Below are positions 1-64,000 of a stretch of 64,000 bases of DNA, piece by piece. The stretch covers positions 301,764 through 365,763 of the forward strand of contig BMVA01000007.1 of assembly GCA_014650475.1 (NCBI GenBank), in the 5' to 3' direction. A program made the translations under genes and the position numbers. Origin of the DNA: Streptomyces albogriseolus (GTDB lineage: Bacteria; Actinomycetota; Actinomycetes; Streptomycetales; Streptomycetaceae). The notes beneath the pieces were generated by a model. It did not search any database. It was not told the origin of the DNA and saw nothing but the letters and a program-made list of their open reading frames with translations. Position 1 is the stretch's first letter, and each line of letters starts with the position of its first letter.

Positions 1-313
1 CGTTGCCGACCTCGCCGGCGCCGTCCCAGGAGAACACCACGAACTGCGGGGGCGTCTGACCCGGCTCCAGCGGCACGGGCCGCTCGGGCTGGTGGGGCTG
101 CCTTCCGGTGAAGGAGGTGGAGCCGTCGCCGATCGGCCGGACCGTCGCGGTCGGCTTCGGCTTCGGCGACGCGGGACGGTCCCCGGTCCCCGGGCGGGAA
201 CCGCCGGCAGGGGTCGGTCCGTCGGAGCCGGGGCCGCCGCAGCCGGCCAAGGAGACGGCGGCGGCGGCCCCCGCGCCGAGCCCGAGCATTCCCCTGCGGG
301 AGAGAGCGCGCAT
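1..313 (-). CDS. Lipoprotein, polysaccharide-deacetylase-like (partial)
   Basis: The gene runs off the left edge; only about 104 N-terminal codons are present. The protein starts with an arginine pair (residues 6-7), a hydrophobic stretch and a lipobox LAGC with Cys25, so it should be a membrane-anchored lipoprotein, possibly Tat-exported. A Ser/Pro/Gly-rich linker follows, and then a segment reading QFVVFSWDGAGEVGN. That segment resembles the first strand and metal-binding Asp of NodB-type polysaccharide deacetylases, but too little is left to prove it. I chose the ATG at 313 because AAGGGGGA lies just upstream. Another in-frame ATG at 331 is possible. It is co-directional with the phosphatase and hemL upstream, after a 131-bp gap. 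Confidence 0.6.
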   Translation of the reverse strand, partial: MRALSRRGMLGLGAGAAAAVSLAGCGGPGSDGPTPAGGSRPGTGDRPASPKPKPTATVRPIGDGSTSFTGRQPHQPERPVPLEPGQTPPQFVVFSWDGAGEVGN

Positions 314-444
314 GGCGTCCCCCTTCGTCATGTCCCTGAGTGGTCACCCATTCAGAGGAGTTGACGCAGAGGGAGGTTCCCGCCGGACGCGGAGGTTCCG
401 CAAGGAAACCGCCGTGAGGGCGGCGCACCGCCCTCACACGGGCG

Positions 445-1143
445 TCACGCGCCGTAGGCCTTGCCGGCGCCCTTCGCCGGCTTGGCGCCCGCCCGCAGAT
501 GCGCGGGCACCAGGTCGAGCGCGGGCTCGCTGTACCCCACGGAGACGATTCTGTCGCCGCGGTAGGTGAACGTGGTCAGCGAGGCCAGGGTGCACTGGCG
601 GCGCCGCGGGTCGTGCCACAGCCGGCGCTTCTCCACGTAGGACCGCACGATCCAGATCGGCAGCTGGTGGCTGACCAGCACCGCCTCGTGGCCGCGGGCC
701 GCGTCCTTCGCCGCCTCCAGCGCGCCCATCATGCGCACCACCTGGTCGACGTACGACTCGCCCCAGGACGGCCTGAACGGGTTGACGACGTGCTTCCAGT
801 TGGCCGGGCGGCGCAGCGCGCCGTCGCCGATGCCGAAGGTCTTGCCCTGGAAGACGTTCTCCGCCTCGATCAGCCGCCGGTCGGTGGCGATGTCCAGGCC
901 GTGCGCCTTGGCGATGGGCTCGGCCGTCTCCTGCGCCCGCTCCAGCGGGGAGGCGCACACATGGACGATGTCCCGGGGGGCCAGGTGCTCGGCGACCCGG
1001 TCGGCCATACGCCGGCCCAGCTCGGAGAGGTGGTAGCCGGGGAGGCGGCCGTAGAGCACGCCGTCCGGGTTCTCGACCTCGCCGTGCCGCATCACGTGGA
1101 CGACGGTGACGTCCTCGGCCTCGGGCTTCTTCTCGGAGCTCAC
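445..1143 (-). CDS. Histidine phosphatase (phosphoglycerate-mutase family)
   Basis: A 232-aa cytoplasmic protein of the histidine phosphatase superfamily. The RHG signature is at residues 19-21 (His20 would be the phosphohistidine), and a second conserved His lies in [10 protein letters not shown]. The substrate cannot be deduced; members act on sugar phosphates, nucleotides or protein phosphates. The GTG start overlaps the hemL stop in a GTGA arrangement, so the two genes are translationally coupled and co-transcribed. In Streptomyces this phosphatase commonly follows hemL (family knowledge), though no direct role in haem synthesis is known to me. The C-terminus is a basic Ala/Lys/Gly tail of about 20 residues. 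Confidence 0.88.
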
Positions 1144-2456
1144 GCGGTGGCCTCCGCCGCTGCTCGGGCCGCCGCCGGGAGGGCGTCGGCGATGCGCTGG
1201 ACGGCCCGCTCGTCGTGGGCCGTGGACACGAACCAGGACTCGAAGGACGACGGCGGCAGATAGACGCCGTTCGCCAGCAGCGAGTGGAAGAACGCGGTGA
1301 AGCGGAACGACTCCTGCTTTTTGGCGTCCTCGTAGTCGCGGACCGGGTTCTCCGTGAAGAACACGGAGAACATGTTGGAGGCGTTCTGCAGCGTGTGCGC
1401 GACGCCCTCCTTGGTCAGCGCCTCGGTGACGAGGGACCGGATCTGCGCGGAGACCGCGTTCACCTTCTCGTACGCGGCGTCGTCGAGCAGCCTCAGCTGG
1501 GCGAGACCGGCGGCCGTGGCGACCGGGTTCCCGGAGAGGGTGCCCGCCTGGTAGACGGGGCCGGCCGGGGCGAGGTGCCCCATGACGTCGGCGCGCCCGC
1601 CGAACGCCGCGGCCGGGAAGCCGCCGCCCATCACCTTGCCGAAGGTCATCAGGTCGGGACGCACACCGTCGACGCCGTACCAGCCGGCGCGGCTCGTGCG
1701 GAAGCCGGTCATCACCTCGTCGGAGATGTACAGCGCGCCGTTCGCGGCGCACGCGTCCTTCAGGCCCTGGTTGAAGCCGGGCAGCGGCGGGACGACGCCC
1801 ATGTTGCCCGGCGACGCCTCGGTGATCACGCAGGCGATCTCGCCCGGGTGCGCGGCGAACGCGGCGTGCACGGCGTCCAGGTCGTTGTACGGCAGCACGA
1901 TGGTGTCGCCGGCCTGCGCGCCGGTCACGCCGGGGGTGTCCGGCAGCGCGAAGGTCGCCACGCCGGAGCCGGCGGAGGCGAGCAGCGCGTCCACGTGGCC
2001 GTGGTAGCAGCCGGCGAACTTGATCACCTTGCTGCGCTGCGTGAAGCCGCGGGCGAGGCGGATCGCCGACATGGTGGCCTCGGTGCCGCTGGACACCAGC
2101 CGCACCTGCTCCAGCGGCTCGATCCGCGCGACCATCTCCTCGGCGAGCGCGACCTCGCCCTCACCGGGCGTGCCGAAGGAGGTGCCGCGCGCGACGGCCT
2201 CCTGCACGGCGGCGATCACCTCGGGGTGCGCGTGCCCGAGGATCATCGGCCCCCAGGAGCACACCAGGTCGACGTACTCGCGCCCGTCGGAGTCGGTCAG
2301 GTAGGGCCCGCTGCCGGAGACCATGAACCGGGGCGTGCCGCCGACGGCGCGGAAGGCACGCACCGGTGAGTTCACACCACCGGGAGTGACGGCCGCGGCA
2401 CGATCGAACAGCGCCTGCGAGGCTGGGGCTTCGTACGAATATGGCAGTTCGCTCAT
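1140..2456 (-). CDS. hemL: Glutamate-1-semialdehyde 2,1-aminomutase
   Basis: This 438-aa PLP enzyme converts glutamate-1-semialdehyde to 5-aminolevulinate, the second step of the C5 tetrapyrrole pathway that begins with HemA. It has full family length. Visible signatures are the N-terminal [11 protein letters not shown], the PLP-phosphate-binding [16 protein letters not shown] and the Schiff-base lysine in [11 protein letters not shown] near residue 270. The start ATG at 2456 has AGG a few bases upstream. The next gene, a histidine phosphatase, overlaps by 4 bp. A 498-bp gap on the 5' side separates it from a divergent gene and should hold the promoter. hemB and hemA-hemC-hemD lie elsewhere in the same window. 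Confidence 0.96.
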
Positions 2457-2954
2457 GACCTGCGACTTCTCCGACCTTTTCCGACGTCCCGGGTGTCTCG
2501 CCGGGCTGCGGCTGCTGTGACTCGTTTCAGGGTAGGCCAGGGGCCCGGCGCGGCGTCCGTGGCCCGACGACCTCCCGATCGGGGCCCGGTACCGGCCGTG
2601 ATCTGCGAAACTGACCCCTGGTGCACACAGCTCGCACGGCCGGGGCGGCCGGGGCCCGCGAAGATCTCGCGGACGGATGTTTCACCGCACGTTTCGGCGG
2701 GCGGCCGTGGGGGAGGTCACTGTCACGATGATCGGGTTGCGCGGCGGGGGCCACGCGTCCTAGAAAAGCAGTCGGGTGGAGATATGCATCGCGGTGGCGG
2801 ACTGGGCGAGGGGACCGACGACCTGGGTCCTCGACGTGCCCGGCGGGGAAGGCACCGACGCGAAGCGGAGGAATCGGATCAGACACGTCGTACACACGGC
2901 GAACCGGAGCGGATCGGCCCTCTGAACGGGGCGGGGAGCAGGAATGGTGGTCGG
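2457..2954. other. Intergenic region, hemL / hypothetical gene
   Basis: About 500 bp between divergent genes. I see no coding region with the strong third-position G/C bias of its neighbours. An in-frame ATG at 2784 with GGTGGAG just upstream could extend the downstream gene by 57 codons, but that stretch uses many A/T-ending codons, so it reads as untranslated leader. No repeat, tRNA or riboswitch was recognised. Promoters for both flanking genes must lie here. Confidence 0.5.
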
Positions 2955-3392
2955 GTGGGGGTGACGTACAAGTACTTCGGTGCGCCGGACGGCGCCACCG
3001 CGGCCCGCGTCCCGATCTCCATGCGCCCCGAGGAGCTCGGCGGGGACGAGCTGGGCATGGGCGGCATGTTCACCAAGATCAAGCCGGAGACCATGGCCGC
3101 GATGGTGCTCACGGGCATCGAGGGCGTCCCCCTGCACAAGGTGCCGCCGCTCGAACTGGTCGTCCTGCACCCGGACTACGCGGTCGTGAAGCTCCCCATG
3201 ACGGTGGTGGACCCCCTGCGGGACATAGGCGAGGAGGCGGTCGGCGCGGCCGCCTTCATCTGGTCGACGGTCCCGGACCGCGGCGGTCCGCGGGACGCTT
3301 TCAACGTTTACCAGCTGCTGCACGAGTGGCAGGACTTCTCGCACCGGCTGCACGACGCGGGGCATCAGGCGTACTGCCTGGTGTGGCCGTGA
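2955..3392 (+). CDS. Conserved actinobacterial hypothetical protein
   Basis: A soluble protein of about 145 aa with no signal peptide or membrane segment. It is rich in hydrophobic beta-type stretches (LELVVLHPDYAVVKLPM) and has a C-terminal helix containing HEWQDFSHRLHDAGH. I do not recognise a characterised family; it looks like a protein conserved beside hemL in Streptomyces. I placed the start at GTG 2955, with AGGA about 11 bp upstream, because codon usage becomes typical only from here. GTG 2961 and ATG 2784 are alternatives. It is transcribed away from hemL and has no downstream partner on the same strand. Confidence 0.72.
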   Translation: MGVTYKYFGAPDGATAARVPISMRPEELGGDELGMGGMFTKIKPETMAAMVLTGIEGVPLHKVPPLELVVLHPDYAVVKLPMTVVDPLRDIGEEAVGAAAFIWSTVPDRGGPRDAFNVYQLLHEWQDFSHRLHDAGHQAYCLVWP

Positions 3393-3508
3393 TCTGGGGT
3401 TAAGGGTCGGGCGGGGTCTTCGGGCCTCGACCCGATGGGACACCCAGCACTCCGGCCCACGAGGCAACCACCGTCTCGCTCCGGCAGCCGCGAGCACATC
3501 GGCGCTGA

Positions 3509-3690
3509 TCACGACCGCGCGGACAGCCTCGGGTCAAGCAGCTCCAGCACTTCCTCCCAGCGGTACCGGTCGGCCCCGCCGCCGGCCTTCGGCCGGTGAG
3601 GCTCGTAGGAGCCGACCAGGACACCCATCTCGCGCAGCAGGTCCAGACTCCGTCGGTATGCAGGGTGGGCGGCCTGGGCGGAGTTCGACC
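3509..3690 (-). pseudogene. Flavoprotein gene remnant (C-terminal fragment)
   Basis: Read on the minus strand, an open stretch ends at a TGA at 3509 and contains AYRRSLDLLREMGV, EPHRPKAGGG and RYRWEEVLELL. This matches, from memory, the C-terminal end of Streptomyces flavoproteins of the phosphopantothenoylcysteine-decarboxylase type, whose last segment carries FRRSVEELR..., EPHPPRTGGG and a Trp-containing helix. The first 100 or more residues of such a protein, including the FMN-binding part, are missing and no start codon fits. I therefore read it as a decayed 3' fragment left by deletion. The fragment is about 50-60 codons. Confidence 0.55.
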
Positions 3691-3722
3691 GATCGGCGGA
3701 GTGGCTCGGGTCGACGAGTGGT

Positions 3723-4706
3723 TCAGCCGTACCGGGTGAACAGGGCGTCGAGGTAGTCCTCCAGGCGGCGGGTGAGGACCTCCGGGGTCAGGTCGGTGCG
3801 GCCGAGGGTGCGCCAGGGGACCGCGACCTTCTCCGCGTCGCCGTAGCCCAGGGCGTCCAGGAGGCGCCAGTAGAGGTGGGCGGGGGCGTCCGGGGCGAGG
3901 GCGCCGCCGGCGGCGGTGTAGCGGTCGGCGAAGTCCATCCCGGCGGGGGCGCCGTGCAGCAGGGCGAGGGCGGTCGAGCAGTGGGCGACGTCCAGGTCGG
4001 CCGGTCCCCAGGAGGTCTCCACCCAGTCGACGACGCCGCTGACCCGCGGGGCGTCGTCGGGGCCGGTGAAGAGGACGTTGCCGGGGTGGAAGTCCCGGTG
4101 CAGGAAGCAGCCCTGGTGGGACGGGGGTTCGCGGCGGATGACGTCGGCGGCACGGCGCCACAGCCCGGGGCGACGGGTGGCCGGGGGCGGTGTCACACGG
4201 TCCGGGGAGGCCCACGCCTGGTAGGCGCGGGGGCGTCGACGCGCGGGCACGGGCAGGCGGTGGATGCGGACGAGGAGGCGGGCCAGCTCGTCGGCCCGGG
4301 TCTCCGCGCCCTGGTCGTGCGGGCGGACGGCTCCCGGGAGGCGGGTCATCAGCAGGGACGGGTGGTCGCAGTGCCGGGCGGTGGCGTCCACCGCGACGAG
4401 CGTGGCCGCCGGGACGTCCGTGGCGGCGAGCAGGCGCAGGATGTCCGCCTCGCGGGTGAGCAGGCCCTCGGCGTGCCGTACGAAGAACGGCTTGACGAAG
4501 GAGCGCAGGACGAGGGAGCGGGGGCCGTCCGGCCCGGTGACGTCCAGGCGGCGCATCTCCGACGTCCAGCCGCCGCGCAGCCGGTCCACCCGCTCGATGC
4601 GTTCCCCGGCGGCCAGGGTCTTCTCCACCCAGGCGCGGGTGGCGTCCCACGGGTGGTCGATGTCTTCGGTCGGGTCGTCGGTCGTGGCCCCCATGCGGGG
4701 CAGCAT
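3723..4706 (-). CDS. Aminoglycoside phosphotransferase family protein
   Basis: A 327-aa kinase-fold protein of the APH/choline-kinase superfamily. The catalytic loop HRDFHPGN is at residues 203-210 (Asp205 catalytic, Asn210 metal-binding), and the DFG-equivalent Asp is in VVDW at 225-228, followed by GPADLDVAH. The substrate is unknown; such chromosomal genes rarely confer drug resistance and more often act on small alcohols or natural products. The start could be the first Met or the Met at residue 5, and neither has an obvious Shine-Dalgarno. It follows an alpha/beta hydrolase gene on the same strand with an 18-bp gap, so the two may be co-transcribed. Confidence 0.85.
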   Translation of the reverse strand: MLPRMGATTDDPTEDIDHPWDATRAWVEKTLAAGERIERVDRLRGGWTSEMRRLDVTGPDGPRSLVLRSFVKPFFVRHAEGLLTREADILRLLAATDVPAATLVAVDATARHCDHPSLLMTRLPGAVRPHDQGAETRADELARLLVRIHRLPVPARRRPRAYQAWASPDRVTPPPATRRPGLWRRAADVIRREPPSHQGCFLHRDFHPGNVLFTGPDDAPRVSGVVDWVETSWGPADLDVAHCSTALALLHGAPAGMDFADRYTAAGGALAPDAPAHLYWRLLDALGYGDAEKVAVPWRTLGRTDLTPEVLTRRLEDYLDALFTRYG

Positions 4707-4724
4707 ACGTACGCGGGGTGACGG

Positions 4725-5558
4725 TCAGCCGAGGAAACGGATCAGGTGGTCGTTCAGCTTCTCCGGCTCGGCGACGGGGAGCGAGTGGTGGGTGGCTCCG
4801 GGGAGCACCGTCACCTCGGCCTGCGGCAGCGCCCGGCGGGCCTTGTCGGCGACCTTGGCGGCGTCGTGCGTACGGCTGTGCTCGGCGAGCAGGACCAGGA
4901 CCGGCATGCGGAGTCCGGCGGTCCGGGGGCGGCCGCCGACGACCAGTTTGCGGCCGGGCACGGTGGTGGCCAGGGCGTAGAGGCGCTGCCAGGTCTCGTC
5001 GAGCGGGCGGCCCGCCGTCTCCCAGGACAGGAAGGAGCGGGCGCGGGCCTCGTTCGGGCGGAGTACGGAGGGCAGCGCGCGGAGGAGGTACCCGGGGCGG
5101 AACCCCGCGAACACCTGGGTGGGGTCCAGCAAGGCGAGCCGGTCGAGCCGCCGCGGCGCGTGGAGGGCGTACCGGGCGGCCAGCCAGGCGCCGTAGGAGT
5201 GGCCGCACAGGTGCGTGCGGGTCAGCCCGAGTCCGTCGAGCACCGCGTCCAGCCAGGCCGTGAGGTCGTCGGCGCCCTTCAGCGGAGTGCCCCGGCGTTC
5301 GGTGCGGCCGGCGTCGCCCAGCAGGTCCACCGCGTGCACCCGGAACCGCCGGCCGAGCGCCGGGGCGTTGGCGAACCAGACCAGGCCGGTCGCGGAGCCG
5401 CCCGGCAGCAGCACGAGAGGGGTGCCGTCCGCCGGGCCGTGCACATGCACCCGGGTGGGCCCGTACGGGGTGGCCACGTCCCGCTCCTCCGTGAACTCGG
5501 GCCAGCGGGCGCGGAGTTCCTCGTAGGCACGGTCGAAGGCCGAAGGCGATGCGGACAC
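4725..5558 (-). CDS. Alpha/beta hydrolase
   Basis: A 277-aa cytoplasmic hydrolase. The nucleophile elbow is GHSYGA with Ser121. An oxyanion-hole region LLPGGSATG is at residues 50-58, and a terminal His lies in LPGATHHSLP. The overall pattern resembles carboxylesterases of the YcgS type, but the substrate cannot be inferred. It sits between the SARP-type regulator upstream (46-bp gap, same strand) and the APH-like kinase downstream, suggesting a three-gene minus-strand transcription unit. Confidence 0.86.
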   Translation of the reverse strand: MSASPSAFDRAYEELRARWPEFTEERDVATPYGPTRVHVHGPADGTPLVLLPGGSATGLVWFANAPALGRRFRVHAVDLLGDAGRTERRGTPLKGADDLTAWLDAVLDGLGLTRTHLCGHSYGAWLAARYALHAPRRLDRLALLDPTQVFAGFRPGYLLRALPSVLRPNEARARSFLSWETAGRPLDETWQRLYALATTVPGRKLVVGGRPRTAGLRMPVLVLLAEHSRTHDAAKVADKARRALPQAEVTVLPGATHHSLPVAEPEKLNDHLIRFLG

Positions 5559-5604
5559 GGAGACATCCTGGCGGCCGGGTTCGCCGCATGCAACGGCGCG
5601 CCTC

Positions 5605-7551
5605 TCACCCGTCCGCGTACGCCTCCGCCTCCTCCAGGTACGTCGCCACCGGGCCCAGGGTCAGCATGCCGGCGGCGGCGCCCGCGTGTTCCGTGCGGGC
5701 GTCGCGGAGGGCGGTCGCGGCGCGTGCGGCGGTGTCGTGGTCGCCCAGGCGGACGGCGGCGCGGGCGGTCAGGCACCACAGGGCCTCCTGCAGGTGGTCG
5801 GGCGGTGGTGCGGGGGCCGCGGCGAGGGCGGTCCGGGCCTGGGCGTCGCGGCCCTGGTCGAGCAGGAGGAGGGGTTCGGTCCAGGGGCGGTACGGGCCCC
5901 AGTCGAGGCGGGGATCGGCGGGCGCGGGCCGGCCGTGCAGCAGGCGCAGGCCCAGCAGGGCGAGCGGGAGCAGGCCGCGGTGCAGTCCGGGCATGCCCGC
6001 CGTACGGAGGGCCTCGTCGGCGGTGCGGTAGTGCGCAGCGACCGTGGCGGGGGACGGTCCGCCGGGCTCGGTGCTGCGGGCCGCCGCGACCCGGGCCCGG
6101 AACCACGCCGTGAGGACGGGGACGAGGGGCGCCTCGGTGGCGGCGGCGAGCCGTTCGGCGGCTTCCGCGTGCGTGGACGCGGTGTCCAGGTCGCCGAGGG
6201 CGGAGGCGGACTGGAGGCGGACGAGCCGGCCGAGCACGGCGAAGGCGGGCAGGCCGTGCGCGGTGGCCAGGTCGAGGATCTCGGCGCCGGTGCGGTCGCG
6301 TTCCGCCGCGAGCCCGGGGCGGGTGAAGGACTGGAGGAACACCCCGTTGAGGGCGAACACCAGCAGGGCGGGGTCGCCCAGGTCCCGGGCCAGCGCCTGA
6401 GCCCGCCGGGCCGCGTCCCGGGCGCGGTCCCGCTCCGGCGGGGTCAGGCCGGCGCTGCGGCTCTCGACCGCGACGGTGGCCAGCAGGCGGGCGGTCAGGT
6501 CGGCGGGGGCGTCGGGCCCGAGCGCGGCGAGCGTACGGACGGCGGCCTCGACGACCGCCCGGGACTGCGCGGGGTCGTCGGCCCGGCTCCACAGGGCGGG
6601 CACGTCGTAGGCGCCGATGATCCGGGCGGTGAGGGCGAGGTCGCCGGTGCGTTCCGCCGCCGTGATCGCGGCGAGACGGTCGCTGCGGGAGCGGACCAGT
6701 GCGTCGCCGCCCGCCAGGGCGAGGGTGCGGGCCAGGTCCAGGGTGGTGCGCGGGCCGAGCGGGACGCCGGGACCGGTCCAGGTGGTGGCCGGGGCGGCGG
6801 ACGGGGTGGTCCCGTTGAGGATGTCCGTCTCCAGGCGCAGCAGGTCGGCGCCCGGGTCGAGTCCGAGCTGGTCGGCGAGGGTCGCGCGGGCGCGGCGCAG
6901 GGTGTCCAGCGCGTCGGCGCGGCGGCCCGCGTGGTGCAGGGCGCGGGCGAGGAGCGTCCAGGCGGGTTCGCGCCACGGGTGTGCGGCGACCTGGTCGCGC
7001 AGGTCGGTGACGAGGCCGGCGCCCTCGCCCCGGTCGAGGAGGATGCGGGCGCGCAGTTCGACCGCCTCCGCACGCAGCTCCTCCAGCCGGGCCCGCTCGC
7101 GCTCCGCCCACGCGGAGCCGGTCACATCGGCGTAGGCGGGACCGCGCCAGGCCGCGAGCGCCTCACCGAGCGCGGCCACCTCGCCGGGGGTGCGCCGGGC
7201 GCGGGCGAGGGCGTCCTGGAAGCGGTGCGCGTCGACGTCCTCGCGCGGCAGGCGCAGGGCGTAGCCGGGGCCCTCGGTGACCAGGACGCGCGGCGGGGTG
7301 CGGGGCGGCCGGCCGGGTTCGAGGGCACGGCGCAGCGCGGCGACGAACGTGCGCAGGGCGCCGACGGCACGGGCCGGCGGCTGCTCGGCCCACAGGTCGT
7401 CGACGAGCGTCTCGGTGGTGACCATCCGCCCCTCGGCGGCGACGAGACGGCCGAGGACCTCACGGTGCCGGGGGCCGCCGAGGGGGACGGGGGTGCCGTC
7501 GTCCCTGAAGGCCCGGACGGCGCCGAGCACGTCGATGCGCATGGTTCCCAT
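5605..7551 (-). CDS. AfsR/SARP-family regulator with BTAD domain
   Basis: A 648-aa putative transcription activator. Residues 1-95 form an OmpR-like winged-helix DNA-binding domain (MRIDVLGAVRAF ... GPRHREVLGRLV ... LVDDLWAEQPP). Residues about 100-245 are the bacterial transcriptional activator domain, seen as FQDALARARRTPGEV and EPAWTLLARALHHAGRRADAL. The remaining 400 residues are Ala/Arg-rich helical, TPR-like repeats without a P-loop, so this is a medium-size SARP lacking the NB-ARC ATPase of AfsR. A second start at Met4 is equally plausible. It is divergent from the hydrolase at 7689, and the 137-bp gap probably carries its operator. Downstream targets are likely the neighbouring hydrolases, but this is inference. 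Confidence 0.85.
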   Translation of the reverse strand: MGTMRIDVLGAVRAFRDDGTPVPLGGPRHREVLGRLVAAEGRMVTTETLVDDLWAEQPPARAVGALRTFVAALRRALEPGRPPRTPPRVLVTEGPGYALRLPREDVDAHRFQDALARARRTPGEVAALGEALAAWRGPAYADVTGSAWAERERARLEELRAEAVELRARILLDRGEGAGLVTDLRDQVAAHPWREPAWTLLARALHHAGRRADALDTLRRARATLADQLGLDPGADLLRLETDILNGTTPSAAPATTWTGPGVPLGPRTTLDLARTLALAGGDALVRSRSDRLAAITAAERTGDLALTARIIGAYDVPALWSRADDPAQSRAVVEAAVRTLAALGPDAPADLTARLLATVAVESRSAGLTPPERDRARDAARRAQALARDLGDPALLVFALNGVFLQSFTRPGLAAERDRTGAEILDLATAHGLPAFAVLGRLVRLQSASALGDLDTASTHAEAAERLAAATEAPLVPVLTAWFRARVAAARSTEPGGPSPATVAAHYRTADEALRTAGMPGLHRGLLPLALLGLRLLHGRPAPADPRLDWGPYRPWTEPLLLLDQGRDAQARTALAAAPAPPPDHLQEALWCLTARAAVRLGDHDTAARAATALRDARTEHAGAAAGMLTLGPVATYLEEAEAYADG

Positions 7552-7688
7552 CCTGGGGGTGGGCGGGGACGAAGGGGCGCGCCCTCCTCTCTTGAAGGTC
7601 TTGAGGGCGCCCTCACTCCCGGCGTACTGATCCGCTGCTCATCGCGATGCCCCACGCTGCTCCGGTCCCCGCATCACCACCTGGAGAG

Positions 7689-8582
7689 ATGGACGCACCC
7701 CTTATGACACCCACCATCCCCGGCTTCGGCCACTTCCGCCTGCCCGGTGCGGACGGCGTCGAGCTGGCCGGCGCCGTCGGCGGGCACGGCAGCCCCGTCG
7801 TGCTGCTGCACGGCTTTCCGCAGACCCACCTGATGTGGCGGCACGTCGCCGAGCGGCTCGCCGCCGAGCACACCGTGATCTGCCCCGACCTGCGCGGCTA
7901 CGGCGACAGCGGCAAACCGGCCGCCGACAGCCCCGCCGTGTACGCCAAGCGCACCATGGCGGCCGACGTCGTGGCGCTGGCCGCCGCGCTCGGCCACGAC
8001 CGCTTCGCCCTCGTCGGGCACGACCGGGGAGCCCTCGTCGCCTTCCGGGCCGGGCTCGACCACCCGGAGACCGTCACGCACCTCGGCATCCTCGACGTCG
8101 TGCCGACGCTCGACATGTGGGACGTCCTGCACGGCGTCTCCGCGGCGGTCGCCTTCCACCTGTATCTCATGGCACAGCCGCCCGGCCTGCCGGAGACGAT
8201 GATCGCGGGCAGCGCGGACGCCTTCTTCGGGTCGTTCCTCGACGCCTGGTCCGGCGGACCGGACGCGCTGCCGCCGGAGGTGCGGGCGGCGTACCTGCGG
8301 GCGAGCCGCGCGGCGGTGCCGTCGATCGTCGCCGACTACCGGGCCTCGGCGGGCGTCGACATCGAGCACGACCGGGCCGACCTGGACGCGGGCACCCGGC
8401 TCGCCATGCCGGTGACGGTCCTCCAGCAGGACTGGGGCGCCCAGCTGGGCTACGACGCCGCGGCGGTGTGGCGGGCCTGGGCGCCGGACCTGGACCACCG
8501 GCTGACCAAGGCCGGGCACTTCATGGCCGAGGAGGCGCCCGAGGAGGTGACGGCGGCGATCCGGGACCTGCTGACCCGATGA
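7689..8582 (+). CDS. Alpha/beta hydrolase, haloacetate-dehalogenase/epoxide-hydrolase type
   Basis: A 297-aa protein with LLHGFPQTH near residue 40 (oxyanion hole), DLRGYGDSGKP at 67-77 and the nucleophile elbow GHDRGA, where Asp112 replaces Ser. The last two are typical of fluoroacetate dehalogenases and epoxide hydrolases. The terminal His lies in KAGHFMAEE. It probably cleaves a carbon-halogen bond or epoxide through an Asp ester intermediate; the actual substrate is unknown. The start is uncertain among ATG 7647, 7689 and 7704. I prefer 7689 because GGAG lies directly upstream, although closer than ideal. It is divergent from the SARP regulator and may be under its control. Confidence 0.85.
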   Translation: MDAPLMTPTIPGFGHFRLPGADGVELAGAVGGHGSPVVLLHGFPQTHLMWRHVAERLAAEHTVICPDLRGYGDSGKPAADSPAVYAKRTMAADVVALAAALGHDRFALVGHDRGALVAFRAGLDHPETVTHLGILDVVPTLDMWDVLHGVSAAVAFHLYLMAQPPGLPETMIAGSADAFFGSFLDAWSGGPDALPPEVRAAYLRASRAAVPSIVADYRASAGVDIEHDRADLDAGTRLAMPVTVLQQDWGAQLGYDAAAVWRAWAPDLDHRLTKAGHFMAEEAPEEVTAAIRDLLTR

Positions 8583-8608
8583 ACACCGCGTCATCACCCC
8601 CTGGCGGA

Positions 8609-8625
8609 ATACCCCAGGGGGGTAT
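8609..8625 (+). promoter_or_regulatory. Candidate CsoR (copper-sensing repressor) operator
   Basis: A 17-bp site with perfect 7-bp arms ATACCCC and GGGGTAT around the spacer AGG. It closely matches the CsoR operator form known from actinobacteria (AT-ended runs of C and G). It lies 64-80 bp upstream of the DUF4396 gene, whose N-terminus is rich in His and Met. If bound by CsoR it would repress that gene until Cu(I) accumulates. No csoR gene is seen in this window. Confidence 0.7.
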
Positions 8626-8688
8626 ACCGTTCCGGGTGTGCGTGGGGACGACACGGTCCCTGTGACACTGCGAAGGGGGATGAGGTCC

Positions 8689-9186
8689 ATGGACCACGCC
8701 ATGCACCACCACACCGGCGCCGGACACGGCGCACCGCACGGCGCCGCGCCCGGCGCGACCTGGTCGACGGCGATACGGGCGACGCTCCACTGCCTGCTCG
8801 GCTGTGCCGTCGGCGAGATCCTCGGCATGGCCATCGGCACGTCCCTGATGTGGGGCAACGTCCCGACGATGGCCCTGGCCATCGGCCTGGCCTTCGTCTT
8901 CGGCTACTCCTTCACCCTCTTCGCCGTGGTGCGCGCCGGGGTGTCGCCGAAGGCCGCCGTGAAGATCGCGCTGGCCGCCGACACCGTCTCCATCGCGGTG
9001 ATGGAGCTGGTCGACAACGCCATCATCGCGCTGACCCCGGGGGCGATGGACGCCGAGCTGTCCGAGGGACTGTTCTGGTACGCCCTGCTCGGCGGCTTCG
9101 CCGTCGCCTTCCTGGTCACCACCCCGGTCAACAAGTGGATGATCGGCCGGGGCAAGGGCCACGCGGTGGTCCACGCCCACCACTGA
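8689..9186 (+). CDS. DUF4396 membrane protein, probable copper-regulon member
   Basis: A 165-aa integral membrane protein. The N-terminal 25 residues are His-rich (MDHAMHHHTGAGHGAPHG), and four hydrophobic segments follow (around residues 30-55, 60-82, 90-115 and 128-150). The C-terminus ends VVHAHH. It belongs to DUF4396, a family of unknown function that often occurs near copper-handling genes. The ATG at 8689 is preceded by AAGGGGGATGAGG. The CsoR-type operator just upstream and the metal-ligand-rich termini support a role in copper tolerance or trafficking at the membrane; that role is inference. A partial copy of its 3' end is repeated immediately downstream. Confidence 0.82.
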   Translation: MDHAMHHHTGAGHGAPHGAAPGATWSTAIRATLHCLLGCAVGEILGMAIGTSLMWGNVPTMALAIGLAFVFGYSFTLFAVVRAGVSPKAAVKIALAADTVSIAVMELVDNAIIALTPGAMDAELSEGLFWYALLGGFAVAFLVTTPVNKWMIGRGKGHAVVHAHH

Positions 9187-9643
9187 CCCCGCCCCGCGCC
9201 CACCACTGACCCCGCCCGCGCCCGCCCCGGCCCGCCGGCCGGCGCGGGCGCGGGCGCGGGCGACGCGGGAGCACGCCGTGCCGACCGGGCATCCGCTGCG
9301 CGCGGCCTCGCCCGCGTACGGCGGCCGACCGGACGCGGGCGAGGGGTAGAGTGGGCCGGTCAGCCGTGTCGGGGCCGACGAAGCCCCCGGCGAAGACCGC
9401 AGTCCGCAGGAGAGAGCGAGCGCATGTCCGTGATGCCCGGCGCCGCTGTCTTCCCGCCGTGACCCTTCGCCCCCGGGCGGTGTCCGGAGTTCCTCCGCGC
9501 CGCATCGCCGTGATCCACGGTCCCCACGCCCACTGATCCCGGCCCCGAACTCCCTGCGCACGGGGTCGTCCCACGCCCCTCCCGCGTGCCCCGCCCCGTC
9601 CCCGGGCGCGCCCGAGCAACGACAGGTTCTCCCTCCCTTGTCC
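9187..9643. other. Intergenic region with repeat, GC-rich inverted repeat and possible leader ORF
   Basis: The first part repeats the 3' end of the DUF4396 gene: about 21 bp (CGCCCACCACTGACCCCGCCC) occurs at roughly 9176 and again 23 bp later. A GC-rich inverted repeat built from GCCCGC and GCGGGC runs spans about 9212-9262 and could terminate transcription. Further on, a 12-codon ORF starts at 9424 (ATG) behind GGAGAGAG and ends in TGA. It could be a leader peptide for the transporter, but there is no supporting motif. The rest shows nothing I recognise. Confidence 0.4.
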
Positions 9644-11146
9644 ATGTCCTCCGCACTGTCCCCGTCCGCCTGGCTGCGCGGCGCCCGGCGTCCGTCCTGG
9701 CTGTCCGACCCGAAGGTGCTGCGCACCGAGGTGCTCGGCGGCCTGGTGGTGGCGCTGGCGCTGATTCCCGAGGCGATCTCCTTCTCGATCATCGCCGGGG
9801 TCGACCCTGCGGTCGGTCTGTTCGCCTCCTTCACCATGGCCGTGACGATCGCGGTCGTCGGCGGCCGGCCCGCCATGATCTCGGCGGCGACCGGCGCCGT
9901 CGCCCTCGTCATCGCCCCGCTCAACCGCGAGCACGGCTTCGGGTATCTGGTCGCCGCCGTGATCCTCGCCGGTGTGTTCCAGATCGTGCTGGGCGCGCTC
10001 GGGGTGGCGAAGCTGATGCGGTTCGTGCCGCGCAGCGTGATGGTCGGCTTCGTGAACTCCCTGGCCGTCCTGATCTTCATGGCGCAGGTGCCGGAGATGA
10101 CGGACGTGCCGTGGCCGGTGTATCCGCTGATCGCGGCGGGGCTGGCGATGATGGTGTTCTTCCCGAGGCTCACCACCGTGGTGCCGGCGCCGCTGGTGTC
10201 CATCGTGATCCTCACCGTGATCACCGTCGCGGCCGGGATCGCCGTGCCGACCGTGGGCGACAAGGGCGACCTGCCGTCGTCGCTGCCCGTGCCGGGGCTG
10301 CCGGACGTGCCGTTCACCCTGGACACGCTCACGACCGTCGCTCCGTACGCGTTCGCCATGGCGCTGGTCGGGCTGATGGAGTCGCTGATGACGGCCAAGC
10401 TGGTCGACGACATCACCGACACCCGCTCCTCCAAGACCCGCGAGTCCGTCGGGCAGGGCGTCGCCAACATCGTCACCGGCTTCTTCGGCGGCATGGGCGG
10501 CTGCGCGATGATCGGCCAGACGATGATCAACGTGCGGGTGTCCGGGGCGCGGACCCGGCTGTCGACGTTCCTGGCGGGCGCGTTCCTGATGGTGCTGTGC
10601 ATCGTGTTCGGGCCGGTGGTGTCCGACATCCCGATGGCGGCGCTGGTCGCGGTCATGGTGATGGTGTCGGCGGCCACGTTCGACTGGCACTCGGTCGCCC
10701 CGCGGACGCTGCGGCGGATGCCGGCCGGGGAGACCGTCGTCATGCTGGTCACGGTCGTCTGCGTGGTCGCCACCCACAACCTGGCCGTCGGCGTCGTCGT
10801 CGGCTCGATCGCCGCGATGGTGGTGTTCGCGCGGCGCGTCGCCCGGCTGGCCGAGGTCACCGCGGTCACCGACCCGGACGGCGGCACGGTGGTCTACCGG
10901 GTCACCGGCGAGCTGTTCTTCGCCTCCTCCAACGACCTGGTCGGCCAGTTCTCGTACGCCACCGACCCCGACCGGGTCGTGATCGACCTGTCCGCCGCCC
11001 ACATCTGGGACGCGTCCTCGGTCGCCGCCCTCGACGCCATCGGGACCAAGTACGCCCAGCGCGGCAAGACCGTCGAGATCGTCGGCCTGAACGAGCCCAG
11101 CGCCCGGATCCACAAGACGCTCAGCGGCGAGCTCACCGGCAGCTGA
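9644..11146 (+). CDS. SulP-family anion transporter with STAS domain
   Basis: A roughly 500-aa membrane transporter. About residues 30-400 hold the 10-14 helices of the SulP/SLC26 family, seen in EVLGGLVVALALIPEAISF, GLFASFTMAV and SRPAMI-like GGRPAMISAATGA. The sequence GFFGGMGGCAMIGQTMINV is the typical central motif. A C-terminal STAS domain follows (about 410-500, VVIDLSAAHIWDASSVAALD). It probably moves sulfate, bicarbonate or another small anion by proton or sodium coupling, and the substrate cannot be read from sequence. ATG 9644 is preceded in frame by TTG 9638, and neither has a strong ribosome-binding site. Confidence 0.9.
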   Translation: MSSALSPSAWLRGARRPSWLSDPKVLRTEVLGGLVVALALIPEAISFSIIAGVDPAVGLFASFTMAVTIAVVGGRPAMISAATGAVALVIAPLNREHGFGYLVAAVILAGVFQIVLGALGVAKLMRFVPRSVMVGFVNSLAVLIFMAQVPEMTDVPWPVYPLIAAGLAMMVFFPRLTTVVPAPLVSIVILTVITVAAGIAVPTVGDKGDLPSSLPVPGLPDVPFTLDTLTTVAPYAFAMALVGLMESLMTAKLVDDITDTRSSKTRESVGQGVANIVTGFFGGMGGCAMIGQTMINVRVSGARTRLSTFLAGAFLMVLCIVFGPVVSDIPMAALVAVMVMVSAATFDWHSVAPRTLRRMPAGETVVMLVTVVCVVATHNLAVGVVVGSIAAMVVFARRVARLAEVTAVTDPDGGTVVYRVTGELFFASSNDLVGQFSYATDPDRVVIDLSAAHIWDASSVAALDAIGTKYAQRGKTVEIVGLNEPSARIHKTLSGELTGS

Positions 11147-11226
11147 CCGGGAGGCGCGGGGCCGCCCCGGCAACCGGTCAGTTTCCGAGAAGCGCCTGCG
11201 GCCGGGGCGGCCCTACCGTCGACCGC

Positions 11227-11856
11227 ATGAACTCCATCGACTCCGTCACGCTGGAGGTGGCCGACCCCACGGCCGCCGCGCGCTTCTACTCCGACGCCTT
11301 CGGCCTGGACCGGGAGCGGGTGCGCCTGCGCGCGTCCGACGAGCCCACCGGCGGCTTCCGCGGCTTCACCCTGTCGCTGGTCATGTCCCAGCCCGGCGAC
11401 GTCGACACGCTGCACCGCGCCGCCCTCGACGCGGGCGCCACCCTGCTGAAGCCCGCCGAGAAGTCCCTGTGGGGCTACGGCGGTGTCGTCCAGGCGCCCG
11501 ACGGCACGGTCTGGCAGCTGGTGACCTCGTCGAAGAAGAACACCGGCCCGGTCACCCGGACGATCGACGAGATCGTGCTGCTGCTCGGCGTCGAGGACGT
11601 GAAGGCGACCAAGCAGTTCTACGTCGGGCGCGGCCTCACCGCCGGCAAGAGCTTCGGCGGCAAGTACGTCGAGTTCGCGGGCGACCCCGGCAGCGTGAAG
11701 CTGTCGCTGTACAAGCGCAAGGCGCTGGCGAAGGTCGCGGGCGTGCCCGTCGAGGGCAGCGGCTCGCACCGCATCGCCCTCGTGAGCCCGGTCGGCCCCT
11801 TCACCGACCCGGACGGTTTCGTCTGCGAGGCGCCGGAGCGGAAGCCGGACGAGTGA
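11227..11856 (+). CDS. VOC (glyoxalase/bleomycin-resistance fold) family protein
   Basis: A 209-aa soluble protein made of two paired beta-alpha-beta-beta-beta halves. The first begins IDSVTLEVADPTAAARFYSDAFG and ends in APDGTVWQLV; the second begins TIDEIVLLLGVEDVKATKQFY and ends with FTDPDGFVCEA. This is the glyoxalase I / dihydroxybiphenyl dioxygenase fold. The usual metal-ligand His at the start of each half is not obvious, so it may not be metal-dependent. Its role is unknown. The ATG is close to the preceding SulP gene (81-bp gap). It converges with the ATPase gene across a short hairpin. Confidence 0.83.
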   Translation: MNSIDSVTLEVADPTAAARFYSDAFGLDRERVRLRASDEPTGGFRGFTLSLVMSQPGDVDTLHRAALDAGATLLKPAEKSLWGYGGVVQAPDGTVWQLVTSSKKNTGPVTRTIDEIVLLLGVEDVKATKQFYVGRGLTAGKSFGGKYVEFAGDPGSVKLSLYKRKALAKVAGVPVEGSGSHRIALVSPVGPFTDPDGFVCEAPERKPDE

Positions 11857-11859
11857 CGC

Positions 11860-11881
11860 ACGTCCCCGGAGGGCGGGACGT
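11860..11881. terminator. Short hairpin between convergent genes
   Basis: Arms ACGTCCC and GGGACGT with an 8-nt loop lie between the VOC stop and the ATPase stop, and overlap the latter. No T tract is present. The position suggests a bidirectional terminator, but the stem is short. Confidence 0.35.
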
Positions 11882-12588
11882 CACTCCAGTACGTGCCGCA
11901 GGTACGCCGTCGGGTCGGCGAGGTAGCGGCGCCAGTGGTCGACCAGGGCGAGGTCCTGCCAGGCGGTGCGCCGGACGCCGTGGTCGCCGACCTCGACGAC
12001 GTCCGCGCCGGGCAGGGCGGTCAGCAGCGGGGAGTGGGTGGCGCACACCACCTGCGCGCCGGCCCGCGCCAGCCGGTCGATGTGGCCGAGCAGCTCCAGG
12101 CACGAGGAGAAGGACAGGGCGGCCTCGGGCTCGTCCATGACGTACAGGCCGGGGCGCAGGAACTTGTCGCGGAACGCCGCGAGGAAGCCCTCGCCGTGAC
12201 TGCGCTCGTCCGGTGCGAGGCCCTCCCGGCCCAGCGCGTCCAGGGCGGTCTCGGCGCGCAGGAAGAAGCCCTGGCGGGCGGACCAGGAGGCGAGCATGCG
12301 GCGGCCGCGGGGCGCGGCGTCGAAGCGGATGTGCTCGCCCAGCACCGACTTGGTGCGGTGGCTCGCGTACCGCCACTCGTGCGAGCCGCCCCACGGGTCC
12401 AGGCCGAAGCCCTCGGCGAGCGCCTCGACCAGGGTCGACTTGCCGGAGCCGTTCTCACCGACGACGAAGGTCACCGGGGCGGTGAACCGCAGACCGCCGT
12501 CGAGGAGCGCACGGACGCAGGGGACCGACCAGGGCCACTCCCCCACGTCGTACGCACCCACATGGGCGTACGCACGTTCGATGATCAC
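11881..12588 (-). CDS. AAA-family ATPase (ABC-type nucleotide-binding fold)
   Basis: A 235-aa soluble ATPase. Walker A GENGSGKS is at residues 44-51, and Walker B with the ABC-like DEPEAALSF is at about 146-155. A switch-like His lies in VVCATHSPLL. The N-terminal pattern (TFVVGENGSGKSTLVEALA) is that of stand-alone AAA_21/AAA_23 ATPases related to RecF/SMC heads rather than of transporters, and no membrane partner is adjacent. Its function is unknown; relatives act in DNA repair, phage defence or stress responses. It converges with the VOC gene and is separated by 44 bp from the peptidase gene downstream of it on the window map. Confidence 0.8.
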   Translation of the reverse strand: MIIERAYAHVGAYDVGEWPWSVPCVRALLDGGLRFTAPVTFVVGENGSGKSTLVEALAEGFGLDPWGGSHEWRYASHRTKSVLGEHIRFDAAPRGRRMLASWSARQGFFLRAETALDALGREGLAPDERSHGEGFLAAFRDKFLRPGLYVMDEPEAALSFSSCLELLGHIDRLARAGAQVVCATHSPLLTALPGADVVEVGDHGVRRTAWQDLALVDHWRRYLADPTAYLRHVLE

Positions 12589-12632
12589 GGGTCGAGTCTG
12601 TCACGGGGCGGCCCGGCGGGCAGCCCGCCCGC

Positions 12633-13898
12633 TCACTTCGTGCCGACCGTCCGCAGCACCGTCAGCACCAGGGCCCGTGCCGTCTCCACCACCTCCCGCA
12701 CGCTCACGTGCTCCCTCGCGCTGTGCGCCACCGCGATGTCGCCCGGCCCGTACTGCAGGGCCGGTATCCCGGCGCCGGTGTAGTGCCGCAGATCGCTGCC
12801 GTACGTCGCCCCGCGCCGCCGGGGCGCCGGCCCGCCCGTCGCGTCGGCGTGCGCGGCGCCGACCGTGTCCGCGAGGGGGTGCCCCTCGGGCAGCATGCCG
12901 CTCGCGAACTGCCCGCCCGGCCAGGTCACCGTCGCCGGGTGGTCGCGCAGCCAGGGGTCGGCGGCGCACGCCTCGGCCACGCACCGCTCCAGCGCGGCGC
13001 GCGCGTCCGCCGGGTCCTCGCCGAGCCGTACGCCGAACCTGCCCTCCGCGACCAGCAGGTCGGGCACGCTGCTGGCCCAGTCCTCGGCCCGCAGCGTGCC
13101 CACCGACAGGCCGTACGGGATCGGGTACTCGGCGAGCAGCGGGTCCGGGTCCCGGTTCCGCTCCTCCTCCAGCGCGGCCAGCGCCCGGTGCAGCGGGAGG
13201 TAGGCGTCGACCGCGCTCACGCCCTGCTCCCGGGAGCTGCCGTGCGCGGCCTTGCCCGGCACGGCGATCCGGAAGGTCAGCGCGCCCGCGTTGGCGGTGA
13301 TCAGCGTGGAGGCGGTGGGCTCGGCGATGACGCAGGCGTCGCCGGTGTGACCGCGCCGCAGCGTGCCGAACGCGCCGAGGCCGCCGTCCTCCTCGCCGAC
13401 GACGAAGTGCGCGGCGACCCGGCCGCGCAGCCGGATCCCGGCCGCGCGTATCGCGGCGAGCGCGGCGAGGTGCGCCGCGAGACCGGCCTTCATGTCGCAC
13501 GCCCCGCGCCCGTGCACCAGATCTCCCGTGACCCGCGGCACGAAGGGGTCCCCGTCCCACGCGGCCACGTCCCCCGGCGGTACGACGTCGACATGGCCCT
13601 GGAGGATCAGCGTCGGCCCGTCGCCCCCGTCGGGCGTCGTCCCGACCAGCCCCCACGCCTCCTCGCGCGGCGCCTCCGTGCCGGGGAAGTCCGGGTCGGC
13701 GCGCAGCGCGGGCAGGTCCATCGACCACAGGTCGACGTCCAGCCCCAGCCACTCCAGCCGCCCGGCGAGCTGATGCTGCAACTCCGACTCGGCGGCGCTC
13801 CCCGTGACACTCGGCACGGAGATCAGCTCCATCAGCGTCCGCGCGGTGGCCCCCGCGTCCACCGCGGCCAGCGCCGCGGTCTCGTCATCGCTCAGCAT
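12633..13898 (-). CDS. M20 family metallopeptidase (ArgE/DapE-like)
   Basis: A 421-aa cytoplasmic amidohydrolase of the M20/ArgE/DapE family. The zinc-site signatures are GHVDVVP (residues 101-107), GACDMKAG (132-139) and the catalytic Glu in GEEDGG (168-173). The dimerisation domain follows the KAAHGSS motif, and a final His lies in HSAREHVSV. It should hydrolyse an N-acyl amino acid or small peptide; acetylornithine or succinyl-diaminopimelate is possible but not demonstrated by sequence. ATG 13898 has GAGGGA upstream. Its 3' end is 44 bp from the ATPase gene on the same strand. Confidence 0.88.
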   Translation of the reverse strand: MLSDDETAALAAVDAGATARTLMELISVPSVTGSAAESELQHQLAGRLEWLGLDVDLWSMDLPALRADPDFPGTEAPREEAWGLVGTTPDGGDGPTLILQGHVDVVPPGDVAAWDGDPFVPRVTGDLVHGRGACDMKAGLAAHLAALAAIRAAGIRLRGRVAAHFVVGEEDGGLGAFGTLRRGHTGDACVIAEPTASTLITANAGALTFRIAVPGKAAHGSSREQGVSAVDAYLPLHRALAALEEERNRDPDPLLAEYPIPYGLSVGTLRAEDWASSVPDLLVAEGRFGVRLGEDPADARAALERCVAEACAADPWLRDHPATVTWPGGQFASGMLPEGHPLADTVGAAHADATGGPAPRRRGATYGSDLRHYTGAGIPALQYGPGDIAVAHSAREHVSVREVVETARALVLTVLRTVGTK

Positions 13899-13972
13899 GC
13901 CGTCCCTCCCCTCACCCCGGGGGGCGACCCGACACCGCCCCCGCATGCATACCTGCGCAGGACGGGCGCGGG

Positions 13973-15424
13973 CTACGCCCCCGTCTCCCCCCGTTCCTCC
14001 GTCGCCCCCGCGACCGTGAAACCCGTGACCGTGCCGCCGCCCTCCCGGTGGAAGGCGTAGGGGGCGCCGCCGTGGGCGAGGGCGACCTCGCGGACGATCG
14101 AGAGGCCCAGGCCCGAGCCGGGGAGGGAGCGGGCGTCGGCGGCGCGGTAGAAGCGGTCGAAGACGCGGGTCAGGTCGTCGTCGGCGATGCCCGGGCCCCG
14201 GTCGCGGACCTCCACCCGTACCGTGCCGGGCCGGGCGGGACCCGCCACGTGGATCTCCACGGGCGCGCGGCCCTGCCGGTCGAACTTGACCGCGTTCTCC
14301 ACCAGGTTGGACAGCGCCCGGGTGAGCATCCCGGGCCGCCCGTGGGTCGTGGTGTCCCCGCTGGCGTGGACCACGATCTCGCGTCCGGTGCGCCGCCGGG
14401 CGAGGCCCGCCACCTCGTCGGCGACGTCCGCGAGGTCGATCCGCTGCGGCGGCTCCGTGTCGGACTGCCCGGCCGCCAGGTCGACCAGTTCGTTGACCAG
14501 GTCGGTCAGCTCCCGCGCCTCCTGGGCGAGGTCGGTGACCAGCTCCTCGCGGCTGTCGGGCGGGAGCTCGTCGATGCGGCGCAGCAGCGAGATGTTGGTG
14601 CGCAGGGAGGTGAGCGGGGTGCGCAGCTCGTGCCCCGCGTCCTGGACCAGCCGGCGCTGGTCCTCCTCGGACTGGGCGAGCCGCCCCAGCATCCGGTCGA
14701 AGGCCCGGCCGAGCCGTCCCACCTCGTCGTAGCCGGCGACCGGCACCTGGATGCCGAGGCGGCGCGTGCGGGCGACGGCCTCGGCGGTGTTGGTGAGCAC
14801 CACGAGACGGCGGGTGATGCGCCGGGCCAGCCACCAGCCGAACAGCCCGGCGGCGACCACCACGGCCGCCATGAGCAGGAACGTGCGCCGCTGCAGCGCC
14901 CGCAGCAGGTCCTCCGTGTCGCTGAACTCCTGCGCGACCTGCACCGCGCCCCTGCCGCCGCCCAGGGAGACGGTCGCGACCCGGTAGACGTCGTCGCCGA
15001 CGTCCACCCCCGCGTGCACGACCACGCGCCCGGCCGTCGAGGCGCCCGCGACCCGGCGGTCGTCGTCCACCACCGGCAGCCCCGGGTCGCCCGGGTCGAC
15101 GATCCCGCCGTCCGGCCCGAGCACCTGCACGTCCGTGCGGGCCGGGCGCACCAGGTCGTGGCCGGGCGCGGCGGAGGAGAAGTCGTGCGGCGACATCCGG
15201 TTCGCCCGGACCTCGTCCCGCAGGTCCCGCACCACCTCGTCGAACACGGACTGCTGGTCCACCCGCAGCAGCCGCGCGGCCGCGTTGTACGACAGGAAGC
15301 CGACCAGCAGCGTCACGGTGGCGGTCACCGCCGCGAACGCCACCGCGAAGGTCGTGCCCAGCGACAGCAGCCGCATCCGCCGCCGCTGGACCGACGGCCC
15401 GTGCGCACCGCCGCCGACGGCCAC
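13973..15424 (-). CDS. Sensor histidine kinase (MprB-like)
   Basis: A 483-aa membrane kinase. The first transmembrane helix is at about residues 20-45 and an extracytoplasmic sensing domain spans 46-180. The second helix is near 182-200, followed by a HAMP segment (about 200-255). The H-box DAGHELRTPL has His265; N-box NLVENAVKF, G1 DRGPGIADDD and G2 GSGLGLSIV are all present. It should autophosphorylate and pass phosphate to the regulator encoded just upstream. GTG 15424 begins directly after the regulator's stop codon, so the two are translationally coupled. The stimulus is unknown; relatives respond to cell-envelope stress. Confidence 0.92.
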   Translation of the reverse strand: MAVGGGAHGPSVQRRRMRLLSLGTTFAVAFAAVTATVTLLVGFLSYNAAARLLRVDQQSVFDEVVRDLRDEVRANRMSPHDFSSAAPGHDLVRPARTDVQVLGPDGGIVDPGDPGLPVVDDDRRVAGASTAGRVVVHAGVDVGDDVYRVATVSLGGGRGAVQVAQEFSDTEDLLRALQRRTFLLMAAVVVAAGLFGWWLARRITRRLVVLTNTAEAVARTRRLGIQVPVAGYDEVGRLGRAFDRMLGRLAQSEEDQRRLVQDAGHELRTPLTSLRTNISLLRRIDELPPDSREELVTDLAQEARELTDLVNELVDLAAGQSDTEPPQRIDLADVADEVAGLARRRTGREIVVHASGDTTTHGRPGMLTRALSNLVENAVKFDRQGRAPVEIHVAGPARPGTVRVEVRDRGPGIADDDLTRVFDRFYRAADARSLPGSGLGLSIVREVALAHGGAPYAFHREGGGTVTGFTVAGATEERGETGA

Positions 15425-16153
15425 TCAGCCCTCCCGCAGGACGTAACCCACCCCGCGCACCGTGTGGATGAGCTGCGGGGCGCCGGGCTCGTCGAGCTTG
15501 CGGCGCAGATAGCCGACGTAGACGGCGAGGTTCTTGGAGCCGGGGCCGAAGTCGTAGCCCCAGATGCGGTCGTAGATGGTGGCGTGCTCCAGGACCACGC
15601 CGGCGTTGCGGATGAGCAGTTCCAGCAGCTCGAACTCGGTGCGGGTCAGCTCCAGTTCGCGGTCGCCGCGCCAGGCCCGGCGGGCCTGCGGGTCCATGCG
15701 CAGTCCGGCCGCCTCCAGACAGCGCCCGGACGGCGCGGGCGCCCCGGGCTCCGGGGCGGCGGCGGGCTCGGGCCCCGTGGGCACGGGGGCCGCCCGGCGC
15801 AGGAGGGCGCGCAGCCGGGCGAAGACCTCCTCGACGTCGAACGGCTTGACGACGTAGTCGTCGGCGCCCGCGTCGAGCCCGGCGATGCGGTCGGCGGTCT
15901 CCACCAGTGCGGTCAGTATCAGCACCGGGGTGCGGTCGCCCTCGGCGCGCAGCACCCGGCACACCTGGAGTCCGTCGATGCCGGGCATCATCACGTCGAG
16001 CACCAGCACGTCGGGCCGGCTGCGGTGCGCCTGCGCGAGGGCCTCGACGCCGTCGGCGACGGCCGTGACGTGGTAGCCCTCCAGGGTCAGCGCGCGCTCC
16101 AGCGCGTTGCGGATGGCGCGGTCGTCTTCGGCGAGCAGAACGGTGTGCGGCAC
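15425..16153 (-). CDS. OmpR-family response regulator (MprA-like)
   Basis: A 242-aa two-component regulator. The receiver domain (residues 1-120) has acidic pocket EDD at 9-11, phospho-acceptor Asp53 in LDVMMPG and Lys in VVKPFD. An Ala/Pro-rich linker (about 122-150) leads to the winged-helix effector domain, with LTRTEFELLELLIRNAG and WGYDFGPGSKNLAVYVGYLRRK. That last segment is typical of the MprA/TcrA subgroup. It is the first gene of a two-gene operon with the sensor kinase. GTG start at 16153. Confidence 0.93.
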   Translation of the reverse strand: MPHTVLLAEDDRAIRNALERALTLEGYHVTAVADGVEALAQAHRSRPDVLVLDVMMPGIDGLQVCRVLRAEGDRTPVLILTALVETADRIAGLDAGADDYVVKPFDVEEVFARLRALLRRAAPVPTGPEPAAAPEPGAPAPSGRCLEAAGLRMDPQARRAWRGDRELELTRTEFELLELLIRNAGVVLEHATIYDRIWGYDFGPGSKNLAVYVGYLRRKLDEPGAPQLIHTVRGVGYVLREG

Positions 16154-16226
16154 CCGCCCAGTGTGCCAAGCCGCCGGGGCCGGGCGGCCCCGGCGGCCGT
16201 CCGGGCCTCCGCTTCTTACCGCCGTC

Positions 16227-17663
16227 TCACCCGCCGGGGCGCAGCGCGGCGAGCCGTTCCGCGAAGGGGGTCACGTTCTCGAACGTGTCCTTCTTGGGCA
16301 GCGGGGCACCCACGGGCGCCGCCCGCCGGTCCGCGGCGCCGGGCTGCGGGGCCGTCCCCCGGCCGGGCGCGGCCCCGGGCCCCGGTGACGGCTGCCCGTT
16401 CGGCGCGGCCGTACCGCTGCCCGCAGGGCTGCCCGGCGAGGACGCACGGCCACCGGGCGCGGCCCCATCCCGCGGGGCTGTCCCCTGAGCGCCGGACGCC
16501 GCCATCCGGGGCTCCGCCCCGTCGGCGGAGGTTCCCGTCGCGGTTGACGGTTCGCCGCCGCTCGGCGCGTTCGGCCCACGGCCCACGGGGCCGCCCTGCA
16601 CGGAACCCCGGCCACCGGGCACGGCCACGGCCCCCGGCGACAGGCAACCGTCCCGACCCGGCCCGCCGCCCGCAGGGCCGCCCTGCACGGAACCCCGGCC
16701 ACCAGGCACGGCCGCAACCCCCGGCGACGGATGACCGTCCCGACCCGGCCCGCCGCCCACGGGGCCGCCCTGCACGGAACCCCGGCCACCGGCCACGGCC
16801 CCCGGCGACAGGCGACCGTCCCGACCCAGCCCACTGCCCGCGACGCCACCCTCCACGGAACCCCGGCCACCGGCCACGGCCCCCGGCGACAGGCGACCGT
16901 CCCGACCCAGCCCACTGCCCGCGAGGCCCCCCTCCGCGGAACCCCGGCCACCGGGCACGGCCGCAACCCCCGGCGACGGATGACCGTCGCGACCCAGCCC
17001 GCCGCCCGCGAGGCCACCCTGCAAGGAGCCCGGGCCACCGGGCACGGGTACGGCCGTCGGCCCCGGCGACGGACGGCCGTCCGGGCCCGGGCCGCGGACC
17101 GAAGTGGGGGCCTGCCGGAGTGCAGGGTCGGCTCCCGCGCCCGCCGCCAAGGCGGCCAGTTCGCCCGCCGCCCGCCCGATGCGGGCGTTCAGCCCCTCCG
17201 CGCCCCAGTCCTCCGACGCCGCGTAGACGCCCGTCGGGACGACGACCGCGCGGAGGTAGGAGAAGAGGGGACGGAGCGCGTGGTCCAGGACCAGGGAGTG
17301 ACGCGCGCTGCCGCCCGTCGCCGCGATCAGCACCGGTGTGCCGGTCAGGGCCTCCGGGTCGGTGGAGCTCAGCGCGTCGAAGAAGGACTTGAACAGCCCG
17401 CTGTACGACGCGGAGAACACCGGGGTGACCACGATCAGCCCGTCCGCCCCGCTCACCGCGTCGAACGCCTCCGACAGCGCCGGCCCGGGAAAGCCGTTGG
17501 TGAAGGTGTGCGCGATCTGCACGGCGAGGTCCCGCAGCTCGACCACCCGGACGCCGGCCGGATCCGCACCGGCCGAGGCGGCCGCGGCCGAGGCGAGCCG
17601 GTCGCCCAGCAGCCGTGTGGACGACGGCACGCTCAGCCCGGCCGACACGACGACGATCCTCAT
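16227..17663 (-). CDS. NADPH-dependent FMN reductase (CE1759-like) with tandem-repeat insertion
   Basis: The first roughly 175 residues are a flavodoxin-fold FMN reductase (RIVVVSAGLSVPSSTRLL, VVTPVFSASYSGLFKSF, ATGGSARHSL) of the type paired with luciferase-like monooxygenases. It would supply reduced FMN to the neighbouring enzyme. The last residues NVTPFAERLAALRPGG match the normal family C-terminus. Between them lie about 280 residues of Gly/Pro/Arg/Ser-rich sequence built from repeats such as GGRGSVQGGP and GRDGHPSPG. Normal members are about 200-230 aa; this is 478. ATG 17663 overlaps the monooxygenase stop (ATGA). The insertion keeps frame, so the gene may still be active with a disordered loop. 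Confidence 0.85.
   Translation of the reverse strand: MRIVVVSAGLSVPSSTRLLGDRLASAAAASAGADPAGVRVVELRDLAVQIAHTFTNGFPGPALSEAFDAVSGADGLIVVTPVFSASYSGLFKSFFDALSSTDPEALTGTPVLIAATGGSARHSLVLDHALRPLFSYLRAVVVPTGVYAASEDWGAEGLNARIGRAAGELAALAAGAGADPALRQAPTSVRGPGPDGRPSPGPTAVPVPGGPGSLQGGLAGGGLGRDGHPSPGVAAVPGGRGSAEGGLAGSGLGRDGRLSPGAVAGGRGSVEGGVAGSGLGRDGRLSPGAVAGGRGSVQGGPVGGGPGRDGHPSPGVAAVPGGRGSVQGGPAGGGPGRDGCLSPGAVAVPGGRGSVQGGPVGRGPNAPSGGEPSTATGTSADGAEPRMAASGAQGTAPRDGAAPGGRASSPGSPAGSGTAAPNGQPSPGPGAAPGRGTAPQPGAADRRAAPVGAPLPKKDTFENVTPFAERLAALRPGG
16594..17100. repeat. Minisatellite inside the FMN reductase gene: 87/81-bp tandem units
   Basis: Five clear head-to-tail copies start at 16594, 16681, 16768, 16849 and 16930, with lengths 87, 87, 81, 81 and 87 bp. 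A sixth, more diverged copy starts at 17017. Each unit begins CCCTGCACGGAACCCCGGCC or a close variant. All lengths are multiples of three, so the array encodes repeats of 29 or 27 residues. Identity between neighbouring copies is high, indicating recent duplication by slippage or unequal recombination. Confidence 0.92.
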
Positions 17664-18766
17664 GTCCGCGCCCCTTCCTGGGCCGTGGCGCCCTTCCGCG
17701 CGGCGCCCAGCAGCGAGGCGTGCGTGGGCGCCTCCGGCACGTCCGCCGGGCGGTTCCTGGCGAACTCCTTCCGCAGCACCGGCACGACCTCCTCGCCGAG
17801 CAGGTCGAGCTGCTCCAGCACCGTCTTCAGCGGCAGCCCGGCGTGGTCCATCAGGAACAGCTGGCGCTGGTAGTCGCCGGCGTAGTCGCGGAAGGACAGC
17901 GTCTTCTCGATGACCTGCTGCGGGGAGCCCACGGTCAGCGGGGTCTGCGCGGTGAACTCCTCCAGCGAGGGCCCGTGCCCGTACACCGGCGCGACGTCGA
18001 AGTACGGCCGGAACTCCCGCACCGCGTCCTGCGAGTTCTTCCGCATGAACACCTGCCCGCCGAGGCCGACGATCGCCTGCTCGGGGGTGCCGTGCCCGTA
18101 GTGGGCGTACCGGGACCGGTACAGCTCGACCATCCGCTTCGTGTGGTCGGCCGGCCAGAAGATGTTGTTGTGGAAGAAGCCGTCGCCGTAGTAGGCGGCC
18201 TGTTCGGCGATCTCCGGCGAGCGGATGGATCCGTGCCAGACGAACGGCGGCACGCCGTCCAGCGGGCGGGGCGTGGAGGTGAAGCCCTGCAGCGGGGTGC
18301 GGAAGCGTCCCTCCCAGTCGACGACGTCCTCGCGCCACAGCCGGTGCAGCAGGGCGTAGTTCTCGACGGCGAGGTTGATGCCCTGCCGGATGTCCTGGCC
18401 GAACCAAGGGTAGACCGGGCCGGTGTTGCCGCGGCCCATCATCAGGTCCACCCGGCCGTCGGCCAGATGCTGGAGCATCGCGTAGTCCTCGGCGATCTTC
18501 ACCGGGTCGTTGGTGGTGATCAGCGTGGTGGAGGTGGACAGCAGCAGCCGCTCGGTGCGGGCCGCGATGTAGCCGAGCATGGTGGTCGGCGAGGACGGCA
18601 CGAACGGCGGGTTGTGGTGCTCGCCGGTCGCGAACACGTCCAGGCCCACCTCCTCGGCCTTCAGCGCGATGGCGACCATGGCCTTGATCCGCTCGCGCTC
18701 GGTCGGCGTGCGCCCCGTGGTCGGGTCGGGGGTGACGTCCCCGACGCTGAAGATCCCGAACTGCAT
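17660..18766 (-). CDS. LLM-class flavin-dependent oxidoreductase (CE1758-like)
   Basis: A 368-aa bacterial-luciferase-like monooxygenase, full family length. Signatures are the N-terminal FGIFSVGDV, EEVGLDVFATGEHHNPPFVPSSP, the barrel motif TTNDPVKIAEDYAMLQHLADGR and GRGNTGPVYPWFG. It should use FMNH2 and O2 to oxidise an organic substrate of unknown identity. The reductase that would supply FMNH2 is encoded next, overlapping by 4 bp. ATG 18766 has GGAAGGTGAG in good position. A MarR gene lies upstream on the same strand, and a palindrome 21-34 bp before the start is a likely operator. Confidence 0.92.
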   Translation of the reverse strand: MQFGIFSVGDVTPDPTTGRTPTERERIKAMVAIALKAEEVGLDVFATGEHHNPPFVPSSPTTMLGYIAARTERLLLSTSTTLITTNDPVKIAEDYAMLQHLADGRVDLMMGRGNTGPVYPWFGQDIRQGINLAVENYALLHRLWREDVVDWEGRFRTPLQGFTSTPRPLDGVPPFVWHGSIRSPEIAEQAAYYGDGFFHNNIFWPADHTKRMVELYRSRYAHYGHGTPEQAIVGLGGQVFMRKNSQDAVREFRPYFDVAPVYGHGPSLEEFTAQTPLTVGSPQQVIEKTLSFRDYAGDYQRQLFLMDHAGLPLKTVLEQLDLLGEEVVPVLRKEFARNRPADVPEAPTHASLLGAARKGATAQEGART

Positions 18767-18786
18767 GGCCGCTCACCTTCCAGGTT

Positions 18787-18800
18787 GTTGACGGTTCAAC
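18787..18800 (-). promoter_or_regulatory. Candidate MarR operator before the monooxygenase gene
   Basis: GTTGACGGTTCAAC has arms GTTGA and TCAAC around CGGT and sits 21-34 bp upstream of the monooxygenase start, between it and the MarR gene. MarR proteins bind short palindromes of this kind near their target starts. An AT-rich stretch (ACTATACCCC) abuts it and may be part of the promoter. Confidence 0.5.
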
Positions 18801-18830
18801 TATACCCCTGGAACGGTGCCGCGCCCCGTC

Positions 18831-19403
18831 CTATTCCGCCTGCCCGGACACGGCCTCCCGAGCCCGCGCGCCCTCCGGAGCCGGCTCCCCCGCCCGTAGC
18901 CGGGCCGCCTGCTCGGCGCCGTACTCCGTGGTGCGCCGCATGTGCTCGACGAACAGCGCCAGCTCACCGTCGTCCAGGTCGTCGAAGAGCGCGAACCAGC
19001 CGCTCCCGACCCGCTCCCACACCCGCGCCACCTCGGCGACGCGCTCCGGCACCGGCGCGACCAGCACCAGCCGCCGGTCGCCCGCGTCCCGCGCCCGCAC
19101 CACGTACCCGGCCCGCTCCAGCCGGTCCACCAGCCGCGTCGCCGACCCGGTGGTCAGCCCCGTCAGCTCCGCGATCCGCCCGGTCGTCACCGGACCGGAC
19201 TCCAGCGTGAGCAGGTTCAGGCACTGCAGGTCGGTCGGATGCAGGCCCAGCCGGTCGGCGAGCGCCTGGTTGAACAGCGCGTACGACGCCATGTACCGCC
19301 GGGCCACCACCGCCAGCTCCGCCATCAGCCGCGCCCGCCCCTCCCCCGGCGGCCCCGCCGTCGTCGTCGTGTCCCCGGCCCGTCCGTCCGCTGCGTCCGT
19401 CAC
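18831..19403 (-). CDS. MarR-family transcriptional regulator
   Basis: A protein of about 190 aa with the MarR winged helix: [48 protein letters not shown], then the wing residues [11 protein letters not shown]. Flanking N- and C-terminal helices should form the dimer. A TTG at 19448 would give a longer form, but GTG 19403 fits the family better. It precedes the monooxygenase/FMN-reductase genes on the same strand with a 64-bp gap. It therefore probably represses them in response to a phenolic or oxidant ligand (inference). Confidence 0.87.
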
Positions 19404-19483
19404 GGGGGCATGTATCCCTCGGACCACGGCGGCGCAGGCGCCCTCCAACAGGTGACACGGGCGGCCCGTGCGAAGCTGCGGCC

Positions 19484-19819
19484 ATGCTGATCGTCCGCTC
19501 CGCCGCCCTGTTCGTCCTCGCCGCGATCCTGGAGATCGGCGGCGCCTGGCTGGTCTGGCAGGGCGTCCGCGAACACCGCGGGTGGATGTGGGCGGCCGGC
19601 GGCGTCCTCGCCCTCGGCGCGTACGGCTTCGTGGCCACCTTCCAGCCCGACGCCCACTTCGGCCGGGTGCTCGCCGCGTACGGCGGGATCTTCGTCGCCG
19701 GGTCGATCCTGTGGGGCGTGGTCGCCGACGGCTACCGCCCGGACCGCTGGGACATCACCGGCGCGCTGGTCTGCCTGGCCGGCATGGCGGTCATCATGTG
19801 GGCCCCGCGAGGCGGCTGA
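19484..19819 (+). CDS. ynfA: YnfA-family small membrane protein
   Basis: A 111-aa protein with four hydrophobic helices. It carries the family signature [19 protein letters not shown], then [27 protein letters not shown] and a C-terminal helix ending [11 protein letters not shown]. YnfA/UPF0060 proteins are small inner-membrane proteins sometimes grouped with SMR-type exporters; the substrate is unsettled. It is divergent from the MarR gene, with about 80 bp between starts. Confidence 0.88.
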
Positions 19820-19959
19820 CGCGGCCCTCCCGCAGGCGTCCGGCACCCCGTCGGCCGCTCCGGGCCCCCGCTTATGCTGGCCGGGCGCGGCCCGTCCCCC
19901 GCGGCACGCGCATGCGCCGCCCGCCCACCCCTGCCGCCGCCCGCCCCGAGGAGCAGCCC

Positions 19960-20739
19960 ATGGCCCCCGCCGTACCGCCCGCCGCGTCCCGTATCGCCGT
20001 CGTCACGGGCGCGAGCAGCGGGATCGGCGCCGCCACGGCACGCAGGCTCGCCGAGGCCGGCTACCGCGTCGTCCTCACCGCCCGCCGCAAGGACCGCATC
20101 GAGGTGCTCGCCGAGGAGCTCACCGCGGCCGGGCACTCGGCGACGGCGTACCCCCTCGACGTCACCGACCGCGCCGCCGTCGACGAGTTCGCCACCGCCT
20201 TCCGCACCGTCGGCGTGCTGGTCAACAACGCGGGCGGCGCGCTCGGCGCGGACCCGGTCGCCACCGGCGACCCGCAGGACTGGCGCACGATGTACGAGAC
20301 CAACGTCATCGGCACCCTCAACCTCACCCAGGCCCTGCTGCCCAAGCTGGACGCGAGCGGCGACGGCACGGTCGTGGTGGTCTCCTCCACCGCCGGGCAC
20401 GCCACCTACGAGGGCGGCGCGGGCTACGTCGCCGCCAAGCACGGCGCGCACGTCCTCGCCGAGACCCTGCGCCTGGAGATCGTGGGCCGGCCGGTGCGGG
20501 TGATCGAGATCGCGCCCGGGATGGTGAGGACGGAGGAGTTCGCCCTCACCCGGTTCGGCGGCGACGCGGACAGGGCCGCCAAGGTCTACGAGGGCGTCGC
20601 CGAGCCCCTCACGGCGGACGACGTGGCCGACACCATCACCTGGGCGGTGACCCGCCCGCCGCACGTCAACATCGACCTGCTGGTCGTCCGCCCGCGCGCC
20701 CAGGCGTCGAACACCAAGGTGCACCGGGAGGCGCGATGA
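19960..20739 (+). CDS. SDR-family NADP-dependent oxidoreductase (YdfG-like)
   Basis: A 259-aa classical short-chain dehydrogenase. The cofactor motif TGASSGIG is at residues 16-23, with Arg residues after beta-2 (TARRKDR) suggesting NADPH. NNAGGAL is present, the catalytic Ser is in VSSTAGH and the YVAAK motif supplies Tyr/Lys. APGMVRTEEF follows and resembles YdfG/serine-3-dehydrogenase members that act on 3-hydroxy acids. Start ATG 19960 is preceded by GAGGAG. Its stop overlaps the start of the small membrane peptide gene (ATGA). Confidence 0.9.
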   Translation: MAPAVPPAASRIAVVTGASSGIGAATARRLAEAGYRVVLTARRKDRIEVLAEELTAAGHSATAYPLDVTDRAAVDEFATAFRTVGVLVNNAGGALGADPVATGDPQDWRTMYETNVIGTLNLTQALLPKLDASGDGTVVVVSSTAGHATYEGGAGYVAAKHGAHVLAETLRLEIVGRPVRVIEIAPGMVRTEEFALTRFGGDADRAAKVYEGVAEPLTADDVADTITWAVTRPPHVNIDLLVVRPRAQASNTKVHREAR

Positions 20740-20876
20740 CCACGGACGGCGAACGGCGCCGCCTCGCGCTGGAGAAGAAGCGCGAGCGCTACGTCTGGAT
20801 CTACCTCGGGTACTTCCTCTTCGGCATCCACATCGTGGCCTTCGTGATGATGTACGCGGTCACGCACGCCAAGTAG
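20736..20876 (+). CDS. Small membrane protein (46 aa), DUF6126-like
   Basis: A 46-residue protein translationally coupled to the SDR by a 4-bp ATGA overlap. A charged N-terminus (about 18 residues, many Arg/Lys/Glu) precedes one transmembrane helix with WIYLGYFLFGIHIVAFVMM, ending in AVTHAK. It resembles the short Streptomyces proteins grouped as DUF6126, identified from memory. Codon bias is typical for the genome, which supports a real gene. Function unknown. Confidence 0.75.
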   Translation: MTTDGERRRLALEKKRERYVWIYLGYFLFGIHIVAFVMMYAVTHAK

Positions 20877-20927
20877 GGCGATCCTGTACGGGTACGGGGG
20901 GACACCCGGCACCGAGGAGGACCGGCC

Positions 20928-21491
20928 ATGCACGACGTGACCTATGCGATGGGCATCTCGCTCGACGGCTACATCACCGGGCCGGACGGCGGCCTCGACT
21001 GGTCGGCGCCCGAGGAGGAGGTCTTCCGCTTCTGGATCGACGAGACCCGGAAGCTCGGTGTCCATCTGCTCGGCCGGCGGCTGTACGAGACGATGCTCTA
21101 CTGGGAGACCGCCGCCGACGACCCGTCGCTCGGTGACGCGGAGCGCGAGTGGGTCGAGGTGTGGAACCCGCTGCCCAAGGTGGTCTTCTCCCGCACGCTG
21201 ACAGAAGTGAAGGGCAACGCCCGCCTGGCCTCCGGCAGCGTCGCCGAGGAGATCGCGCGGCTGCGGCAGGAGCCGGGCGAGGGCGAGATCGCGATCGGCG
21301 GCGCGACGCTCGCCGCCGAGGCCGCCGCGGCGGACCTGATCGACGAGTACCGCACGGTCGTCCACCCGGTCCTGGTCGGTGGGGGCACCCGGTACTTCCC
21401 GCACGACGAGCGCCGCGTCCAACTGGACCTCGTGGAATCCCGCATGCTCACCCCGAACGTGGCCTACCTCCGCCACCGCGTGAAGCGGTAG
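20928..21491 (+). CDS. Dihydrofolate-reductase-fold protein (RibD C-terminal family)
   Basis: A 187-aa soluble protein of the RibD_C/DHFR superfamily. It has the N-terminal AMGISLDGYITGPDGGLDW, the middle LGRRLYETM and the cofactor-binding IAIGGATLAAEAAAADLIDEYR, followed by HPVLVGGGTRYFP. It probably reduces a small molecule with NAD(P)H; the true substrate of these stand-alone members is unknown. ATG 20928 has GAGGA upstream. It is followed by the hairpin-containing leader of the homing endonuclease gene. Confidence 0.85.
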   Translation: MHDVTYAMGISLDGYITGPDGGLDWSAPEEEVFRFWIDETRKLGVHLLGRRLYETMLYWETAADDPSLGDAEREWVEVWNPLPKVVFSRTLTEVKGNARLASGSVAEEIARLRQEPGEGEIAIGGATLAAEAAAADLIDEYRTVVHPVLVGGGTRYFPHDERRVQLDLVESRMLTPNVAYLRHRVKR

Positions 21492-21517
21492 CCGGGACCG
21501 GAGCCGGCTCCCGCCGA

Positions 21518-21537
21518 GTTGACTCACACGAGTGAAC
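21518..21537. promoter_or_regulatory. Imperfect 20-bp inverted repeat
   Basis: GTTGACTC and GAGTGAAC, separated by ACAC, form arms with 7 of 8 matching bases downstream of the RibD-like gene. TAGGCT at 21576-21581, further on, resembles a Streptomyces -10 box without a clear -35. Together they may mark a promoter for the endonuclease gene. Confidence 0.3.
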
Positions 21538-21603
21538 CTCGGTCGATCACCCATACGGCCGCTGAACGGCCGACCTAGGCTCGCGCCAGACGATCAACTC
21601 GAC

Positions 21604-21638
21604 GGCCCTCGCCCGGATGCCGGTCCGGAGCGAGGGCC
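21604..21638 (+). terminator. Strong hairpin upstream of the endonuclease gene
   Basis: GGCCCTCGC and GCGAGGGCC pair over 9 bp. An inner CCGGA/TCCGG stem adds 5 bp, leaving one bulged A and a 6-nt loop. There is no T tract. It may terminate the RibD-like transcript or structure the endonuclease leader; it ends 27 bp before that gene's ATG. Confidence 0.6.
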
Positions 21639-21647
21639 TGACCAGCA

Positions 21648-21664
21648 AGGAAGGCACGCTTCCT
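21648..21664 (+). promoter_or_regulatory. Hairpin sequestering the endonuclease ribosome-binding site
   Basis: AGGAAG (21648-21653) pairs with CTTCCT (21659-21664) over loop GCACG. The 5' arm is the Shine-Dalgarno AAGGAAGG, and the ATG at 21666 follows the 3' arm by one base. In folded RNA the ribosome-binding site would be masked, keeping translation low or conditional. Confidence 0.6.
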
Positions 21665-21665
21665 C

Positions 21666-22499
21666 ATGGCTGCATGCGAGCCTAACGTTCATTCGTTCAT
21701 GGACCTCACGGTCCCCGAGTACGCCTACATGTTCGGCTTCCTTCAGGCCGACGGGCACCTGGCACAAGGTGATGGCCAGAAGGGCCGGCTGACGGTGGAG
21801 GTCAGCGCCAGAGACATCGACATCCTTCGCGAGTTCCAGAGGCTGACGCCGTACAACAGCAGCATTACTCGGCGCACCCGCTCCACCAACTTCGCCGAGA
21901 CCCATACCTCTGCTGTCTGGCGCCTGTGCTCCCTGGAAGCCAGGACCATCCTCAACGACCTCGGCCTCCCCTACGGACGCAAGTCGAGGACGGTCGCACC
22001 GCCACGTGGAGCCTTCTCGAACCGCGACTACCTGCGAGGAGTCGTCGACGCCGATGGATCGGTGGGATACACGAGCAGGGGGTTCCCCTTCGTCTCGCTC
22101 ACGACGGCCAGCACAGCGATCGGCCGCCACCTCTGCGCCTACGTCGAAGAGGTCACAGGAGTCCGGCGAACGATCGCACGTAATGCCCGGGACGGCATCT
22201 ACAACGTGCTCGTCGCCATGGAAGCGGGCCAGCGTCTGGCAGCCGACCTGTACTACCCGGGCTGCCTCGCACTGGACCGAAAGCAGGCCGCCGCCGACTC
22301 GCTCGCCGGCTGGGCACGCCCGGCGGGGATGCGGTCCGCCTACACGGCGCGGCGCTGGAGCCCGGACGAGGACCGAGTGCTGCTGCAACTCGGCAGCCCG
22401 ACCGCGGCAGCCGAAGTGCTCGGCCGCACCCCGAGGAGCTGCAATCTCCGCATGTGGCGGCTCCGGGCCGGTCACGTACCCCAGCCCGGCGAGCGGTGA
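21666..22499 (+). CDS. Free-standing LAGLIDADG homing endonuclease
   Basis: A 277-aa protein with two LAGLIDADG motifs: YMFGFLQADG (residues 21-30) and YLRGVVDADG (122-131). The acids in the ADG parts (Asp29, Asp130) would bind metal and cut both strands. The C-terminal 50 residues (RRWSPDEDRVLLQLGSPTAAAEVLGRTPRSC...) look like a Myb/SANT-type DNA-binding module. The gene has more A/T-ending codons than its neighbours (e.g. CCT AAC GTT CAT), suggesting transfer. No exon, intein splice motif or intron core is visible, so it appears free-standing. It converges on rtcB, 47 bp away. The target site is unknown. Confidence 0.85.
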   Translation: MAACEPNVHSFMDLTVPEYAYMFGFLQADGHLAQGDGQKGRLTVEVSARDIDILREFQRLTPYNSSITRRTRSTNFAETHTSAVWRLCSLEARTILNDLGLPYGRKSRTVAPPRGAFSNRDYLRGVVDADGSVGYTSRGFPFVSLTTASTAIGRHLCAYVEEVTGVRRTIARNARDGIYNVLVAMEAGQRLAADLYYPGCLALDRKQAAADSLAGWARPAGMRSAYTARRWSPDEDRVLLQLGSPTAAAEVLGRTPRSCNLRMWRLRAGHVPQPGER

Positions 22500-22506
22500 C
22501 CGGTGT

Positions 22507-22538
22507 GGAGGCCCCAGGCGCTCGCGCCCGGGGCCTCC
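22507..22538. terminator. Bidirectional terminator hairpin between endonuclease gene and rtcB
   Basis: GGAGGCCCC and GGGGCCTCC form 9 bp, then an A/C mismatch, then 4 more pairs around loop CTCG. It lies between two convergent stops and is followed by a C-rich run. Confidence 0.75.
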
Positions 22539-22546
22539 CCCCCCTG

Positions 22547-23740
22547 TCAGCCCTTCACACAGACGAACTGCTTCAGCTTGGCGACGACCTCCACCAGATC
22601 ACGCTGCTGCTGCATCACCTGGTCGATGTTCTTGTAGGCGCCCGGGATCTCGTCCAGCACGCCGGAGTCCTTACGGCACTCCACACCGCGCGTCTGCTCC
22701 TCGAGGTCCCGCACGGTGAAACGCCGCTTCGCCGCGTTCCGGCTCATGCGACGCCCGGCGCCGTGGGAGGCCGAGTTGAAGGCCTTTTCGTTGCCGAGCC
22801 CCTTCACGATGTAGGAACTCGTCCCCATCGACCCGGGGATGATCCCGTACTCGCCGGAGCCCGCGCGGATCGCTCCCTTGCGGGTGACGAGCAGGTCCAT
22901 CCCCTCGTAGCGCTCCTCGGCCACGTAGTTGTGGTGACAGGAGATCTCCTGCTCGAAGACCGGCTTCGCCTTCTTGAGCTCCTTGCGGACGACGTCCTTG
23001 AGGAGCCCCATCATGACCGCGCGGTTGTACTTCGCGTACTCCTGCGCCCAGTACAGGTCGTTCCGGTACGCCGCCATCTGAGGCGTGTCCGCCACGAAGA
23101 CGGCGAGGTCCCGGTCGACCAGGCCCTGGTTGTGCGGGAGGCTCTGCGCGATGCCGATGTGGTGCTCCGCCAGTTCCTTGCCGATGTTGCGGGAGCCGGA
23201 ATGCAGCATGAGCCAGACCGCGTCCGACTGGTCGAGGCAAAGTTCGATCATATGATTTCCGGATCCGAGCGTCCCCATCTGCTTCGCCGCCCGCTCCTCA
23301 CGGAACTTCACCGCGTCCGCGACCCCGCCGAACCGGGTCCAGAAGTCGTCCCAGCCGCCCGTCGCGAAGCCGTGCAGACGGCCGGGGTCCACCGGGTCGT
23401 CGTGCATGCCGCGGCCCACCGGAATCGCCTGCTCGATCTTCGAGCGCAGGCGGGACAGGTCGCCGGGCAGGTCGTTCGCCGTCAGGGACGTCTTCACCGC
23501 CGACATGCCGCAGCCGATGTCCACGCCCACGGCGGCGGGGCAGACCGCGCCCCGCATCGCGATGACCGAGCCGACCGTGGCGCCCTTGCCGTAGTGCACG
23601 TCCGGCATCACGGCGAGGCCCTTGATCCAGGGCAGTGTGGCGACGTTCCGCAGCTGCTGGAGCGCGCCCTCCTCGACCGTCGCCGGGTCCGTCCACAGAC
23701 GGATCGGCACCTTCGCGCCCGGCAGTTCCACATACGACAT
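22547..23740 (-). CDS. rtcB: RNA-splicing ligase RtcB
   Basis: A 397-aa GTP- and Mn-dependent RNA ligase that joins 2',3'-cyclic-phosphate (or 3'-phosphate) ends to 5'-OH ends. All key sites are present: the metal Cys in GVDIGCGM, GSGNHMIE, LHSGSRNIG, the HHN motif in CHHNYV, and the guanylylated His in ASHGAGRRMSR. The frame is unbroken, so no intein interrupts it, although RtcB hosts inteins in other organisms. ATG 23740 has GAGGA upstream. The gene stands alone; no archease or RtcR regulator is nearby. Its 3' neighbour is a homing endonuclease gene in the opposite orientation. Confidence 0.95.
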   Translation of the reverse strand: MSYVELPGAKVPIRLWTDPATVEEGALQQLRNVATLPWIKGLAVMPDVHYGKGATVGSVIAMRGAVCPAAVGVDIGCGMSAVKTSLTANDLPGDLSRLRSKIEQAIPVGRGMHDDPVDPGRLHGFATGGWDDFWTRFGGVADAVKFREERAAKQMGTLGSGNHMIELCLDQSDAVWLMLHSGSRNIGKELAEHHIGIAQSLPHNQGLVDRDLAVFVADTPQMAAYRNDLYWAQEYAKYNRAVMMGLLKDVVRKELKKAKPVFEQEISCHHNYVAEERYEGMDLLVTRKGAIRAGSGEYGIIPGSMGTSSYIVKGLGNEKAFNSASHGAGRRMSRNAAKRRFTVRDLEEQTRGVECRKDSGVLDEIPGAYKNIDQVMQQQRDLVEVVAKLKQFVCVKG

Positions 23741-23956
23741 GGCGTCCTCGTTCCCCCGGAAAAACAACAGAAGTCCCATAACGCAAAACCGGCGCCAAGG
23801 TCGGCGAAAAGGGATATCGGACCGGCGTCCGCGGCAGTGCGTGCGATACACATTGTCTGCGAACGGCTCCCCCCTGCGGCAAGCGATTAACCAGCGGGGA
23901 CACTGGAAGGATCCGGCGGGCCGCGGCCCGCACCCACCGTCGAGAGGACCTGGACC

Positions 23957-24790
23957 GTGCAGCGGAAGGCGTACGGACCCGGCGTCGCCGCGCTCCTCGC
24001 GGCCGTACTGGCCGGCTGCACCGGCAGCCCGGACGGCGGCGGACAGGCGGACGACTCCAACCCGGGCAGCGCCGGCACGGCGACCCAGGCGGCCCAGCCC
24101 GGCCGGTACGCCACCCTTCCCGAGCCCTGCGGCGCCGTCGACGACCGGACGCTGGAGGAACTGCTCCCCGGGCTCACGGAGTTGACGGACGAACAGCAGC
24201 GGGAGAAGGCGTACGCGGGCGAGGCGACGCTCACCTACGACACCGACCGCAAGGTGGGCTGCCGTTGGAAGGTGGAGTCCCTCGCGGCGACCGACCGGCT
24301 GCTGGTCGACTTCGAACGGGTCGTCTCCTACGACAACGCGGTCAGCGACGACGCCCAGGCCGAGGAGCTGTTCGCCCGCAGGCAGACGGCGGCGCAGCTG
24401 CCCGAGCCGACGGTGACCGGCTCCGGCTCCCCCTCCCCGACCGGCTCCGGCGCGACGACCGGCCCGGCGGACCCGAGCGGATCCGCGACGGCGTCCGGCT
24501 CGCCCTCGTCGCCCTCGTCCACCGAGTCGCCCTCCGTCTCCCCCTCCGACCTCCAGCCGCGGGTCCTGGAGGACCTCGGCGACGAGGCGTTCCTCGACGA
24601 CGCGCTCGACCGCTCCGGTTCGACGGTCCAGGAGCGCACCGTCACTGTGGCGTTCCGCACGTCCAACGTCATCGTGACCATCGAGTACGCGGAGCAGCCG
24701 GTGACCGTCGGAGCCGTCCCGGACAGCAAGGAAATGCAGGACAGGGCCCGGAAACTGGCCGTCGAGCTGTCCGACGCGCTGGGCGGCTGA
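23957..24790 (+). CDS. DUF3558 lipoprotein
   Basis: A 277-aa secreted lipoprotein. The signal peptide ends in lipobox LAGC with Cys21. A folded domain begins at RYATLPEPCGAVDDRTLEELLPG, which with a second Cys in KVGCRWKVES is the DUF3558 pattern. A Ser/Pro/Gly linker interrupts the domain at about residues 150-200. Function is unknown; DUF3558 proteins are abundant actinobacterial surface lipoproteins. GTG 23957 is preceded by GAGAGGA. A second DUF3558 gene follows 118 bp downstream, so the pair probably arose by duplication. Confidence 0.85.
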   Translation: MQRKAYGPGVAALLAAVLAGCTGSPDGGGQADDSNPGSAGTATQAAQPGRYATLPEPCGAVDDRTLEELLPGLTELTDEQQREKAYAGEATLTYDTDRKVGCRWKVESLAATDRLLVDFERVVSYDNAVSDDAQAEELFARRQTAAQLPEPTVTGSGSPSPTGSGATTGPADPSGSATASGSPSSPSSTESPSVSPSDLQPRVLEDLGDEAFLDDALDRSGSTVQERTVTVAFRTSNVIVTIEYAEQPVTVGAVPDSKEMQDRARKLAVELSDALGG

Positions 24791-24833
24791 CCCTCGTTCA
24801 CCGCCCCTTCACGCTCTCCGCGAAGCCCGTGAA

Positions 24834-24845
24834 GTACGGCCGTAC
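24834..24845. promoter_or_regulatory. 12-bp palindrome between the DUF3558 genes
   Basis: GTACGGCCGTAC is a perfect palindrome 64-75 bp upstream of the second DUF3558 gene. It may be an operator. The short length in GC-rich DNA makes chance occurrence possible. Confidence 0.3.
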
Positions 24846-24908
24846 GGGTGACAAGGCGCGTACCGTGACCCCTCGGACACCGTTCCGACCGCAGGGAACA
24901 CGAGCGTC

Positions 24909-25757
24909 ATGAGTGAAGGAACCATGCAGCGACGAGCACAGCGAGAGCAGCCCGAGCGAGCCAAGCGCCTGACCCGCGTCCTTGTCTGCGCGGCAGCCGT
25001 CCCCGTGATGCTGGTCGCCGCCGGCTGCTCCTCGGACTCCGGCTCCGACGACGGCGACGGCGGCGGCAAGGCCGCGAGCGCGTCGGCGTCGGCGAGCCCG
25101 TCCCCGACCGTGCAGGCGGCGGCGTACCGGACGCTGCCCGAGGCGTGCGGCGTGCTGACGAAGAAGACCCTCAAGGAGCTGGCGCCCAAGGCGAAGTCCG
25201 GCAAGGAGGGCAGCTCGGACGACGTGGCCTCGCGGGCCAGCTGCTCCTGGAGCAGCCTGGACAACAACGGCGTCAAGGGCTCGCAGTTCCGCTGGCTGAA
25301 CGTGTCGCTGCTGCGCTTCGAGTCGGACACCACGCGCGGCCCGGGCGACAAGCTCGCCGAGGAGTACTACGACAAGCAGGTGCGCGAGGTCCGGGCGACG
25401 CCGGGTGCGAAGAGCCTGAGCGCCCAGGCGCTGACCGGCACGGGCGACGAGGCGACCGCGGTGCGTTACGACCTGAAGAAGAAGGAAGGCACCTTCAAGC
25501 AGCAGACGGTCGTGGCGCGCGTGGAGAACGTGGTCGTCACCCTCGACTACAACGGCGCGGGCCTGGCGGGCGACAAGACGCCGGACGCCGACGCGCTGAT
25601 GGCGGACGCGAAGAAGGCCGCCAAGGAGGCCGTGCTGTCCGTGACGAGGGCCAACGGCCCGGGTGCGGCGAGCGGTTCGCCGTCCGCCCCGGCGTCGGGC
25701 AGGCCGTCCGCGCCGGCCTCCGGGGCGCCCTCGGCGTCCGCCTCCGGCAAGAGCTGA
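24909..25757 (+). CDS. DUF3558 lipoprotein (second copy)
   Basis: A 282-aa lipoprotein with a basic N-terminus, hydrophobic helix and lipobox VAAGC at Cys40. A low-complexity linker leads to AYRTLPEACGVLTKKTLKELAP and a second Cys in RASCSWSS, as in DUF3558. The last 35 residues are Ala/Ser/Pro/Gly repeats (SAPASG units), probably spanning the cell wall. ATG 24909 and ATG 24924 are both possible starts; neither has an ideal ribosome-binding site. It is followed by the DUF2637 gene on the same strand, with a perfect palindrome between them. Confidence 0.85.
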   Translation: MSEGTMQRRAQREQPERAKRLTRVLVCAAAVPVMLVAAGCSSDSGSDDGDGGGKAASASASASPSPTVQAAAYRTLPEACGVLTKKTLKELAPKAKSGKEGSSDDVASRASCSWSSLDNNGVKGSQFRWLNVSLLRFESDTTRGPGDKLAEEYYDKQVREVRATPGAKSLSAQALTGTGDEATAVRYDLKKKEGTFKQQTVVARVENVVVTLDYNGAGLAGDKTPDADALMADAKKAAKEAVLSVTRANGPGAASGSPSAPASGRPSAPASGAPSASASGKS

Positions 25758-25807
25758 ACCGGCTGAACGAGAACCGGCCACCCGTCCTCCGCACACATGT
25801 GCCACTC

Positions 25808-25821
25808 TGTTGCGCGCAACA
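25808..25821 (+). promoter_or_regulatory. Perfect 14-bp palindrome TGTTGCGCGCAACA
   Basis: The palindrome lies 25-38 bp upstream of the DUF2637 GTG start, where an operator for that gene would be expected. Its form (TTGCG-CGCAA) resembles sites of GntR or XRE repressors, but no regulator is adjacent and the binding protein is unknown. Confidence 0.5.
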
Positions 25822-25845
25822 ACACGCACTGGGAGGGGAGTACGG

Positions 25846-27117
25846 GTGGCCGCGCCCATTCAGCTGACACGGACGCACCGGGTTCTCATCGGCGTGGTGG
25901 TCTCCGGTGCCGTCGTCATCGCCGGGATCGGCTTCGCCGGTTCGTACGCGGCGGTCCGTGAGCTGGCCCTGAAGAAGGGCTTCGGCGACTTCAGTTACGT
26001 CTTTCCGATCGGCATCGACGCGGGCATCTGCGTTCTGCTGGCGCTGGATCTGCTGCTGACGTGGATCCGTATCCCGTTCCCGCTGCTGCGGCAGACGGCG
26101 TGGCTGCTGACGGCGGCCACGATCGCCTTCAACGGCGCGGCGGCCTGGCCGGATCCGCTCGGTGTGGGCATGCACGGTGTGATCCCCGTGCTGTTCGTGG
26201 TCTCCGTGGAGGCCGCCCGGCACGCGATCGGCCGGATCGCCGACATCACCGCCGACAAGCACATGGAGGGCGTCCGGCTCACCCGCTGGCTGCTCTCGCC
26301 CGTGCCGACGTTCCTGCTGTGGCGGCGCATGAAGCTGTGGGAGCTGCGCTCCTACGAGCAGGTGATCAAGCTGGAGCAGGAGCGGCTGGTCTACCAGGCG
26401 CGCCTGCGCTCCCGTTTCGGCCGCGCCTGGCGCCGCAAGGCCCCGGTCGAGTCCCTGATGCCGCTCCGCCTCGCCAAGTACGGCGTCCCCCTCGCCGAGA
26501 CGGCCCCGGCGGGCCTGGCGGCGGCGGGCATAGAACCGGCCCTGATCCCCCCGGCGCCGGAACCTCCCGCTGTCGCGGGCGGTCGTGCCGCCGGGGCGGC
26601 GGGGGTGCCGGCCGGTGAGCAGCGGCTGGAACTGGAGCCGGACCGCGGCGCGGACCGCCGGGACGAGGCACCGGCCAACCCCTGGCTGCACGCCCGCGAC
26701 CCCCAGTCCGTCGAGTACCACGGCGGCTACGACCCCGAGTTCGATCCGGACGAGTACGCCCGCTGGATGGCCGAGCAGCGCCAGGCGGAGCAGTACGAGG
26801 ACCAGTACCAGGAGGAGCCGCCCCTCCAGGAACCCGCTCCGGAGGAGACCGGCGCCTTCCCCATCCCGGTCGTCCCGGGCGGCCGCACCCGCGAGCTGGG
26901 CGAGGGCGGCGGCGCTCCCGACGCGGAGCCGGACGAGGAGGCCTACTACCAGGTCTTCAAGAAGTCGATCAACGGCAGCTACCCGACGCCCCGTGAGTTC
27001 GGCGACAACGTGGAGGCCGAGTTCAGCCGGACCCTCCCGCCGGAGGAGGCCAAGCGCATGGTCACCCGCTTCACCAACCGCTTCAACGCGGAACTGGAGG
27101 AGGACCACATCGCCTGA
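25846..27117 (+). CDS. DUF2637 membrane protein (SpdB-like)
   Basis: A 423-aa protein. Residues about 1-130 contain four hydrophobic helices (RVLIGVVVSGAVVIAGIGFAGSY, GIDAGICVLLALDLLLTWI, TAWLLTAATIAFNGAAAWP, GVIPVLFVVSVEAARHAIGR), the DUF2637 domain also found in Streptomyces plasmid-spread proteins. The cytoplasmic part has a coiled, charged helix, a Pro/Ala linker and an acidic Tyr/Gln-rich segment. A conserved C-terminal module includes AYYQVFKKSINGSYPTPREFG and FNAELEEDHIA. GTG 25846 sits 5 bp after GGGAGGGGAG. Chromosomal copies are common in Streptomyces; the role is unknown. The C-terminal Tyr-Pro-Thr-Pro-Arg region resembles the end of plasmid replication-type regulators (inference). 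Confidence 0.8.
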   Translation: MAAPIQLTRTHRVLIGVVVSGAVVIAGIGFAGSYAAVRELALKKGFGDFSYVFPIGIDAGICVLLALDLLLTWIRIPFPLLRQTAWLLTAATIAFNGAAAWPDPLGVGMHGVIPVLFVVSVEAARHAIGRIADITADKHMEGVRLTRWLLSPVPTFLLWRRMKLWELRSYEQVIKLEQERLVYQARLRSRFGRAWRRKAPVESLMPLRLAKYGVPLAETAPAGLAAAGIEPALIPPAPEPPAVAGGRAAGAAGVPAGEQRLELEPDRGADRRDEAPANPWLHARDPQSVEYHGGYDPEFDPDEYARWMAEQRQAEQYEDQYQEEPPLQEPAPEETGAFPIPVVPGGRTRELGEGGGAPDAEPDEEAYYQVFKKSINGSYPTPREFGDNVEAEFSRTLPPEEAKRMVTRFTNRFNAELEEDHIA

Positions 27118-27133
27118 CCGGCGGCCACGACGC

Positions 27134-27172
27134 CGAAGGGGCGCCCGGTGAGTGTCACCGGGCGCCCCTTCG
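27134..27172. terminator. Bidirectional terminator, DUF2637 gene / lysS
   Basis: A perfect 18-bp stem (CGAAGGGGCGCCCGGTGA with its complement) and 3-nt loop GTG lie between two convergent stops. Confidence 0.88.
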
Positions 27173-27187
27173 TCATGGGTGTGCGCG

Positions 27188-28930
27188 CTACGCGCCGAGC
27201 AGGTGCCGCACCCTCTCCTGCCCCACCGCCAGCAGCAGGGTCGGCAGGCGCGGGCCCGTGTCCCGGCTCACCAGGAGCTGGTAGAGGAGCGCGAAGAAGG
27301 ACCGCTGGCTGGTCTTGATCTCCGGGGGGAGCTCCTTGGGCGTGGCGTCGGCGGAGAAGCCCGCCTGGACCTTCGGGACGCCGTAGACGAGGTGGGTCAG
27401 GCCGTCCAGGGACCAGTTGCCGGCGAGGCCGTCGAGCAGCAGCCGCAGGGACTCCCGCCCCTGCTCGTCCAGGGACTTCAGCAGTTCCGTGTCGGGCTCG
27501 CCGCGGACGATGGTGCGCTGGTCGGCGGGGACGTGGGTGTTGATCCACGCCTCGGCCTTGTCGTAGCGCGGGCGGGCCTCGTCGAGGGAGGCCAGCGGGT
27601 TCGCCGGGTCGAGGTCGCTGAGGATGCGCAGCGCCTGGTCCTCGTGCCCGGCGGTGATGTCGGCCACCGAGGCCAGCGTGCGGTACGGCAGCGGCCGGGG
27701 CGTGCGCGGCAGCTCGCCGCTCGCCGTGCGCACCGCGCGGGAGTGCGCGGCGACGTCGGCGGGCAGCGCCGTGCCGTCGGCGACCTTGGCCTCCAGCCGG
27801 TCCCACTCGTCGTAGAGACGCTGGATCTCCTGGTCGAAGGCGACCTTGAAGGACTGGTTCGGCCGGCGGCGGGCGTACAGCCAGCGCAGCAGCTGCGGCT
27901 CCATGATCTGCAGGGCGTCCGCCGGGGTGGGCACCCCGCCCTTGGACGACGACATCTTCGCCATGCCGCTGATGCCGACGAACGCGTACATCGGGCCGAT
28001 CGGCTGCTTGCCGCCGAAGATCCCGACGATCTGACCGCCGACCTGGAACGACGAGCCGGGCGAGGAGTGGTCCACGCCGCTGGGCTCGAAGATCACGCCC
28101 TCGTAGGCCCAGCGCATCGGCCAGTCGACCTTCCAGACCAGCTTGCCGCGGTTGAACTCGTTGAGCCGGACCGTCTCCGAGAAGCCGCACGAGGTGCAGG
28201 AGTACGTCAGCTCGGTGGAGTCGTCGTCGTACGACGTGACGGTGGTGAGGTCCTTCTCGCAGTTGCCGCAGTACGGCTTGTACGGGAAGTACCCGGCCGA
28301 GCCGGAGCTGCCGTCGTCCTCGGCGGCGGCGCCGGAACCCTCGGCGGCCTCCAGCTCCGCCTCGTCCACCGGCTTCTGCTGCTGCTTCTTCGCCGGGGCC
28401 TTCTTGGTGCGGTACTGCGCGAGGATCGCGTCGATGTCCCCGCGGTGCCTCATGGCGTGCAGGATCTGCTCGCGGTAGACGCCGGAGGTGTACTGCTCCG
28501 TCTGGCTGATCCCGTCGAACTCCACGCCCAGCTCGGCGAGCGACTGGATCATCGCGGCCTTGAAGTGCTCGGCCCAGTTCGGGTAAGCGGAGCCCTTGGG
28601 GGCCGGGACCGAGGTGAGCGGCTTGCCGATGTGCTCGGCCCAGGTCTCGTCCACGCCGGGAACGCCGGCCGGCACCTTGCGGTAGCGGTCGTAGTCGTCC
28701 CAGGAGATCAGGTGGCGCACCTGGTACCCGCGGCGGCGGATCTCGTCCGCGACCAGGTGCGGGGTCATGACCTCGCGCAGGTTGCCCAGGTGGATCGGCC
28801 CGGAGGGGGACAGCCCGGACGCGACGACGACCGGTTTGCCCGGGGCCCGACGCTCCGACTCCTCGATGACCTCATCCGCGAAACGGGAGACCCAGTCGGT
28901 GGTCTCGGTGCTCTGAGCCACGATCGGCAC
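27188..28930 (-). CDS. lysS: Lysine--tRNA ligase, class I
   Basis: A 580-aa class I lysyl-tRNA synthetase that charges tRNA-Lys. The HIGH-equivalent PSGPIHLGN is at residues 42-50 and the KMSKS-equivalent AKMSSSKGG near 325. A zinc ribbon is formed by CGNC and CTSC in the middle. A Lys/Gln/Ala-rich linker precedes the zinc ribbon, as in other Streptomyces enzymes. Class I LysRS is otherwise mainly archaeal; actinobacteria are a known exception. I used GTG 28930 with AAGAAGGA upstream; GTG 28921 is the alternative. The gene is divergent from argS. Confidence 0.95.
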   Translation of the reverse strand: MPIVAQSTETTDWVSRFADEVIEESERRAPGKPVVVASGLSPSGPIHLGNLREVMTPHLVADEIRRRGYQVRHLISWDDYDRYRKVPAGVPGVDETWAEHIGKPLTSVPAPKGSAYPNWAEHFKAAMIQSLAELGVEFDGISQTEQYTSGVYREQILHAMRHRGDIDAILAQYRTKKAPAKKQQQKPVDEAELEAAEGSGAAAEDDGSSGSAGYFPYKPYCGNCEKDLTTVTSYDDDSTELTYSCTSCGFSETVRLNEFNRGKLVWKVDWPMRWAYEGVIFEPSGVDHSSPGSSFQVGGQIVGIFGGKQPIGPMYAFVGISGMAKMSSSKGGVPTPADALQIMEPQLLRWLYARRRPNQSFKVAFDQEIQRLYDEWDRLEAKVADGTALPADVAAHSRAVRTASGELPRTPRPLPYRTLASVADITAGHEDQALRILSDLDPANPLASLDEARPRYDKAEAWINTHVPADQRTIVRGEPDTELLKSLDEQGRESLRLLLDGLAGNWSLDGLTHLVYGVPKVQAGFSADATPKELPPEIKTSQRSFFALLYQLLVSRDTGPRLPTLLLAVGQERVRHLLGA

Positions 28931-29129
28931 GTCCTTCTTTCTGCTCGGGCAGCCGGTACGGTCGCACGGCTGACCGTGCCATTCTCCCAGCTCCCCCGGC
29001 CACCGCGAAAACGCCTTTTCACCGGCCCCCGCGCGGCTCCCGCGCCCTCGCTCACGGAAAAACCCCTTTACCCCCCGTGGGATACTGACCCTGTCTATCT
29101 GAACCCACGAGGAGAACGGCACCCACTCC
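28931..29129. promoter_or_regulatory. Divergent lysS/argS promoter region
   Basis: The 199 bp between two synthetase genes includes an inverted repeat GGTACGGTC ... GACCGTGCC (28955-28980, one mismatch) in the lysS leader. AT-richer tracts (GGAAAAACCCCTTTACC, then GGATACTGACC) near 29070-29100 fit an argS promoter. No T-box features were seen. Confidence 0.45.
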
Positions 29130-30887
29130 ATGGCCTCGGTCACATCGCTCACCGATCTCGTCAGCAAGCAGCTCACGTCCGCCCTCTTGGCCGCCCGGCC
29201 GGAGGCGTCCGCGGACCCGCTGCTGCGACGCAGCGACCGGGCGGACTTCCAGGCCAACGGGATCCTCGCGCTGGCGAAGAAGGCGAAGGCCAACCCGCGG
29301 GACCTGGCGACCGAGGTCGTCTCCCGCATCACCACCGGTGACGTGATCGAGGACGTCGAGGTGTCGGGCCCCGGCTTCCTCAACATCACGATCGCCGACC
29401 GGGCCGTCCTGACGAACTTGGCCGCGCGGTACGCGGACGACACGGGCCGCCTCGGTGTGCCCCTCGCCGAGAACCCGGGCGTCACGGTGATCGACTACGC
29501 CCAGCCGAACGTGGCCAAGGAGATGCACGTCGGCCATCTGCGGTCCGCGGTGATCGGCGACGCCCTGCGCGGCATGCTCGACTTCACCGGCGAGAAGACG
29601 ATCGGCCGGCACCACATCGGCGACTGGGGCACCCAGTTCGGCATGCTCATCCAGTACCTGATGGAGCACCCGGGGGAGCTGGCCCCCGCCTCCGAGGTCG
29701 ACGGCGAGCAGGCCATGTCGAACCTCAACCGGGTCTACAAGGCCTCGCGGGCGCTCTTCGACTCCGACGACGCGTTCAAGGAGCGGGCGCGCAAGCGGGT
29801 CGTCGCCCTGCAGTCCGGCGACAAGGAGACCCTCGAGCTGTGGCAGCAGTTCGTGGACGAGTCGAAGGTCTACTTCTACTCGGTCTTCGAGAAGCTCGAC
29901 ATGGAGATCCGCGACGACGAGATCGTCGGCGAGTCCGCGTACAACGAGGGCATGCCCGAGACCGCGCGGCTGCTGGAGGAGAAGGGCGTCGCCGAGCGCT
30001 CCGAGGGCGCGCTGGTGGTGTTCTTCGACGACATCCGCGGCAAGGACGACCAGCCGGTCCCGCTGATCGTGCAGAAGGCCGACGGCGGCTTCGGCTACGC
30101 GGCCTCCGACCTCACCGCGATCCGCGACCGGGTCGTCGGCCTGCACGCCACGACCCTGCTGTACGTGGTGGACGTGCGGCAGTCGCTGCACTTCAAGATG
30201 GTCTTCGAGACCGCCCGCCGGGCCGGCTGGCTGAACGACGACGTCACCGCGCACAACATGGGCTACGGCACGGTGCTGGGCGCGGACGGCAAGCCGTTCA
30301 AGACCCGTGAGGGCGAGACCGTCCGGCTGGAGGACCTGCTGGACGAGGCCGTGCAGCGGGCCGCCGAGGTCGTCCGGGAGAAGGCCAAGGACCTCACCGA
30401 GGAGGAGATCCAGGAGCGGGCCGCGCAGGTCGGCATCGGCGCCGTGAAGTACGCGGACCTGTCGACGTCGCCGAGCCGCGACTACAAGTTCGACCTGGAC
30501 CAGATGGTCTCGCTCAACGGCGACACCTCGGTGTACCTCCAGTACGCGTACGCGCGTATCCAGTCGATCCTGCGGAAGGCCGGGGACGTACGGCCGGCCG
30601 CGCACCCGGAGCTGGAGCTGCACGAGGCCGAGCGGGCCCTCGGACTGCACCTGGACGCGTTCGGTGACACGGTGTTCGAGGCGGCGGCGGAGTACGCGCC
30701 GCACAAGCTGACCGCGTACCTGTACCAGCTGGCGTCGCTGTACACGACGTTCTACGACAAGTGCCCGGTGCTGAAGGCGGATGCGCCGGAGCGGGTGGAG
30801 AACCGGCTGTTCCTGTGCGACCTCACGGCCCGCACGCTGACCAAGGGCATGGCCCTGCTGGGCATCCGCACGCCCGAGCGCCTCTGA
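29130..30887 (+). CDS. argS: Arginine--tRNA ligase
   Basis: A 585-aa class I arginyl-tRNA synthetase. The N-terminal additional domain (residues 1-115) is followed by [17 protein letters not shown], with HVGH at 133-136 and [15 protein letters not shown] just after. The C-terminal anticodon-binding helical domain contains [19 protein letters not shown] and ends in [15 protein letters not shown] 29130 is preceded by GAGGAGA. It is divergent from lysS and is followed by a strong terminator, so it is probably monocistronic. Confidence 0.97.
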
Positions 30888-30910
30888 CGCCCTTCGGCCC
30901 TACGGCACAC

Positions 30911-30944
30911 GGCCCGTCCACTCCCCCGGGGGAGTGGACGGGCC
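30911..30944. terminator. Perfect 34-bp palindromic terminator after argS
   Basis: GGCCCGTCCACTCCCCC is followed directly by its exact complement, without a loop. It lies between the convergent argS and I36-inhibitor genes and should serve both. Confidence 0.88.
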
Positions 30945-30952
30945 GCGGTCGG

Positions 30953-31336
30953 TCAGCGGCAGTTCACCCACTTGTTGGACTTGATGTAGCGGGAGACGCT
31001 CCCGGTCTCCTTGTACCCGCGCGGGACGACTCCGCTGGAGCCGCCGTAGTTCGTCGCCGAGTACCACCGGAAGTCGCAGGACTTTCCGTGGTTGTACCAG
31101 GACTTGAAGTTCTGGAAGACCGCGAACTTGGTCAGGTCCGCGTTGGTGCCGGCGACCTTCTGCATGCGTCCGGTGTAGTTCTGCCCGGACCAGACGCAGA
31201 ACCAGCCCGACGGGCAGTCGCTCGCGGCCGACGGAGCGGCCTGCGCGGCTCCGGCGCTCCCGGCGGTGCCGGCCAGCAGGCCCCCGGTCATCGCGACGCC
31301 CGTGGCCAGGACGGCGAGCTTGCGGGTCATGGTCAT
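30953..31336 (-). CDS. Secreted peptidase inhibitor family I36 / gamma-crystallin-like protein
   Basis: A 127-aa exported protein. The signal peptide (basic start, hydrophobic core, AGSAGAAQA cleavage region) covers about residues 1-33. The mature part holds CPSGWFCVWSGQNYTG and a later CDFRWYSATNYGGSSG, the beta-gamma-crystallin-like pattern of family I36 (SMI-type) protease inhibitors, with three or four Cys for disulfides. It may inhibit a secreted metalloprotease; such proteins are very numerous in Streptomyces and often untested. ATG 31336 has AAGGGGGA upstream. It is divergent from the membrane HTH gene. Confidence 0.82.
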   Translation of the reverse strand: MTMTRKLAVLATGVAMTGGLLAGTAGSAGAAQAAPSAASDCPSGWFCVWSGQNYTGRMQKVAGTNADLTKFAVFQNFKSWYNHGKSCDFRWYSATNYGGSSGVVPRGYKETGSVSRYIKSNKWVNCR

Positions 31337-31621
31337 GTCGTTCCCCCTTCGGAATGCGGGTGGCGCCGACCCGGTGGGCCGGCTCGTCACCGAGACTGGC
31401 GGACACCGGCCCGCGGTCGCCACGGTCGCCGCCGAAGTGACGTCACCGCGGGACGTCCCACCGTCTGACCTGCTGTTTCCCACGGCCGTGGGACGGTCGG
31501 GCGGGACGGCGGGACGCCGTGGCCGGATCGGTGCGGGGCCGGCCCCGACGTCCCGTGCGCGCACACGCCGTTGTTGCAGAATGCGAACGGGGAGAACCCA
31601 CACACGCGATCGGGGGACGTG

Positions 31622-32392
31622 ATGTCGCGTTGGAAAGCACTGCCCGCGGGGCTCGATCCGAGGGCACGGCATCTGGTGGTGAGCCTGCGCCGACTGAAGG
31701 ACCACAGCGGGCTCAGCATGCGTCAGCTCGCGGCGAAGACGGGGTACAGCACGTCGTCGTGGGAGCGTTATCTGGGCGGCAGGTCGCTGCCGCCGAAGGA
31801 GGCCGTGGAAGCGGTCGCGGCGGTCGCCGGGGAGGACCCGACCCGCCTGCTGGCCCTGTGGGAGGTCGCGTCGGCTGCCTGGACGGGGCGGCGGACGGAC
31901 CCGGCCGCCACCGACACCGCCGTGACGGGAACGACGCCCGGACCGCCCGCCCGCCGCGGGCCCGCACGCGGCCTGGTCATCACCGGCGTCGCGGCGTTCG
32001 TGCTGGTCGTCGCGTCGGCCGCGCTGCTGGTGGCGCGGATCGCCGGGGACGATGACGGCCAGGCGCGGCCACCGGCGGTGTCCTCGGCCGCACCGGCCGG
32101 CGCCGCGGCGTCGCCGACGGCCACCTCGTACACGTGCCGGATCGAGCGGGTCGGCGGGCAGTGGTTCGCGGGGCTGAGCCGGACGCGGGACGCGATCCTG
32201 CTGAACGGGCACGCCGGGGCCCAGGTCGCCGAGGCGCAGTGCCTGCTGCGGCGGGCCGGGTTCCCGCCCGGGGACATCGACGGCATCTACGGCCCGAGGA
32301 CCGAGCGGGCCGTCCAGCGGCTCCAGCAGAGGGCCGGTCTGGTGGTGGACGGCATCGTCGGCCCGCACACCTGGGGAGCCCTGCGCGGATGA
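31622..32392 (+). CDS. Membrane-anchored HTH protein with peptidoglycan-binding domain
   Basis: A 256-aa protein in three parts. The cytoplasmic XRE-like HTH is GLSMRQLAAKTGYSTSSWERYLGG (about residues 28-55) with LPPKEAVEAVAAVAGEDP. One transmembrane helix lies at about 115-138. An extracytoplasmic tail ends in a PG_binding_1 domain (AQCLLRRAGFPPGDIDGIYG ... GLVVDGIVGPHTWGALRG). It could connect cell-wall state to transcription, as one-component sensors do; that is inference. ATG 31622 has CGGGGGA upstream. Its stop overlaps the start of a second HTH-membrane protein gene, so the two are co-expressed. Confidence 0.85.
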   Translation: MSRWKALPAGLDPRARHLVVSLRRLKDHSGLSMRQLAAKTGYSTSSWERYLGGRSLPPKEAVEAVAAVAGEDPTRLLALWEVASAAWTGRRTDPAATDTAVTGTTPGPPARRGPARGLVITGVAAFVLVVASAALLVARIAGDDDGQARPPAVSSAAPAGAAASPTATSYTCRIERVGGQWFAGLSRTRDAILLNGHAGAQVAEAQCLLRRAGFPPGDIDGIYGPRTERAVQRLQQRAGLVVDGIVGPHTWGALRG

Positions 32393-33228
32393 CGCCCCCA
32401 CCGGAACGGGCCGAACTGGCCGCCGCCCTGCGGGAGGTGCGGCAGCGCACGGGCCTGAGTCTGACGGGTCTGGAGGAGCGCACCCCGTTCAGCAGGTCCT
32501 CCTGGGGCCGCTACCTCAAGGGCGACACCCTGCCGCCCCGGGACGCGGTGCGGGCGCTGTGCCGGCTGGCGGGGGAATCGGACGGGCGCTGTCTCGCGCT
32601 GTGGGAGATCGCGGAGGCGGCGGGCAGCGGGCGCGCCGCCCACGCCCCCGCGCGGGCGCCGTCCCACGAGGCCCCCCGGGAAGAGGCCGATGCGCCGCCG
32701 CCACCCGAAGGGACCAACGGGAATCGGTCGTTGCGCGTCGCACTGGCGGCCGCGGCGGTGCTCGCGGTGCTGGCGTCGCTCGTCACCGCGGCCGTGCTGC
32801 TGACGGGCGGTGAGGCGCCGGACGCGACCGCCGGCGCGACCGCGTCGTCCTCGGACGCGGCCGTGGTGCCGCCGCCCCGCTGCCGGGGCGCGTCCTGCGC
32901 GGGCAAGGACCCCATGAACATGCTGTGCGGGGTCGATCCGGACACCCTCACCACGTACCGCACCACGGCCGGCGCCCGGCTGGAGCTGCGGCACAGTCCC
33001 CGGTGCGGGACGAGCTGGGCCCGGATGTGGTCCACCCGGATCGGCGACCGCATCGAGCTGACCGCCCCCGGCCCGCCCCGGTCCGCCGAGGTGACGGACG
33101 AGCTGGACGCACGGGCGTACCTCTACACCGCCATGGCTCGGACCGCCCCCGGCACCGTGGTCCGCGCCTGCTTCCACCCGGCGGACGGCGACGCCGGCCG
33201 GGAGTGCTTCGACGCCAGGGTGCGCTGA
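32389..33228 (+). CDS. Membrane-anchored HTH protein with DUF2690 domain
   Basis: A 279-aa protein coupled by a 4-bp overlap to the preceding HTH gene. The HTH is GLSLTGLEERTPFSRSSWGRYLKG (about residues 21-44), matching the paralogue closely in the turn and recognition helix. A transmembrane helix is at about 114-136. The outer part has CRGASCAGKDPMNMLCG, then YRTTAGARLELRHSPRCGTSWARMW, the DUF2690 pattern with paired cysteines. No enzymatic residues were seen. It probably works with the upstream protein. It converges with the aminotransferase gene 19 bp away. Confidence 0.85.
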   Translation: MTPPPERAELAAALREVRQRTGLSLTGLEERTPFSRSSWGRYLKGDTLPPRDAVRALCRLAGESDGRCLALWEIAEAAGSGRAAHAPARAPSHEAPREEADAPPPPEGTNGNRSLRVALAAAAVLAVLASLVTAAVLLTGGEAPDATAGATASSSDAAVVPPPRCRGASCAGKDPMNMLCGVDPDTLTTYRTTAGARLELRHSPRCGTSWARMWSTRIGDRIELTAPGPPRSAEVTDELDARAYLYTAMARTAPGTVVRACFHPADGDAGRECFDARVR

Positions 33229-33247
33229 GTCCTCGCGGGACGTCCGG

Positions 33248-34456
33248 TCACGCCCGCAGCGCAGCCCCCAGCCTCCGCAGCCCTTCCGCGATCTCCTCCG
33301 GCGTCTGCGTCACGAAGCACAGGCGGAGGGTGGAGCGGTCGGGCTCACCGGCGTGGAACGGGGCGCCGGGGACGTACGCCACGTCGTGCCGGACCACCTC
33401 GGGCAGCAGGGCCGTGGTGTCGTACGAGGACGGCAGGCGGACCCAGAGGAACATGCCGCCCTCGGGACGCGACCAGACCGAGCCGTCGGGGAGCACGTCG
33501 GGGAGACCGGCGAGCATGGCGTCCCGGCGCTCGCCGTAGACGCCCGCCACGCGGCGGACGTGGGCGTCCAGGTCGCGGTCGGCGAGATAGCGGGCGGCGG
33601 CGAGCTGGTTGACGGTCGGGGTGTGCAGGTCGGCGGCCTGCTTGGCGACGGCGCAGGCGCGGCGGAGCGCCTCGGGCGCGCGCAGCCAGCCCAGCCGCAG
33701 CCCGGGCGCCATGATCTTGGAGAGGCTGCCCAGCAGCACCGTGCGGTCCTCTGCGCCCGGGTGGGCGGCGATCCACGGCACCCGCTCGCCCTCGTACCGC
33801 AGTTCGCCGTACGGGTCGTCCTCCACGATCCACAGTCCGCGCCGGGCGGCGACCTCGGCGACGGCGGCCCGGCGGGCGGCGGGGAGGGTGCGCCCGGTGG
33901 GGTTCTGGAACGTGGGGACCGTGTAGAGCAGCTTGGGCCGCTCGCGGACCACCAGTTCCTCCAACGCCTCCGGGTCCAGGCCGTGTTCGTCGCCGGGCAC
34001 CGCGACGACGCGCGCCCCGGCGAGGCCGAAGGACTGAAGTGCCGCGAGATAGCAGGGGTCTTCGACCAGCACCGTGTCGCCGGGTTCGAGCAACGCGGTG
34101 GCGAGGAGGGACAGCGCCTGCTGGGAGCCGGTGGTCACGAGCAGGTCGTCGGGCGCGGTCACCAGCCCGCGCGCGCAGGTGCGTCCGGCGAGCGCGGCCC
34201 GCAGCGAGGGCTCGCCCTCGGTCGTGGAGTACTGCAACGCCCGCGCGGGCGTCTCGGCGAGCACCGCGCGGTACGCCTCCGCTATGCCGTCCGCGTCGAA
34301 CAGCTCCGGAGCCGGGAGACCGCCCGCGAAGTTGATCACCTCGGGGCGGGCGGTGACGGCCAGGATGTCCCGGACGGGCGAGCCGCCGACCGCCGAGGCC
34401 CGTGCGGCGAGCCGGGGAGTGGGAGCGGGGGCGGTGGGCGGCTCGATGACGGTCAT
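33248..34456 (-). CDS. PLP-dependent aminotransferase (class I/II, LysN-like)
   Basis: A 402-aa fold-type I aminotransferase. Signatures are INFAGGLPAPELFD near the N-terminus, GSQQALSLLATALLEPGD, and VPTFQNPTGRTLP with the cofactor Asn. EDDPYGELRYEG supplies Asp/Tyr, and the Schiff-base Lys is in GSLSKIMAPGLRLGW. The pattern fits 2-aminoadipate/aromatic aminotransferases of the MocR-related group, without an HTH domain. The substrate is not certain. ATG 34456 stands alone on the minus strand. Confidence 0.9.
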   Translation of the reverse strand: MTVIEPPTAPAPTPRLAARASAVGGSPVRDILAVTARPEVINFAGGLPAPELFDADGIAEAYRAVLAETPARALQYSTTEGEPSLRAALAGRTCARGLVTAPDDLLVTTGSQQALSLLATALLEPGDTVLVEDPCYLAALQSFGLAGARVVAVPGDEHGLDPEALEELVVRERPKLLYTVPTFQNPTGRTLPAARRAAVAEVAARRGLWIVEDDPYGELRYEGERVPWIAAHPGAEDRTVLLGSLSKIMAPGLRLGWLRAPEALRRACAVAKQAADLHTPTVNQLAAARYLADRDLDAHVRRVAGVYGERRDAMLAGLPDVLPDGSVWSRPEGGMFLWVRLPSSYDTTALLPEVVRHDVAYVPGAPFHAGEPDRSTLRLCFVTQTPEEIAEGLRRLGAALRA

Positions 34457-34564
34457 GGCACGGCTCCTGGGGCTGGGTGACGGCGCGTGCCCGCAGCCTA
34501 GAAAAACGCGTGCCTTTTACATGCGCCTTTCCGCGATCCGGACGCCCGCCGCCCCTCGGGCGCC

Positions 34565-35899
34565 CTACTCCAGCTTCGTCGTCCCCTCCGGCACCCAGCC
34601 GTCGCCGCCGATCGGGAACTCGTACGCCGGGCGGCCCTTGTTGCCGCTGGTGCGGAAGGGCCGGCCCTCGTCGTCGACGGTGAGGGTGCCGCTGCGGTCG
34701 CCGCTGGACCACTTCAGCTCCAGGTACCAGTCGACGTCGTACGCGGAGACGGAGGCGGTGAGGTAGTACACCTCCGGGTCGGACTCGCTGACCTTGAACG
34801 GGAAGTCCTCGTTGCCCGGCTCCGGGGTCAGGGACGGCCGCGCCGAGTCCAGGGAGACGGCGAACGCCCGCGTCTGCACGCCGCCTCCGCAGCCCACGCC
34901 CGGGTAGGCCATGGCGTAGTCGTTCCAGGCGAGCGGCGCCCGCTTGCCCGCGACCCGCACGGTGAGGCCGTCGACGACCACGGTCTCGGGGCCGGTGCCC
35001 TGCACGGTGAGCCGCAGGTACTGCTGCCCCGAGGACACCGCCCCGTGCGCCGCCACCCAGGCCGCGGCGCCCTCCTCCAGCGGCGGCGGTTTCATCTCGC
35101 TCGCCGGCTTGTCGGCCAGGTACCGCTGCGAACAGGGGCTCTCCCACGCGTACGGCTCCGCCCGCACGGTGACCGGCACCCCGCTCTTCTGCCCCTCGCC
35201 GCTCGGGGCGCCGGCGGGCGCGGAGCCGGCGGGTGTCCTGGCCGGGCCCGTGCCCTTGGCCGGGGAGGACGGGGAGGCGGCGGCGGAGGAGGGCGGCGAG
35301 GACGACGCGGGGGCGGTCCCCTCGGCGGTCACCCCGGCCGCGCCGACCGGGCGGTGCCGGCCGCCGTCGCCGTCACCGTCGCCGTCCGAGCCGCCGCCCG
35401 GCAGCCCGACGGCGAGGGCGACCCCGACAGCCACGGCGGCGACCGCGATGCCCGCGAGGACGGCGGTACGGGTACGGCGGCGGGTGGGGGCGGTGCCAAC
35501 CTCTGTGTCGGCGTCGGCGGGGGCGGCCGGGGGTGCGCCGGCCGAAGGAGCCTCCGCCGGGGGCGCGGCCCCGGAAGCCTCCTGACCGAGGGCCGTACCC
35601 GAACCCGCCTCCTCCGGGGGCGTCTCGGCGGCAGCCGCCCCCTTCCGTCCCCGCACCGCGTCCGCCAGCACCCACCGGCGATGCAGCTCGACGAGTTCCT
35701 CCGGGTGCGCCTTGCACAGCCGGGCCAGCCGCTCGACCGGGGCGTAGTCGGCCGGCACCGCGTCCCCGTTGCAGTACCGGTGCAGGGTCGACGTACTCAT
35801 GTGGAGCCGCTTGGCGAGCACCCCGTAGCTGAGCCCCGACCGGTCCTTCAACTCCCGCAGCAACGCGGCGAAATCCGCCGCGGCCGTGTGTTCCGGCAC
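34565..35899 (-). CDS. Membrane-anchored HTH protein with large extracytoplasmic domain
   Basis: A 444-aa protein. The N-terminal HTH is GLSYGVLAKRLHMSTSTLHRYCNG (about residues 22-45), followed by EELVELHRRWVLAD. A Pro/Ala/Glu linker leads to one transmembrane helix near 145-165. An Asp/Gly and Ser/Pro-rich spacer follows. The outer roughly 210 residues form a beta-rich domain of unknown family with a Cys pair (ESPCSQRY, GVGCGGGV). The GTG start at 35899 is preceded by GGAGGAAC. It has the same architecture as the two HTH proteins at 31.6-33.2 kb but a different outer domain. Function unknown. Confidence 0.8.
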   Translation of the reverse strand: MPEHTAAADFAALLRELKDRSGLSYGVLAKRLHMSTSTLHRYCNGDAVPADYAPVERLARLCKAHPEELVELHRRWVLADAVRGRKGAAAAETPPEEAGSGTALGQEASGAAPPAEAPSAGAPPAAPADADTEVGTAPTRRRTRTAVLAGIAVAAVAVGVALAVGLPGGGSDGDGDGDGGRHRPVGAAGVTAEGTAPASSSPPSSAAASPSSPAKGTGPARTPAGSAPAGAPSGEGQKSGVPVTVRAEPYAWESPCSQRYLADKPASEMKPPPLEEGAAAWVAAHGAVSSGQQYLRLTVQGTGPETVVVDGLTVRVAGKRAPLAWNDYAMAYPGVGCGGGVQTRAFAVSLDSARPSLTPEPGNEDFPFKVSESDPEVYYLTASVSAYDVDWYLELKWSSGDRSGTLTVDDEGRPFRTSGNKGRPAYEFPIGGDGWVPEGTTKLE

Positions 35900-36112
35900 C
35901 GTTCCTCCACTCCCCCGTGTCCCGTTCCACCGTTCCAGGGGACGGTCGTTCCCCCAGGTGAGAGCGGTATGAGCGTTCCAGCGTCCCGGATCGCCCGTCG
36001 GCGGTGGCGGCCGGGACGGATCACACCGCACGCTCTGGTCATCCAAGCACGCCGCTCCCGCCGACCGGTCGAGCGGCTGCGCCAAGTCCCTTTTGATGAC
36101 AAGGAATCCGCC

Positions 36113-36844
36113 ATGCGCACCTCTCGTCTCCAGCTGCTCGCCGCCGCCGGTGTCGCCGTCGCCTCGCTCGCCCTGACCGCCTGCCAGGACGGCACCGGCA
36201 CCCGTGACGAGGGCGCGTCCGCCTCGCAGCCGGTCGCGTCGGCGCCCTCCGGCGCCTCCTCGCAGGCGCCGGAGGAGTCCCCCTCGGACGGCGGCGGGAA
36301 CGGCTCCACCGCGAACGGGTCCGGCGGGTCCGGCGGGGACGCGTCCGGCTCCGGTGACAGCGGAAGCAAGGGCTCCTCGGCCGGCACGTCAGACGGGTCC
36401 GAGGACGCCCCGGCGACGTTCAACCCCTGCAACGGCGCGAACACGGGCGTCACGGCCGCGCCGGTCTCCCGCCCGGTGAACCACATGCTGATCACGGTGA
36501 AGAACACCGGCGCGAAGAACTGCGACCTGACCTACTACCCGGTGCTGCGGTTCGACGAGATGCAGTGGGTGCCGCAGCCGATCGAGGACTCCAAGCCGCA
36601 GGCCGTCGTCACCCTGGGTCCGGGCGAGTCGGCGTACGCGGGCGTGCTGCTGTCGGCGGCCGACGGCAGCGGCTCGGGCGGCGCCACCGGCAAGAAGCTC
36701 ACCGTCGGCTTCCAGGCCCGCACGCCGAACAGCGACGGCGGCCCCGCCGCGATCCCGTCCCTGCCGGCCAAGGGCGTGTACTACGACAGCAGCCTGACGG
36801 TGACGTACTGGCAGTCCTCGATGGACGACGCGCTCGCCTACTGA
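36113..36844 (+). CDS. DUF4232 lipoprotein
   Basis: A 243-aa lipoprotein with lipobox LTAC at Cys24. A long Ser/Gly/Asp linker (about residues 25-100) precedes a DUF4232 domain starting FNPCNGANTGVTAAP. The pattern includes HMLITVKNTGAKNCDLTYYPVLRF, LGPGESAYAGVLLS and a final beta pair. It should sit on the outer membrane face with its domain in or beyond the cell wall. The ligand is unknown. ATG 36113 has AAGGAA upstream. Two further DUF4232 lipoproteins lie at 43.1 and 46.1 kb. Confidence 0.83.
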   Translation: MRTSRLQLLAAAGVAVASLALTACQDGTGTRDEGASASQPVASAPSGASSQAPEESPSDGGGNGSTANGSGGSGGDASGSGDSGSKGSSAGTSDGSEDAPATFNPCNGANTGVTAAPVSRPVNHMLITVKNTGAKNCDLTYYPVLRFDEMQWVPQPIEDSKPQAVVTLGPGESAYAGVLLSAADGSGSGGATGKKLTVGFQARTPNSDGGPAAIPSLPAKGVYYDSSLTVTYWQSSMDDALAY

Positions 36845-36854
36845 GCGGCGGCCG

Positions 36855-37856
36855 TCACCGGGCGGAGTTCAGCTGCTGGGCCACCTCGGTGGCCCAGTAG
36901 GTGAGCACGGTGCGCGCGCCGGCCCGGCGGATGCCGGTGAGGGACTCGAGGATCGCCTTGTCGCGGTCGATCCAGCCCTTCTCGGCGGCGGCCTCGATCA
37001 TCGCGTACTCGCCGGAGATCTGGTACGCCACGACCGGCACGTCCACCGCGTCCGCGACCTTGGCGAGGACGTCGAGGTAGGGGCCGGCCGGCTTGACCAT
37101 GACCATGTCGGCGCCCTCCTCCAGGTCGAGCTCCAGCTCGCGCATGGACTCGCGGAGGTTGGCCGGGTCCTGCTGGTAGGTGCGGCGGTCGCCCTGGAGC
37201 GAGGAGCCGACGGCCTCCCGGAAGGGGCCGTAGAAGGCGGAGGCGTACTTCGCGGTGTAGGCGAGGATCGCGACGTCGTCCCGGCCGATCTGGTCGAGGG
37301 CGTCGCGGATGACGCCGATCTGCCCGTCCATCATCCCGCTCGGGCCGACCACATGGGCGCCCGCGTCGGCCTGGACCTGCGCCATCTCGGCGTACCGCTC
37401 GAGCGTGGCGTCGTTGTCGACGCGGCCCTGGTCGTCGAGGACGCCGCAGTGGCCGTGGTCGGTGAACTCGTCGAGGCACAGGTCGGACATGACGAGCAGG
37501 TCGTCGCCGACCTCCGCGCGGACGTCCCGCAGGGCGACCTGGAGGATGCCGTCCGGGTCGGTGCCCGCGGTGCCCACGCCGTCCTTCTTGGACTCCTCCG
37601 GCACGCCGAACAGCATGATCCCGGAGACGCCGGCGGCGACGGCCTCGGCGGCGGCCTTCTTCAGGCTGTCACGGGTGTGCTGCACGACCCCCGGCATCGA
37701 CGAGATCGGCACCGGCTCCGCGACGCCCTCGCGCACGAAGGCCGGGAGGATGAAGTCGGCGGGGTGCAGGCGGGTCTCGGCGACCATCCGCCGCATCACC
37801 GGGGAGGTGCGCAGACGCCGCGGGCGCGTGCCGGGGAAGGATCCGTACGTCGTCAT
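36855..37856 (-). CDS. hemB: Delta-aminolevulinic acid dehydratase (porphobilinogen synthase)
   Basis: A 333-aa enzyme that condenses two 5-aminolevulinates to porphobilinogen. Signatures are [15 protein letters not shown], the metal/allosteric segment [14 protein letters not shown] and the catalytic Lys region [17 protein letters not shown]. The second Lys is in [12 protein letters not shown], followed by [23 protein letters not shown] has only one of the Cys usually needed for the zinc site, consistent with a Mg-type enzyme. ATG 37856. It converges with the DUF4232 gene (10-bp gap) and is not in the hemACD operon. Confidence 0.96.
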
Positions 37857-37994
37857 ACCGCCTACGCTACGCCCGCCCCGCCCGTGCCTTTGCCGACGCA
37901 CAGTCGGCGCGGCCGGCACCGGCGACGTGGTGGCCCGCATCCGTCGGATACGGTGCTCGTCTTCCGCGACCGTGAGACGAAGGGGCACCTGACC

Positions 37995-38759
37995 GTGCAC
38001 AGCGCCGCCGTGACGACCGAGGGCGACCGCATCCGCTGGGTCGAGCTGCCGGGCCGGGACCCGGCCCGCGTGTACGTCCACGGTCTGGGGGCGACCTCCC
38101 CCGCCTACTTCACCGGGACCGCCGTCCACCCGCTGCTGGCCGGACACCGGTCCCTGCTGGTCGACCTCCTCGGCCACGGCCACAGCGACCGGCCCACCGC
38201 CTTCGCCTACACCCTGGAGGACCACGCGGACACGCTCGCCGACGCGCTGCGCGCCGCGCGGGTCACCGGCGCCGAGGTGGTCGCGCACAGCATGGGCGGC
38301 TCGGTCGCCGTCGTCCTGGCCGTCCGCCACCCGGAGCTGGTGTCGCGGCTGGTCCTGGTCGACGCCAACCTCGACCCGCTGACACCGGAGCGGGGCGCCC
38401 CCGGCAGCCGGGGCATCGCGGCGTACGGCGAGGAGGAGTTCCTCGCGGGCGGCTGGCGGGAGACGCGGGACCTCGCGGGCGGGCACTGGTGGTCGACGAT
38501 GCGGCTGGCGGGCCTGGAGGCCCTGCACCGCAGCGCCACCCACCTGGTCCGCGGCACGACCCCCACGATGCGGGAGCTGCTGCTCGCCCTCCCGGTCCCG
38601 CGCACCTTCCTGTACCCGGAGGCCGACGGCCCCTTCCCCGGCGCGGCGGACCTGGAGGCGGCGGGCGTCCGCGTGGTCCCGGTCCCCGACTGCGGCCACA
38701 ACGTCATGCTCGACAACCCGGAGGCCTTCGCCCGCGCGACGGCCGAGGCCCTGGCCTGA
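37995..38759 (+). CDS. Alpha/beta hydrolase
   Basis: A 254-aa cytoplasmic hydrolase with oxyanion-hole HGLGAT near residue 30, [11 protein letters not shown] and the nucleophile elbow AHSMGG (Ser near 96). [11 protein letters not shown] follows, and the terminal His is in PDCGHNVML. The family includes esterases and C-C hydrolases, and the substrate is unknown. GTG 37995 is preceded by AAGGGG at 9 bp; GTG 37953 is an in-frame alternative. It is divergent from hemB. Confidence 0.85.
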
Positions 38760-38889
38760 CGTCGTCGACACCGGGCCGCTCCCCCACTCAACGCACATTG
38801 TGGACCTGCCCGACGGCCCCTCTTTGGCTCTGTCCACCGGTCCATGACGCCACCAGGCTGGGAGAAACCGACGTTCCCCGGAGGTTCTC

Positions 38890-39495
38890 TTGAGTCTCGC
38901 GTTCCTGCTGGCCGCCCTGGCCGTGGTGGTCACCCCCGGCACCGGCGTGGTCTACACACTCGCCGCCGGCCTCTCCCACGGCCGGCGCGCGGGCCTGGTG
39001 GCCGCCTTCGGCTGCACGCTCGCCGTCGTGCCCCACCTGCTGGCGTCCGTCACCGGCCTCGCCGCCCTGCTCGCCTCCAGCCCGCTCGCCTACGCGGCGG
39101 TGAAGTACGCGGGCGTCGCCTACCTGCTGTACATGGCGTGGGCGATGCTGCGCGACAAGGAGGCGTTCACCGTCCGCCCGGAGTCCGAGCCGCGCCCCGC
39201 GCTCCGCGTGATCACGACGGCCGTCCTGATCAACGTGCTGAACCCGAAGCCGACGCTGTTCTTCGTCGCCTTCCTCCCCCAGTTCGTCCCAGCCGGCTCC
39301 ACCGACTCGCTCGGCCTGATGCTCCAGCTCGGCGGGGTCTTCATGGCCCTGACCCTCGTGGTCTTCGCCGCGTACGGCGTGTGCGCGGCAGCCGTACGGG
39401 ACCGGCTGATGGCCCACCCCCGGATCACCACCGGCCTGCGCGCCGTCTTCACGGCGAGCTTCGTCGGCCTGAGCGCCCGGATGGCGGTGGCCTGA
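38890..39495 (+). CDS. LysE-family amino-acid exporter
   Basis: A 201-aa membrane protein with six hydrophobic segments. The family signature is near the N-terminus ([23 protein letters not shown]) and [25 protein letters not shown] is in the middle. It probably exports an amino acid or related metabolite. TTG 38890 is the likely start because GGAGG lies 8 bp upstream and the reading frame begins with the correct signature. The stop overlaps the B3/B4 protein start by one base (TGATG), so the two are co-translated. Confidence 0.88.
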
Positions 39496-40211
39496 TGCTC
39501 TTCCGGCACGCGGAGGCGGTCCGGTCCGCCCACCCGGGCCTGGCGGCGGGCGCCCTGCACGCCTCGGGCGTCGACGCCACGGCGGACGTGGGTGCGCGCG
39601 TGGCGGAGTACACCGCCCGCGCCCTCACCCGGCTCGCCGACGGCCCCGAGAGTCATTTTCCCGAAGTGCTGGCCTGGCGGCGGACGTTCGCCCGCATGGG
39701 GCTGCGCCCGACGCAGTACCGCTGCGCCTCCGAGTCCCTGCTGCGCCGCCTGCGCAAGGAGGGCTCCCTGCCCCGCATCCACCCGGTCGTGGACCTGTGC
39801 AACGCGGTCTCCGTCGCGTACGCCGTGCCGGTCGCGGCGCTCGACGCCGACCGGATCACCGGCCCGCTGCTCGAGGTGCGGCCCGCGCACGGCGACGAGG
39901 AGTACACGACCTTCGACGGCCGCACCGAGCACCCGGCCCCCGGCGAGGTGACGTACGCCGACGCGGCCGGACGCGCGCACGCCCGCCGCTGGACGAACCG
40001 GCAGAGCGGCCACTCGGCGGTGAGGGACGGCACGCGCCGGGTCCTCGTGGTGGCGGAGGCGATGCACGAGGGCGGGGCGGACACGGTCGCGCGGACTCTG
40101 GACACCCTCGCGCAGGAACTGGCCGCGCACTGGCCGGTCACGCCGGTCACCGCTCTCCTCGCCCCCGACGCCCCGGAGTTCACCCTCGATGACGACGCCC
40201 GGGTGCCGTAA
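39495..40211 (+). CDS. B3/B4 tRNA-binding-domain protein
   Basis: A 238-aa soluble protein with the B3/B4 domain of phenylalanyl-tRNA synthetase beta subunits. Examples are RRTFARMGLRPTQYRCASESLLRRLRKEG, IHPVVDLCNAVSVAYAVPVAALDAD and RRWTNRQSGHSAVRDGTRRVLVVAEAM. Stand-alone copies are thought to edit or bind mischarged tRNA or free amino acids. It is coupled to the LysE exporter gene and followed 14 bp later by a MocR regulator, so the three probably form an amino-acid-responsive operon. Confidence 0.85.
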   Translation: MLFRHAEAVRSAHPGLAAGALHASGVDATADVGARVAEYTARALTRLADGPESHFPEVLAWRRTFARMGLRPTQYRCASESLLRRLRKEGSLPRIHPVVDLCNAVSVAYAVPVAALDADRITGPLLEVRPAHGDEEYTTFDGRTEHPAPGEVTYADAAGRAHARRWTNRQSGHSAVRDGTRRVLVVAEAMHEGGADTVARTLDTLAQELAAHWPVTPVTALLAPDAPEFTLDDDARVP

Positions 40212-40225
40212 CCGGGCATGGCACC

Positions 40226-41695
40226 ATGAACACGGTGACCGACAGGGACGGCGCGACGACACACGGCTCGGACTTCCTCCAGCTGCGGGCGGACGACGTG
40301 CCCGCGGACGGCAAGGCCGACTGGCTCGCGCGACAGGTGCGGCAGGCGATCACCGACCGCAGGCTGACCGTCGGCAGCAGGCTCCCGGCCACCCGGCTGC
40401 TCGCCGCCGAACTGCGCGTCTCGCGGGGCGTGGTGACCGAGGCGTATCGCAGGCTCGCGGAGGACGGGCATGTCGAGGGGCGCCGGCGCGGCGGCACGGT
40501 CGTGGTCGCGGCGCCCCCGCCGCCGCCACCGTCACACACCGAACAGCGCTCGTCCGCAGGGCCGTTCACCGGCTCCCCGGACTCCCGCGCCTTCGACGCG
40601 CTGCGCGCCGCCGGCGCCCGGATCGACCTCACCCCGGGCCGTCCCGACCTGTCCGCCTTCCCCCGCACGGCCTGGCTGCGCGCCGAACGGGCCGTGCTCG
40701 CCGAACTGTCCAGCGCCGACCTGGGATACGGCGACCCGCGCGGCGCACCCCGGCTGCGCCGCGCGGTCGCCGACTGGCTGGCGCGCAGCCGGGGCATCGC
40801 GGTCGACCCGGACGGCATCCTGATCGTCGCGGGCATCGCCCAGGCGCTCACCCTGCTGCACCCGGTGCTGCGCGCGGACGGCATCACAGCGGTCGCGGTG
40901 GAGGAGCCCGGTTCGCTCGGCACCCGACAGCACCTCGCGCACGGCGGCCTGTCCACCCCGCCCGTCCCGGTGGACGCGCACGGCCCGGACGTCGCCGCGC
41001 TGCGCGCCACCGGCGCCCCGGCGGTGCTGCTCACCCCGGCGCACCAGTTCCCGACCGGCGTGGTGACCAGCGGGGAGCGCCGCCGCGAGCTGCTGCGGTG
41101 GGCGGCGGACGGCGGGCTGATCCTGGAGGACGACTACGACGCGGAGCACCGCTACGACCGCCCGCCCGTCCCCGCGCTGCGCTCCCTGCTCACCGACCGT
41201 CTCTGCTACATGGGCAGCGTGTCCAAGCTGCTCGCCCCGGCCCTGCGCACCGGCTGGCTGGTCCCGCCGCGGCGGCATCTGGAGGCGCTGACCGACGCGA
41301 AACGCTTCACCGACCTGGGCAGCGCGGTGCTGCCGCAGCTCGTCCTGGCCCGGCTGATGGAGACGGGCCACCTGGAGCGGCATCTGCGGCTGCTGCGCGC
41401 CCGGCACGTCCGCCGCCGGGACGCGGTGATCGCCGCCGTCCGCGAGCACCTCCCGGGCGCGGTCGTGCACGGCGCGGCGGCGGGCCTGCACCTGACGGTC
41501 ACCTATGCGCCGGACGTACCCGACACCGAACTGGCGTCCGCCGCACTGTCGTTGGGCGTCAAGTGTCACCCCCTCTCCTGGCACCGGCAGCTCCCCGGCC
41601 GTCCCGGCCTGGTCCTCGGGTACGCCGCCGATCCGCCCGGCGCCCTCACCGAGGGCGTGGCGCTGCTGGGCAAGGCACTGCGCACCCTGGCCTGA
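40226..41695 (+). CDS. MocR/PdxR-type regulator (GntR HTH + aminotransferase fold)
   Basis: A 489-aa regulator. The GntR winged helix is at about residues 30-95 (LARQVRQAITDRRLTVGSRLPATRLLAAELRVSRGVVTEAYRRL), followed by a Pro-rich linker. The rest is a fold-type I aminotransferase-like domain with LEDDYDAEHRYDR and the PLP Lys in MGSVSKLLAPALRTGW. Such proteins bind PLP or an amino-acid aldimine and control transporter or biosynthesis genes. It is the last gene of the LysE-B3/B4 unit. Two hairpins follow its stop. Confidence 0.9.
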   Translation: MNTVTDRDGATTHGSDFLQLRADDVPADGKADWLARQVRQAITDRRLTVGSRLPATRLLAAELRVSRGVVTEAYRRLAEDGHVEGRRRGGTVVVAAPPPPPPSHTEQRSSAGPFTGSPDSRAFDALRAAGARIDLTPGRPDLSAFPRTAWLRAERAVLAELSSADLGYGDPRGAPRLRRAVADWLARSRGIAVDPDGILIVAGIAQALTLLHPVLRADGITAVAVEEPGSLGTRQHLAHGGLSTPPVPVDAHGPDVAALRATGAPAVLLTPAHQFPTGVVTSGERRRELLRWAADGGLILEDDYDAEHRYDRPPVPALRSLLTDRLCYMGSVSKLLAPALRTGWLVPPRRHLEALTDAKRFTDLGSAVLPQLVLARLMETGHLERHLRLLRARHVRRRDAVIAAVREHLPGAVVHGAAAGLHLTVTYAPDVPDTELASAALSLGVKCHPLSWHRQLPGRPGLVLGYAADPPGALTEGVALLGKALRTLA

Positions 41696-41697
41696 AC

Positions 41698-41723
41698 CGG
41701 GTCCGGGAGCCGCCCCGGACCCG
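41698..41723 (+). terminator. GC-rich hairpin after the MocR gene
   Basis: CGGGTCCGGG pairs perfectly with CCCGGACCCG over loop AGCCGC, starting 3 bp after the stop codon. No T tract follows. It is the first of two tandem hairpins before the MFS gene. Confidence 0.65.
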
Positions 41724-41739
41724 CTATGATCCCTCGGTC

Positions 41740-41781
41740 AGCCTTTGGCGCGCCCCGACAGGGCAGCCCAAAGGCTTTTTT
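41740..41781 (+). terminator. Intrinsic terminator or attenuator with T tract before the MFS gene
   Basis: AGCCTTTGG (41740-41748) pairs with CCAAAGGCT (41768-41776) and is followed by six T residues (41776-41781). The MFS start ATG at 41783 follows one base later. The AAAGG in the 3' arm is also the only Shine-Dalgarno-like element for that ATG. The hairpin may end the MocR transcript, attenuate MFS expression, or both. Confidence 0.75.
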
Positions 41782-41782
41782 C

Positions 41783-43006
41783 ATGCCCTCCGACACCAAC
41801 ACCCCCGAATTCACGCCCGGTTACCGCGCGCTGCTCCGCAACCGCGAGTTCGCCGGCCTGTACGCCGGTTTCACGCTGACGGTCGGCGCGAGCACCCTCT
41901 CCGGCTTCGCGCTCGGCACGCTCGTCGACCGGTCGACCGGCTCCCCGTTCCTCACCGCCGTGAGCATGTACGGCGCGACCTTCGCGACCGTGCTCGGCGC
42001 GACCACGCTGATGTCGGTCGCGGACGGCAGCCGCCCGCGCCGCACCCTGGTCGCGCTCCAGTGCGTCGCCCTCGCGGGCGCCTGCGCGCAGGCGGCCCCC
42101 GGCATGCCGCTCGCCGCCCGCTTCGCCCTGCTCCTCCTGCTCGGCTTCTTCCAGTCCCTCAACACCGGGACCCGCATGGGCCTGCTCGCCGAGGTGGTGC
42201 CCGCCTCCGCGTACGTCCCGGCCCGGTCGCTGATGAACATCACCGCGGGCGGCACCTCCGTCCTCGGTTTCGCCCTCGGCGCGGTGCTGCTGCGCCATCT
42301 CACCCCGCAAGGACTGTTCCTCGCGGCGGCCGGACTGACGGCGGCCGCTCTCGCCGTGACGGCGGCGACCGTACGGGAACGCTCCATCCGCCCGCCCCGC
42401 CGCCCCGGCCTGCGCGAGACGTGGGCGACGAACGCGGCGCTCCTGTCCCGCTCCGGCCCGCGCGCCCTGCTGCTCAACCTGTGGGTTCCCAACGGCCTGA
42501 TCGTCGGCTGCGAGGCCCTGTTCATCCCGTACGCCCAGGAGGACGCCGGCCTCCTGCTGGCCGCCGCGTCCGGGGGGATGCTCCTCGGCGACCTGACCGT
42601 CGGCCGGCTGCTCTCCGCCGCGTGGCGGCGCCGCTGCGCGTTCCCGCTGCGGCTGCTGCTCGCCGTGCCGTACCTCCTCTTCGCCCTGCACCCGCCGACG
42701 GCCCTGGCGGCGGTCGCGGTGTTCCTGGCGAGCGCGGGCTTCGCGGCCACGCTCCCCCTCCAGGAACGGCTGCTCGCCCTCACGCCCGAGCAGGTGCGCG
42801 GCCAGGTGCAGGGCGTGGAGTCGGCGGGCCGGATGACCTGGCAGGGCATCGGCGCGGCGGTCGCGGGCGCCACGGCCCAGCTCCTCTCCCCCGCCACGAC
42901 GATGACCGTCCTGGCCGCGCTCTCCGTCGCCGTCACGGTCCTCTCCCGCCCGTACGTGGACCGCCCGCGTGCCCTGCCCACCGCACCACGGTCACCGCGA
43001 CGGTGA
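41783..43006 (+). CDS. MFS transporter
   Basis: A 407-aa protein with about 12 hydrophobic helices. Examples are NREFAGLYAGFTLTVGASTLSGFALG near the N-terminus, VALQCVALAGACAQ and RFALLLLLGFFQSLNTGTRMGLL. A C-terminal half follows an Arg-rich loop (VRERSIRPPRRPG). It is probably a drug or metabolite exporter; the substrate is unknown. ATG 41783 lies directly after a terminator-like hairpin. An in-frame ATG at 41726 would add 19 residues (MIPRSAFGAPRQ...) encoded by the hairpin itself. That extension is not typical of an MFS N-terminus and may be a leader. It is followed by a DUF4232 gene. Confidence 0.87.
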   Translation: MPSDTNTPEFTPGYRALLRNREFAGLYAGFTLTVGASTLSGFALGTLVDRSTGSPFLTAVSMYGATFATVLGATTLMSVADGSRPRRTLVALQCVALAGACAQAAPGMPLAARFALLLLLGFFQSLNTGTRMGLLAEVVPASAYVPARSLMNITAGGTSVLGFALGAVLLRHLTPQGLFLAAAGLTAAALAVTAATVRERSIRPPRRPGLRETWATNAALLSRSGPRALLLNLWVPNGLIVGCEALFIPYAQEDAGLLLAAASGGMLLGDLTVGRLLSAAWRRRCAFPLRLLLAVPYLLFALHPPTALAAVAVFLASAGFAATLPLQERLLALTPEQVRGQVQGVESAGRMTWQGIGAAVAGATAQLLSPATTMTVLAALSVAVTVLSRPYVDRPRALPTAPRSPRR

Positions 43007-43132
43007 CCGGGCGACAGATGTGTACCCGGCCGGTAACAACACGGGCGGGCGAGGGTTCGCCAAGAGGCGTGAGCCGCAGACTCACCCCGACTGCACCGCT
43101 CCCACGTAGCGGTCCGACCACGGGGAGACATC

Positions 43133-43792
43133 ATGAACACGACCATCCGCAGCACCCGCAGAGCCCGGCACGGCCTGCGCTCGTACGCCGTCGGGGCGGC
43201 GGCCGCCGCCGCCCTGCTGGCGACCACGGCATGCGAGCCCGGCGAGGCTGACGTCGCGGTCGCGCCCTCGACCCCGCCCGCCGCGTCCGGCCCGGCGGCG
43301 TCGGCAGCGCCCGGTGACGGTGACAACGGCGACGCGGACGACTCCGGCAGCGTCGCCCTCTGCACCCACCAGGACCTTTCCTTCTCCGCCACGCGCTACG
43401 ACGCTCCGGGCGAGCAGCTGCGCCACATCATGGTCGTCGCCGTCAACACGGGCGGCACGACGTGCGAGGTGCAGAACGCACCCGAGATCACGCTCGGCGA
43501 CGCGCAGGGCCCGGCCCCGGTCATGGAGGGCACGGAGCCCGGCGAGCCCTTCGCCCTCGCCCCCGGCGAGAAGGCGTACGCCGGTGTGCTCGCGACCGGC
43601 GGCCACCGGGACACCTACGAGGTGACGTTCATGAACCTCACCCTCGGCAGCCCGGGCGGCGAGGCCGAGGCGGAGGAGCCGGTCGAGCTGGAGATGCCGA
43701 CCGAGGGGTCCTTCCAGGCTGACGACGGCCAGCGCGTCACCGGCTGGCAGCCCACGGAGGGCCTCGCCATGCGCCCGGTCACCCTGTCCTGA
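43133..43792 (+). CDS. DUF4232 lipoprotein (second copy)
   Basis: A 219-aa secreted lipoprotein with a long signal peptide and Cys34 in the lipobox TTAC. An Ala/Pro/Asp linker leads to the DUF4232 domain: VALCTHQDLSFSATRY, HIMVVAVNTGGTTCEVQNAPEITL and LAPGEKAYAGVLATGG. The conserved Cys pair should form a disulfide outside the cell. ATG 43133 has GGGGAG upstream. Function unknown. Confidence 0.83.
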   Translation: MNTTIRSTRRARHGLRSYAVGAAAAAALLATTACEPGEADVAVAPSTPPAASGPAASAAPGDGDNGDADDSGSVALCTHQDLSFSATRYDAPGEQLRHIMVVAVNTGGTTCEVQNAPEITLGDAQGPAPVMEGTEPGEPFALAPGEKAYAGVLATGGHRDTYEVTFMNLTLGSPGGEAEAEEPVELEMPTEGSFQADDGQRVTGWQPTEGLAMRPVTLS

Positions 43793-43974
43793 CGGACCTC
43801 GACGTCACCGGCCGCCCACGACCGACTGCGCCGACTGCGCGCCGGACAGGGGCCTCACCCGCCCGGGCGAGGCCCCGTCCCTCACCCGCCCGGCTGAACG
43901 GCGCATGCACACCCTCGAGCCCACACCTAGCGTGACATGCGGAAACTCTCCGTACTCACCCCCCGGAGCTCTGT

Positions 43975-45774
43975 GTGCAAAAGCCTCCGATACATCCCCC
44001 GAAAGTGTCACGCCGGCGACGCATGGCCGTGACGGCCGTCAGCGGCCTCGCGGCCGGCTGCACGGTCCTGTGCCCCGCGACCACGGCCCTCGCCCAGCCG
44101 CTCGCGCCGGCCGCCGCCCCGGCGCCCACCGCACCGACCGCTCCGCCGCCGGCCGAGGACGCGGCCAACGACGGCGAGAAGGACGTCCGCACCGTCACCG
44201 ACGGCGACACGCTCTGGTCCATGGCGGAGGAGATCTACGGATCCGGCGCCAAGTGGCCCGACCTCTACCGCGCCAACCAGGACGGCATCGCCAAGGCCGC
44301 CCGGGCCCATGGCTTCCCCTCGGACGGCAACGGCCACCGCATCTTCGCCGGGACGGCCGTCCACGCCCCCGCCTCCCCGACGGCGCGCGCCGCCACCCCG
44401 GGCCGGGCCGACCCGCACGTCGCGCGGTTCCAGCGCCAGGTGGCCCGGTCCGGCTACGTGTCCCAGTCGGGCTCCGAGGCCGTGTTCGACATGAGTCGCA
44501 GGTACTGCGAGGGCGCCCTGTTCAGCGGCATGTGGCCCAACCCCCAGTCGCCCTACATCGTCACCAACCTGCCCGAGGTACCGGGACAGACGGCCAACAC
44601 CAACCCGCCCGTCACCTGGCGTATGCGCGAGGACGAGGCCGTCGTCCTGATCGGGACGACACCGCCGCCGGAGGCCTACTTCTCCTTCGACCTCAGCATG
44701 GTGAGGGGGTCCCTGCACACCGGCCCGGTGCTGTGGCCCTCGGTCGGCGACCCGGTCAACAGGGGCACCGTGAAGACGGCCGGGTCCACCCCCTTCGGGC
44801 AGCCGTTCGCGCTCGTGATCACCGGGCACGAGCGCACGCGGGCCGAGGTGCACGAGATGCTGGCGGCCTCCGGGCTCTCCGGCGCGATCAACGACGCGAC
44901 CGTTCCCCCGGCCATGTTCCGCCTGGGCCTCGGCGAGGACGCCGACCAGTTCCTGCTGGGCATCCGCACGGCCGCGCCCGAACCCGGCTTCGAGAAGGCG
45001 CTCGACGACTACCGCGCCGCGCCCCCGCTCCAGATCCTGCGGGTACGCCCGAAGGGCGCCTCGGCCGACCAGACGAAGCCGGTGTACGCGCCCGCCCCGC
45101 TGCCCGTGCCCCGGCTGCGCGTCGCCGGGACCGGGGCCACCGAGCTCGACCTCAACCCCTCGCTGCGGAAGCTGCGGCAGCGCATCATCGACGCCCACCC
45201 GGGCTTCGAGGCACGCGACGTGGCGCTGGAGCGCGGCTTCGAGCAGTCGTACCCGGGACTGCAGTCCAACAAGGTGATCGATCCCCCCACCCCCGGCATC
45301 GGCGCCCTGTCCAACGACGCCGACGACCCGCTGAGCCCGAGCTTCAGCCTCCCGGACGGCTCCTTCGTCGTCGCCTACGGCGCCAACCACGTGGCCACCC
45401 GGCAAGCGAGCTACTCCAGCATCTCGCTCTACGCCGACGAGGAGGCCGCCGTCTCGGTGACCGCCAAGAACCACCGCGACCTGCGGGGCACCGCCCGTGA
45501 CTACCTCCCCGACAGCCCGGACGCGGACCAGCTCTACGCCTGGACCTTCAGCCGGGCCGGCGACGCCGGACCGACCGGCCCCCACGTCACCGAACTCCCG
45601 CCCGCCGGAACCGACTTCTGCGCCCAGTTCGGCGCCGACCGGCCCGTCGACATGAGCCGCATGCAGGCGGTGGCACGCGCCTACATGCAGCCCGAGACCC
45701 TCACCCACCCGGCCCTGTCCTCGCTCCTCCTGGACCGCCTGCTGGTCTTCACCCCGAAGTCGACGTCCAAGTAG
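43975..45774 (+). CDS. Secreted LysM protein with large uncharacterised C-terminal domain
   Basis: A 599-aa exported protein. A Tat/Sec-like signal (SRRRR, then a hydrophobic core ending in ALAQP) covers about residues 1-42. After an Ala/Pro linker, a LysM domain lies at about 72-115 (VTDGDTLWSMAEEIYG ... KWPDLYRANQD), which would bind peptidoglycan or chitin-like glycans. The remaining 480 residues include WRMREDEAVVLIGTTPPPEAYFSFDLSM, RLGLGEDADQFLLGIRTAAPEPGFE and ELDLNPSLRKLRQRII, and I do not recognise the fold. No obvious catalytic motif is present. GTG 43975 has GGAG upstream. It is unlinked to a recognisable operon. Confidence 0.75.
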   Translation: MQKPPIHPPKVSRRRRMAVTAVSGLAAGCTVLCPATTALAQPLAPAAAPAPTAPTAPPPAEDAANDGEKDVRTVTDGDTLWSMAEEIYGSGAKWPDLYRANQDGIAKAARAHGFPSDGNGHRIFAGTAVHAPASPTARAATPGRADPHVARFQRQVARSGYVSQSGSEAVFDMSRRYCEGALFSGMWPNPQSPYIVTNLPEVPGQTANTNPPVTWRMREDEAVVLIGTTPPPEAYFSFDLSMVRGSLHTGPVLWPSVGDPVNRGTVKTAGSTPFGQPFALVITGHERTRAEVHEMLAASGLSGAINDATVPPAMFRLGLGEDADQFLLGIRTAAPEPGFEKALDDYRAAPPLQILRVRPKGASADQTKPVYAPAPLPVPRLRVAGTGATELDLNPSLRKLRQRIIDAHPGFEARDVALERGFEQSYPGLQSNKVIDPPTPGIGALSNDADDPLSPSFSLPDGSFVVAYGANHVATRQASYSSISLYADEEAAVSVTAKNHRDLRGTARDYLPDSPDADQLYAWTFSRAGDAGPTGPHVTELPPAGTDFCAQFGADRPVDMSRMQAVARAYMQPETLTHPALSSLLLDRLLVFTPKSTSK

Positions 45775-46090
45775 GACGCATCCCGAGGTACGGAGCCGTC
45801 GGCGAGGAACGACAAGGCGGAGCGCCCCGAGAGCCGCTCCGTCTCGTCGGACCGACCGGACGGCCCGCAGCCCCGCCCGCCGACCCACCGGAGCCCGGCC
45901 ACCCGGCCTCGGCGCACCGCCGTGCGTGCCGGGCACGGCACGGATGTCACCGCGCATACCTCCGTCTGTAACAGGCGTGTCCGGACGCGTCGTCGAGCGA
46001 AACGGCGAGCGGGCGGGACGGCTCTTGTGGAGCGCGACGGCCGCCCTGACGGCCCGTCACACGAACTCCATCGACACCGAGGAAGACACC
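45775..46090. other. Intergenic region, LysM gene / DUF4232 gene
   Basis: 316 bp without a convincing gene. A weak hairpin (CGGAGCG ... CGCTCCG, around 45820-45845) may terminate the LysM transcript. The promoter of the DUF4232 gene is expected toward the right end, where GAGGAAGA precedes the ATG. Nothing else was recognised. Confidence 0.4.
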
Positions 46091-46717
46091 ATGCGCGTCA
46101 CCAAGCTCACCATCGCCGCCCTGGCCGCCGTCGCGGGCCTCTCGCTCACCGCCTGCCAGAACGAGGACATCGCCGCCGACCCCAAGCCGGCCACCTCGGC
46201 CCCCGCCGCGAACGGCGACGCGGGCCAGGAACAGGGCCAGGAGCAGGGTCAGCAGGACGGCACGGTCGCCGGAACCGGGACCAACGAGGACGGCAAGACC
46301 GCCCCGTGCCGCACCGACGAACTGGACGTCACGGCGACGGACGCCACCATCGACGGCGACACCGACGGCACCGTCGCGGTGACGTTCACCAACGGCGGCG
46401 GCCGGGACTGCGCGCTCTCGGGCTACGCGGGCGTCGACCTGAAGACCAGCGCGGGCTCGCTCTCCGCCGAGCGCACCGGCGAGGAGTCCCCCTCGGTCGT
46501 CCTCAAGGACGGCGAGAAGGTGTCCTTCGCCGTCGTCTACCCGGTCAACGACTCCGGCGGCTCCGGCGTCCGCATCACGGGCCTGGTCGTCACCCCGCCG
46601 GACGAGACCAAGTCCGTCACCCTCGACTGGCCGGGCGCCGGCTCCCTCCCCGTCACGGACGGCTCCGGCACCCCGGTGAAGGTCGGCCCGATCGGCAGCG
46701 CGGGGCAGGGCGGCTGA
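46091..46717 (+). CDS. DUF4232 lipoprotein (third copy)
   Basis: A 208-aa lipoprotein with lipobox LTAC at Cys22 and a Gln/Glu/Gly-rich linker (about residues 45-65, EQGQ repeats). A DUF4232 domain follows, with APCRTDELDVTATDA, VTFTNGGGRDCALSGYAGVDL and a C-terminal VKVGPIGSAGQGG. Sequence similarity to the copies at 36.1 and 43.1 kb is mainly in motif spacing, so these are old paralogues. ATG 46091 has GAGGAAGA upstream. A strong inverted repeat follows 79 bp after the stop. Confidence 0.83.
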   Translation: MRVTKLTIAALAAVAGLSLTACQNEDIAADPKPATSAPAANGDAGQEQGQEQGQQDGTVAGTGTNEDGKTAPCRTDELDVTATDATIDGDTDGTVAVTFTNGGGRDCALSGYAGVDLKTSAGSLSAERTGEESPSVVLKDGEKVSFAVVYPVNDSGGSGVRITGLVVTPPDETKSVTLDWPGAGSLPVTDGSGTPVKVGPIGSAGQGG

Positions 46718-46795
46718 ACGGCCCGGCCGCCGTCCGGCGCGTGAGGGAGCCCGTCCTTCCTGCCCTACGCCTCCCGGCGCTGACGCGCCCCTGCC

Positions 46796-46836
46796 CGAAA
46801 GCGTGAGCACTTCAGCGAAAAGTGTTCACGCTTTCG
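46796..46836. promoter_or_regulatory. 17-bp inverted repeat upstream of the nucleotidyltransferase
   Basis: CGAAAGCGTGAGCACTT and AAGTGTTCACGCTTTCG pair over 17 positions with one G/T mismatch around loop CAGCGAA. It lies 18-59 bp before the GTG at 46855 and 79 bp after the previous stop. No T tract follows. It could be an operator dyad or a terminator. Confidence 0.6.
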
Positions 46837-46854
46837 TCGTGGTAGACATGCACG

Positions 46855-47457
46855 GTGATCGGCCGCCTTCCGTTGGACGAGCAACTCGGCGCCTTCATCA
46901 GCACGTTGTCTCGCAACGAGACTCTGCTGGAGGTGCTCGACCGGACCACGGCGATGAATCTGCCCAGCTGGTACCTGACGGCGGGCTGTCTCTTCCAGAC
47001 CGTGTGGAACGTCGTCACGGGCAGACCTCCCACCGAGGGGATCAAGGACTACGACGTCTTCTACTTCGACGACCGCGACCTGTCCTGGGAGGCGGAGGAC
47101 CAGGTGATCCGCGCCGCGGCGGCGACCTTCGCGGACCTCCCCGCCCAGGTGGAGATCCGCAACGAGGCCCGCGTACATCTCTGGTACGAGCAGAAGTTCG
47201 GCGTCCCCTGCGCCCCGTACACCTCCACCGAGGCGGCGATCGACAGCTTCGCCGCGACGACCTGCTGTCTGGGCGTCCGCCTGGAGCCCGACGGCCGGTG
47301 GCGGGTGTACGCACCGCACGGCCTGTCCGACGTGTTCGGGCTCGTCGTACGGCCGAACCCCGTGCTCGCGCCGCGCGCGGTGTACGAGGCCAAGACCGAG
47401 CGCTGGCGCCGGCAGTGGCCGGAGCTGACCGTGCTGGAGTGGCCCGTCGCCACGTGA
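46855..47457 (+). CDS. Nucleotidyltransferase family protein (PF06042-like)
   Basis: A 200-aa soluble protein of the DUF925/PF06042 type. LPSWYLTAGCLFQTVWNVVTGRPPTEGIKDYDVFYFDDRDLSWEAED carries the Gly and DxD-type metal-binding acids of a polymerase-beta-like nucleotidyltransferase; the family lacks a known substrate. Later segments include EIRNEARVHLWYEQKFG and YTSTEAAIDSF. GTG 46855 has no clear ribosome-binding site and may be leaderless. A 17-bp inverted repeat lies just upstream. The gene converges with the haem operon. Confidence 0.8.
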   Translation: MIGRLPLDEQLGAFISTLSRNETLLEVLDRTTAMNLPSWYLTAGCLFQTVWNVVTGRPPTEGIKDYDVFYFDDRDLSWEAEDQVIRAAAATFADLPAQVEIRNEARVHLWYEQKFGVPCAPYTSTEAAIDSFAATTCCLGVRLEPDGRWRVYAPHGLSDVFGLVVRPNPVLAPRAVYEAKTERWRRQWPELTVLEWPVAT

Positions 47458-47470
47458 CGACCGGGACACA

Positions 47471-47508
47471 CGACGGCGGGGCGTGCCCTGGGGCACGCCC
47501 CGCCGTCG
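47471..47508. terminator. Bidirectional terminator, nucleotidyltransferase / haem operon
   Basis: Perfect 18-bp arms CGACGGCGGGGCGTGCCC and its complement flank a 2-nt gap (TG), between two convergent stops. The stem is very stable. Confidence 0.9.
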
Positions 47509-47524
47509 AGAACCGCACGTCACC

Positions 47525-49231
47525 TCACGTAGTCGAGCGACGCCTCCGCGCCCCCGGCCGCCGCTCGCTCGGCCGGGTGACCGGGTCGCCCGCCTCCAGC
47601 GCCGCCAGCCGGCGCCGCGCGCCGAAGTCGGCGAGGGCCTCAGCCAGCTTGTGGACCGACGGCTCGGGAGCCATCACGTCCACCCGCAGCCCGTGCTCCT
47701 CGGCCGTCTTCGCCGTGGCCGGGCCGATACACGCGATCACCGTCACGTTGTGCGGCTTGCCCGCGATGCCGACCAGGTTCCGGACCGTCGACGACGAGGT
47801 GAACAGCACCGCGTCGAAGCCGCCGCCCTTGATCGCCTCGCGGGTCTCCGCCGGCGGCGGCGAGGCGCGCACGGTGCGGTACGCCGTGACGTCGTCGACC
47901 TCCCAGCCCAGCTCGATGAGCCCCGCGACCAGCGTCTCCGTGGCGATGTCGGCGCGCGGCAGGAAGACGCGGTCGATCGGGTCGAAGACCGGGTCGTACG
48001 GCGGCCAGTCCTCCAGCAGACCGGCGGCCGACTGCTCGCCGCTCGGCACCAGGTCCGGCTTCACGCCGAAGGCGATCAGCGCCTTCGCGGTCTGCTCGCC
48101 CACCGCCGCGACCTTGATCCCGGCGAAGGCGCGGGCGTCGAGCCCGTACTCCTCGAACTTCTCGCGGACCGCCTTGACCGCGTTGACCGACGTGAAGGCG
48201 ATCCACTCGTAGCGGCCGGTGACCAGGCCCTTGACGGCACGTTCCATCTGCTGGGGCGTACGCGGCGGCTCGACCGCGATGGTCGGCACCTCGTGCGGCA
48301 CGGCCCCGTAGGACCGCAGCTGGTCGGAGAGCGACGCCGCCTGCTCCTTCGTCCGCGGCACGAGCACCTTCCAGCCGAACAGCGGCTTGGACTCGAACCA
48401 CGCCAGCCGGTCGCGCTGGGCGGCGGCGGAACGCTCGCCGACCACGGCTATCACGGGCCGCGCGCCCTCCGGGGAGGGCAGCACCTTCGCCTGCTTCAGC
48501 GTCTGCGCGATCGTGCCGAGCGTCGCCGTCCAGGTGCGCTGGCGGGTCGTGGTGCCCGCGACGGTCACCGTCAGGGGGGTGTCGGGCTTACGTCCGGCGG
48601 ACACCAGTTCGCCCGCGGCGGCGGCCACCGAGTCCAGCGTGGTGGACACGACCACCGTGCCGTCGGAGGCGCCGACCTCCGTCCAGCACCGGTCGGACGC
48701 CGTGCGCGCGTCGACGAACCGCACGTCGGTGCCCTGGGCGTCACGCAGCGGCACACCGGCGTACGCGGGCACGCCGACCGCGGTGGCGACACCGGGCACG
48801 ACCTCGAACGGCACGCCGGCCGACGCGCACGCCAGCATCTCCTCGGCGGCGTAGGCGTCAAGACCGGGGTCGCCGGACACCGCACGGACGACCCGCTTGC
48901 CGCCCCGCGCGGCCTCCATGACAAGATGTGCGGCATCCCTATTCGCGGGGACAGCGGCGGTTGTTGACGCGCCGTCAACGACCGTCAGCTGGGGCGTGCC
49001 CGTGCCCGGCGTGGACGACGCAGACGTGTCCGTGTCCGTGTGCACCTCGGCGACGCCCTGCCTGGCGTGCGTCCGTACGACATCGAGCACGTCGTGCTCG
49101 GCGACGAGGACGTCCGCGTTCGCCAGGGCCTCCACGGCGCGCAGGGTCAGCAGTCCCGGATCCCCGGGTCCGGCACCGAGGAAGGTGACGTGCCCTTGTT
49201 CCGGAGGGGCGGGAAGAGTGGTGGGGCTCAA
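47525..49231 (-). CDS. hemD: Fused uroporphyrinogen-III C-methyltransferase / uroporphyrinogen-III synthase
   Basis: A 568-aa bifunctional protein. Residues about 14-255 form the SUMT (CobA) domain: VTFLGAGPGDPGLLTLRAVEAL, VPFEVVPGVATAVGVPAYAGVPL and later TLTVTVAGTTTRQRTW-type strands. Residues about 275-540 form the HemD domain, seen in GWKVLVPRTKEQAASLSDQL, IAFTSVNAVKAVREKFEEYG and AVLFTSSSTVRNLVG. It cyclises hydroxymethylbilane to uroporphyrinogen III and methylates it toward sirohaem or cobalamin. It is the last gene of the rex-hemA-hemC unit, overlapping hemC by 4 bp. The fusion is normal for Streptomyces. Confidence 0.94.
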   Translation of the reverse strand: MSPTTLPAPPEQGHVTFLGAGPGDPGLLTLRAVEALANADVLVAEHDVLDVVRTHARQGVAEVHTDTDTSASSTPGTGTPQLTVVDGASTTAAVPANRDAAHLVMEAARGGKRVVRAVSGDPGLDAYAAEEMLACASAGVPFEVVPGVATAVGVPAYAGVPLRDAQGTDVRFVDARTASDRCWTEVGASDGTVVVSTTLDSVAAAAGELVSAGRKPDTPLTVTVAGTTTRQRTWTATLGTIAQTLKQAKVLPSPEGARPVIAVVGERSAAAQRDRLAWFESKPLFGWKVLVPRTKEQAASLSDQLRSYGAVPHEVPTIAVEPPRTPQQMERAVKGLVTGRYEWIAFTSVNAVKAVREKFEEYGLDARAFAGIKVAAVGEQTAKALIAFGVKPDLVPSGEQSAAGLLEDWPPYDPVFDPIDRVFLPRADIATETLVAGLIELGWEVDDVTAYRTVRASPPPAETREAIKGGGFDAVLFTSSSTVRNLVGIAGKPHNVTVIACIGPATAKTAEEHGLRVDVMAPEPSVHKLAEALADFGARRRLAALEAGDPVTRPSERRPGARRRRSTT

Positions 49232-50187
49232 AGTGCTCGCTCCCCCATCAGACCGGCCGCGCCCTGCGCCAGCATCTCGGTGGCGAGTTCGCGACCGAGC
49301 GCCGTCGCCGCCTCGTGCGTCTCGGGCACGGGACCGGTGGTGGACAGCTGCACCAGCGTGGAACCGTCGGTCGTGCCGACGACGCCCCGCAGGCGCATTT
49401 CCTTGACAGTCTGCCCGTCGGTCAGAAGGTCGGCGAGCGCCCCCACGGGTGCGCTGCAGCCGGCCTCCAGGGCGGCGAGCAGTGACCGCTCGGCCGTCAC
49501 GGCGGCCCGCGTGAGCGGGTCGTCGAGCTGGGCGAGCGCGGCGATGAGCTCCGCGTTGTCCGCGGTGGTCTCGACCGCCAGTGCCCCCTGGCCGGGGGCG
49601 GGCAGAACCGTGTCGACCGACAGGAAGTCGGTCACCTCGTCGCTGCGGCCGACCCGGTTGAGCCCGGCGGCCGCCAGCACCACCGCGTCCAGGTCGCCCT
49701 TGGTGACGTACCCGATGCGGGTGTCGACGTTGCCCCGGATCGGGACCGTCTCGATGTCCATGCCGTGGCTGCGCGCGTACGCGTTCAGCTGCGCCATGCG
49801 GCGCGGCGAACCGGTACCGATGCGCGCCCCGCGCGGCAGGTCGGTGAGCTTCAGCGCGTCCCGCGCGATGATCACGTCCCGCGGGTCCTCGCGCTCGGGG
49901 ATCGCCGCCACGACCAGCTCGTCGGGCTGCGTGGTCGGCAGGTCCTTCAGGGAGTGCACCGCGAAGTCCACCTCGCCGCGCGCCAGCGCCTCCCGCAGCG
50001 CGGCGACGAAGACGCCCGTGCCGCCGATCTGCGCGAGGTGCTCACGCGAGACGTCGCCGTACGTGGTGATCTCGACGAGCTCGACGGGCCGTCCGGTCAC
50101 CTGGCTCACGGCATCCGCCACCTGCCCGGACTGGGCCATGGCGAGCTTGCTCCGCCTGGTCCCCAGCCTCAGTGCCTTCTCAGTCAT
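49228..50187 (-). CDS. hemC: Hydroxymethylbilane synthase (porphobilinogen deaminase)
   Basis: A 319-aa enzyme that polymerises four porphobilinogens. Signatures are LRLGTRRSKLAMAQSGQVADAV, EVDFAVHSLKDLPT, RIGTGSPRRMAQLNA and, for the dipyrromethane cofactor, the Cys in LEAGCSAPVGA. The start overlaps the hemA stop by 4 bp, so it is translationally coupled. Full family length. Confidence 0.96.
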   Translation of the reverse strand: MTEKALRLGTRRSKLAMAQSGQVADAVSQVTGRPVELVEITTYGDVSREHLAQIGGTGVFVAALREALARGEVDFAVHSLKDLPTTQPDELVVAAIPEREDPRDVIIARDALKLTDLPRGARIGTGSPRRMAQLNAYARSHGMDIETVPIRGNVDTRIGYVTKGDLDAVVLAAAGLNRVGRSDEVTDFLSVDTVLPAPGQGALAVETTADNAELIAALAQLDDPLTRAAVTAERSLLAALEAGCSAPVGALADLLTDGQTVKEMRLRGVVGTTDGSTLVQLSTTGPVPETHEAATALGRELATEMLAQGAAGLMGERAL

Positions 50188-51899
50188 CCCGGCCCTCGGT
50201 TCTCTGCGTTCTTCTCGGTGCTTTCCTCGGCGCGGGAGACGGAGGCCACCGTCTCGGGGTCGAGGTCGAACAGGGTGCGCAGCGCGTCCGCGTACCCGGC
50301 CCCGCCGGGCTCGGCCGCGAGCTGCTTGACCCGGACCGTCGGGGCGTGCAGCAGCTTGTCGACCACCCGTCGCACGGTCTGGGTGATCTCCGCGCGGTGC
50401 TTGTCGTCCAGGCCGGGGAGCCGCCCCTCCAGGCGGGCCATCTCACCGGCCACCACGTCGGCCGCCATGGTCCGCAGGGCGACGACGGTCGGCGTGATGT
50501 GCGCCGCCCGCTGTGCCGCCCCGAACGCGGCGACCTCGTCGGAGACGATACGCCGGACCTGGTCCACATCGGCAGCCATCGGAGCGTCCGCGGAGGCCTC
50601 CGCGAGCGATTCGATGTCCACGAGCCGCACGCCGGGCAGGCGGTGCGCCGCCGCGTCGACGTCCCGCGGCATGGCGAGGTCCAGCAGGAACAGCACGGGC
50701 TCGGGGCGCGGCGGCGCGTCCACCTGCTCGGGCCGCCGGCGCTCGGGGATACGGCCGATCGCGGTCGCGGTCGCGGCGAGCGCGCCGATGACCTCGGCGT
50801 CCGCCTCGGGTCCGGTGCCGCGGGCGGCGTCCCGGCGGTCGACGGCGGAGCCCGCGGCCCACGCGCCGTGCTGCTCCAGCGTGGCCGCGTCCATCCCGGC
50901 GACGGCCGCCTCCCCCATCACGGAGAAGCCGGGCCGCACCGTGGGCAGGTCCACCGGGCAGCCGTCCTCGGCGGGGTTCTGCGGCTGCCCTGCCGGGGCG
51001 CTCTCGCGGGCGTCCTCCTCGGCGACGGCGTCGAGGTCGACGACCGGCGCCTCGTCGACCCGCCCCTCGACGCCCGCGGCGATCATGTCGGCGGTCAGCA
51101 CCAGGCCGGTCGCGCCCGTGCAGGAAACGACCACATCGGCACGTGTCAGCTCGAACGGCACCGATGTCATCGGGACCGCGCGGGCCGTCACGTCCGTGTC
51201 GTCGCCCTCGGAGAGGATCCGCACCAGCCGCTCGGCGCGGTCGGGCGTGCGGTTGGCGACCACGACCTCGGCGATCCCGGCGCGCGCGAGCGTGGCCGCG
51301 GACAGCGAGGACATCGACCCGGCGCCTATGACCAGGGCCTTCTTGCCCCGGGTCCAGGACTCGACGGGGGTGCCGAGCGCGAGCTGCTCCAGGCCGAAGG
51401 TGACCAGGGACTGCCCGGCGCGGTCGATGCCGGTCTCGGAGTGGGCGCGCTTGCCGACCCGCAGCGCCTGCTGGAACAGGTCGTTCAGCAGCCGTCCGGC
51501 GGTGTGCGTCTCCTGCGCGCGGGCCAGCGAGTCCTTGATCTGGCCGAGGATCTGTCCCTCGCCCACGACCATCGAGTCCAGTCCGCAGGCCACCGAGAAC
51601 AGGTGGTGCACGGCCCGGTCCTCGTAGTGCACATAGAGATAAGGAGTGAGCTCCTCCAGGCCGACCCCGCTGTGCTGGGCGAGCAGCGTGGACAGCTCGG
51701 CGACACCGGCGTGGAACTTGTCCACGTCGGCGTACAGCTCGATGCGGTTACAGGTGGCGAGGACCGCGCCCTCGGAGGCGGGCTCCGCGGCGACCGTGTC
51801 CTGCAGCAGCTTGGTCTGCGCCTCCACGCTCAGCGACGCCCGCTCCAGCACGCTGACCGGGGCGCTGCGGTGGCTCAGTCCGACGACCAGGAGACTCAT
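50184..51899 (-). CDS. hemA: Glutamyl-tRNA reductase
   Basis: A 571-aa enzyme that reduces glutamyl-tRNA to glutamate-1-semialdehyde, the committed haem step. The catalytic Cys50 is in LATCNRIELY. The NADPH domain follows (KKALVIGAGSMSSLSAATLARAG), and NRTPDRAERL is present. Between about residues 295 and 410 there is a Pro/Ala/Asp-rich insertion before LFLLDLAMPRDVD. Bacterial enzymes are usually about 420 aa; Streptomyces HemA are known to be longer. The dimerisation helices close the protein. It overlaps rex by 4 bp and hemC by 4 bp and lies within the Rex-controlled operon. Confidence 0.95.
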   Translation of the reverse strand: MSLLVVGLSHRSAPVSVLERASLSVEAQTKLLQDTVAAEPASEGAVLATCNRIELYADVDKFHAGVAELSTLLAQHSGVGLEELTPYLYVHYEDRAVHHLFSVACGLDSMVVGEGQILGQIKDSLARAQETHTAGRLLNDLFQQALRVGKRAHSETGIDRAGQSLVTFGLEQLALGTPVESWTRGKKALVIGAGSMSSLSAATLARAGIAEVVVANRTPDRAERLVRILSEGDDTDVTARAVPMTSVPFELTRADVVVSCTGATGLVLTADMIAAGVEGRVDEAPVVDLDAVAEEDARESAPAGQPQNPAEDGCPVDLPTVRPGFSVMGEAAVAGMDAATLEQHGAWAAGSAVDRRDAARGTGPEADAEVIGALAATATAIGRIPERRRPEQVDAPPRPEPVLFLLDLAMPRDVDAAAHRLPGVRLVDIESLAEASADAPMAADVDQVRRIVSDEVAAFGAAQRAAHITPTVVALRTMAADVVAGEMARLEGRLPGLDDKHRAEITQTVRRVVDKLLHAPTVRVKQLAAEPGGAGYADALRTLFDLDPETVASVSRAEESTEKNAENRGPG

Positions 51900-52687
51900 G
51901 CCGGCATCACGGCGGGTACGTCCCCGTCGGGCCCCTGGTCGGTGGCGGAGCCCTCGCGCCCGGCGGCGACGGCGGTCTGGGCGGTGCCGACGGCCTGGGC
52001 GGCGGTGACCTCGGCGGCGGCCTCCTCACCGGCCTTGCGCTGCTCGTGGAAGGCGAGGATCTGCAGCTCGATGGAGAGGTCCACCTTGCGCACGTCGACG
52101 CCGTCCGGGACGGTCAGCACGGTCGGCGCGAAGTTCAGGATGGAGGTGACGCCGGCGGCGACGAGCCGGTCGCAGACCTGCTGGGCGGCTCCGGCCGGGG
52201 TGGCGATGACGCCGATGGACACGCCGTTGTCCCGGATGATCGCCTCGAGCTCGTCGGTGTGCTGCACCGGGATGCCGGCGACGGGCTTCCCGGCCATCGC
52301 GGGGTCGGCGTCGATCAGAGCGGCGACCCGGAAACCGCGGGAGGCGAACCCTCCGTAGTTGGCGAGGGCGGCGCCGAGGTTACCGATTCCTACGATCACA
52401 ACCGGCCAGTCCTGGGTGAGGCCGAGTTCGCGGGAGATCTGGTACACGAGATACTCGACGTCGTAGCCGACGCCCCGGGTGCCGTAGGAACCCAGGTAGG
52501 AGAAGTCCTTGCGCAGCTTCGCGGAGTTGACACCCGCGGCGGCCGCCAGCTCCTCCGAGGAGACCGTGGGCACCGAGCGCTCGGAGAGCGCGGTCAGGGC
52601 GCGGAGGTACAGCGGAAGCCGGGCGACGGTGGCCTCGGGAATCCCTCGGCTACGGGTCGCCGGTCGGTGAGTTCGGCCAGTTGCCAC
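51896..52687 (-). CDS. rex: Redox-sensing transcriptional repressor Rex
   Basis: A 263-aa NADH/NAD+ sensor. The N-terminal winged helix carries ATVARLPLYLRALTALSERSVPTVSSEELAAAAGVNSAKLRKDFSYLG. A Rossmann fold follows (VVIVGIGNLGAALANYGGF), with the Arg/Asp pair in FRVAALIDADP and a final domain-swapped helix (DLSIELQILAFHEQRKA). A low-complexity Ala-rich tail (about 35 residues) ends it. It represses respiratory and haem genes when NADH is low. GTG 52687 has AGGAG 7 bp upstream. Its own operator lies 75-96 bp before the start. Confidence 0.96.
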   Translation of the reverse strand: MATGRTHRPATRSRGIPEATVARLPLYLRALTALSERSVPTVSSEELAAAAGVNSAKLRKDFSYLGSYGTRGVGYDVEYLVYQISRELGLTQDWPVVIVGIGNLGAALANYGGFASRGFRVAALIDADPAMAGKPVAGIPVQHTDELEAIIRDNGVSIGVIATPAGAAQQVCDRLVAAGVTSILNFAPTVLTVPDGVDVRKVDLSIELQILAFHEQRKAGEEAAAEVTAAQAVGTAQTAVAAGREGSATDQGPDGDVPAVMPA

Positions 52688-52761
52688 GGTGCTCCTGCGG
52701 GTAGAGCGGGGCTTCAGGCGGTCATACGTCCCCGGACCGCCCCGTCGAATGCAGGCTATGT

Positions 52762-52783
52762 CTTTGTGAACGCGTGCACAAAG
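52762..52783 (-). promoter_or_regulatory. Rex operator (ROP) of the rex-hem operon
   Basis: CTTTGTGAACG and CGTGCACAAAG form a 22-bp dyad with one mismatch, matching the known ROP consensus TGTGAACGCGTTCACA in its core. Position 75-96 bp upstream of the rex GTG fits autorepression of rex-hemA-hemC-hemD, as established in S. coelicolor. Confidence 0.9.
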
Positions 52784-52807
52784 ATTGTGTCCGTTTTGCC
52801 CGGCCAA

Positions 52808-52823
52808 CGTGACCGGGGTCACG
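52808..52823. promoter_or_regulatory. Candidate Crp/cAMP-receptor site
   Basis: CGTGACC-GG-GGTCACG is a perfect 16-bp palindrome. Its core GTGAC-N4-GTCAC fits the GTGNC-N4-GNCAC form described for Streptomyces Crp. It lies 24 bp further upstream than the Rex operator. Binding is not shown. Confidence 0.5.
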
Positions 52824-52975
52824 CGCCCCCCGCGCGCGCACGGGGAACCGGCGCGCCTGCACCGCCGTTCCTTAGCTTCCAGGGGCAAAACCGCACACTC
52901 TCCTCTGTGAATCCCGCCCCCGAGACCAAGTCACCATCGATCCTAAGCGAATTTCCGCCAGATTGAACTGGCCGG

Positions 52976-53257
52976 TCAGTCACCCAGAGCCTTGCGGAGA
53001 CGGTCCTCGTTCACGCGCCAGAAGGTGTGCTGCCGTCCGTCGACGAGCACCACGGGGATCTGCTCCCAGTACCGGTCGTACAGCTCCCGGTCCTCGGTGA
53101 TGTCCTTCCGCTCCCACGGGACCCCGAGCTCGGAGCACACCTTCTCCACCACCACCTGCGCGTCGTCGCACAGATGGCAGCCGGGCTTGCGGATCAGTGT
53201 CACGAGCCGGTCCCGCGGGGGCCCGGCGCGGCGGAAGAGAGGGCTCATACGGGTCAT
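52976..53257 (-). CDS. Glutaredoxin-like thiol protein
   Basis: A 93-aa protein with the CxxC active site in KPGCHLCDDA, at about residues 26-29, and the cis-Pro loop QIPVVLVDG. This is the glutaredoxin-2/DUF836 subtype. In S. coelicolor this gene sits in the same place between rex and the HAD phosphatase. It may use mycothiol or thioredoxin reductase; the partner is unknown. Met1 at 53257 or Met4 can start. The 288-bp gap on its 3' side includes the rex control region. Confidence 0.85.
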   Translation of the reverse strand: MTRMSPLFRRAGPPRDRLVTLIRKPGCHLCDDAQVVVEKVCSELGVPWERKDITEDRELYDRYWEQIPVVLVDGRQHTFWRVNEDRLRKALGD

Positions 53258-53363
53258 TGTCCCGTGCGGGACAAGGCCGGGTCACCGCCCGGGACACACA
53301 GAGTTCACGACGTGGCGACCTCTCGGCTCCGGAACGGGCGTGCGCACTGGCTATGCTCACGCC

Positions 53364-54275
53364 ATGGCCGCTCTCGGATGGCTCACTCCCCGTAGGCGCT
53401 CCGCCACGGCGCGGAGCGTGTTGGCAGGCGAGGCCTCGGCGGAGGCCGCCCGCAAGTCCACCCAGGAAGTTCTCGAACGCGAACCCGCGTTCCCGGTGCC
53501 CGGTGACGAACGGGCCGCCGCGTTCTTCGACCTGGACAACACCGTCATGCAGGGCGCCGCCCTGTTCCACTTCGGGCGGGGCCTGTACAAGCGGAAGTTC
53601 TTCGACACCCGCGAGCTGGCCCGGTTCGCCTGGCAGCAGGCGTGGTTCCGGCTGGCCGGCGTGGAGGATCCCGAGCACATGCAGGAGGCGCGCGACTCGG
53701 CGCTCTCCATCGTCCAGGGCCACCGCGTCTCCGAGCTGCAGTCCATCGGCGAGGAGATCTACGACGAGTACATGGCGGAGCGGATCTGGCCCGGCACCCG
53801 GGCGCTGGCCCAGGCGCACCTCGACGCGGGCCAGCGGGTGTGGCTGGTCACCGCCGCCCCGGTGGAGATCGCCACGGTGATCGCCCGCCGTCTCGGCCTG
53901 ACCGGCGCCCTGGGCACCGTCGCCGAGTCGGTCGACGGCGTGTACACGGGCAAACTCGTGGGCGAACCGCTGCACGGCCCCGCCAAGGCGGAGGCGGTCC
54001 GCGCGCTGGCCCTGGCCGAAGGGCTCGACCTCAGCCGCTGCGCCGCCTACAGCGACTCGCACAACGACATCCCGATGCTGTCGCTGGTGGGCCACCCCTA
54101 CGCGATCAACCCGGACTCGAAGCTGCGCAAGCACGCGCGCCGGATGGACTGGCGGCTGCGCGACTACCGCACCGGCCGCAAGGCGGCCAAGGTCGGCATC
54201 CCGGCCGCGGCCGGCGTGGGCGCGGTGGCCGGGGGCACGGCCGCCGCCATCGCCCTGCACCGCAAACGCCGCTGA
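53364..54275 (+). CDS. HAD-IB family phosphatase (SerB-like)
   Basis: A 303-aa HAD hydrolase. Motif I is FFDLDNTVMQG (nucleophile and acid Asp pair at about residues 55-57), motif II is VWLVTAAPVE, the Lys is in GPAKAEAV and motif III is AYSDSHNDIPML. The family name includes phosphoserine phosphatase-like enzymes, but the N-terminal roughly 50 residues and the C-terminal basic helix (GRKAAKVG ... AVAGGTAAAIALHRKRR) suggest membrane or lipid association. ATG 53364 comes 12 bp after a first ATG that is out of frame. It lies upstream of bldN on the same strand. Confidence 0.87.
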   Translation: MAALGWLTPRRRSATARSVLAGEASAEAARKSTQEVLEREPAFPVPGDERAAAFFDLDNTVMQGAALFHFGRGLYKRKFFDTRELARFAWQQAWFRLAGVEDPEHMQEARDSALSIVQGHRVSELQSIGEEIYDEYMAERIWPGTRALAQAHLDAGQRVWLVTAAPVEIATVIARRLGLTGALGTVAESVDGVYTGKLVGEPLHGPAKAEAVRALALAEGLDLSRCAAYSDSHNDIPMLSLVGHPYAINPDSKLRKHARRMDWRLRDYRTGRKAAKVGIPAAAGVGAVAGGTAAAIALHRKRR

Positions 54276-54625
54276 CGTTCCGCCGCGGGGGTGCCCGCAG
54301 TGACCGGGCGGGCCGCGACACGCCCCGAACCGACTGCCGTACCCCGCAACGGGCCCGAGCAGTCCTCTTGGCTGCACACGGCCACAACTCGCCCTGGACT
54401 TATCCCGAATACGAAAGCTTCCGGTCACCAACCGGTCAGCTCCTCATCCCTGAACATGCGTCAATCGGTTACGGAAGCGACGTAATCGACGATTTGAGCA
54501 ACTCGGTGTAGCAGAGCCTGCACGAAGCGTTATTCTCCTCAGACGCATTCCGGGACCACCCCTTCGCCACGACGGGTGAACGGCCCCGCACTGCACGTGA
54601 TGGAAGCTCTGCCTCTGGGAGTCCC
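54276..54625 (+). promoter_or_regulatory. bldN upstream control region
   Basis: 350 bp without a gene, clearly less GC-rich than the coding DNA around it. It contains an inverted repeat TTACG-N7-CGTAA (54469-54485) and the direct repeat CCGGTCA (twice within 54421-54438). GGGAG precedes the GTG at 54626. Regulators such as BldD act on bldN in Streptomyces, but I could not fix their sites here. Confidence 0.5.
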
Positions 54626-55402
54626 GTGTACCCACACGTCGGGGTTGACGCCTCGGGCCTGGCTACGCTGCGCGCGACAGTCGCGACAGCCCGAGACATG
54701 TTGCGCGGAATCGTCCCCCCCGCGCACGCCGTCCCCGCATTCGCCGCCGTCCCCGCCGGCCCGTGCTACGCCCTCGCCGAGGGCACGGCCGCGGTCGGCA
54801 GACGAGGACGCCCGTCCGGCGCTCCCGCTGCCCGCCGTCCCGCCGCCGACAGCGACAGCGCCCGGATGATGGACCTCGTGGAGCGCGCCCAGGCCGGCGA
54901 GGCGGAGGCCTTCGGACGGCTCTACGACCAGTACAGCGACACCGTCTACCGCTACATCTACTACCGCGTCGGCGGCAAGGCGACCGCCGAGGACCTCACC
55001 AGCGAGACCTTTCTGCGGGCGCTGCGCCGCATCGGCACCTTCACCTGGCAGGGCCGGGACTTCGGCGCCTGGCTGGTGACCATCGCCCGCAACCTCGTCG
55101 CCGACCACTTCAAGTCCAGCCGCTTCCGCCTCGAGGTCACCACCGGGGAGATGCTCGACGCCAACGAGGTCGAGCGCTCCCCCGAGGATTCCGTTCTCGA
55201 GTCCTTGTCCAACGCCGCCCTCCTCGATGCCGTACGTCGGCTCAACCCCCAACAGCAGGAGTGCGTCACGCTCCGGTTCCTCCAGGGGCTGTCCGTCGCC
55301 GAGACAGCCCGCGTCATGGGCAAGAACGAGGGCGCCATCAAGACCCTCCAGTACCGGGCCGTCCGCACCCTCGCCCGGCTCCTCCCGGACGACGCCCGCT
55401 GA
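54626..55402 (+). CDS. bldN: ECF sigma factor BldN (made as a pro-form)
   Basis: A 258-aa ECF sigma factor that drives aerial-mycelium genes such as chaplins and rodlins. Residues about 1-80 are the N-terminal extension that is removed from pro-sigma-BldN. Region 2 begins at MMDLVERAQAGEAEAFGRLYDQYSDTVYRYIYYR. Region 4 includes RLNPQQQECVTLRFLQGLSVAETARVMGKNEGAIKTLQYRA. GTG 54626 begins just after GGGAG. The rsbN anti-sigma gene follows 250 bp downstream from its own promoter. The identification is strong because of the adjacent RsbN. Confidence 0.95.
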   Translation: MYPHVGVDASGLATLRATVATARDMLRGIVPPAHAVPAFAAVPAGPCYALAEGTAAVGRRGRPSGAPAARRPAADSDSARMMDLVERAQAGEAEAFGRLYDQYSDTVYRYIYYRVGGKATAEDLTSETFLRALRRIGTFTWQGRDFGAWLVTIARNLVADHFKSSRFRLEVTTGEMLDANEVERSPEDSVLESLSNAALLDAVRRLNPQQQECVTLRFLQGLSVAETARVMGKNEGAIKTLQYRAVRTLARLLPDDAR

Positions 55403-55494
55403 CCCGGCCCGTCCACCGGACGGAGCACAGCGAGCGACACTCAACCCACCCTGAGTGAAACCCGGTTGGAATCCTCGATCGGACTACCGATGTC

Positions 55495-55523
55495 CGTAAC
55501 CCAAGTGCCGCGCCCGTCGTTGT
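55495..55523 (+). promoter_or_regulatory. Sigma-BldN-type promoter of rsbN
   Basis: CGTAAC (55495-55500) and CGTTGT (55518-55523) are separated by 17 bp, the form known for sigma-BldN-dependent promoters. They lie about 130 bp before the rsbN GTG. It fits the known dependence of rsbN on sigma-BldN, which gives negative feedback. Confidence 0.65.
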
Positions 55524-55652
55524 GCGGGATACAGGCTCCCTGTGGTCACCCCCTGACCGGCCCCGCTCACCCGATCGTGTGGCGTCGTCCGGGCATGGGA
55601 ACCCTCAGACCCCCTGGGGAGTCGACCGTCATGACGAGAGGAGGTGCCGCCA

Positions 55653-56897
55653 GTGATCGCGAACGTATCGGCGCACCGGCGGGCGAACGCCTTCGCCCAG
55701 GCCCTGGAGGAGCAGTCCGACCGGGGCACGGCGGCCGAGCGAACCGAAGGACCGGCACCGGCCGCGGCCGCCGCCGAGACCGAACAGGCCCAGCTGCTCA
55801 CGCTGGCCTCCGGTCTGAGCGCGCTGCCCCGGCCGGAACTGGACCCTGAGGTGAAGGTCGTCCAGCGAGCCCAGCTGGTGGCCGCGTTCGAGGCCATGCT
55901 CCAGGAGGGCACCGCCGCAGGCGAGGCGACGGACCGGGCCGTTCCCGAACAGCGCTCGCGCCGCGCCAAGGGCGCCCACCGGGCGACCCCGCTGGGCAGA
56001 CTGCGGCCGCGGTCGAGGCTGGCCAAAGGGCTCACCGCGGGCGGGCTCACCGTCGGCGTCGCCGCCGGCGCCCTCGGCGGAGTCGCCGCCGCCAGCTCCG
56101 ACGCCCTCCCCGGCGACTCCCTCTACGGACTCAAGCGCGGCATCGAGGACGTCAAGCTCACCTTCGCCGACGGCGACGACGAGCGGGGCCGGGTCTACCT
56201 CGACCACGCCTCCACCCGGCTGAACGAGGCCCGCCGGCTGATGGAGCGCGACCGCGCCGGCTCCCTCGACCACGAGTCCCTGAGCGAGATCCGCCGCGCC
56301 CTGTCCGGCATGCGGCACGACGCCTCGGAGGGCCACCGGCTGCTCCGCGAGGCCTACGAGCGCAACCCGGACTCCCTCGGCCCCATGCAGGCGCTCTCCT
56401 CCTTCTCCCGCGCCCACCGCGACACCTGGGGCAACCTGCGCGACCGGCTGCCCGTGCAACTGGGCGACGTCAGTGAGCAGGTCACCTCGGTGTTCGACGC
56501 CATAGACGAAGACGTCGCCCCGCTGCAGTCCCTGCTGCCCCGGTCGCCGAGCGACGAGGCGGACGACGGGAAGCGGCGCGGCGACTCGGCCACGGACACC
56601 GGCGCCCCGTCGACGGCCGAGCCCTCGACGTCCCCCGGCACCGGACGGGACGGCTCCGGCACGGGCGAGGAGGGCAGCGCGGGACCGACCGGCTCCGCCG
56701 ACGCCGAGGGCGAGAAGGACGGCCTGCTCGGCGGCAACACCGGCGGCCTCCTCGACCCGCCCCAGGAGAGCGGCCAGAGCAGCACGCCGCCGCCGACGGA
56801 CTCGGCCACCCGGCCACCCGGCTCCGACGTCACGCTCCCGCCCCTCCTGCCCGGGCTCCTCCCAGGTCTGGGCATCGAGGCGGAGGACCAGGAGTAA
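55653..56897 (+). CDS. rsbN: Anti-sigma factor RsbN (DUF5667 protein)
   Basis: A 414-aa membrane protein. The N-terminal cytoplasmic part (starting VIANVSAHRRANAFAQALEE) binds sigma-BldN and continues through LDPEVKVVQRAQLVAAFEAML. One transmembrane helix (LAKGLTAGGLTVGVAAGALGG, about residues 124-146) follows. The outer DUF5667 domain begins SSDALPGDSLYGLKRGIEDVKLTFA. A Ser/Gly/Pro-rich tail ends in TLPPLLPGLLPGLG. GTG 55653 has GAGGAGG 8 bp upstream. It holds sigma-BldN inactive until development; the release mechanism is not visible in the sequence. Confidence 0.92.
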   Translation: MIANVSAHRRANAFAQALEEQSDRGTAAERTEGPAPAAAAAETEQAQLLTLASGLSALPRPELDPEVKVVQRAQLVAAFEAMLQEGTAAGEATDRAVPEQRSRRAKGAHRATPLGRLRPRSRLAKGLTAGGLTVGVAAGALGGVAAASSDALPGDSLYGLKRGIEDVKLTFADGDDERGRVYLDHASTRLNEARRLMERDRAGSLDHESLSEIRRALSGMRHDASEGHRLLREAYERNPDSLGPMQALSSFSRAHRDTWGNLRDRLPVQLGDVSEQVTSVFDAIDEDVAPLQSLLPRSPSDEADDGKRRGDSATDTGAPSTAEPSTSPGTGRDGSGTGEEGSAGPTGSADAEGEKDGLLGGNTGGLLDPPQESGQSSTPPPTDSATRPPGSDVTLPPLLPGLLPGLGIEAEDQE

Positions 56898-56903
56898 CAC
56901 CAA

Positions 56904-56934
56904 GGGCGCCCCTCCGCACAACCGAGGGGCGCCC
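56904..56934. terminator. Terminator, rsbN / acyltransferase gene
   Basis: GGGCGCCCCTC and GAGGGGCGCCC pair perfectly over 11 bp with a 9-nt loop, between convergent stops. Confidence 0.85.
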
Positions 56935-56955
56935 ACGGTTCACCTCTCCGGCCGC

Positions 56956-58023
56956 TCAGAAAAACACCGACCGCCGCTGCACCAGCAACTTGTACAGCGT
57001 GTGCTGGATCTGCTCCCTCACCTGGTCGGTCAGGTTGAACATCAGCATCGGGTCCTCCGCCGCCTCCGGCGGATACCCGTCCGTGGGGATCGGCTCCCCG
57101 AACTGGATCGTCCACTTCGTCGGCAGCGGAATCGCCCCCAGCGGCCCCAGCCAGGGGAACGTCGGCGTGAGCGGGAAGTACGGGAAGCCCAGCAGCCGCG
57201 CCAGCGTCTTCGCGTTGCCGATCATCGGGTAGATCTCCTCCGCCCCGACGATCGAGCACGGCACGATCGGCGCCCCGTGCCGCAGCGCCGTCGACACGAA
57301 CCCGCCCCGCCCGAACCGCTGGAGCTTGTACCGCTCGGAGAACGGCTTCCCGATGCCCTTGAAGCCCTCCGGCATCACCCCGACCAACTCCCCCTGCGCC
57401 AGCAACCGTTCGGCATCCTCCGCGCAGGCCAGCGTGTGCCCCAGCTTCCGCGCCAGCTCGTTCACCACCGGCAGCACGAACACCAGGTCCGCCGCCAGCA
57501 GCCGCAGATGACGCCCGGCCGGATGGTGGTCGTGCACGGCGACCTGCATCATCAGCCCGTCCACCGGGACCGTCCCCGAATGGTTGGCGACGATCAGCGC
57601 ACCGCCCTCGGACGGGATGTTCTCGACGCCCTTCACCTCGACCCGGAAGTACTTCTCGTACATCGGGCGCAGCAGCGACATCAGGACCTGGTCGGTGAGC
57701 TCCTCGTCGTAGCCGAAGTCGTCGACGTCGTAGTCCCCGGTGAGCCGGCGGCGCAGGAACGCCAGCCCGCTCGCGATCCTCTGCTCCAGGCCGCCGTCAC
57801 CGCCCTCGCGGTCCGCGGCCGGCTCACGCGGCCGCTCCTCGTCACCGGTCACGGGATCATCCTCCCGCGCCGCGGCCGTCCCCGGCAGGGGCTGGACCTC
57901 CCCCACCGCGGCGGGCGGCCGCGTCCCGCCCTGGCGCCGGCCGGCCGCACCACGGCGGCGCGACGCGGCACTCCCGCGGGAGCGGTGGTCGTCGTCGAAC
58001 GGAATGACCTTGGCGTCCGCCAT
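56956..58023 (-). CDS. Lysophospholipid acyltransferase family protein
   Basis: A 355-aa PlsC-fold protein. The first 80 residues are basic/Pro-rich and disordered. The core has VANHSGTVPVDGLM as block I (His-to-Asp spacing is six, not the usual four, as in mycobacterial Rv0502), then GVMPEGFKGIG (block III) and PIVPCSIVGAEEIYP. It probably acylates a lysophospholipid or related lipid at the membrane. It sits 14 bp after the epimerase stop. The acyltransferase/epimerase/bS22/excisionase order matches mycobacteria, which supports a conserved actinobacterial cluster. Confidence 0.85.
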   Translation of the reverse strand: MADAKVIPFDDDHRSRGSAASRRRGAAGRRQGGTRPPAAVGEVQPLPGTAAAREDDPVTGDEERPREPAADREGGDGGLEQRIASGLAFLRRRLTGDYDVDDFGYDEELTDQVLMSLLRPMYEKYFRVEVKGVENIPSEGGALIVANHSGTVPVDGLMMQVAVHDHHPAGRHLRLLAADLVFVLPVVNELARKLGHTLACAEDAERLLAQGELVGVMPEGFKGIGKPFSERYKLQRFGRGGFVSTALRHGAPIVPCSIVGAEEIYPMIGNAKTLARLLGFPYFPLTPTFPWLGPLGAIPLPTKWTIQFGEPIPTDGYPPEAAEDPMLMFNLTDQVREQIQHTLYKLLVQRRSVFF

Positions 58024-58037
58024 CGTTGCTGCGCTCC

Positions 58038-59099
58038 TCAGTCGGCGCCCTGCGCCGGCACATGGCCGCTGCCCGGCACGGGCAGCGCGGCGATCCGGTC
58101 GACGGCCCTCGCGACGGTCTCCGGCGGCAGCAGCCCAGGACCGCGGCTGCGCACGAAGTCCGCAAACGTTTCGGCAGTCGAGTACTTGGGGGTGAAACCC
58201 AGCGTCTCCCGCATCTGGTCCGTCGCCACCACCCGTCCGTGCGTCAGCAGCCGGATCTGCTCGGGCGAGAAGTCCGACATCCCCAGCGTACGCATCAGCG
58301 AGCCCGCCCAGGTGACCGCGGGAAGCAGCAGCGGCACCGTCGGCCGGCCCAGCCGCCGCGAGCACTGCGACAGCAGCAGCACCCCGTCCCCGGCGATGTT
58401 GAACGTCCCGCTGTTGAGGGTGGAGCGCCGCGGTTCGTACGCGCCGATCCGCAGCACCTCGATCACGTCGTCCTCGTGCACGAACTGCAGCCGCGGGTCG
58501 TAGCCGAACACCGTCGGCAGCACCGGCAGCGCGAAGTACGACGCGAGCGGGGTGTCCGCGGCCGGGCCCAGGATGTTGGCGAACCGCAGCACGCACACGG
58601 CGACGTCCGGGCGGCGCCGGGCGAAGCCGCGCACATAGCCCTCGACCTCCACCGTGTCCTTCGCGAAGCCGCCGCTGGGCAGCGACTTGGGTGGCGTCGA
58701 CTCGGTGAACACCGCCGGGTCGCGCGGCGCCGAACCGTAGACGTTGGTACTGGACTTCACCACGAGCCGCCGGATGTTCGGCGACTTCTGGCAGGCGCCG
58801 AGCAGCTGCATGGTGCCGATGACGTTGGTCTCCTTCAGCGACGCCCGGCCGCCGCCGCCCAGCGGCGTGCCCGTCACGTCGAGATGGACGACCGTGTCGG
58901 CGCCCGACTCGGCCAGCACCCGCGCGATGGTGGGCTGCCGGATGTCCGCCTGGACGAAGTCGGCGCCGCCCAGATGGTGCTCGGGCCGCACCGCGTCCAC
59001 GGCGACCACCCGGTCCACCTCGGGGTCCCGCTGGATCCGCCGCACGAAGCGGCCCCCGAGCTGCCGGGCCACCCCGGTCACGAGCACGACCTTCCCCAA
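58038..59099 (-). CDS. NAD-dependent epimerase/dehydratase
   Basis: A 353-aa extended-SDR protein beginning GKVVLVTGVARQLGGRFV, with VVAVDAVRPEHHLGGADFVQADIRQ as the adenine-binding acidic region. SSTNVYGSAPR and RFANILGPAADTPLASYFALPVLPTVFGYDPRLQFVHEDDV follow. I do not see the canonical YxxxK pair; Lys is present in GFAKDT but the Tyr position is Gly, so catalysis may differ. Mycobacterial Rv0501 (GalE2) is the likely equivalent. TTG 59099 with AGGAAGG upstream is the likely start. Confidence 0.85.
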   Translation of the reverse strand: MGKVVLVTGVARQLGGRFVRRIQRDPEVDRVVAVDAVRPEHHLGGADFVQADIRQPTIARVLAESGADTVVHLDVTGTPLGGGGRASLKETNVIGTMQLLGACQKSPNIRRLVVKSSTNVYGSAPRDPAVFTESTPPKSLPSGGFAKDTVEVEGYVRGFARRRPDVAVCVLRFANILGPAADTPLASYFALPVLPTVFGYDPRLQFVHEDDVIEVLRIGAYEPRRSTLNSGTFNIAGDGVLLLSQCSRRLGRPTVPLLLPAVTWAGSLMRTLGMSDFSPEQIRLLTHGRVVATDQMRETLGFTPKYSTAETFADFVRSRGPGLLPPETVARAVDRIAALPVPGSGHVPAQGAD

Positions 59100-59239
59100 G
59101 ATCAGCGCCTTCCTCTCACCCTGCTGCCCACGGCCAACCTATCGGGTCGCCGTCGCTCTGCGACGCCGAGCGGATACATGAAGTGACAACATCTCCGGGA
59201 CGTACACCGGACGTACCAAGGCAGCGGCGTACCAACGGG

Positions 59240-59276
59240 CAGTGGCCCCCCACCGAATCGCGGTGGGGGGCCACTG
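59240..59276 (-). terminator. Terminator of the bS22 gene
   Basis: A perfect 16-bp stem (CAGTGGCCCCCCACCG with its complement) and 5-nt loop AATCG begin 23 bp after the bS22 stop, read on the minus strand. The neighbouring epimerase would then start from its own promoter. Confidence 0.85.
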
Positions 59277-59298
59277 GGACACGCTCTCGCGCTGTCGC

Positions 59299-59397
59299 TT
59301 ACTTCTTGTTGCGACGCTGGACGCGCGTGCGCTTGAGCAGCTTGCGGTGCTTCTTCTTGGCCATCCGCTTACGCCGCTTCTTGATAACAGAGCCCAC
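59299..59397 (-). CDS. Small ribosomal protein bS22 (AURKAIP1/COX24-domain)
   Basis: A 32-residue, extremely basic peptide ([18 protein letters not shown]..., ending RRNKK) in a 33-codon frame starting with GTG and ending in TAA, the rare Streptomyces stop. It matches the bS22 protein first seen in mycobacterial ribosomes, where it binds near the decoding centre of the 30S subunit. Its place between the epimerase and the excisionase-type gene is conserved in actinobacteria. A strong terminator follows. Confidence 0.9.
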
Positions 59398-59551
59398 GAC
59401 TACCCTCGCTCACTTCTCATCACTCGGTGTTTGGGCGCCATGGGCCCACACGACCTTCGAGGGGTCAGCCTACCCGCCCGAGCGCTGAGGTCGTAATCGA
59501 GGTGACCGGGAAGGCCCATGAGTGCCCGATACGGGCCCTCCCGGATCGCCG

Positions 59552-59764
59552 TCAGGCCGTTTCCACCCCCACGTAGCTGTCGCGGAGGTACTCGTGTACC
59601 GCTTGCTCCGGGACGCGGAAGGACCGCCCCACACGGATCGCGGGCAGATGACCGCTGTGCACCAGGCGGTACACGGTCATCTTCGACACTCGCATCACCG
59701 AGGCGACTTCCGCCACGGTAAGGAACTGAACCTCGTTCAGAGGCCTCTCGCCAGCTGCAGCCAT
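59552..59764 (-). CDS. bdtA: Excisionase-fold DNA-binding protein (BdtA-like)
   Basis: A 70-aa protein of the MerR/excisionase HTH fold: LTVAEVASVMRVSKMTVYRLVHSGHLPAIRVGRSFRVPEQAVHEYLRDSY. From memory this is the gene named BldD target A (SCO3328) in S. coelicolor, and Rv0500A in mycobacteria. ATG 59764 fits the family length; a longer frame to 59845 is unlikely. BldD-like half-sites lie 48-75 bp upstream of the start. It is probably a small regulator of unknown targets. Confidence 0.78.
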   Translation of the reverse strand: MAAAGERPLNEVQFLTVAEVASVMRVSKMTVYRLVHSGHLPAIRVGRSFRVPEQAVHEYLRDSYVGVETA

Positions 59765-59811
59765 GACACACCTGAACCTTCCGCACTCGACGGCCACCGG
59801 CTTCCCCTTCC

Positions 59812-59839
59812 GGTGACTCTTCGTCGTTGCGTGCTCACT
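59812..59839 (-). promoter_or_regulatory. BldD-like half-sites upstream of bdtA
   Basis: Read on the minus strand, AGTGA and TCACC are 18 bp apart. BldD boxes have the form AGTGA-N-TCACC with variable spacing, and this gene is a described BldD target in S. coelicolor. Short half-sites make this uncertain. Confidence 0.45.
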
Positions 59840-59893
59840 CCCCAATGTAGGGGCGGGTGATGCGAGTGGGGAAGAGGTGCACCCATCGGCGGC

Positions 59894-60709
59894 CTACTGT
59901 GACAGACACGCTCGATTGAGTACGTAGCGGGCCAGCGGCAGGTAGTAATCGGACCGCGCACCGTCGTCAACCGGAACGGCCACCGAGACCGCCCCCTCGG
60001 CCTCCCCGACGAATGGCGCCGGGTCGTTCACATCGGCCGGCCCGACGCTCTCGAACCCCAGCTGACCTGCCCCGCAGATCCAGCCGTGGTCCCCGATCAC
60101 CAGCTCGGGCAGCGGCCCGCCGGCATCCGCAGCGGCCGCCAGCGCGGCCCGAACAGGGAGGGGGGAGTGCGTGTGCGCGCCCGGCTCACAACCGGGGCGC
60201 TGCGGGGTCGCGTCCCGGACCAGCCCGACCCCCCGGACGTAGTCGAGAATGGCCGTGCGTAGACCGAACCGGGTCGTTATGTCGACACAGCGACCCTGCG
60301 CCGGGGTGAGAATCTCACATCCCGCCGCCGACAAGGCGTCTGCGAGCACGGCGTAGAAACCGAGCAGCCGATGCGGGTGCCCGGTGCCCAGCAGCACCGG
60401 AACGCGACGCCGCGCGGCGTCCGCCAGCCGCCCCGCACAGGCGTCCAGGGCGGCCAGCGTACGCTCCGGACCGATGACCTCGGGCCCCGACCTCCGCCCC
60501 GGATCCGCCGCCACCCCGCACCGGTCGGCCATCAGCGCGAGCACCTCCCGCTCGCCCCACGCGCCGACCGGATCGAGCCCGATCAGCACCCGCGGGTCCC
60601 GGGCGGCGAACAACCGGTAGCTACGCAGGCTCTCCTCCCGGCTGGTGCCCACCACCCCGGCGAGCCCGGCCGAAAGAAGATGCGCGCGGAGGCGGTCGGC
60701 GGTCACCAC
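59894..60709 (-). CDS. Putative phosphatase, actinobacterial
   Basis: A 271-aa soluble protein annotated in Streptomyces as a phosphatase (family known to me by sequence, not by biochemistry). Segments include TSREESLRSYRLFAARDPRV, LALMADRCGV, RVPVLLGTGHPHRLLGFYAVLADAL, CVDITTRFGLRTAI and VIGDHGWICGAGQLGFESVG. HPHR and GDHGW could hold metal-binding His/Asp residues. GTG 60709 aligns best with relatives; the ribosome-binding site is weak. It follows acuC on the same strand after an 89-bp gap and may share its transcript. Confidence 0.72.
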   Translation of the reverse strand: MVTADRLRAHLLSAGLAGVVGTSREESLRSYRLFAARDPRVLIGLDPVGAWGEREVLALMADRCGVAADPGRRSGPEVIGPERTLAALDACAGRLADAARRRVPVLLGTGHPHRLLGFYAVLADALSAAGCEILTPAQGRCVDITTRFGLRTAILDYVRGVGLVRDATPQRPGCEPGAHTHSPLPVRAALAAAADAGGPLPELVIGDHGWICGAGQLGFESVGPADVNDPAPFVGEAEGAVSVAVPVDDGARSDYYLPLARYVLNRACLSQ

Positions 60710-60798
60710 ACACGCGATGGTGCGCCACCCGGCCGCACCCGCGGACCGGAACGCGGCCCACACCCCACGGTCGGCGTAACACCCCGCCCCCGGGACGG

Positions 60799-61971
60799 TC
60801 AGGGCAGCAGGCCCCGCAGCGGGAAGACCGCCCGCCGGGTCGCCAGGATCGCCTGGTCCAGCCGGTCCGCCGGGTCGTACCCCTCGTCCCACGCGGCCCA
60901 CGGGACCGGCCACCGGCCGTCCGTCATCCGGTGCGGCGCCGACTCCCGGGTCCGCGCGTACACCTGCCGCCGCCACTCGTCGGGCACCGGCGTCGTCGGC
61001 TCCACGGGCCGCCCGGCCGCGATGGCCACCAGATGCGACCAGGACCTCGGCACCACCTCGACCACCGCGTAACCACCCCCGCCCAGCGCCACCCACCGGC
61101 CGTCGGCGTGCTCGTGCGCCAGCTCATGACAGGCCAGCTGCACCGCCCGCTGCGCGTCCAGCGACACCGCCAGATGCGCCAGCGGATCCTCGAAATGCGT
61201 ATCGGCCCCGTGCTGCGTCACCAGCACCTGCGGCCGGAAGTGCGCGATCAGCTCCGGCACCACCGCGTGGAACGCCCGCAGCCATCCCGCGTCCCCGGTG
61301 CCCGCCGGCAGCGCCACGTTCACCGCGCTGCCCTCCGCGCTCGCGGCGCCCGTCTCCTCGGGCCACCCGGTCTGCGGGAACAGCGTCCGGGGATGCTCGT
61401 GCAACGAGATCGTCAGCACCCGCGGATCCTCCCAGAACGCCGCCTGCACCCCGTCCCCGTGGTGCACGTCGACGTCGATGTACGCCACCCGCTCCGCACC
61501 CAGCTCCAGCAGCCGCGCGATCGCCAGCGCGGCGTCGTTGTACACGCAGAACCCGGACGCGGCCCCCGGCATCGCGTGGTGCAGCCCGCCCGCGAAGTTC
61601 ACCGCGTGCAGCGCCTCACCCCGCCACACCGCCTCGGCCGCGCCCACCGACTGCCCCGCGATCAGCGCCGACACCTCGTGCATCCCCGCGAACGCCGGAT
61701 CGTCGATCGTCCCCAGCCCGTACGACGGGTCCGCCGACCCCGGATCGGCCGACGCGGCCCGCACCGCGTCGATGTAGTCCTCCCGGTGCACGAGCCGCAG
61801 CGTCGACTCCCCCGCCGCCTTCGCCGCGACCACGTTCACGTCACGGTCCAGACCGAGGGCGCCGACCAGGCTGCGGGTCAGCGCCAGCCGGACCGGGTCC
61901 ATCGGGTGGTCCCGGCCGAAGTCATAGCCCGTTACTGCTTCGTCCCACATCAGCTGTGCGCGGCCGCTCAT
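60799..61971 (-). CDS. acuC: AcuC-type deacetylase (histone deacetylase superfamily)
   Basis: A 390-aa zinc-dependent deacetylase. The active-site sequences are NFAGGLHHAMPGAASGFCVYND, VAYIDVDVHHGDGVQAAFW with the Asp/His/Asp zinc ligands, and VTQHGADTHFEDPL. It probably removes acetyl groups from lysines, for example on acetyl-CoA synthetase, as AcuC does in Bacillus. ATG 61971 is used; ATG 61980 is also in frame. The upstream MFS gene ends inside its first codons, overlapping by 50 bp. Confidence 0.9.
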   Translation of the reverse strand: MSGRAQLMWDEAVTGYDFGRDHPMDPVRLALTRSLVGALGLDRDVNVVAAKAAGESTLRLVHREDYIDAVRAASADPGSADPSYGLGTIDDPAFAGMHEVSALIAGQSVGAAEAVWRGEALHAVNFAGGLHHAMPGAASGFCVYNDAALAIARLLELGAERVAYIDVDVHHGDGVQAAFWEDPRVLTISLHEHPRTLFPQTGWPEETGAASAEGSAVNVALPAGTGDAGWLRAFHAVVPELIAHFRPQVLVTQHGADTHFEDPLAHLAVSLDAQRAVQLACHELAHEHADGRWVALGGGGYAVVEVVPRSWSHLVAIAAGRPVEPTTPVPDEWRRQVYARTRESAPHRMTDGRWPVPWAAWDEGYDPADRLDQAILATRRAVFPLRGLLP

Positions 61972-63151
61972 GCCCGCCACCGTATCGGTCGGCCCCCGCC
62001 GCGAACGAACGGGCGTGCAGGAGCGTCACCAGCATCAACACCATCGGCACCAGCATCGCCCCGCGGTAGCTCCACGCATCCCCCAGTGCCCCCACCAGCG
62101 GCGAACCGATCAGGAAACCAACGTAGTTGAAGACGTTCAGCCGCGCCACGGCCGCGTCGGACGCCCCCGGCCGCCCGGTCTCGTACGCCCGCCGTCCCGC
62201 CGCCGCGAACGTCTGCGGCACCAGCACGCACAGCCCGAGCCCCAGCAGCGTGAACCCGAGCATCCCCACCCACGCCCCGGGCGCCCCGGCCACCACGGCG
62301 AACCCGGCCGCCGCCACCAGCGCCCCCGCCCGCACCACCGCCACGGCGCCGAACCGCCGCACCCCGGCGTCCCCGACCGTCCGCCCCAGCAGCGTGGTGA
62401 CCATGTACACGTTGTACGGCACGGTCGCCATCTGCTCGGAGCTGCCCAGCACGTCCTGGAGGTACTTCGCGCTCCAGTTGGAGACCGTGGAGTCCCCGAT
62501 GTACGCCACCGTCATCACCAGACACAGCGGCAGCAGCCACTTCAGCCCACCGCCCGCCCCGGCCTCCGCGCCCTTCTCCTCCGGCGCCTGCGCCTCCCCG
62601 TCGACGTACCACCGGCTGCCCACCAGCGCGGCCGGCAGCAGCACCAGCACCACCGGCAGGTACGACACCCACAGCGCCAGCCCGAAGTGGGCCCCGACCC
62701 AGGCCAGCGACGCCCCGACGATCCCGCCCAGGCTGTACGCCGCGTGGAAGCTCAGCATGATGCTGCGCCCGTACGCCCGCTGCAGACTCACCCCGAGCAT
62801 GTTCATCGAGGCGTCCAGCGCCCCCACGGCCAGCCCGAACGCCGCCAGCGCCAGGGCCAGGACGGCCATCTGCCGCCCCGCCCCGACGGCCAGCAGCGCC
62901 AGCAGCACGACCGGCTGGGACCACCGCAGCACCCGGCTCGGCGGCACCCGCCGCACCAGCCGCTCCGTGGAGACGCTGCCGATGCCGGCCAGGATCGGCA
63001 CGGCGGCGAGAAAGACGGGCAGCATGCCGTCGGAGACTCCGTACCGGTTCTGGATGCCCGGGATGCGCGTCACGAGCAGCGCGAAGGCGACGCCCTGCAC
63101 CAGGAAGCTGAACGCCAGCGAGGCCCTGCCGCGCCGCAGCACATCAGTCAT
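61922..63151 (-). CDS. MFS transporter
   Basis: A 409-aa protein with 12 hydrophobic helices beginning SLAFSFLVQGVAFALLVTRIPGIQNRYGVSDGML. GALDASMNMLGVSLQRAYGRSIMLSFHAAYSLGGIVGA is in the first half, and a Lys/Glu/Gly-rich central loop separates the halves. The GxxxG-rich second half includes TVPYNVYMVTTLLGRTVGD. It resembles FucP/YbjJ-type importers and exporters; the substrate is unknown. Its last 50 bp overlap the start of acuC. ATG 63151. Confidence 0.87.
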   Translation of the reverse strand: MTDVLRRGRASLAFSFLVQGVAFALLVTRIPGIQNRYGVSDGMLPVFLAAVPILAGIGSVSTERLVRRVPPSRVLRWSQPVVLLALLAVGAGRQMAVLALALAAFGLAVGALDASMNMLGVSLQRAYGRSIMLSFHAAYSLGGIVGASLAWVGAHFGLALWVSYLPVVLVLLPAALVGSRWYVDGEAQAPEEKGAEAGAGGGLKWLLPLCLVMTVAYIGDSTVSNWSAKYLQDVLGSSEQMATVPYNVYMVTTLLGRTVGDAGVRRFGAVAVVRAGALVAAAGFAVVAGAPGAWVGMLGFTLLGLGLCVLVPQTFAAAGRRAYETGRPGASDAAVARLNVFNYVGFLIGSPLVGALGDAWSYRGAMLVPMVLMLVTLLHARSFAAGADRYGGGHERPRTADVGRSSNGL

Positions 63152-63211
63152 GGCGGCGAGCGTAGGGCTCGGGGGTACCGGTGGGTAGATCCGGTCAAAG
63201 ATGAATCGTGC

Positions 63212-63877
63212 TCAGTTTCCGGCGTCAACGCCGTCTGTGAGATGGGGCTGCAACTCCCGCATGTCGCCGAAGAGCCAGGTGGCGCCGCTCAGCTTCTCCG
63301 TCGGCGTCATCGCGGTGAACCCGTACACGTCCATCCCGGCCGCGACGGCCGCCTGGACGCCGAGCGGGCTGTCCTCGACGACCACGCACCGCTCAGGTGC
63401 CGTGCCCATCCGCTCGGCCGCGTACAGGAAGAGATCGGGGGCGGGCTTTCCGCGGCCGACGTCCTGCGAGCTGAAGATCCGTCCGTCGTCGAAGTACCGG
63501 TCCAGCCCGGCCGCCCGGTGCCCGACCCGGATCCGCTCATGACTCCCCGACGACGCCACGCAGTACGGCACCCCGTCGGCCGCCAGCTTCTCCAGCACGT
63601 CGGCGATTCCGGGCACGGGCTTCAACTCCCGCTCGAAGGCGGCGAAGACACGGGCGTGAAAGACGTCGTCGAAGTCGGCCGGCAACCGCTGCCCGGTCCG
63701 CTCCTCGATCAGGTCGTGCACCCGGTGCAGGGCCGACCCCATGTAGTCCCGGATGGAGTCCTCGTAGGTGGTGGGGTGCCCGAGCTCGGTGAGATAGGCG
63801 GCGAGGTGTCGGTTGGAGAGGGGCTCGCTGTCGACGAGGACTCCGTCGTTGTCGAAAATCACGAGGTCATAGCGCAT
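63212..63877 (-). CDS. HAD-superfamily hydrolase (beta-phosphoglucomutase-like)
   Basis: A 221-aa HAD phosphatase. Motif I DLVIFDNDGVLVDSEPLSN has the nucleophile Asp9 and Asp11, motif II is CVASSGSHER, the Lys is in GRGKPAPDLFLYAAERMG and motif III is CVVVEDSPLGVQAAVAAGM. The cap domain fits subfamily IA, which hydrolyses sugar phosphates. ATG 63877 starts only 17 bp after the rrn terminator stem, so expression may depend on read-through or a promoter inside the rrn tail. Confidence 0.88.
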   Translation of the reverse strand: MRYDLVIFDNDGVLVDSEPLSNRHLAAYLTELGHPTTYEDSIRDYMGSALHRVHDLIEERTGQRLPADFDDVFHARVFAAFERELKPVPGIADVLEKLAADGVPYCVASSGSHERIRVGHRAAGLDRYFDDGRIFSSQDVGRGKPAPDLFLYAAERMGTAPERCVVVEDSPLGVQAAVAAGMDVYGFTAMTPTEKLSGATWLFGDMRELQPHLTDGVDAGN

Positions 63878-63894
63878 GAGCCTGACCCTAAACG

Positions 63895-63932
63895 CAGAAA
63901 GCCCCCGTGCCGAATGGCACGGGGGCTTTCTG
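63895..63932 (-). terminator. rRNA operon terminator
   Basis: A 17-bp perfect stem (CAGAAAGCCCCCGTGCC with its complement) over loop GAAT lies 10 bp after the 5S 3' end on the minus strand. It has a short T-rich flank in CTTTCTG. It should stop the rrn transcript. Confidence 0.92.
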
Positions 63933-63942
63933 TTCAAGAATT

Positions 63943-64000
63943 GTTCGGCGGCGTCCTACTCTCCCACAGGGTCCCCCCTGCAGTACCATCGGCGCTGTAA
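63943..64000 (-). rRNA. rrf: 5S ribosomal RNA, 3' end (partial)
   Basis: The minus strand reads CAGCGCCGATGGTACTGCAG ... GGACGCCGCCGAAC, the conserved 3' half of Streptomyces 5S rRNA with the loop-E region and the terminal helix strand. About 58 nt are present; the rest lies beyond the window. The rRNA operon therefore reads toward the window, and 23S and 16S should lie to the right. Confidence 0.93.

Follow-up and report, generated by a model that had tools for sequence, protein, structure and literature searches.

A Free-Standing LAGLIDADG Endonuclease Probably Dedicated to the RNA Ligase Gene rtcB in Streptomyces

The genome of Streptomyces albogriseolus carries, next to the RNA ligase gene rtcB, a free-standing gene of a LAGLIDADG homing endonuclease. 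Judging by comparison of sequences, this is probably an rtcB-specific homing endonuclease, which would have been spread by intronless homing with co-conversion and would have captured a promoter/leader of the scr4677 type. The evidence comprises the linkage of the endonuclease to rtcB, the position of introns in phage rtcB, empty sites, the decay of copies, sequence diversity centred on the predicted target, and one mosaic tract. The whole stretch of 64,000 nucleotides that was analysed is referred to as the window, and coordinates are those of the window unless a locus is named.

The Endonuclease Gene and Its Neighbourhood

The endonuclease gene occupies positions 21666..22499 of the plus strand and is an open reading frame of 277 aa with an ATG start codon, recognised by Pfam, PHROG, alignment and structure-profile matches. 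The protein matches Pfam LAGLIDADG_3 (E = 1.8e-8) and PHROG 4645, "endonuclease" (1.8e-17), and LAGLIDADG_3 matches all 37 aligned relatives, one of which (L157) is devoid of the N-terminus. The first LAGLIDADG motif, YMFGFLQADG with the acid D29 (21726..21755, plus strand), is nearly invariant in alignment A2, and the second, YLRGVVDADG with the acid D130 (22029..22058, plus strand), is invariant. In the 37-sequence alignment, D128, D130 and G131 of the second motif are invariant and D29 and G30 of the first are nearly so; thus, the family has a catalytic acid in each of two LAGLIDADG motifs. Among solved structures, the endonuclease profile found 2dch (E = 5.7e-5), which we take to be I-Tsp061I, and I-AniI (1p8k, 0.0045). 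PADLOC reported a generic homing endonuclease and nothing more specific (E = 4.4e-4). The gene is present in a single copy in its own genome.

The rtcB gene (22547..23740, minus strand) encodes an uninterrupted RNA ligase of 397 aa (Pfam RtcB, 1.7e-123, 413 bits). Its stop codon lies at 22547, so the two genes are tail-to-tail, and the 47-bp spacer between both stop codons (22500..22546) contains, as read from the sequence, a GC-rich inverted repeat resembling a terminator. No intron family, including RF00028, matches in positions 20500–24500, and Pfam reveals no splicing (Hint) domain in the endonuclease or RtcB. The sequence-only reading, made earlier on the same DNA, had described an apparently intact two-motif enzyme that lies outside any intron or intein and 47 bp from rtcB, and these points are borne out. 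It had also proposed a C-terminal Myb/SANT-like module. With the best-represented Pfam Myb model, matches were obtained for 2 of the 37 family members (best E = 0.031), and no Pfam Myb model matches the window protein at E <= 0.1; the putative Myb-like helix-turn-helix DNA-binding module (22350..22481, plus strand) is thus weakly supported.

Elsewhere in the window, a minus-strand frame (16227–18776) enters a stretch that looks FMN-reductase-like by eye, with a Gly/Pro-rich imperfect repeat at about 16270–16900.

Linkage to rtcB in Bacterial Genomes

The endonuclease was found in 60 of 392 sampled Streptomyces genomes, and rtcB in 376 of them. A check of co-occurrence, suggested in the earlier reading, showed that 59 of the 60 carriers have the two genes tail-to-tail, and the remaining one (G279) has no rtcB. 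The placement was determined by tblastn on the loci for 47 carriers and by comparing endonuclease and rtcB coordinates for 12, with G279 in addition. In all 47 measured loci the gap from the endonuclease to the end of rtcB is −3 to 232 bp, with a median of 66. In a second collection of 58 Streptomyces loci, which shares some strains with the first sample, a full rtcB adjoins the endonuclease in 55, only codons 1–64 of it in one, and none in two.

A class-wide sample (296 genomes) contains three carriers outside Streptomyces. One of them, G492, belongs to another genus and has the endonuclease tail-to-tail with rtcB, as in Streptomyces. The other two, G497 and G569, lack an rtcB of this type; their endonuclease lies near a gene of the pyridoxamine-oxidase family. 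A phylum-wide sample of 198 genomes, overlapping the class sample, added no further genus with the endonuclease. The earlier reading had considered that the pairing with rtcB might be due to chance and had expected scattered homologues in this case. Only G497 and G569 were found off rtcB, neither with a recognisable rtcB of this type. Chance is excluded, because 59 of the 60 Streptomyces carriers, G492 and all ten close viral or plasmid loci examined (see below) have the endonuclease on rtcB.

Loss of rtcB as a route of escape was considered and rejected: rtcB is absent in 1 of 60 carriers vs. 15 of 332 non-carriers (E limit 1e-60), so its loss is not enriched among carriers. Three loci without a full rtcB (L043, L075 and L082) are single cases. 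In L075 (S. olivaceus NRRL B-3009), rtcB is reduced to codons 1–64 (positions 5814–6008 of the locus), the target is absent, and the endonuclease match is full length. In L085 (S. acidiscabies NRRL B-16521), about 1.8 kb of other DNA interrupts the endonuclease gene (5372–7147). In another genus of the family, two genomes contain extra partial copies of the rtcB 3' part downstream of rtcB, beside unassigned genes (3642–4028 and 5387–5551 in L232; 1900–2325 in L233), and no match to the endonuclease family was found there.

Phage and Plasmid Relatives

The close relatives of the endonuclease from phages and plasmids share about 35–46% identity with it, and rtcB is located at the endonuclease in 10 of 10 loci examined. 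These are L089–L093 from phage and plasmid records and L154–L158 from viral contigs; the close Bacillus phage records H2 and H4 are outside this count. As L092 and L157 apparently come from a single phage, and the matches of L154 and L155 are identical, the ten loci represent about six lineages. As far as sequence comparison goes, this location on rtcB appears to be the strongest argument against a chance pairing. Among 40 distant relatives (no more than 31% identity), rtcB adjoins none within the stretches covered; in one of them, L193, rtcB lies about 2.5 kb from the endonuclease.

The mode of association differs between the close loci. L089–L091 are the Bacillus Herelleviridae phages Goe17, 278BB001 and BSP36, with 44–46% identity of the endonuclease. 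In L089, the endonuclease is encoded inside a group I intron of rtcB (RF00028, 68.3 bits), and the intron region of L090 and L091 is nearly the same in sequence. In L158, it is inside a group I intron (RF00028, 68.4 bits) of a very different rtcB. The endonuclease of L158 (4998–5747) lies on the strand opposite to the enclosing rtcB and group I intron. L092/L157, L093 and L156 have an uninterrupted rtcB with the endonuclease immediately after it, and in L154/L155 the endonuclease immediately precedes rtcB. Internal stops are present in the copy of L093, and the L092/L157 copy is without its N-terminus. Two further possibilities raised in the earlier reading, invasion of the site and descent from an old mobile insert of rtcB, are thus supported jointly, as an rtcB-specific mobile family that elsewhere resides in group I introns of rtcB.

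That the insert had been an intein of rtcB, a gene known to host inteins in other organisms, is not supported: neither the endonuclease nor RtcB contains a splicing domain, and rtcB is intact. A weak hint in the opposite direction may be seen in the match of the endonuclease to the endonuclease part of the NCBIfam model RtcB_rel_intein (E = 0.099, 10.5 bits, cut-off 1150). RtcB itself matches two NCBIfam RtcB intein models, one with 4.8e-136 and the best stretch from residue 77, the other with 6.3e-36 from residue 148; this second model is the one that the endonuclease matches weakly. The better model suggests an intein position near residue 77, away from codons 161|162, which are split by the phage introns.

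The Predicted Target in rtcB

Conserved active-site motifs commonly serve as homing sites. Both group I introns split GGT|AAT, which corresponds to codons 161|162 of the window rtcB and to the GxG|NH metal-site motif. His163 of the window RtcB aligns with residue 203 of the Pyrococcus horikoshii enzyme (counted from the alignment), and His203 is reported to be a ligand of one of its two Mn ions (PMC10630183). The target was set at 161|162 from the phage introns before the association scan. The predicted recognition and cleavage region comprises codons 156–168 (23237..23275, minus strand), centred on 161|162 (23258|23257), and is suggested by the intron site, the association peak and a dip in GC3. 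A comparison of rtcB genes indicated that an overlapping polymorphic, AT-enriched segment, codons 161–176 (23213..23260, minus strand), has the derived allele GNHMIELCLDQSDAV in the window.

The scan compared 73 distinct rtcB sequences of carriers with 59 of non-carriers in 40 windows of codons, the non-carriers being a non-random set, namely the top-ranked genomes by similarity of RtcB to that of the window. L043, L075 and L082, without full rtcB, and L030, of irregular length, were dropped, and 12 duplicates were removed (145 to 133 sequences). L118 was counted as a carrier because an endonuclease remnant was found in it. Codons 161–170 ranked first of 40 for association with carriage (mean 1.91), followed by codons 261–270 (1.46) and 171–180 (1.44). 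The strongest single position is in codon 169, and the next are in codon 268 and codons 375–376; beyond the target, association is thus also strong at codons 267–268 and 375–376. Non-carriers mostly have GNHFVEVCTDTTGSV or a sequence near it at the target, and the sequences of carriers are highly varied. Of the 73 carriers 22 retain F164, as do 49 of the 59 non-carriers and all 16 sequences of the outgroup, which consists of rtcB from other genera of the family, none with the endonuclease beside it.

The base composition at the target is also unusual. GC3 of codons 162–176 is 0.596 in carriers, 0.698 in non-carriers and 0.904 in the outgroup, vs. 0.93–0.96 in codons 1–110. The dip is also present in Streptomyces without the endonuclease: the 15-codon window of lowest GC3 starts at codons 148–166 in 56 of 73 carriers and 43 of 59 non-carriers. 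In the outgroup, GC3 at the target is at least 0.93 in 13 of 16 sequences and low in L246, L247 and L250 (values of 0.53, 0.60 and 0.67 among the three). Neither a tblastn search with the family nor a motif scan of the longest open frames revealed another homing endonuclease gene beside rtcB in these three. Perhaps their low GC3 is due to past carriage or to another endonuclease. Synonymous divergence of Streptomyces rtcB is highest at codons 151–180, so the target signal lies in the DNA and goes beyond what the protein alone would give.

Control for Relatedness

Two comparisons were made with relatedness taken into account. Of 23 disjoint pairs of carriers and non-carriers matched on codons 1–145, 17 had the more derived target in the carrier, 1 had it in the non-carrier and 5 were tied (p = 1.4e-4). 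The corresponding counts at other codons were 14 vs. 7 for 111–150, 4 vs. 11 for 241–270 and 15 vs. 5 for 301–397.

The second comparison used an rpoB tree in which 39 carriers were combined with 38 non-carriers (77 genomes in all), and 13 independent pairs were drawn from it; G342 (no rpoB match), G339 (partial match) and G313 (on account of its rtcB) were left out. At the target, carriers exceeded non-carriers 9 vs. 1 by amino acids, with 3 ties (p = 0.021), and 9 vs. 2 by nucleotides (p = 0.065). By amino acids, codons 111–150, 180–240 and 301–397 each gave 9 vs. 2. By nucleotides, codons 301–397 gave 12 vs. 1 (p = 0.0034), a stronger result than that of the target. The counts were 2 vs. 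5 for codons 1–60, 5 vs. 5 for codons 61–110 and 2 vs. 7 for codons 241–270, i.e., there is no excess in codons 1–110. Thus, a modest association with the target appears to persist after control for the species tree. The altered block of rtcB begins at about codon 111 and, codons 241–270 excepted, continues to the 3' end beside the endonuclease. This shape is as expected for conversion tracts that run from the target through the cassette, and it does not alone single out the target; the association outside the target may also be produced by a second cut site or by plain linkage.

Empty Sites, Mosaic Tracts and Decay

The earlier reading had suggested looking for the empty site in strains without the gene, and such sites were found: endonuclease-less relatives have 21–37 bp in place of the cassette. 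In the window, the inserted cassette (leader, endonuclease gene and spacer) covers 21498..22546 of the plus strand, with edges defined by BLASTN against the endonuclease-less Streptomyces L095 (1049 vs. 25 bp). Of seven comparisons four are clean, the other three being L032/L095 (1048 vs. 26 bp), L068/L131 (1038 vs. 37 bp) and L031/L099 (1054 vs. 21 bp). Two were made against L110 (948 and 947 vs. 17 bp, the former with L039), and L071/L104 is unclean (1271 vs. 703 bp). L110 keeps both cassette edges and the carrier-type target of its relative L039; by these sequence features, it is best read as a recent loss of the endonuclease that left a deletion scar.

Mosaic structure was observed in the rtcB region. 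The flanks of the window and S. werraensis L032 are mostly 91–100% identical, and the segment of about 21800–23400, which begins within the endonuclease gene and reaches slightly beyond the target, is 63–90% identical, with the minimum of 63% around the target at 23257. Codons 121–186 of L032 are nearest to other carriers (80%), and codons 1–110 and 187–397 are nearest to the endonuclease-less L099 (94%) and L095 (96%). S. coelicoflavus L068 compared with the endonuclease-less L131 shows 91–100% identity in codons 1–135, 60–73% in codons 151–180, 89–100% in codons 181–255 and 73–89% from there to the end. In a partial Mantel test of 65 loci, endonuclease distances correlated with those of the rtcB 3' part (partial r 0.32, permutation p 0.001), and the partial r for the 5' part was 0.015. 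Matching of endonuclease to target alleles was rejected (partial r about 0, p = 0.47 in the 65 loci; 0.07 in the rpoB-tree set). The mosaic pair and the partial Mantel test would both be in keeping with co-conversion between target and gene.

An alternative is standard homing at the insertion point, in which a short intergenic site would be recognised, the cassette would split its own target, and the rtcB polymorphism would reflect linkage. The short distance from the endonuclease to the rtcB end in 47 of 47 loci (−3 to 232 bp, median 66) is in line with it, as are the association of codons 371–377 near the rtcB 3' end and the nucleotide excess in codons 301–397, the clearest in the independent pairs. 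However, the empty sites of different species groups have, by eye, little in common, relatives occupy either side of rtcB or its interior, and the intron site coincides with the association, synonymous and GC3 peaks at codons 151–180, about 0.7 kb away. We therefore consider standard homing unlikely.

The copies of the endonuclease differ in their state. Of the 60, 42 appear to have an open frame of about 245 residues or more, in-frame stops occur in 5, and the other 13 are fragmentary or frameshifted, so that 18 of 60 are broken; among 37 open copies, dN/dS is about 0.24–0.28. On the 77-genome rpoB tree, carriage must have changed 14 times or more, by gain or loss, compared with a mean of 25.9 and a minimum of 18 changes in shuffles, and because it is clustered in this way, the pattern is partly one of inheritance. 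Both the clustering and the dN/dS of the open copies favour an old, vertically inherited insertion, now neutral or domesticated as a DNA-binding regulator of the rtcB locus. WhiA, said to be a domesticated LAGLIDADG regulator, serves as the comparison case. Nevertheless, we find this explanation quite improbable: both catalytic acids are conserved, broken copies are frequent, presence is patchy (60 of 392 genomes), and there are the mosaic tract and the separate carriage in phage introns, on a plasmid and in another genus. A WhiA-like regulator in particular was rejected on the kept catalytic residues and the unstable presence. Repeated gain, decay and loss, together with some inheritance, fit the pattern.

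That codons 111–180 of Streptomyces rtcB simply evolve fast, with carriage differing between clades by chance, is likewise very unlikely: these codons are the most variable part of rtcB by nucleotides in carriers and non-carriers alike, and 3 of 16 outgroup genomes have low target GC3 without the endonuclease, but the synonymous and GC3 peaks go beyond what looseness of the protein explains, carriers exceed matched non-carriers, and the phage intron site was fixed ahead of the scan.

The Leader of the scr4677 Type

The endonuclease gene is preceded by a promoter/leader of the scr4677 type (21487..21664, plus strand; Rfam RF02673, 41.7 bits with a gathering threshold of 41), which contains a GC hairpin and a second hairpin that covers the likely ribosome-binding site, and which ends at the start codon. 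An scr4677 match above threshold is found at the equivalent place in 6 of 13 loci, 12 of the 13 being Streptomyces carriers. Matches to this family occur in 49 of 61 sampled genomes, often several in each. In other copies, the match extends up to the start codon of an HTH-like protein of a single type (20 of 20 loci). The idea that these genes might also be homing endonuclease genes was dropped, as they encode this different type in all 20 loci; one of the proteins matches HTH_36 with 4.4e-4, below the curated cut-off. They are called SCO4676-like after the Rfam family and PMC3896431, the S. coelicolor sequence being outside the comparison. The leader of the endonuclease can be aligned with those of SCO4676-like genes, and the alignment shows a common operator-like palindrome, the GC hairpin, TGACCA and the hairpin over the likely ribosome-binding site. 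A hidden group I intron in the Streptomyces leader was also considered and rejected, as Rfam shows scr4677 only. The scr4677 RNA is described as expressed in three Streptomyces species (PMC3896431). Thus, scr4677 looks like a conserved promoter/leader module that is used by the endonuclease too. Presumably, the endonuclease captured this host module after entering Streptomyces.

Proposed Mechanism

We propose an endonuclease family dedicated to rtcB, whose likely target is the DNA encoding the GxG|NH metal-binding motif at codons 161|162. The enzyme would cut rtcB alleles with the ancestral target, and the host would repair the break from a homologous locus carrying the endonuclease. In this process of intronless homing, the repair tract would carry over the altered target along with the 3' part of rtcB and the endonuclease cassette. 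Silent and amino-acid changes recode the target in the carriers' own rtcB and would in this way protect them. The cassette would move with the captured scr4677-type promoter/leader of Streptomyces, and the endonuclease copies would afterwards decay and then be lost. The phage-intron site in rtcB looks scarred in Streptomyces, as one would expect for a natural gene-drive-like element.

A further-reaching possibility is that the cassette and the recoded rtcB act as a self/non-self nuclease pair, which spreads like a gene drive, has diversified the target codons across the genus, and cuts the rtcB of incoming phages and plasmids. Several phage and plasmid rtcB genes do retain the ancestral GxGNHF motif. 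We regard this as speculative and rather unlikely; if true, it would amount to a counterpart of restriction-modification that works by recoding the target and has been co-opted against the RNA-repair genes of invaders.

If intronless homing is the correct explanation, a selfish gene has moulded the sequence beside the active site of a conserved RNA ligase. One endonuclease lineage on one gene, found in phage introns, on a plasmid and in bacterial chromosomes, opens the passage between the intron-borne and the free-standing state to study. The proposal specifies a precise target, distinguishes protected from unprotected alleles and predicts empty sites, which makes intronless homing in a bacterial chromosome directly testable. 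The scr4677 small-RNA family of S. coelicolor is also linked to a second, mobile type of gene.

Comparison with Known Systems

The enzyme has detectable profile similarity to the solved LAGLIDADG enzymes 2dch and I-AniI (1p8k). I-AniI is intron-encoded, and the Streptomyces gene is free-standing. To our knowledge, the host genes of the 2dch enzyme and I-AniI are unrelated to rtcB. The rtcB introns of Goe17, 278BB001 and BSP36 share the endonuclease family and the host gene with Streptomyces; however, the phage copy resides in a self-splicing intron at codons 161|162, whereas the Streptomyces gene is outside any intron, and none was seen in the full-length Streptomyces rtcB genes examined. F-CphI of cyanophage S-PM2 (PMC6083498) offers another parallel. 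It is reportedly an example of collaborative homing. Like the Streptomyces enzyme, F-CphI is described as free-standing, with a target related to an intron site in a nearby gene, but it belongs to a different nuclease family. The leader resembles the SCO4676/scr4677 locus of S. coelicolor, where a promoter/leader of the same Rfam family is described right before the start codon (PMC3896431); in contrast to the HTH-like proteins behind other scr4677 copies, the gene here is an endonuclease.

The closest parallels in mechanism are SegF and SegG of T4-like phages. For such free-standing phage enzymes, a form of intronless homing has been described in which the cut site is distant and co-conversion takes place (PMC2988022). 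As in the account given there, the Streptomyces gene is free-standing beside the gene that it probably targets, with a predicted distant cut site, a putative co-conversion tract and a proposed exclusion of endonuclease-less alleles. Unlike SegF and SegG (GIY-YIG) and Mob (HNH) of phages, the Streptomyces enzyme is a chromosomal LAGLIDADG protein, and, unlike in SegF/SegG, the diversity of its likely target is visible genus-wide. A role of an intron endonuclease in competition between phages has been reported as well (PMC11620839). A search of open-licence PMC papers by title and the start of the abstract found no description of an rtcB-specific endonuclease. Intronless homing by free-standing endonucleases of phages is an already known kind of mobility; what appears, from these comparisons, to be new is a LAGLIDADG enzyme loyal to one gene, both intron-borne and free-standing, with a genus-wide mark at its likely target.
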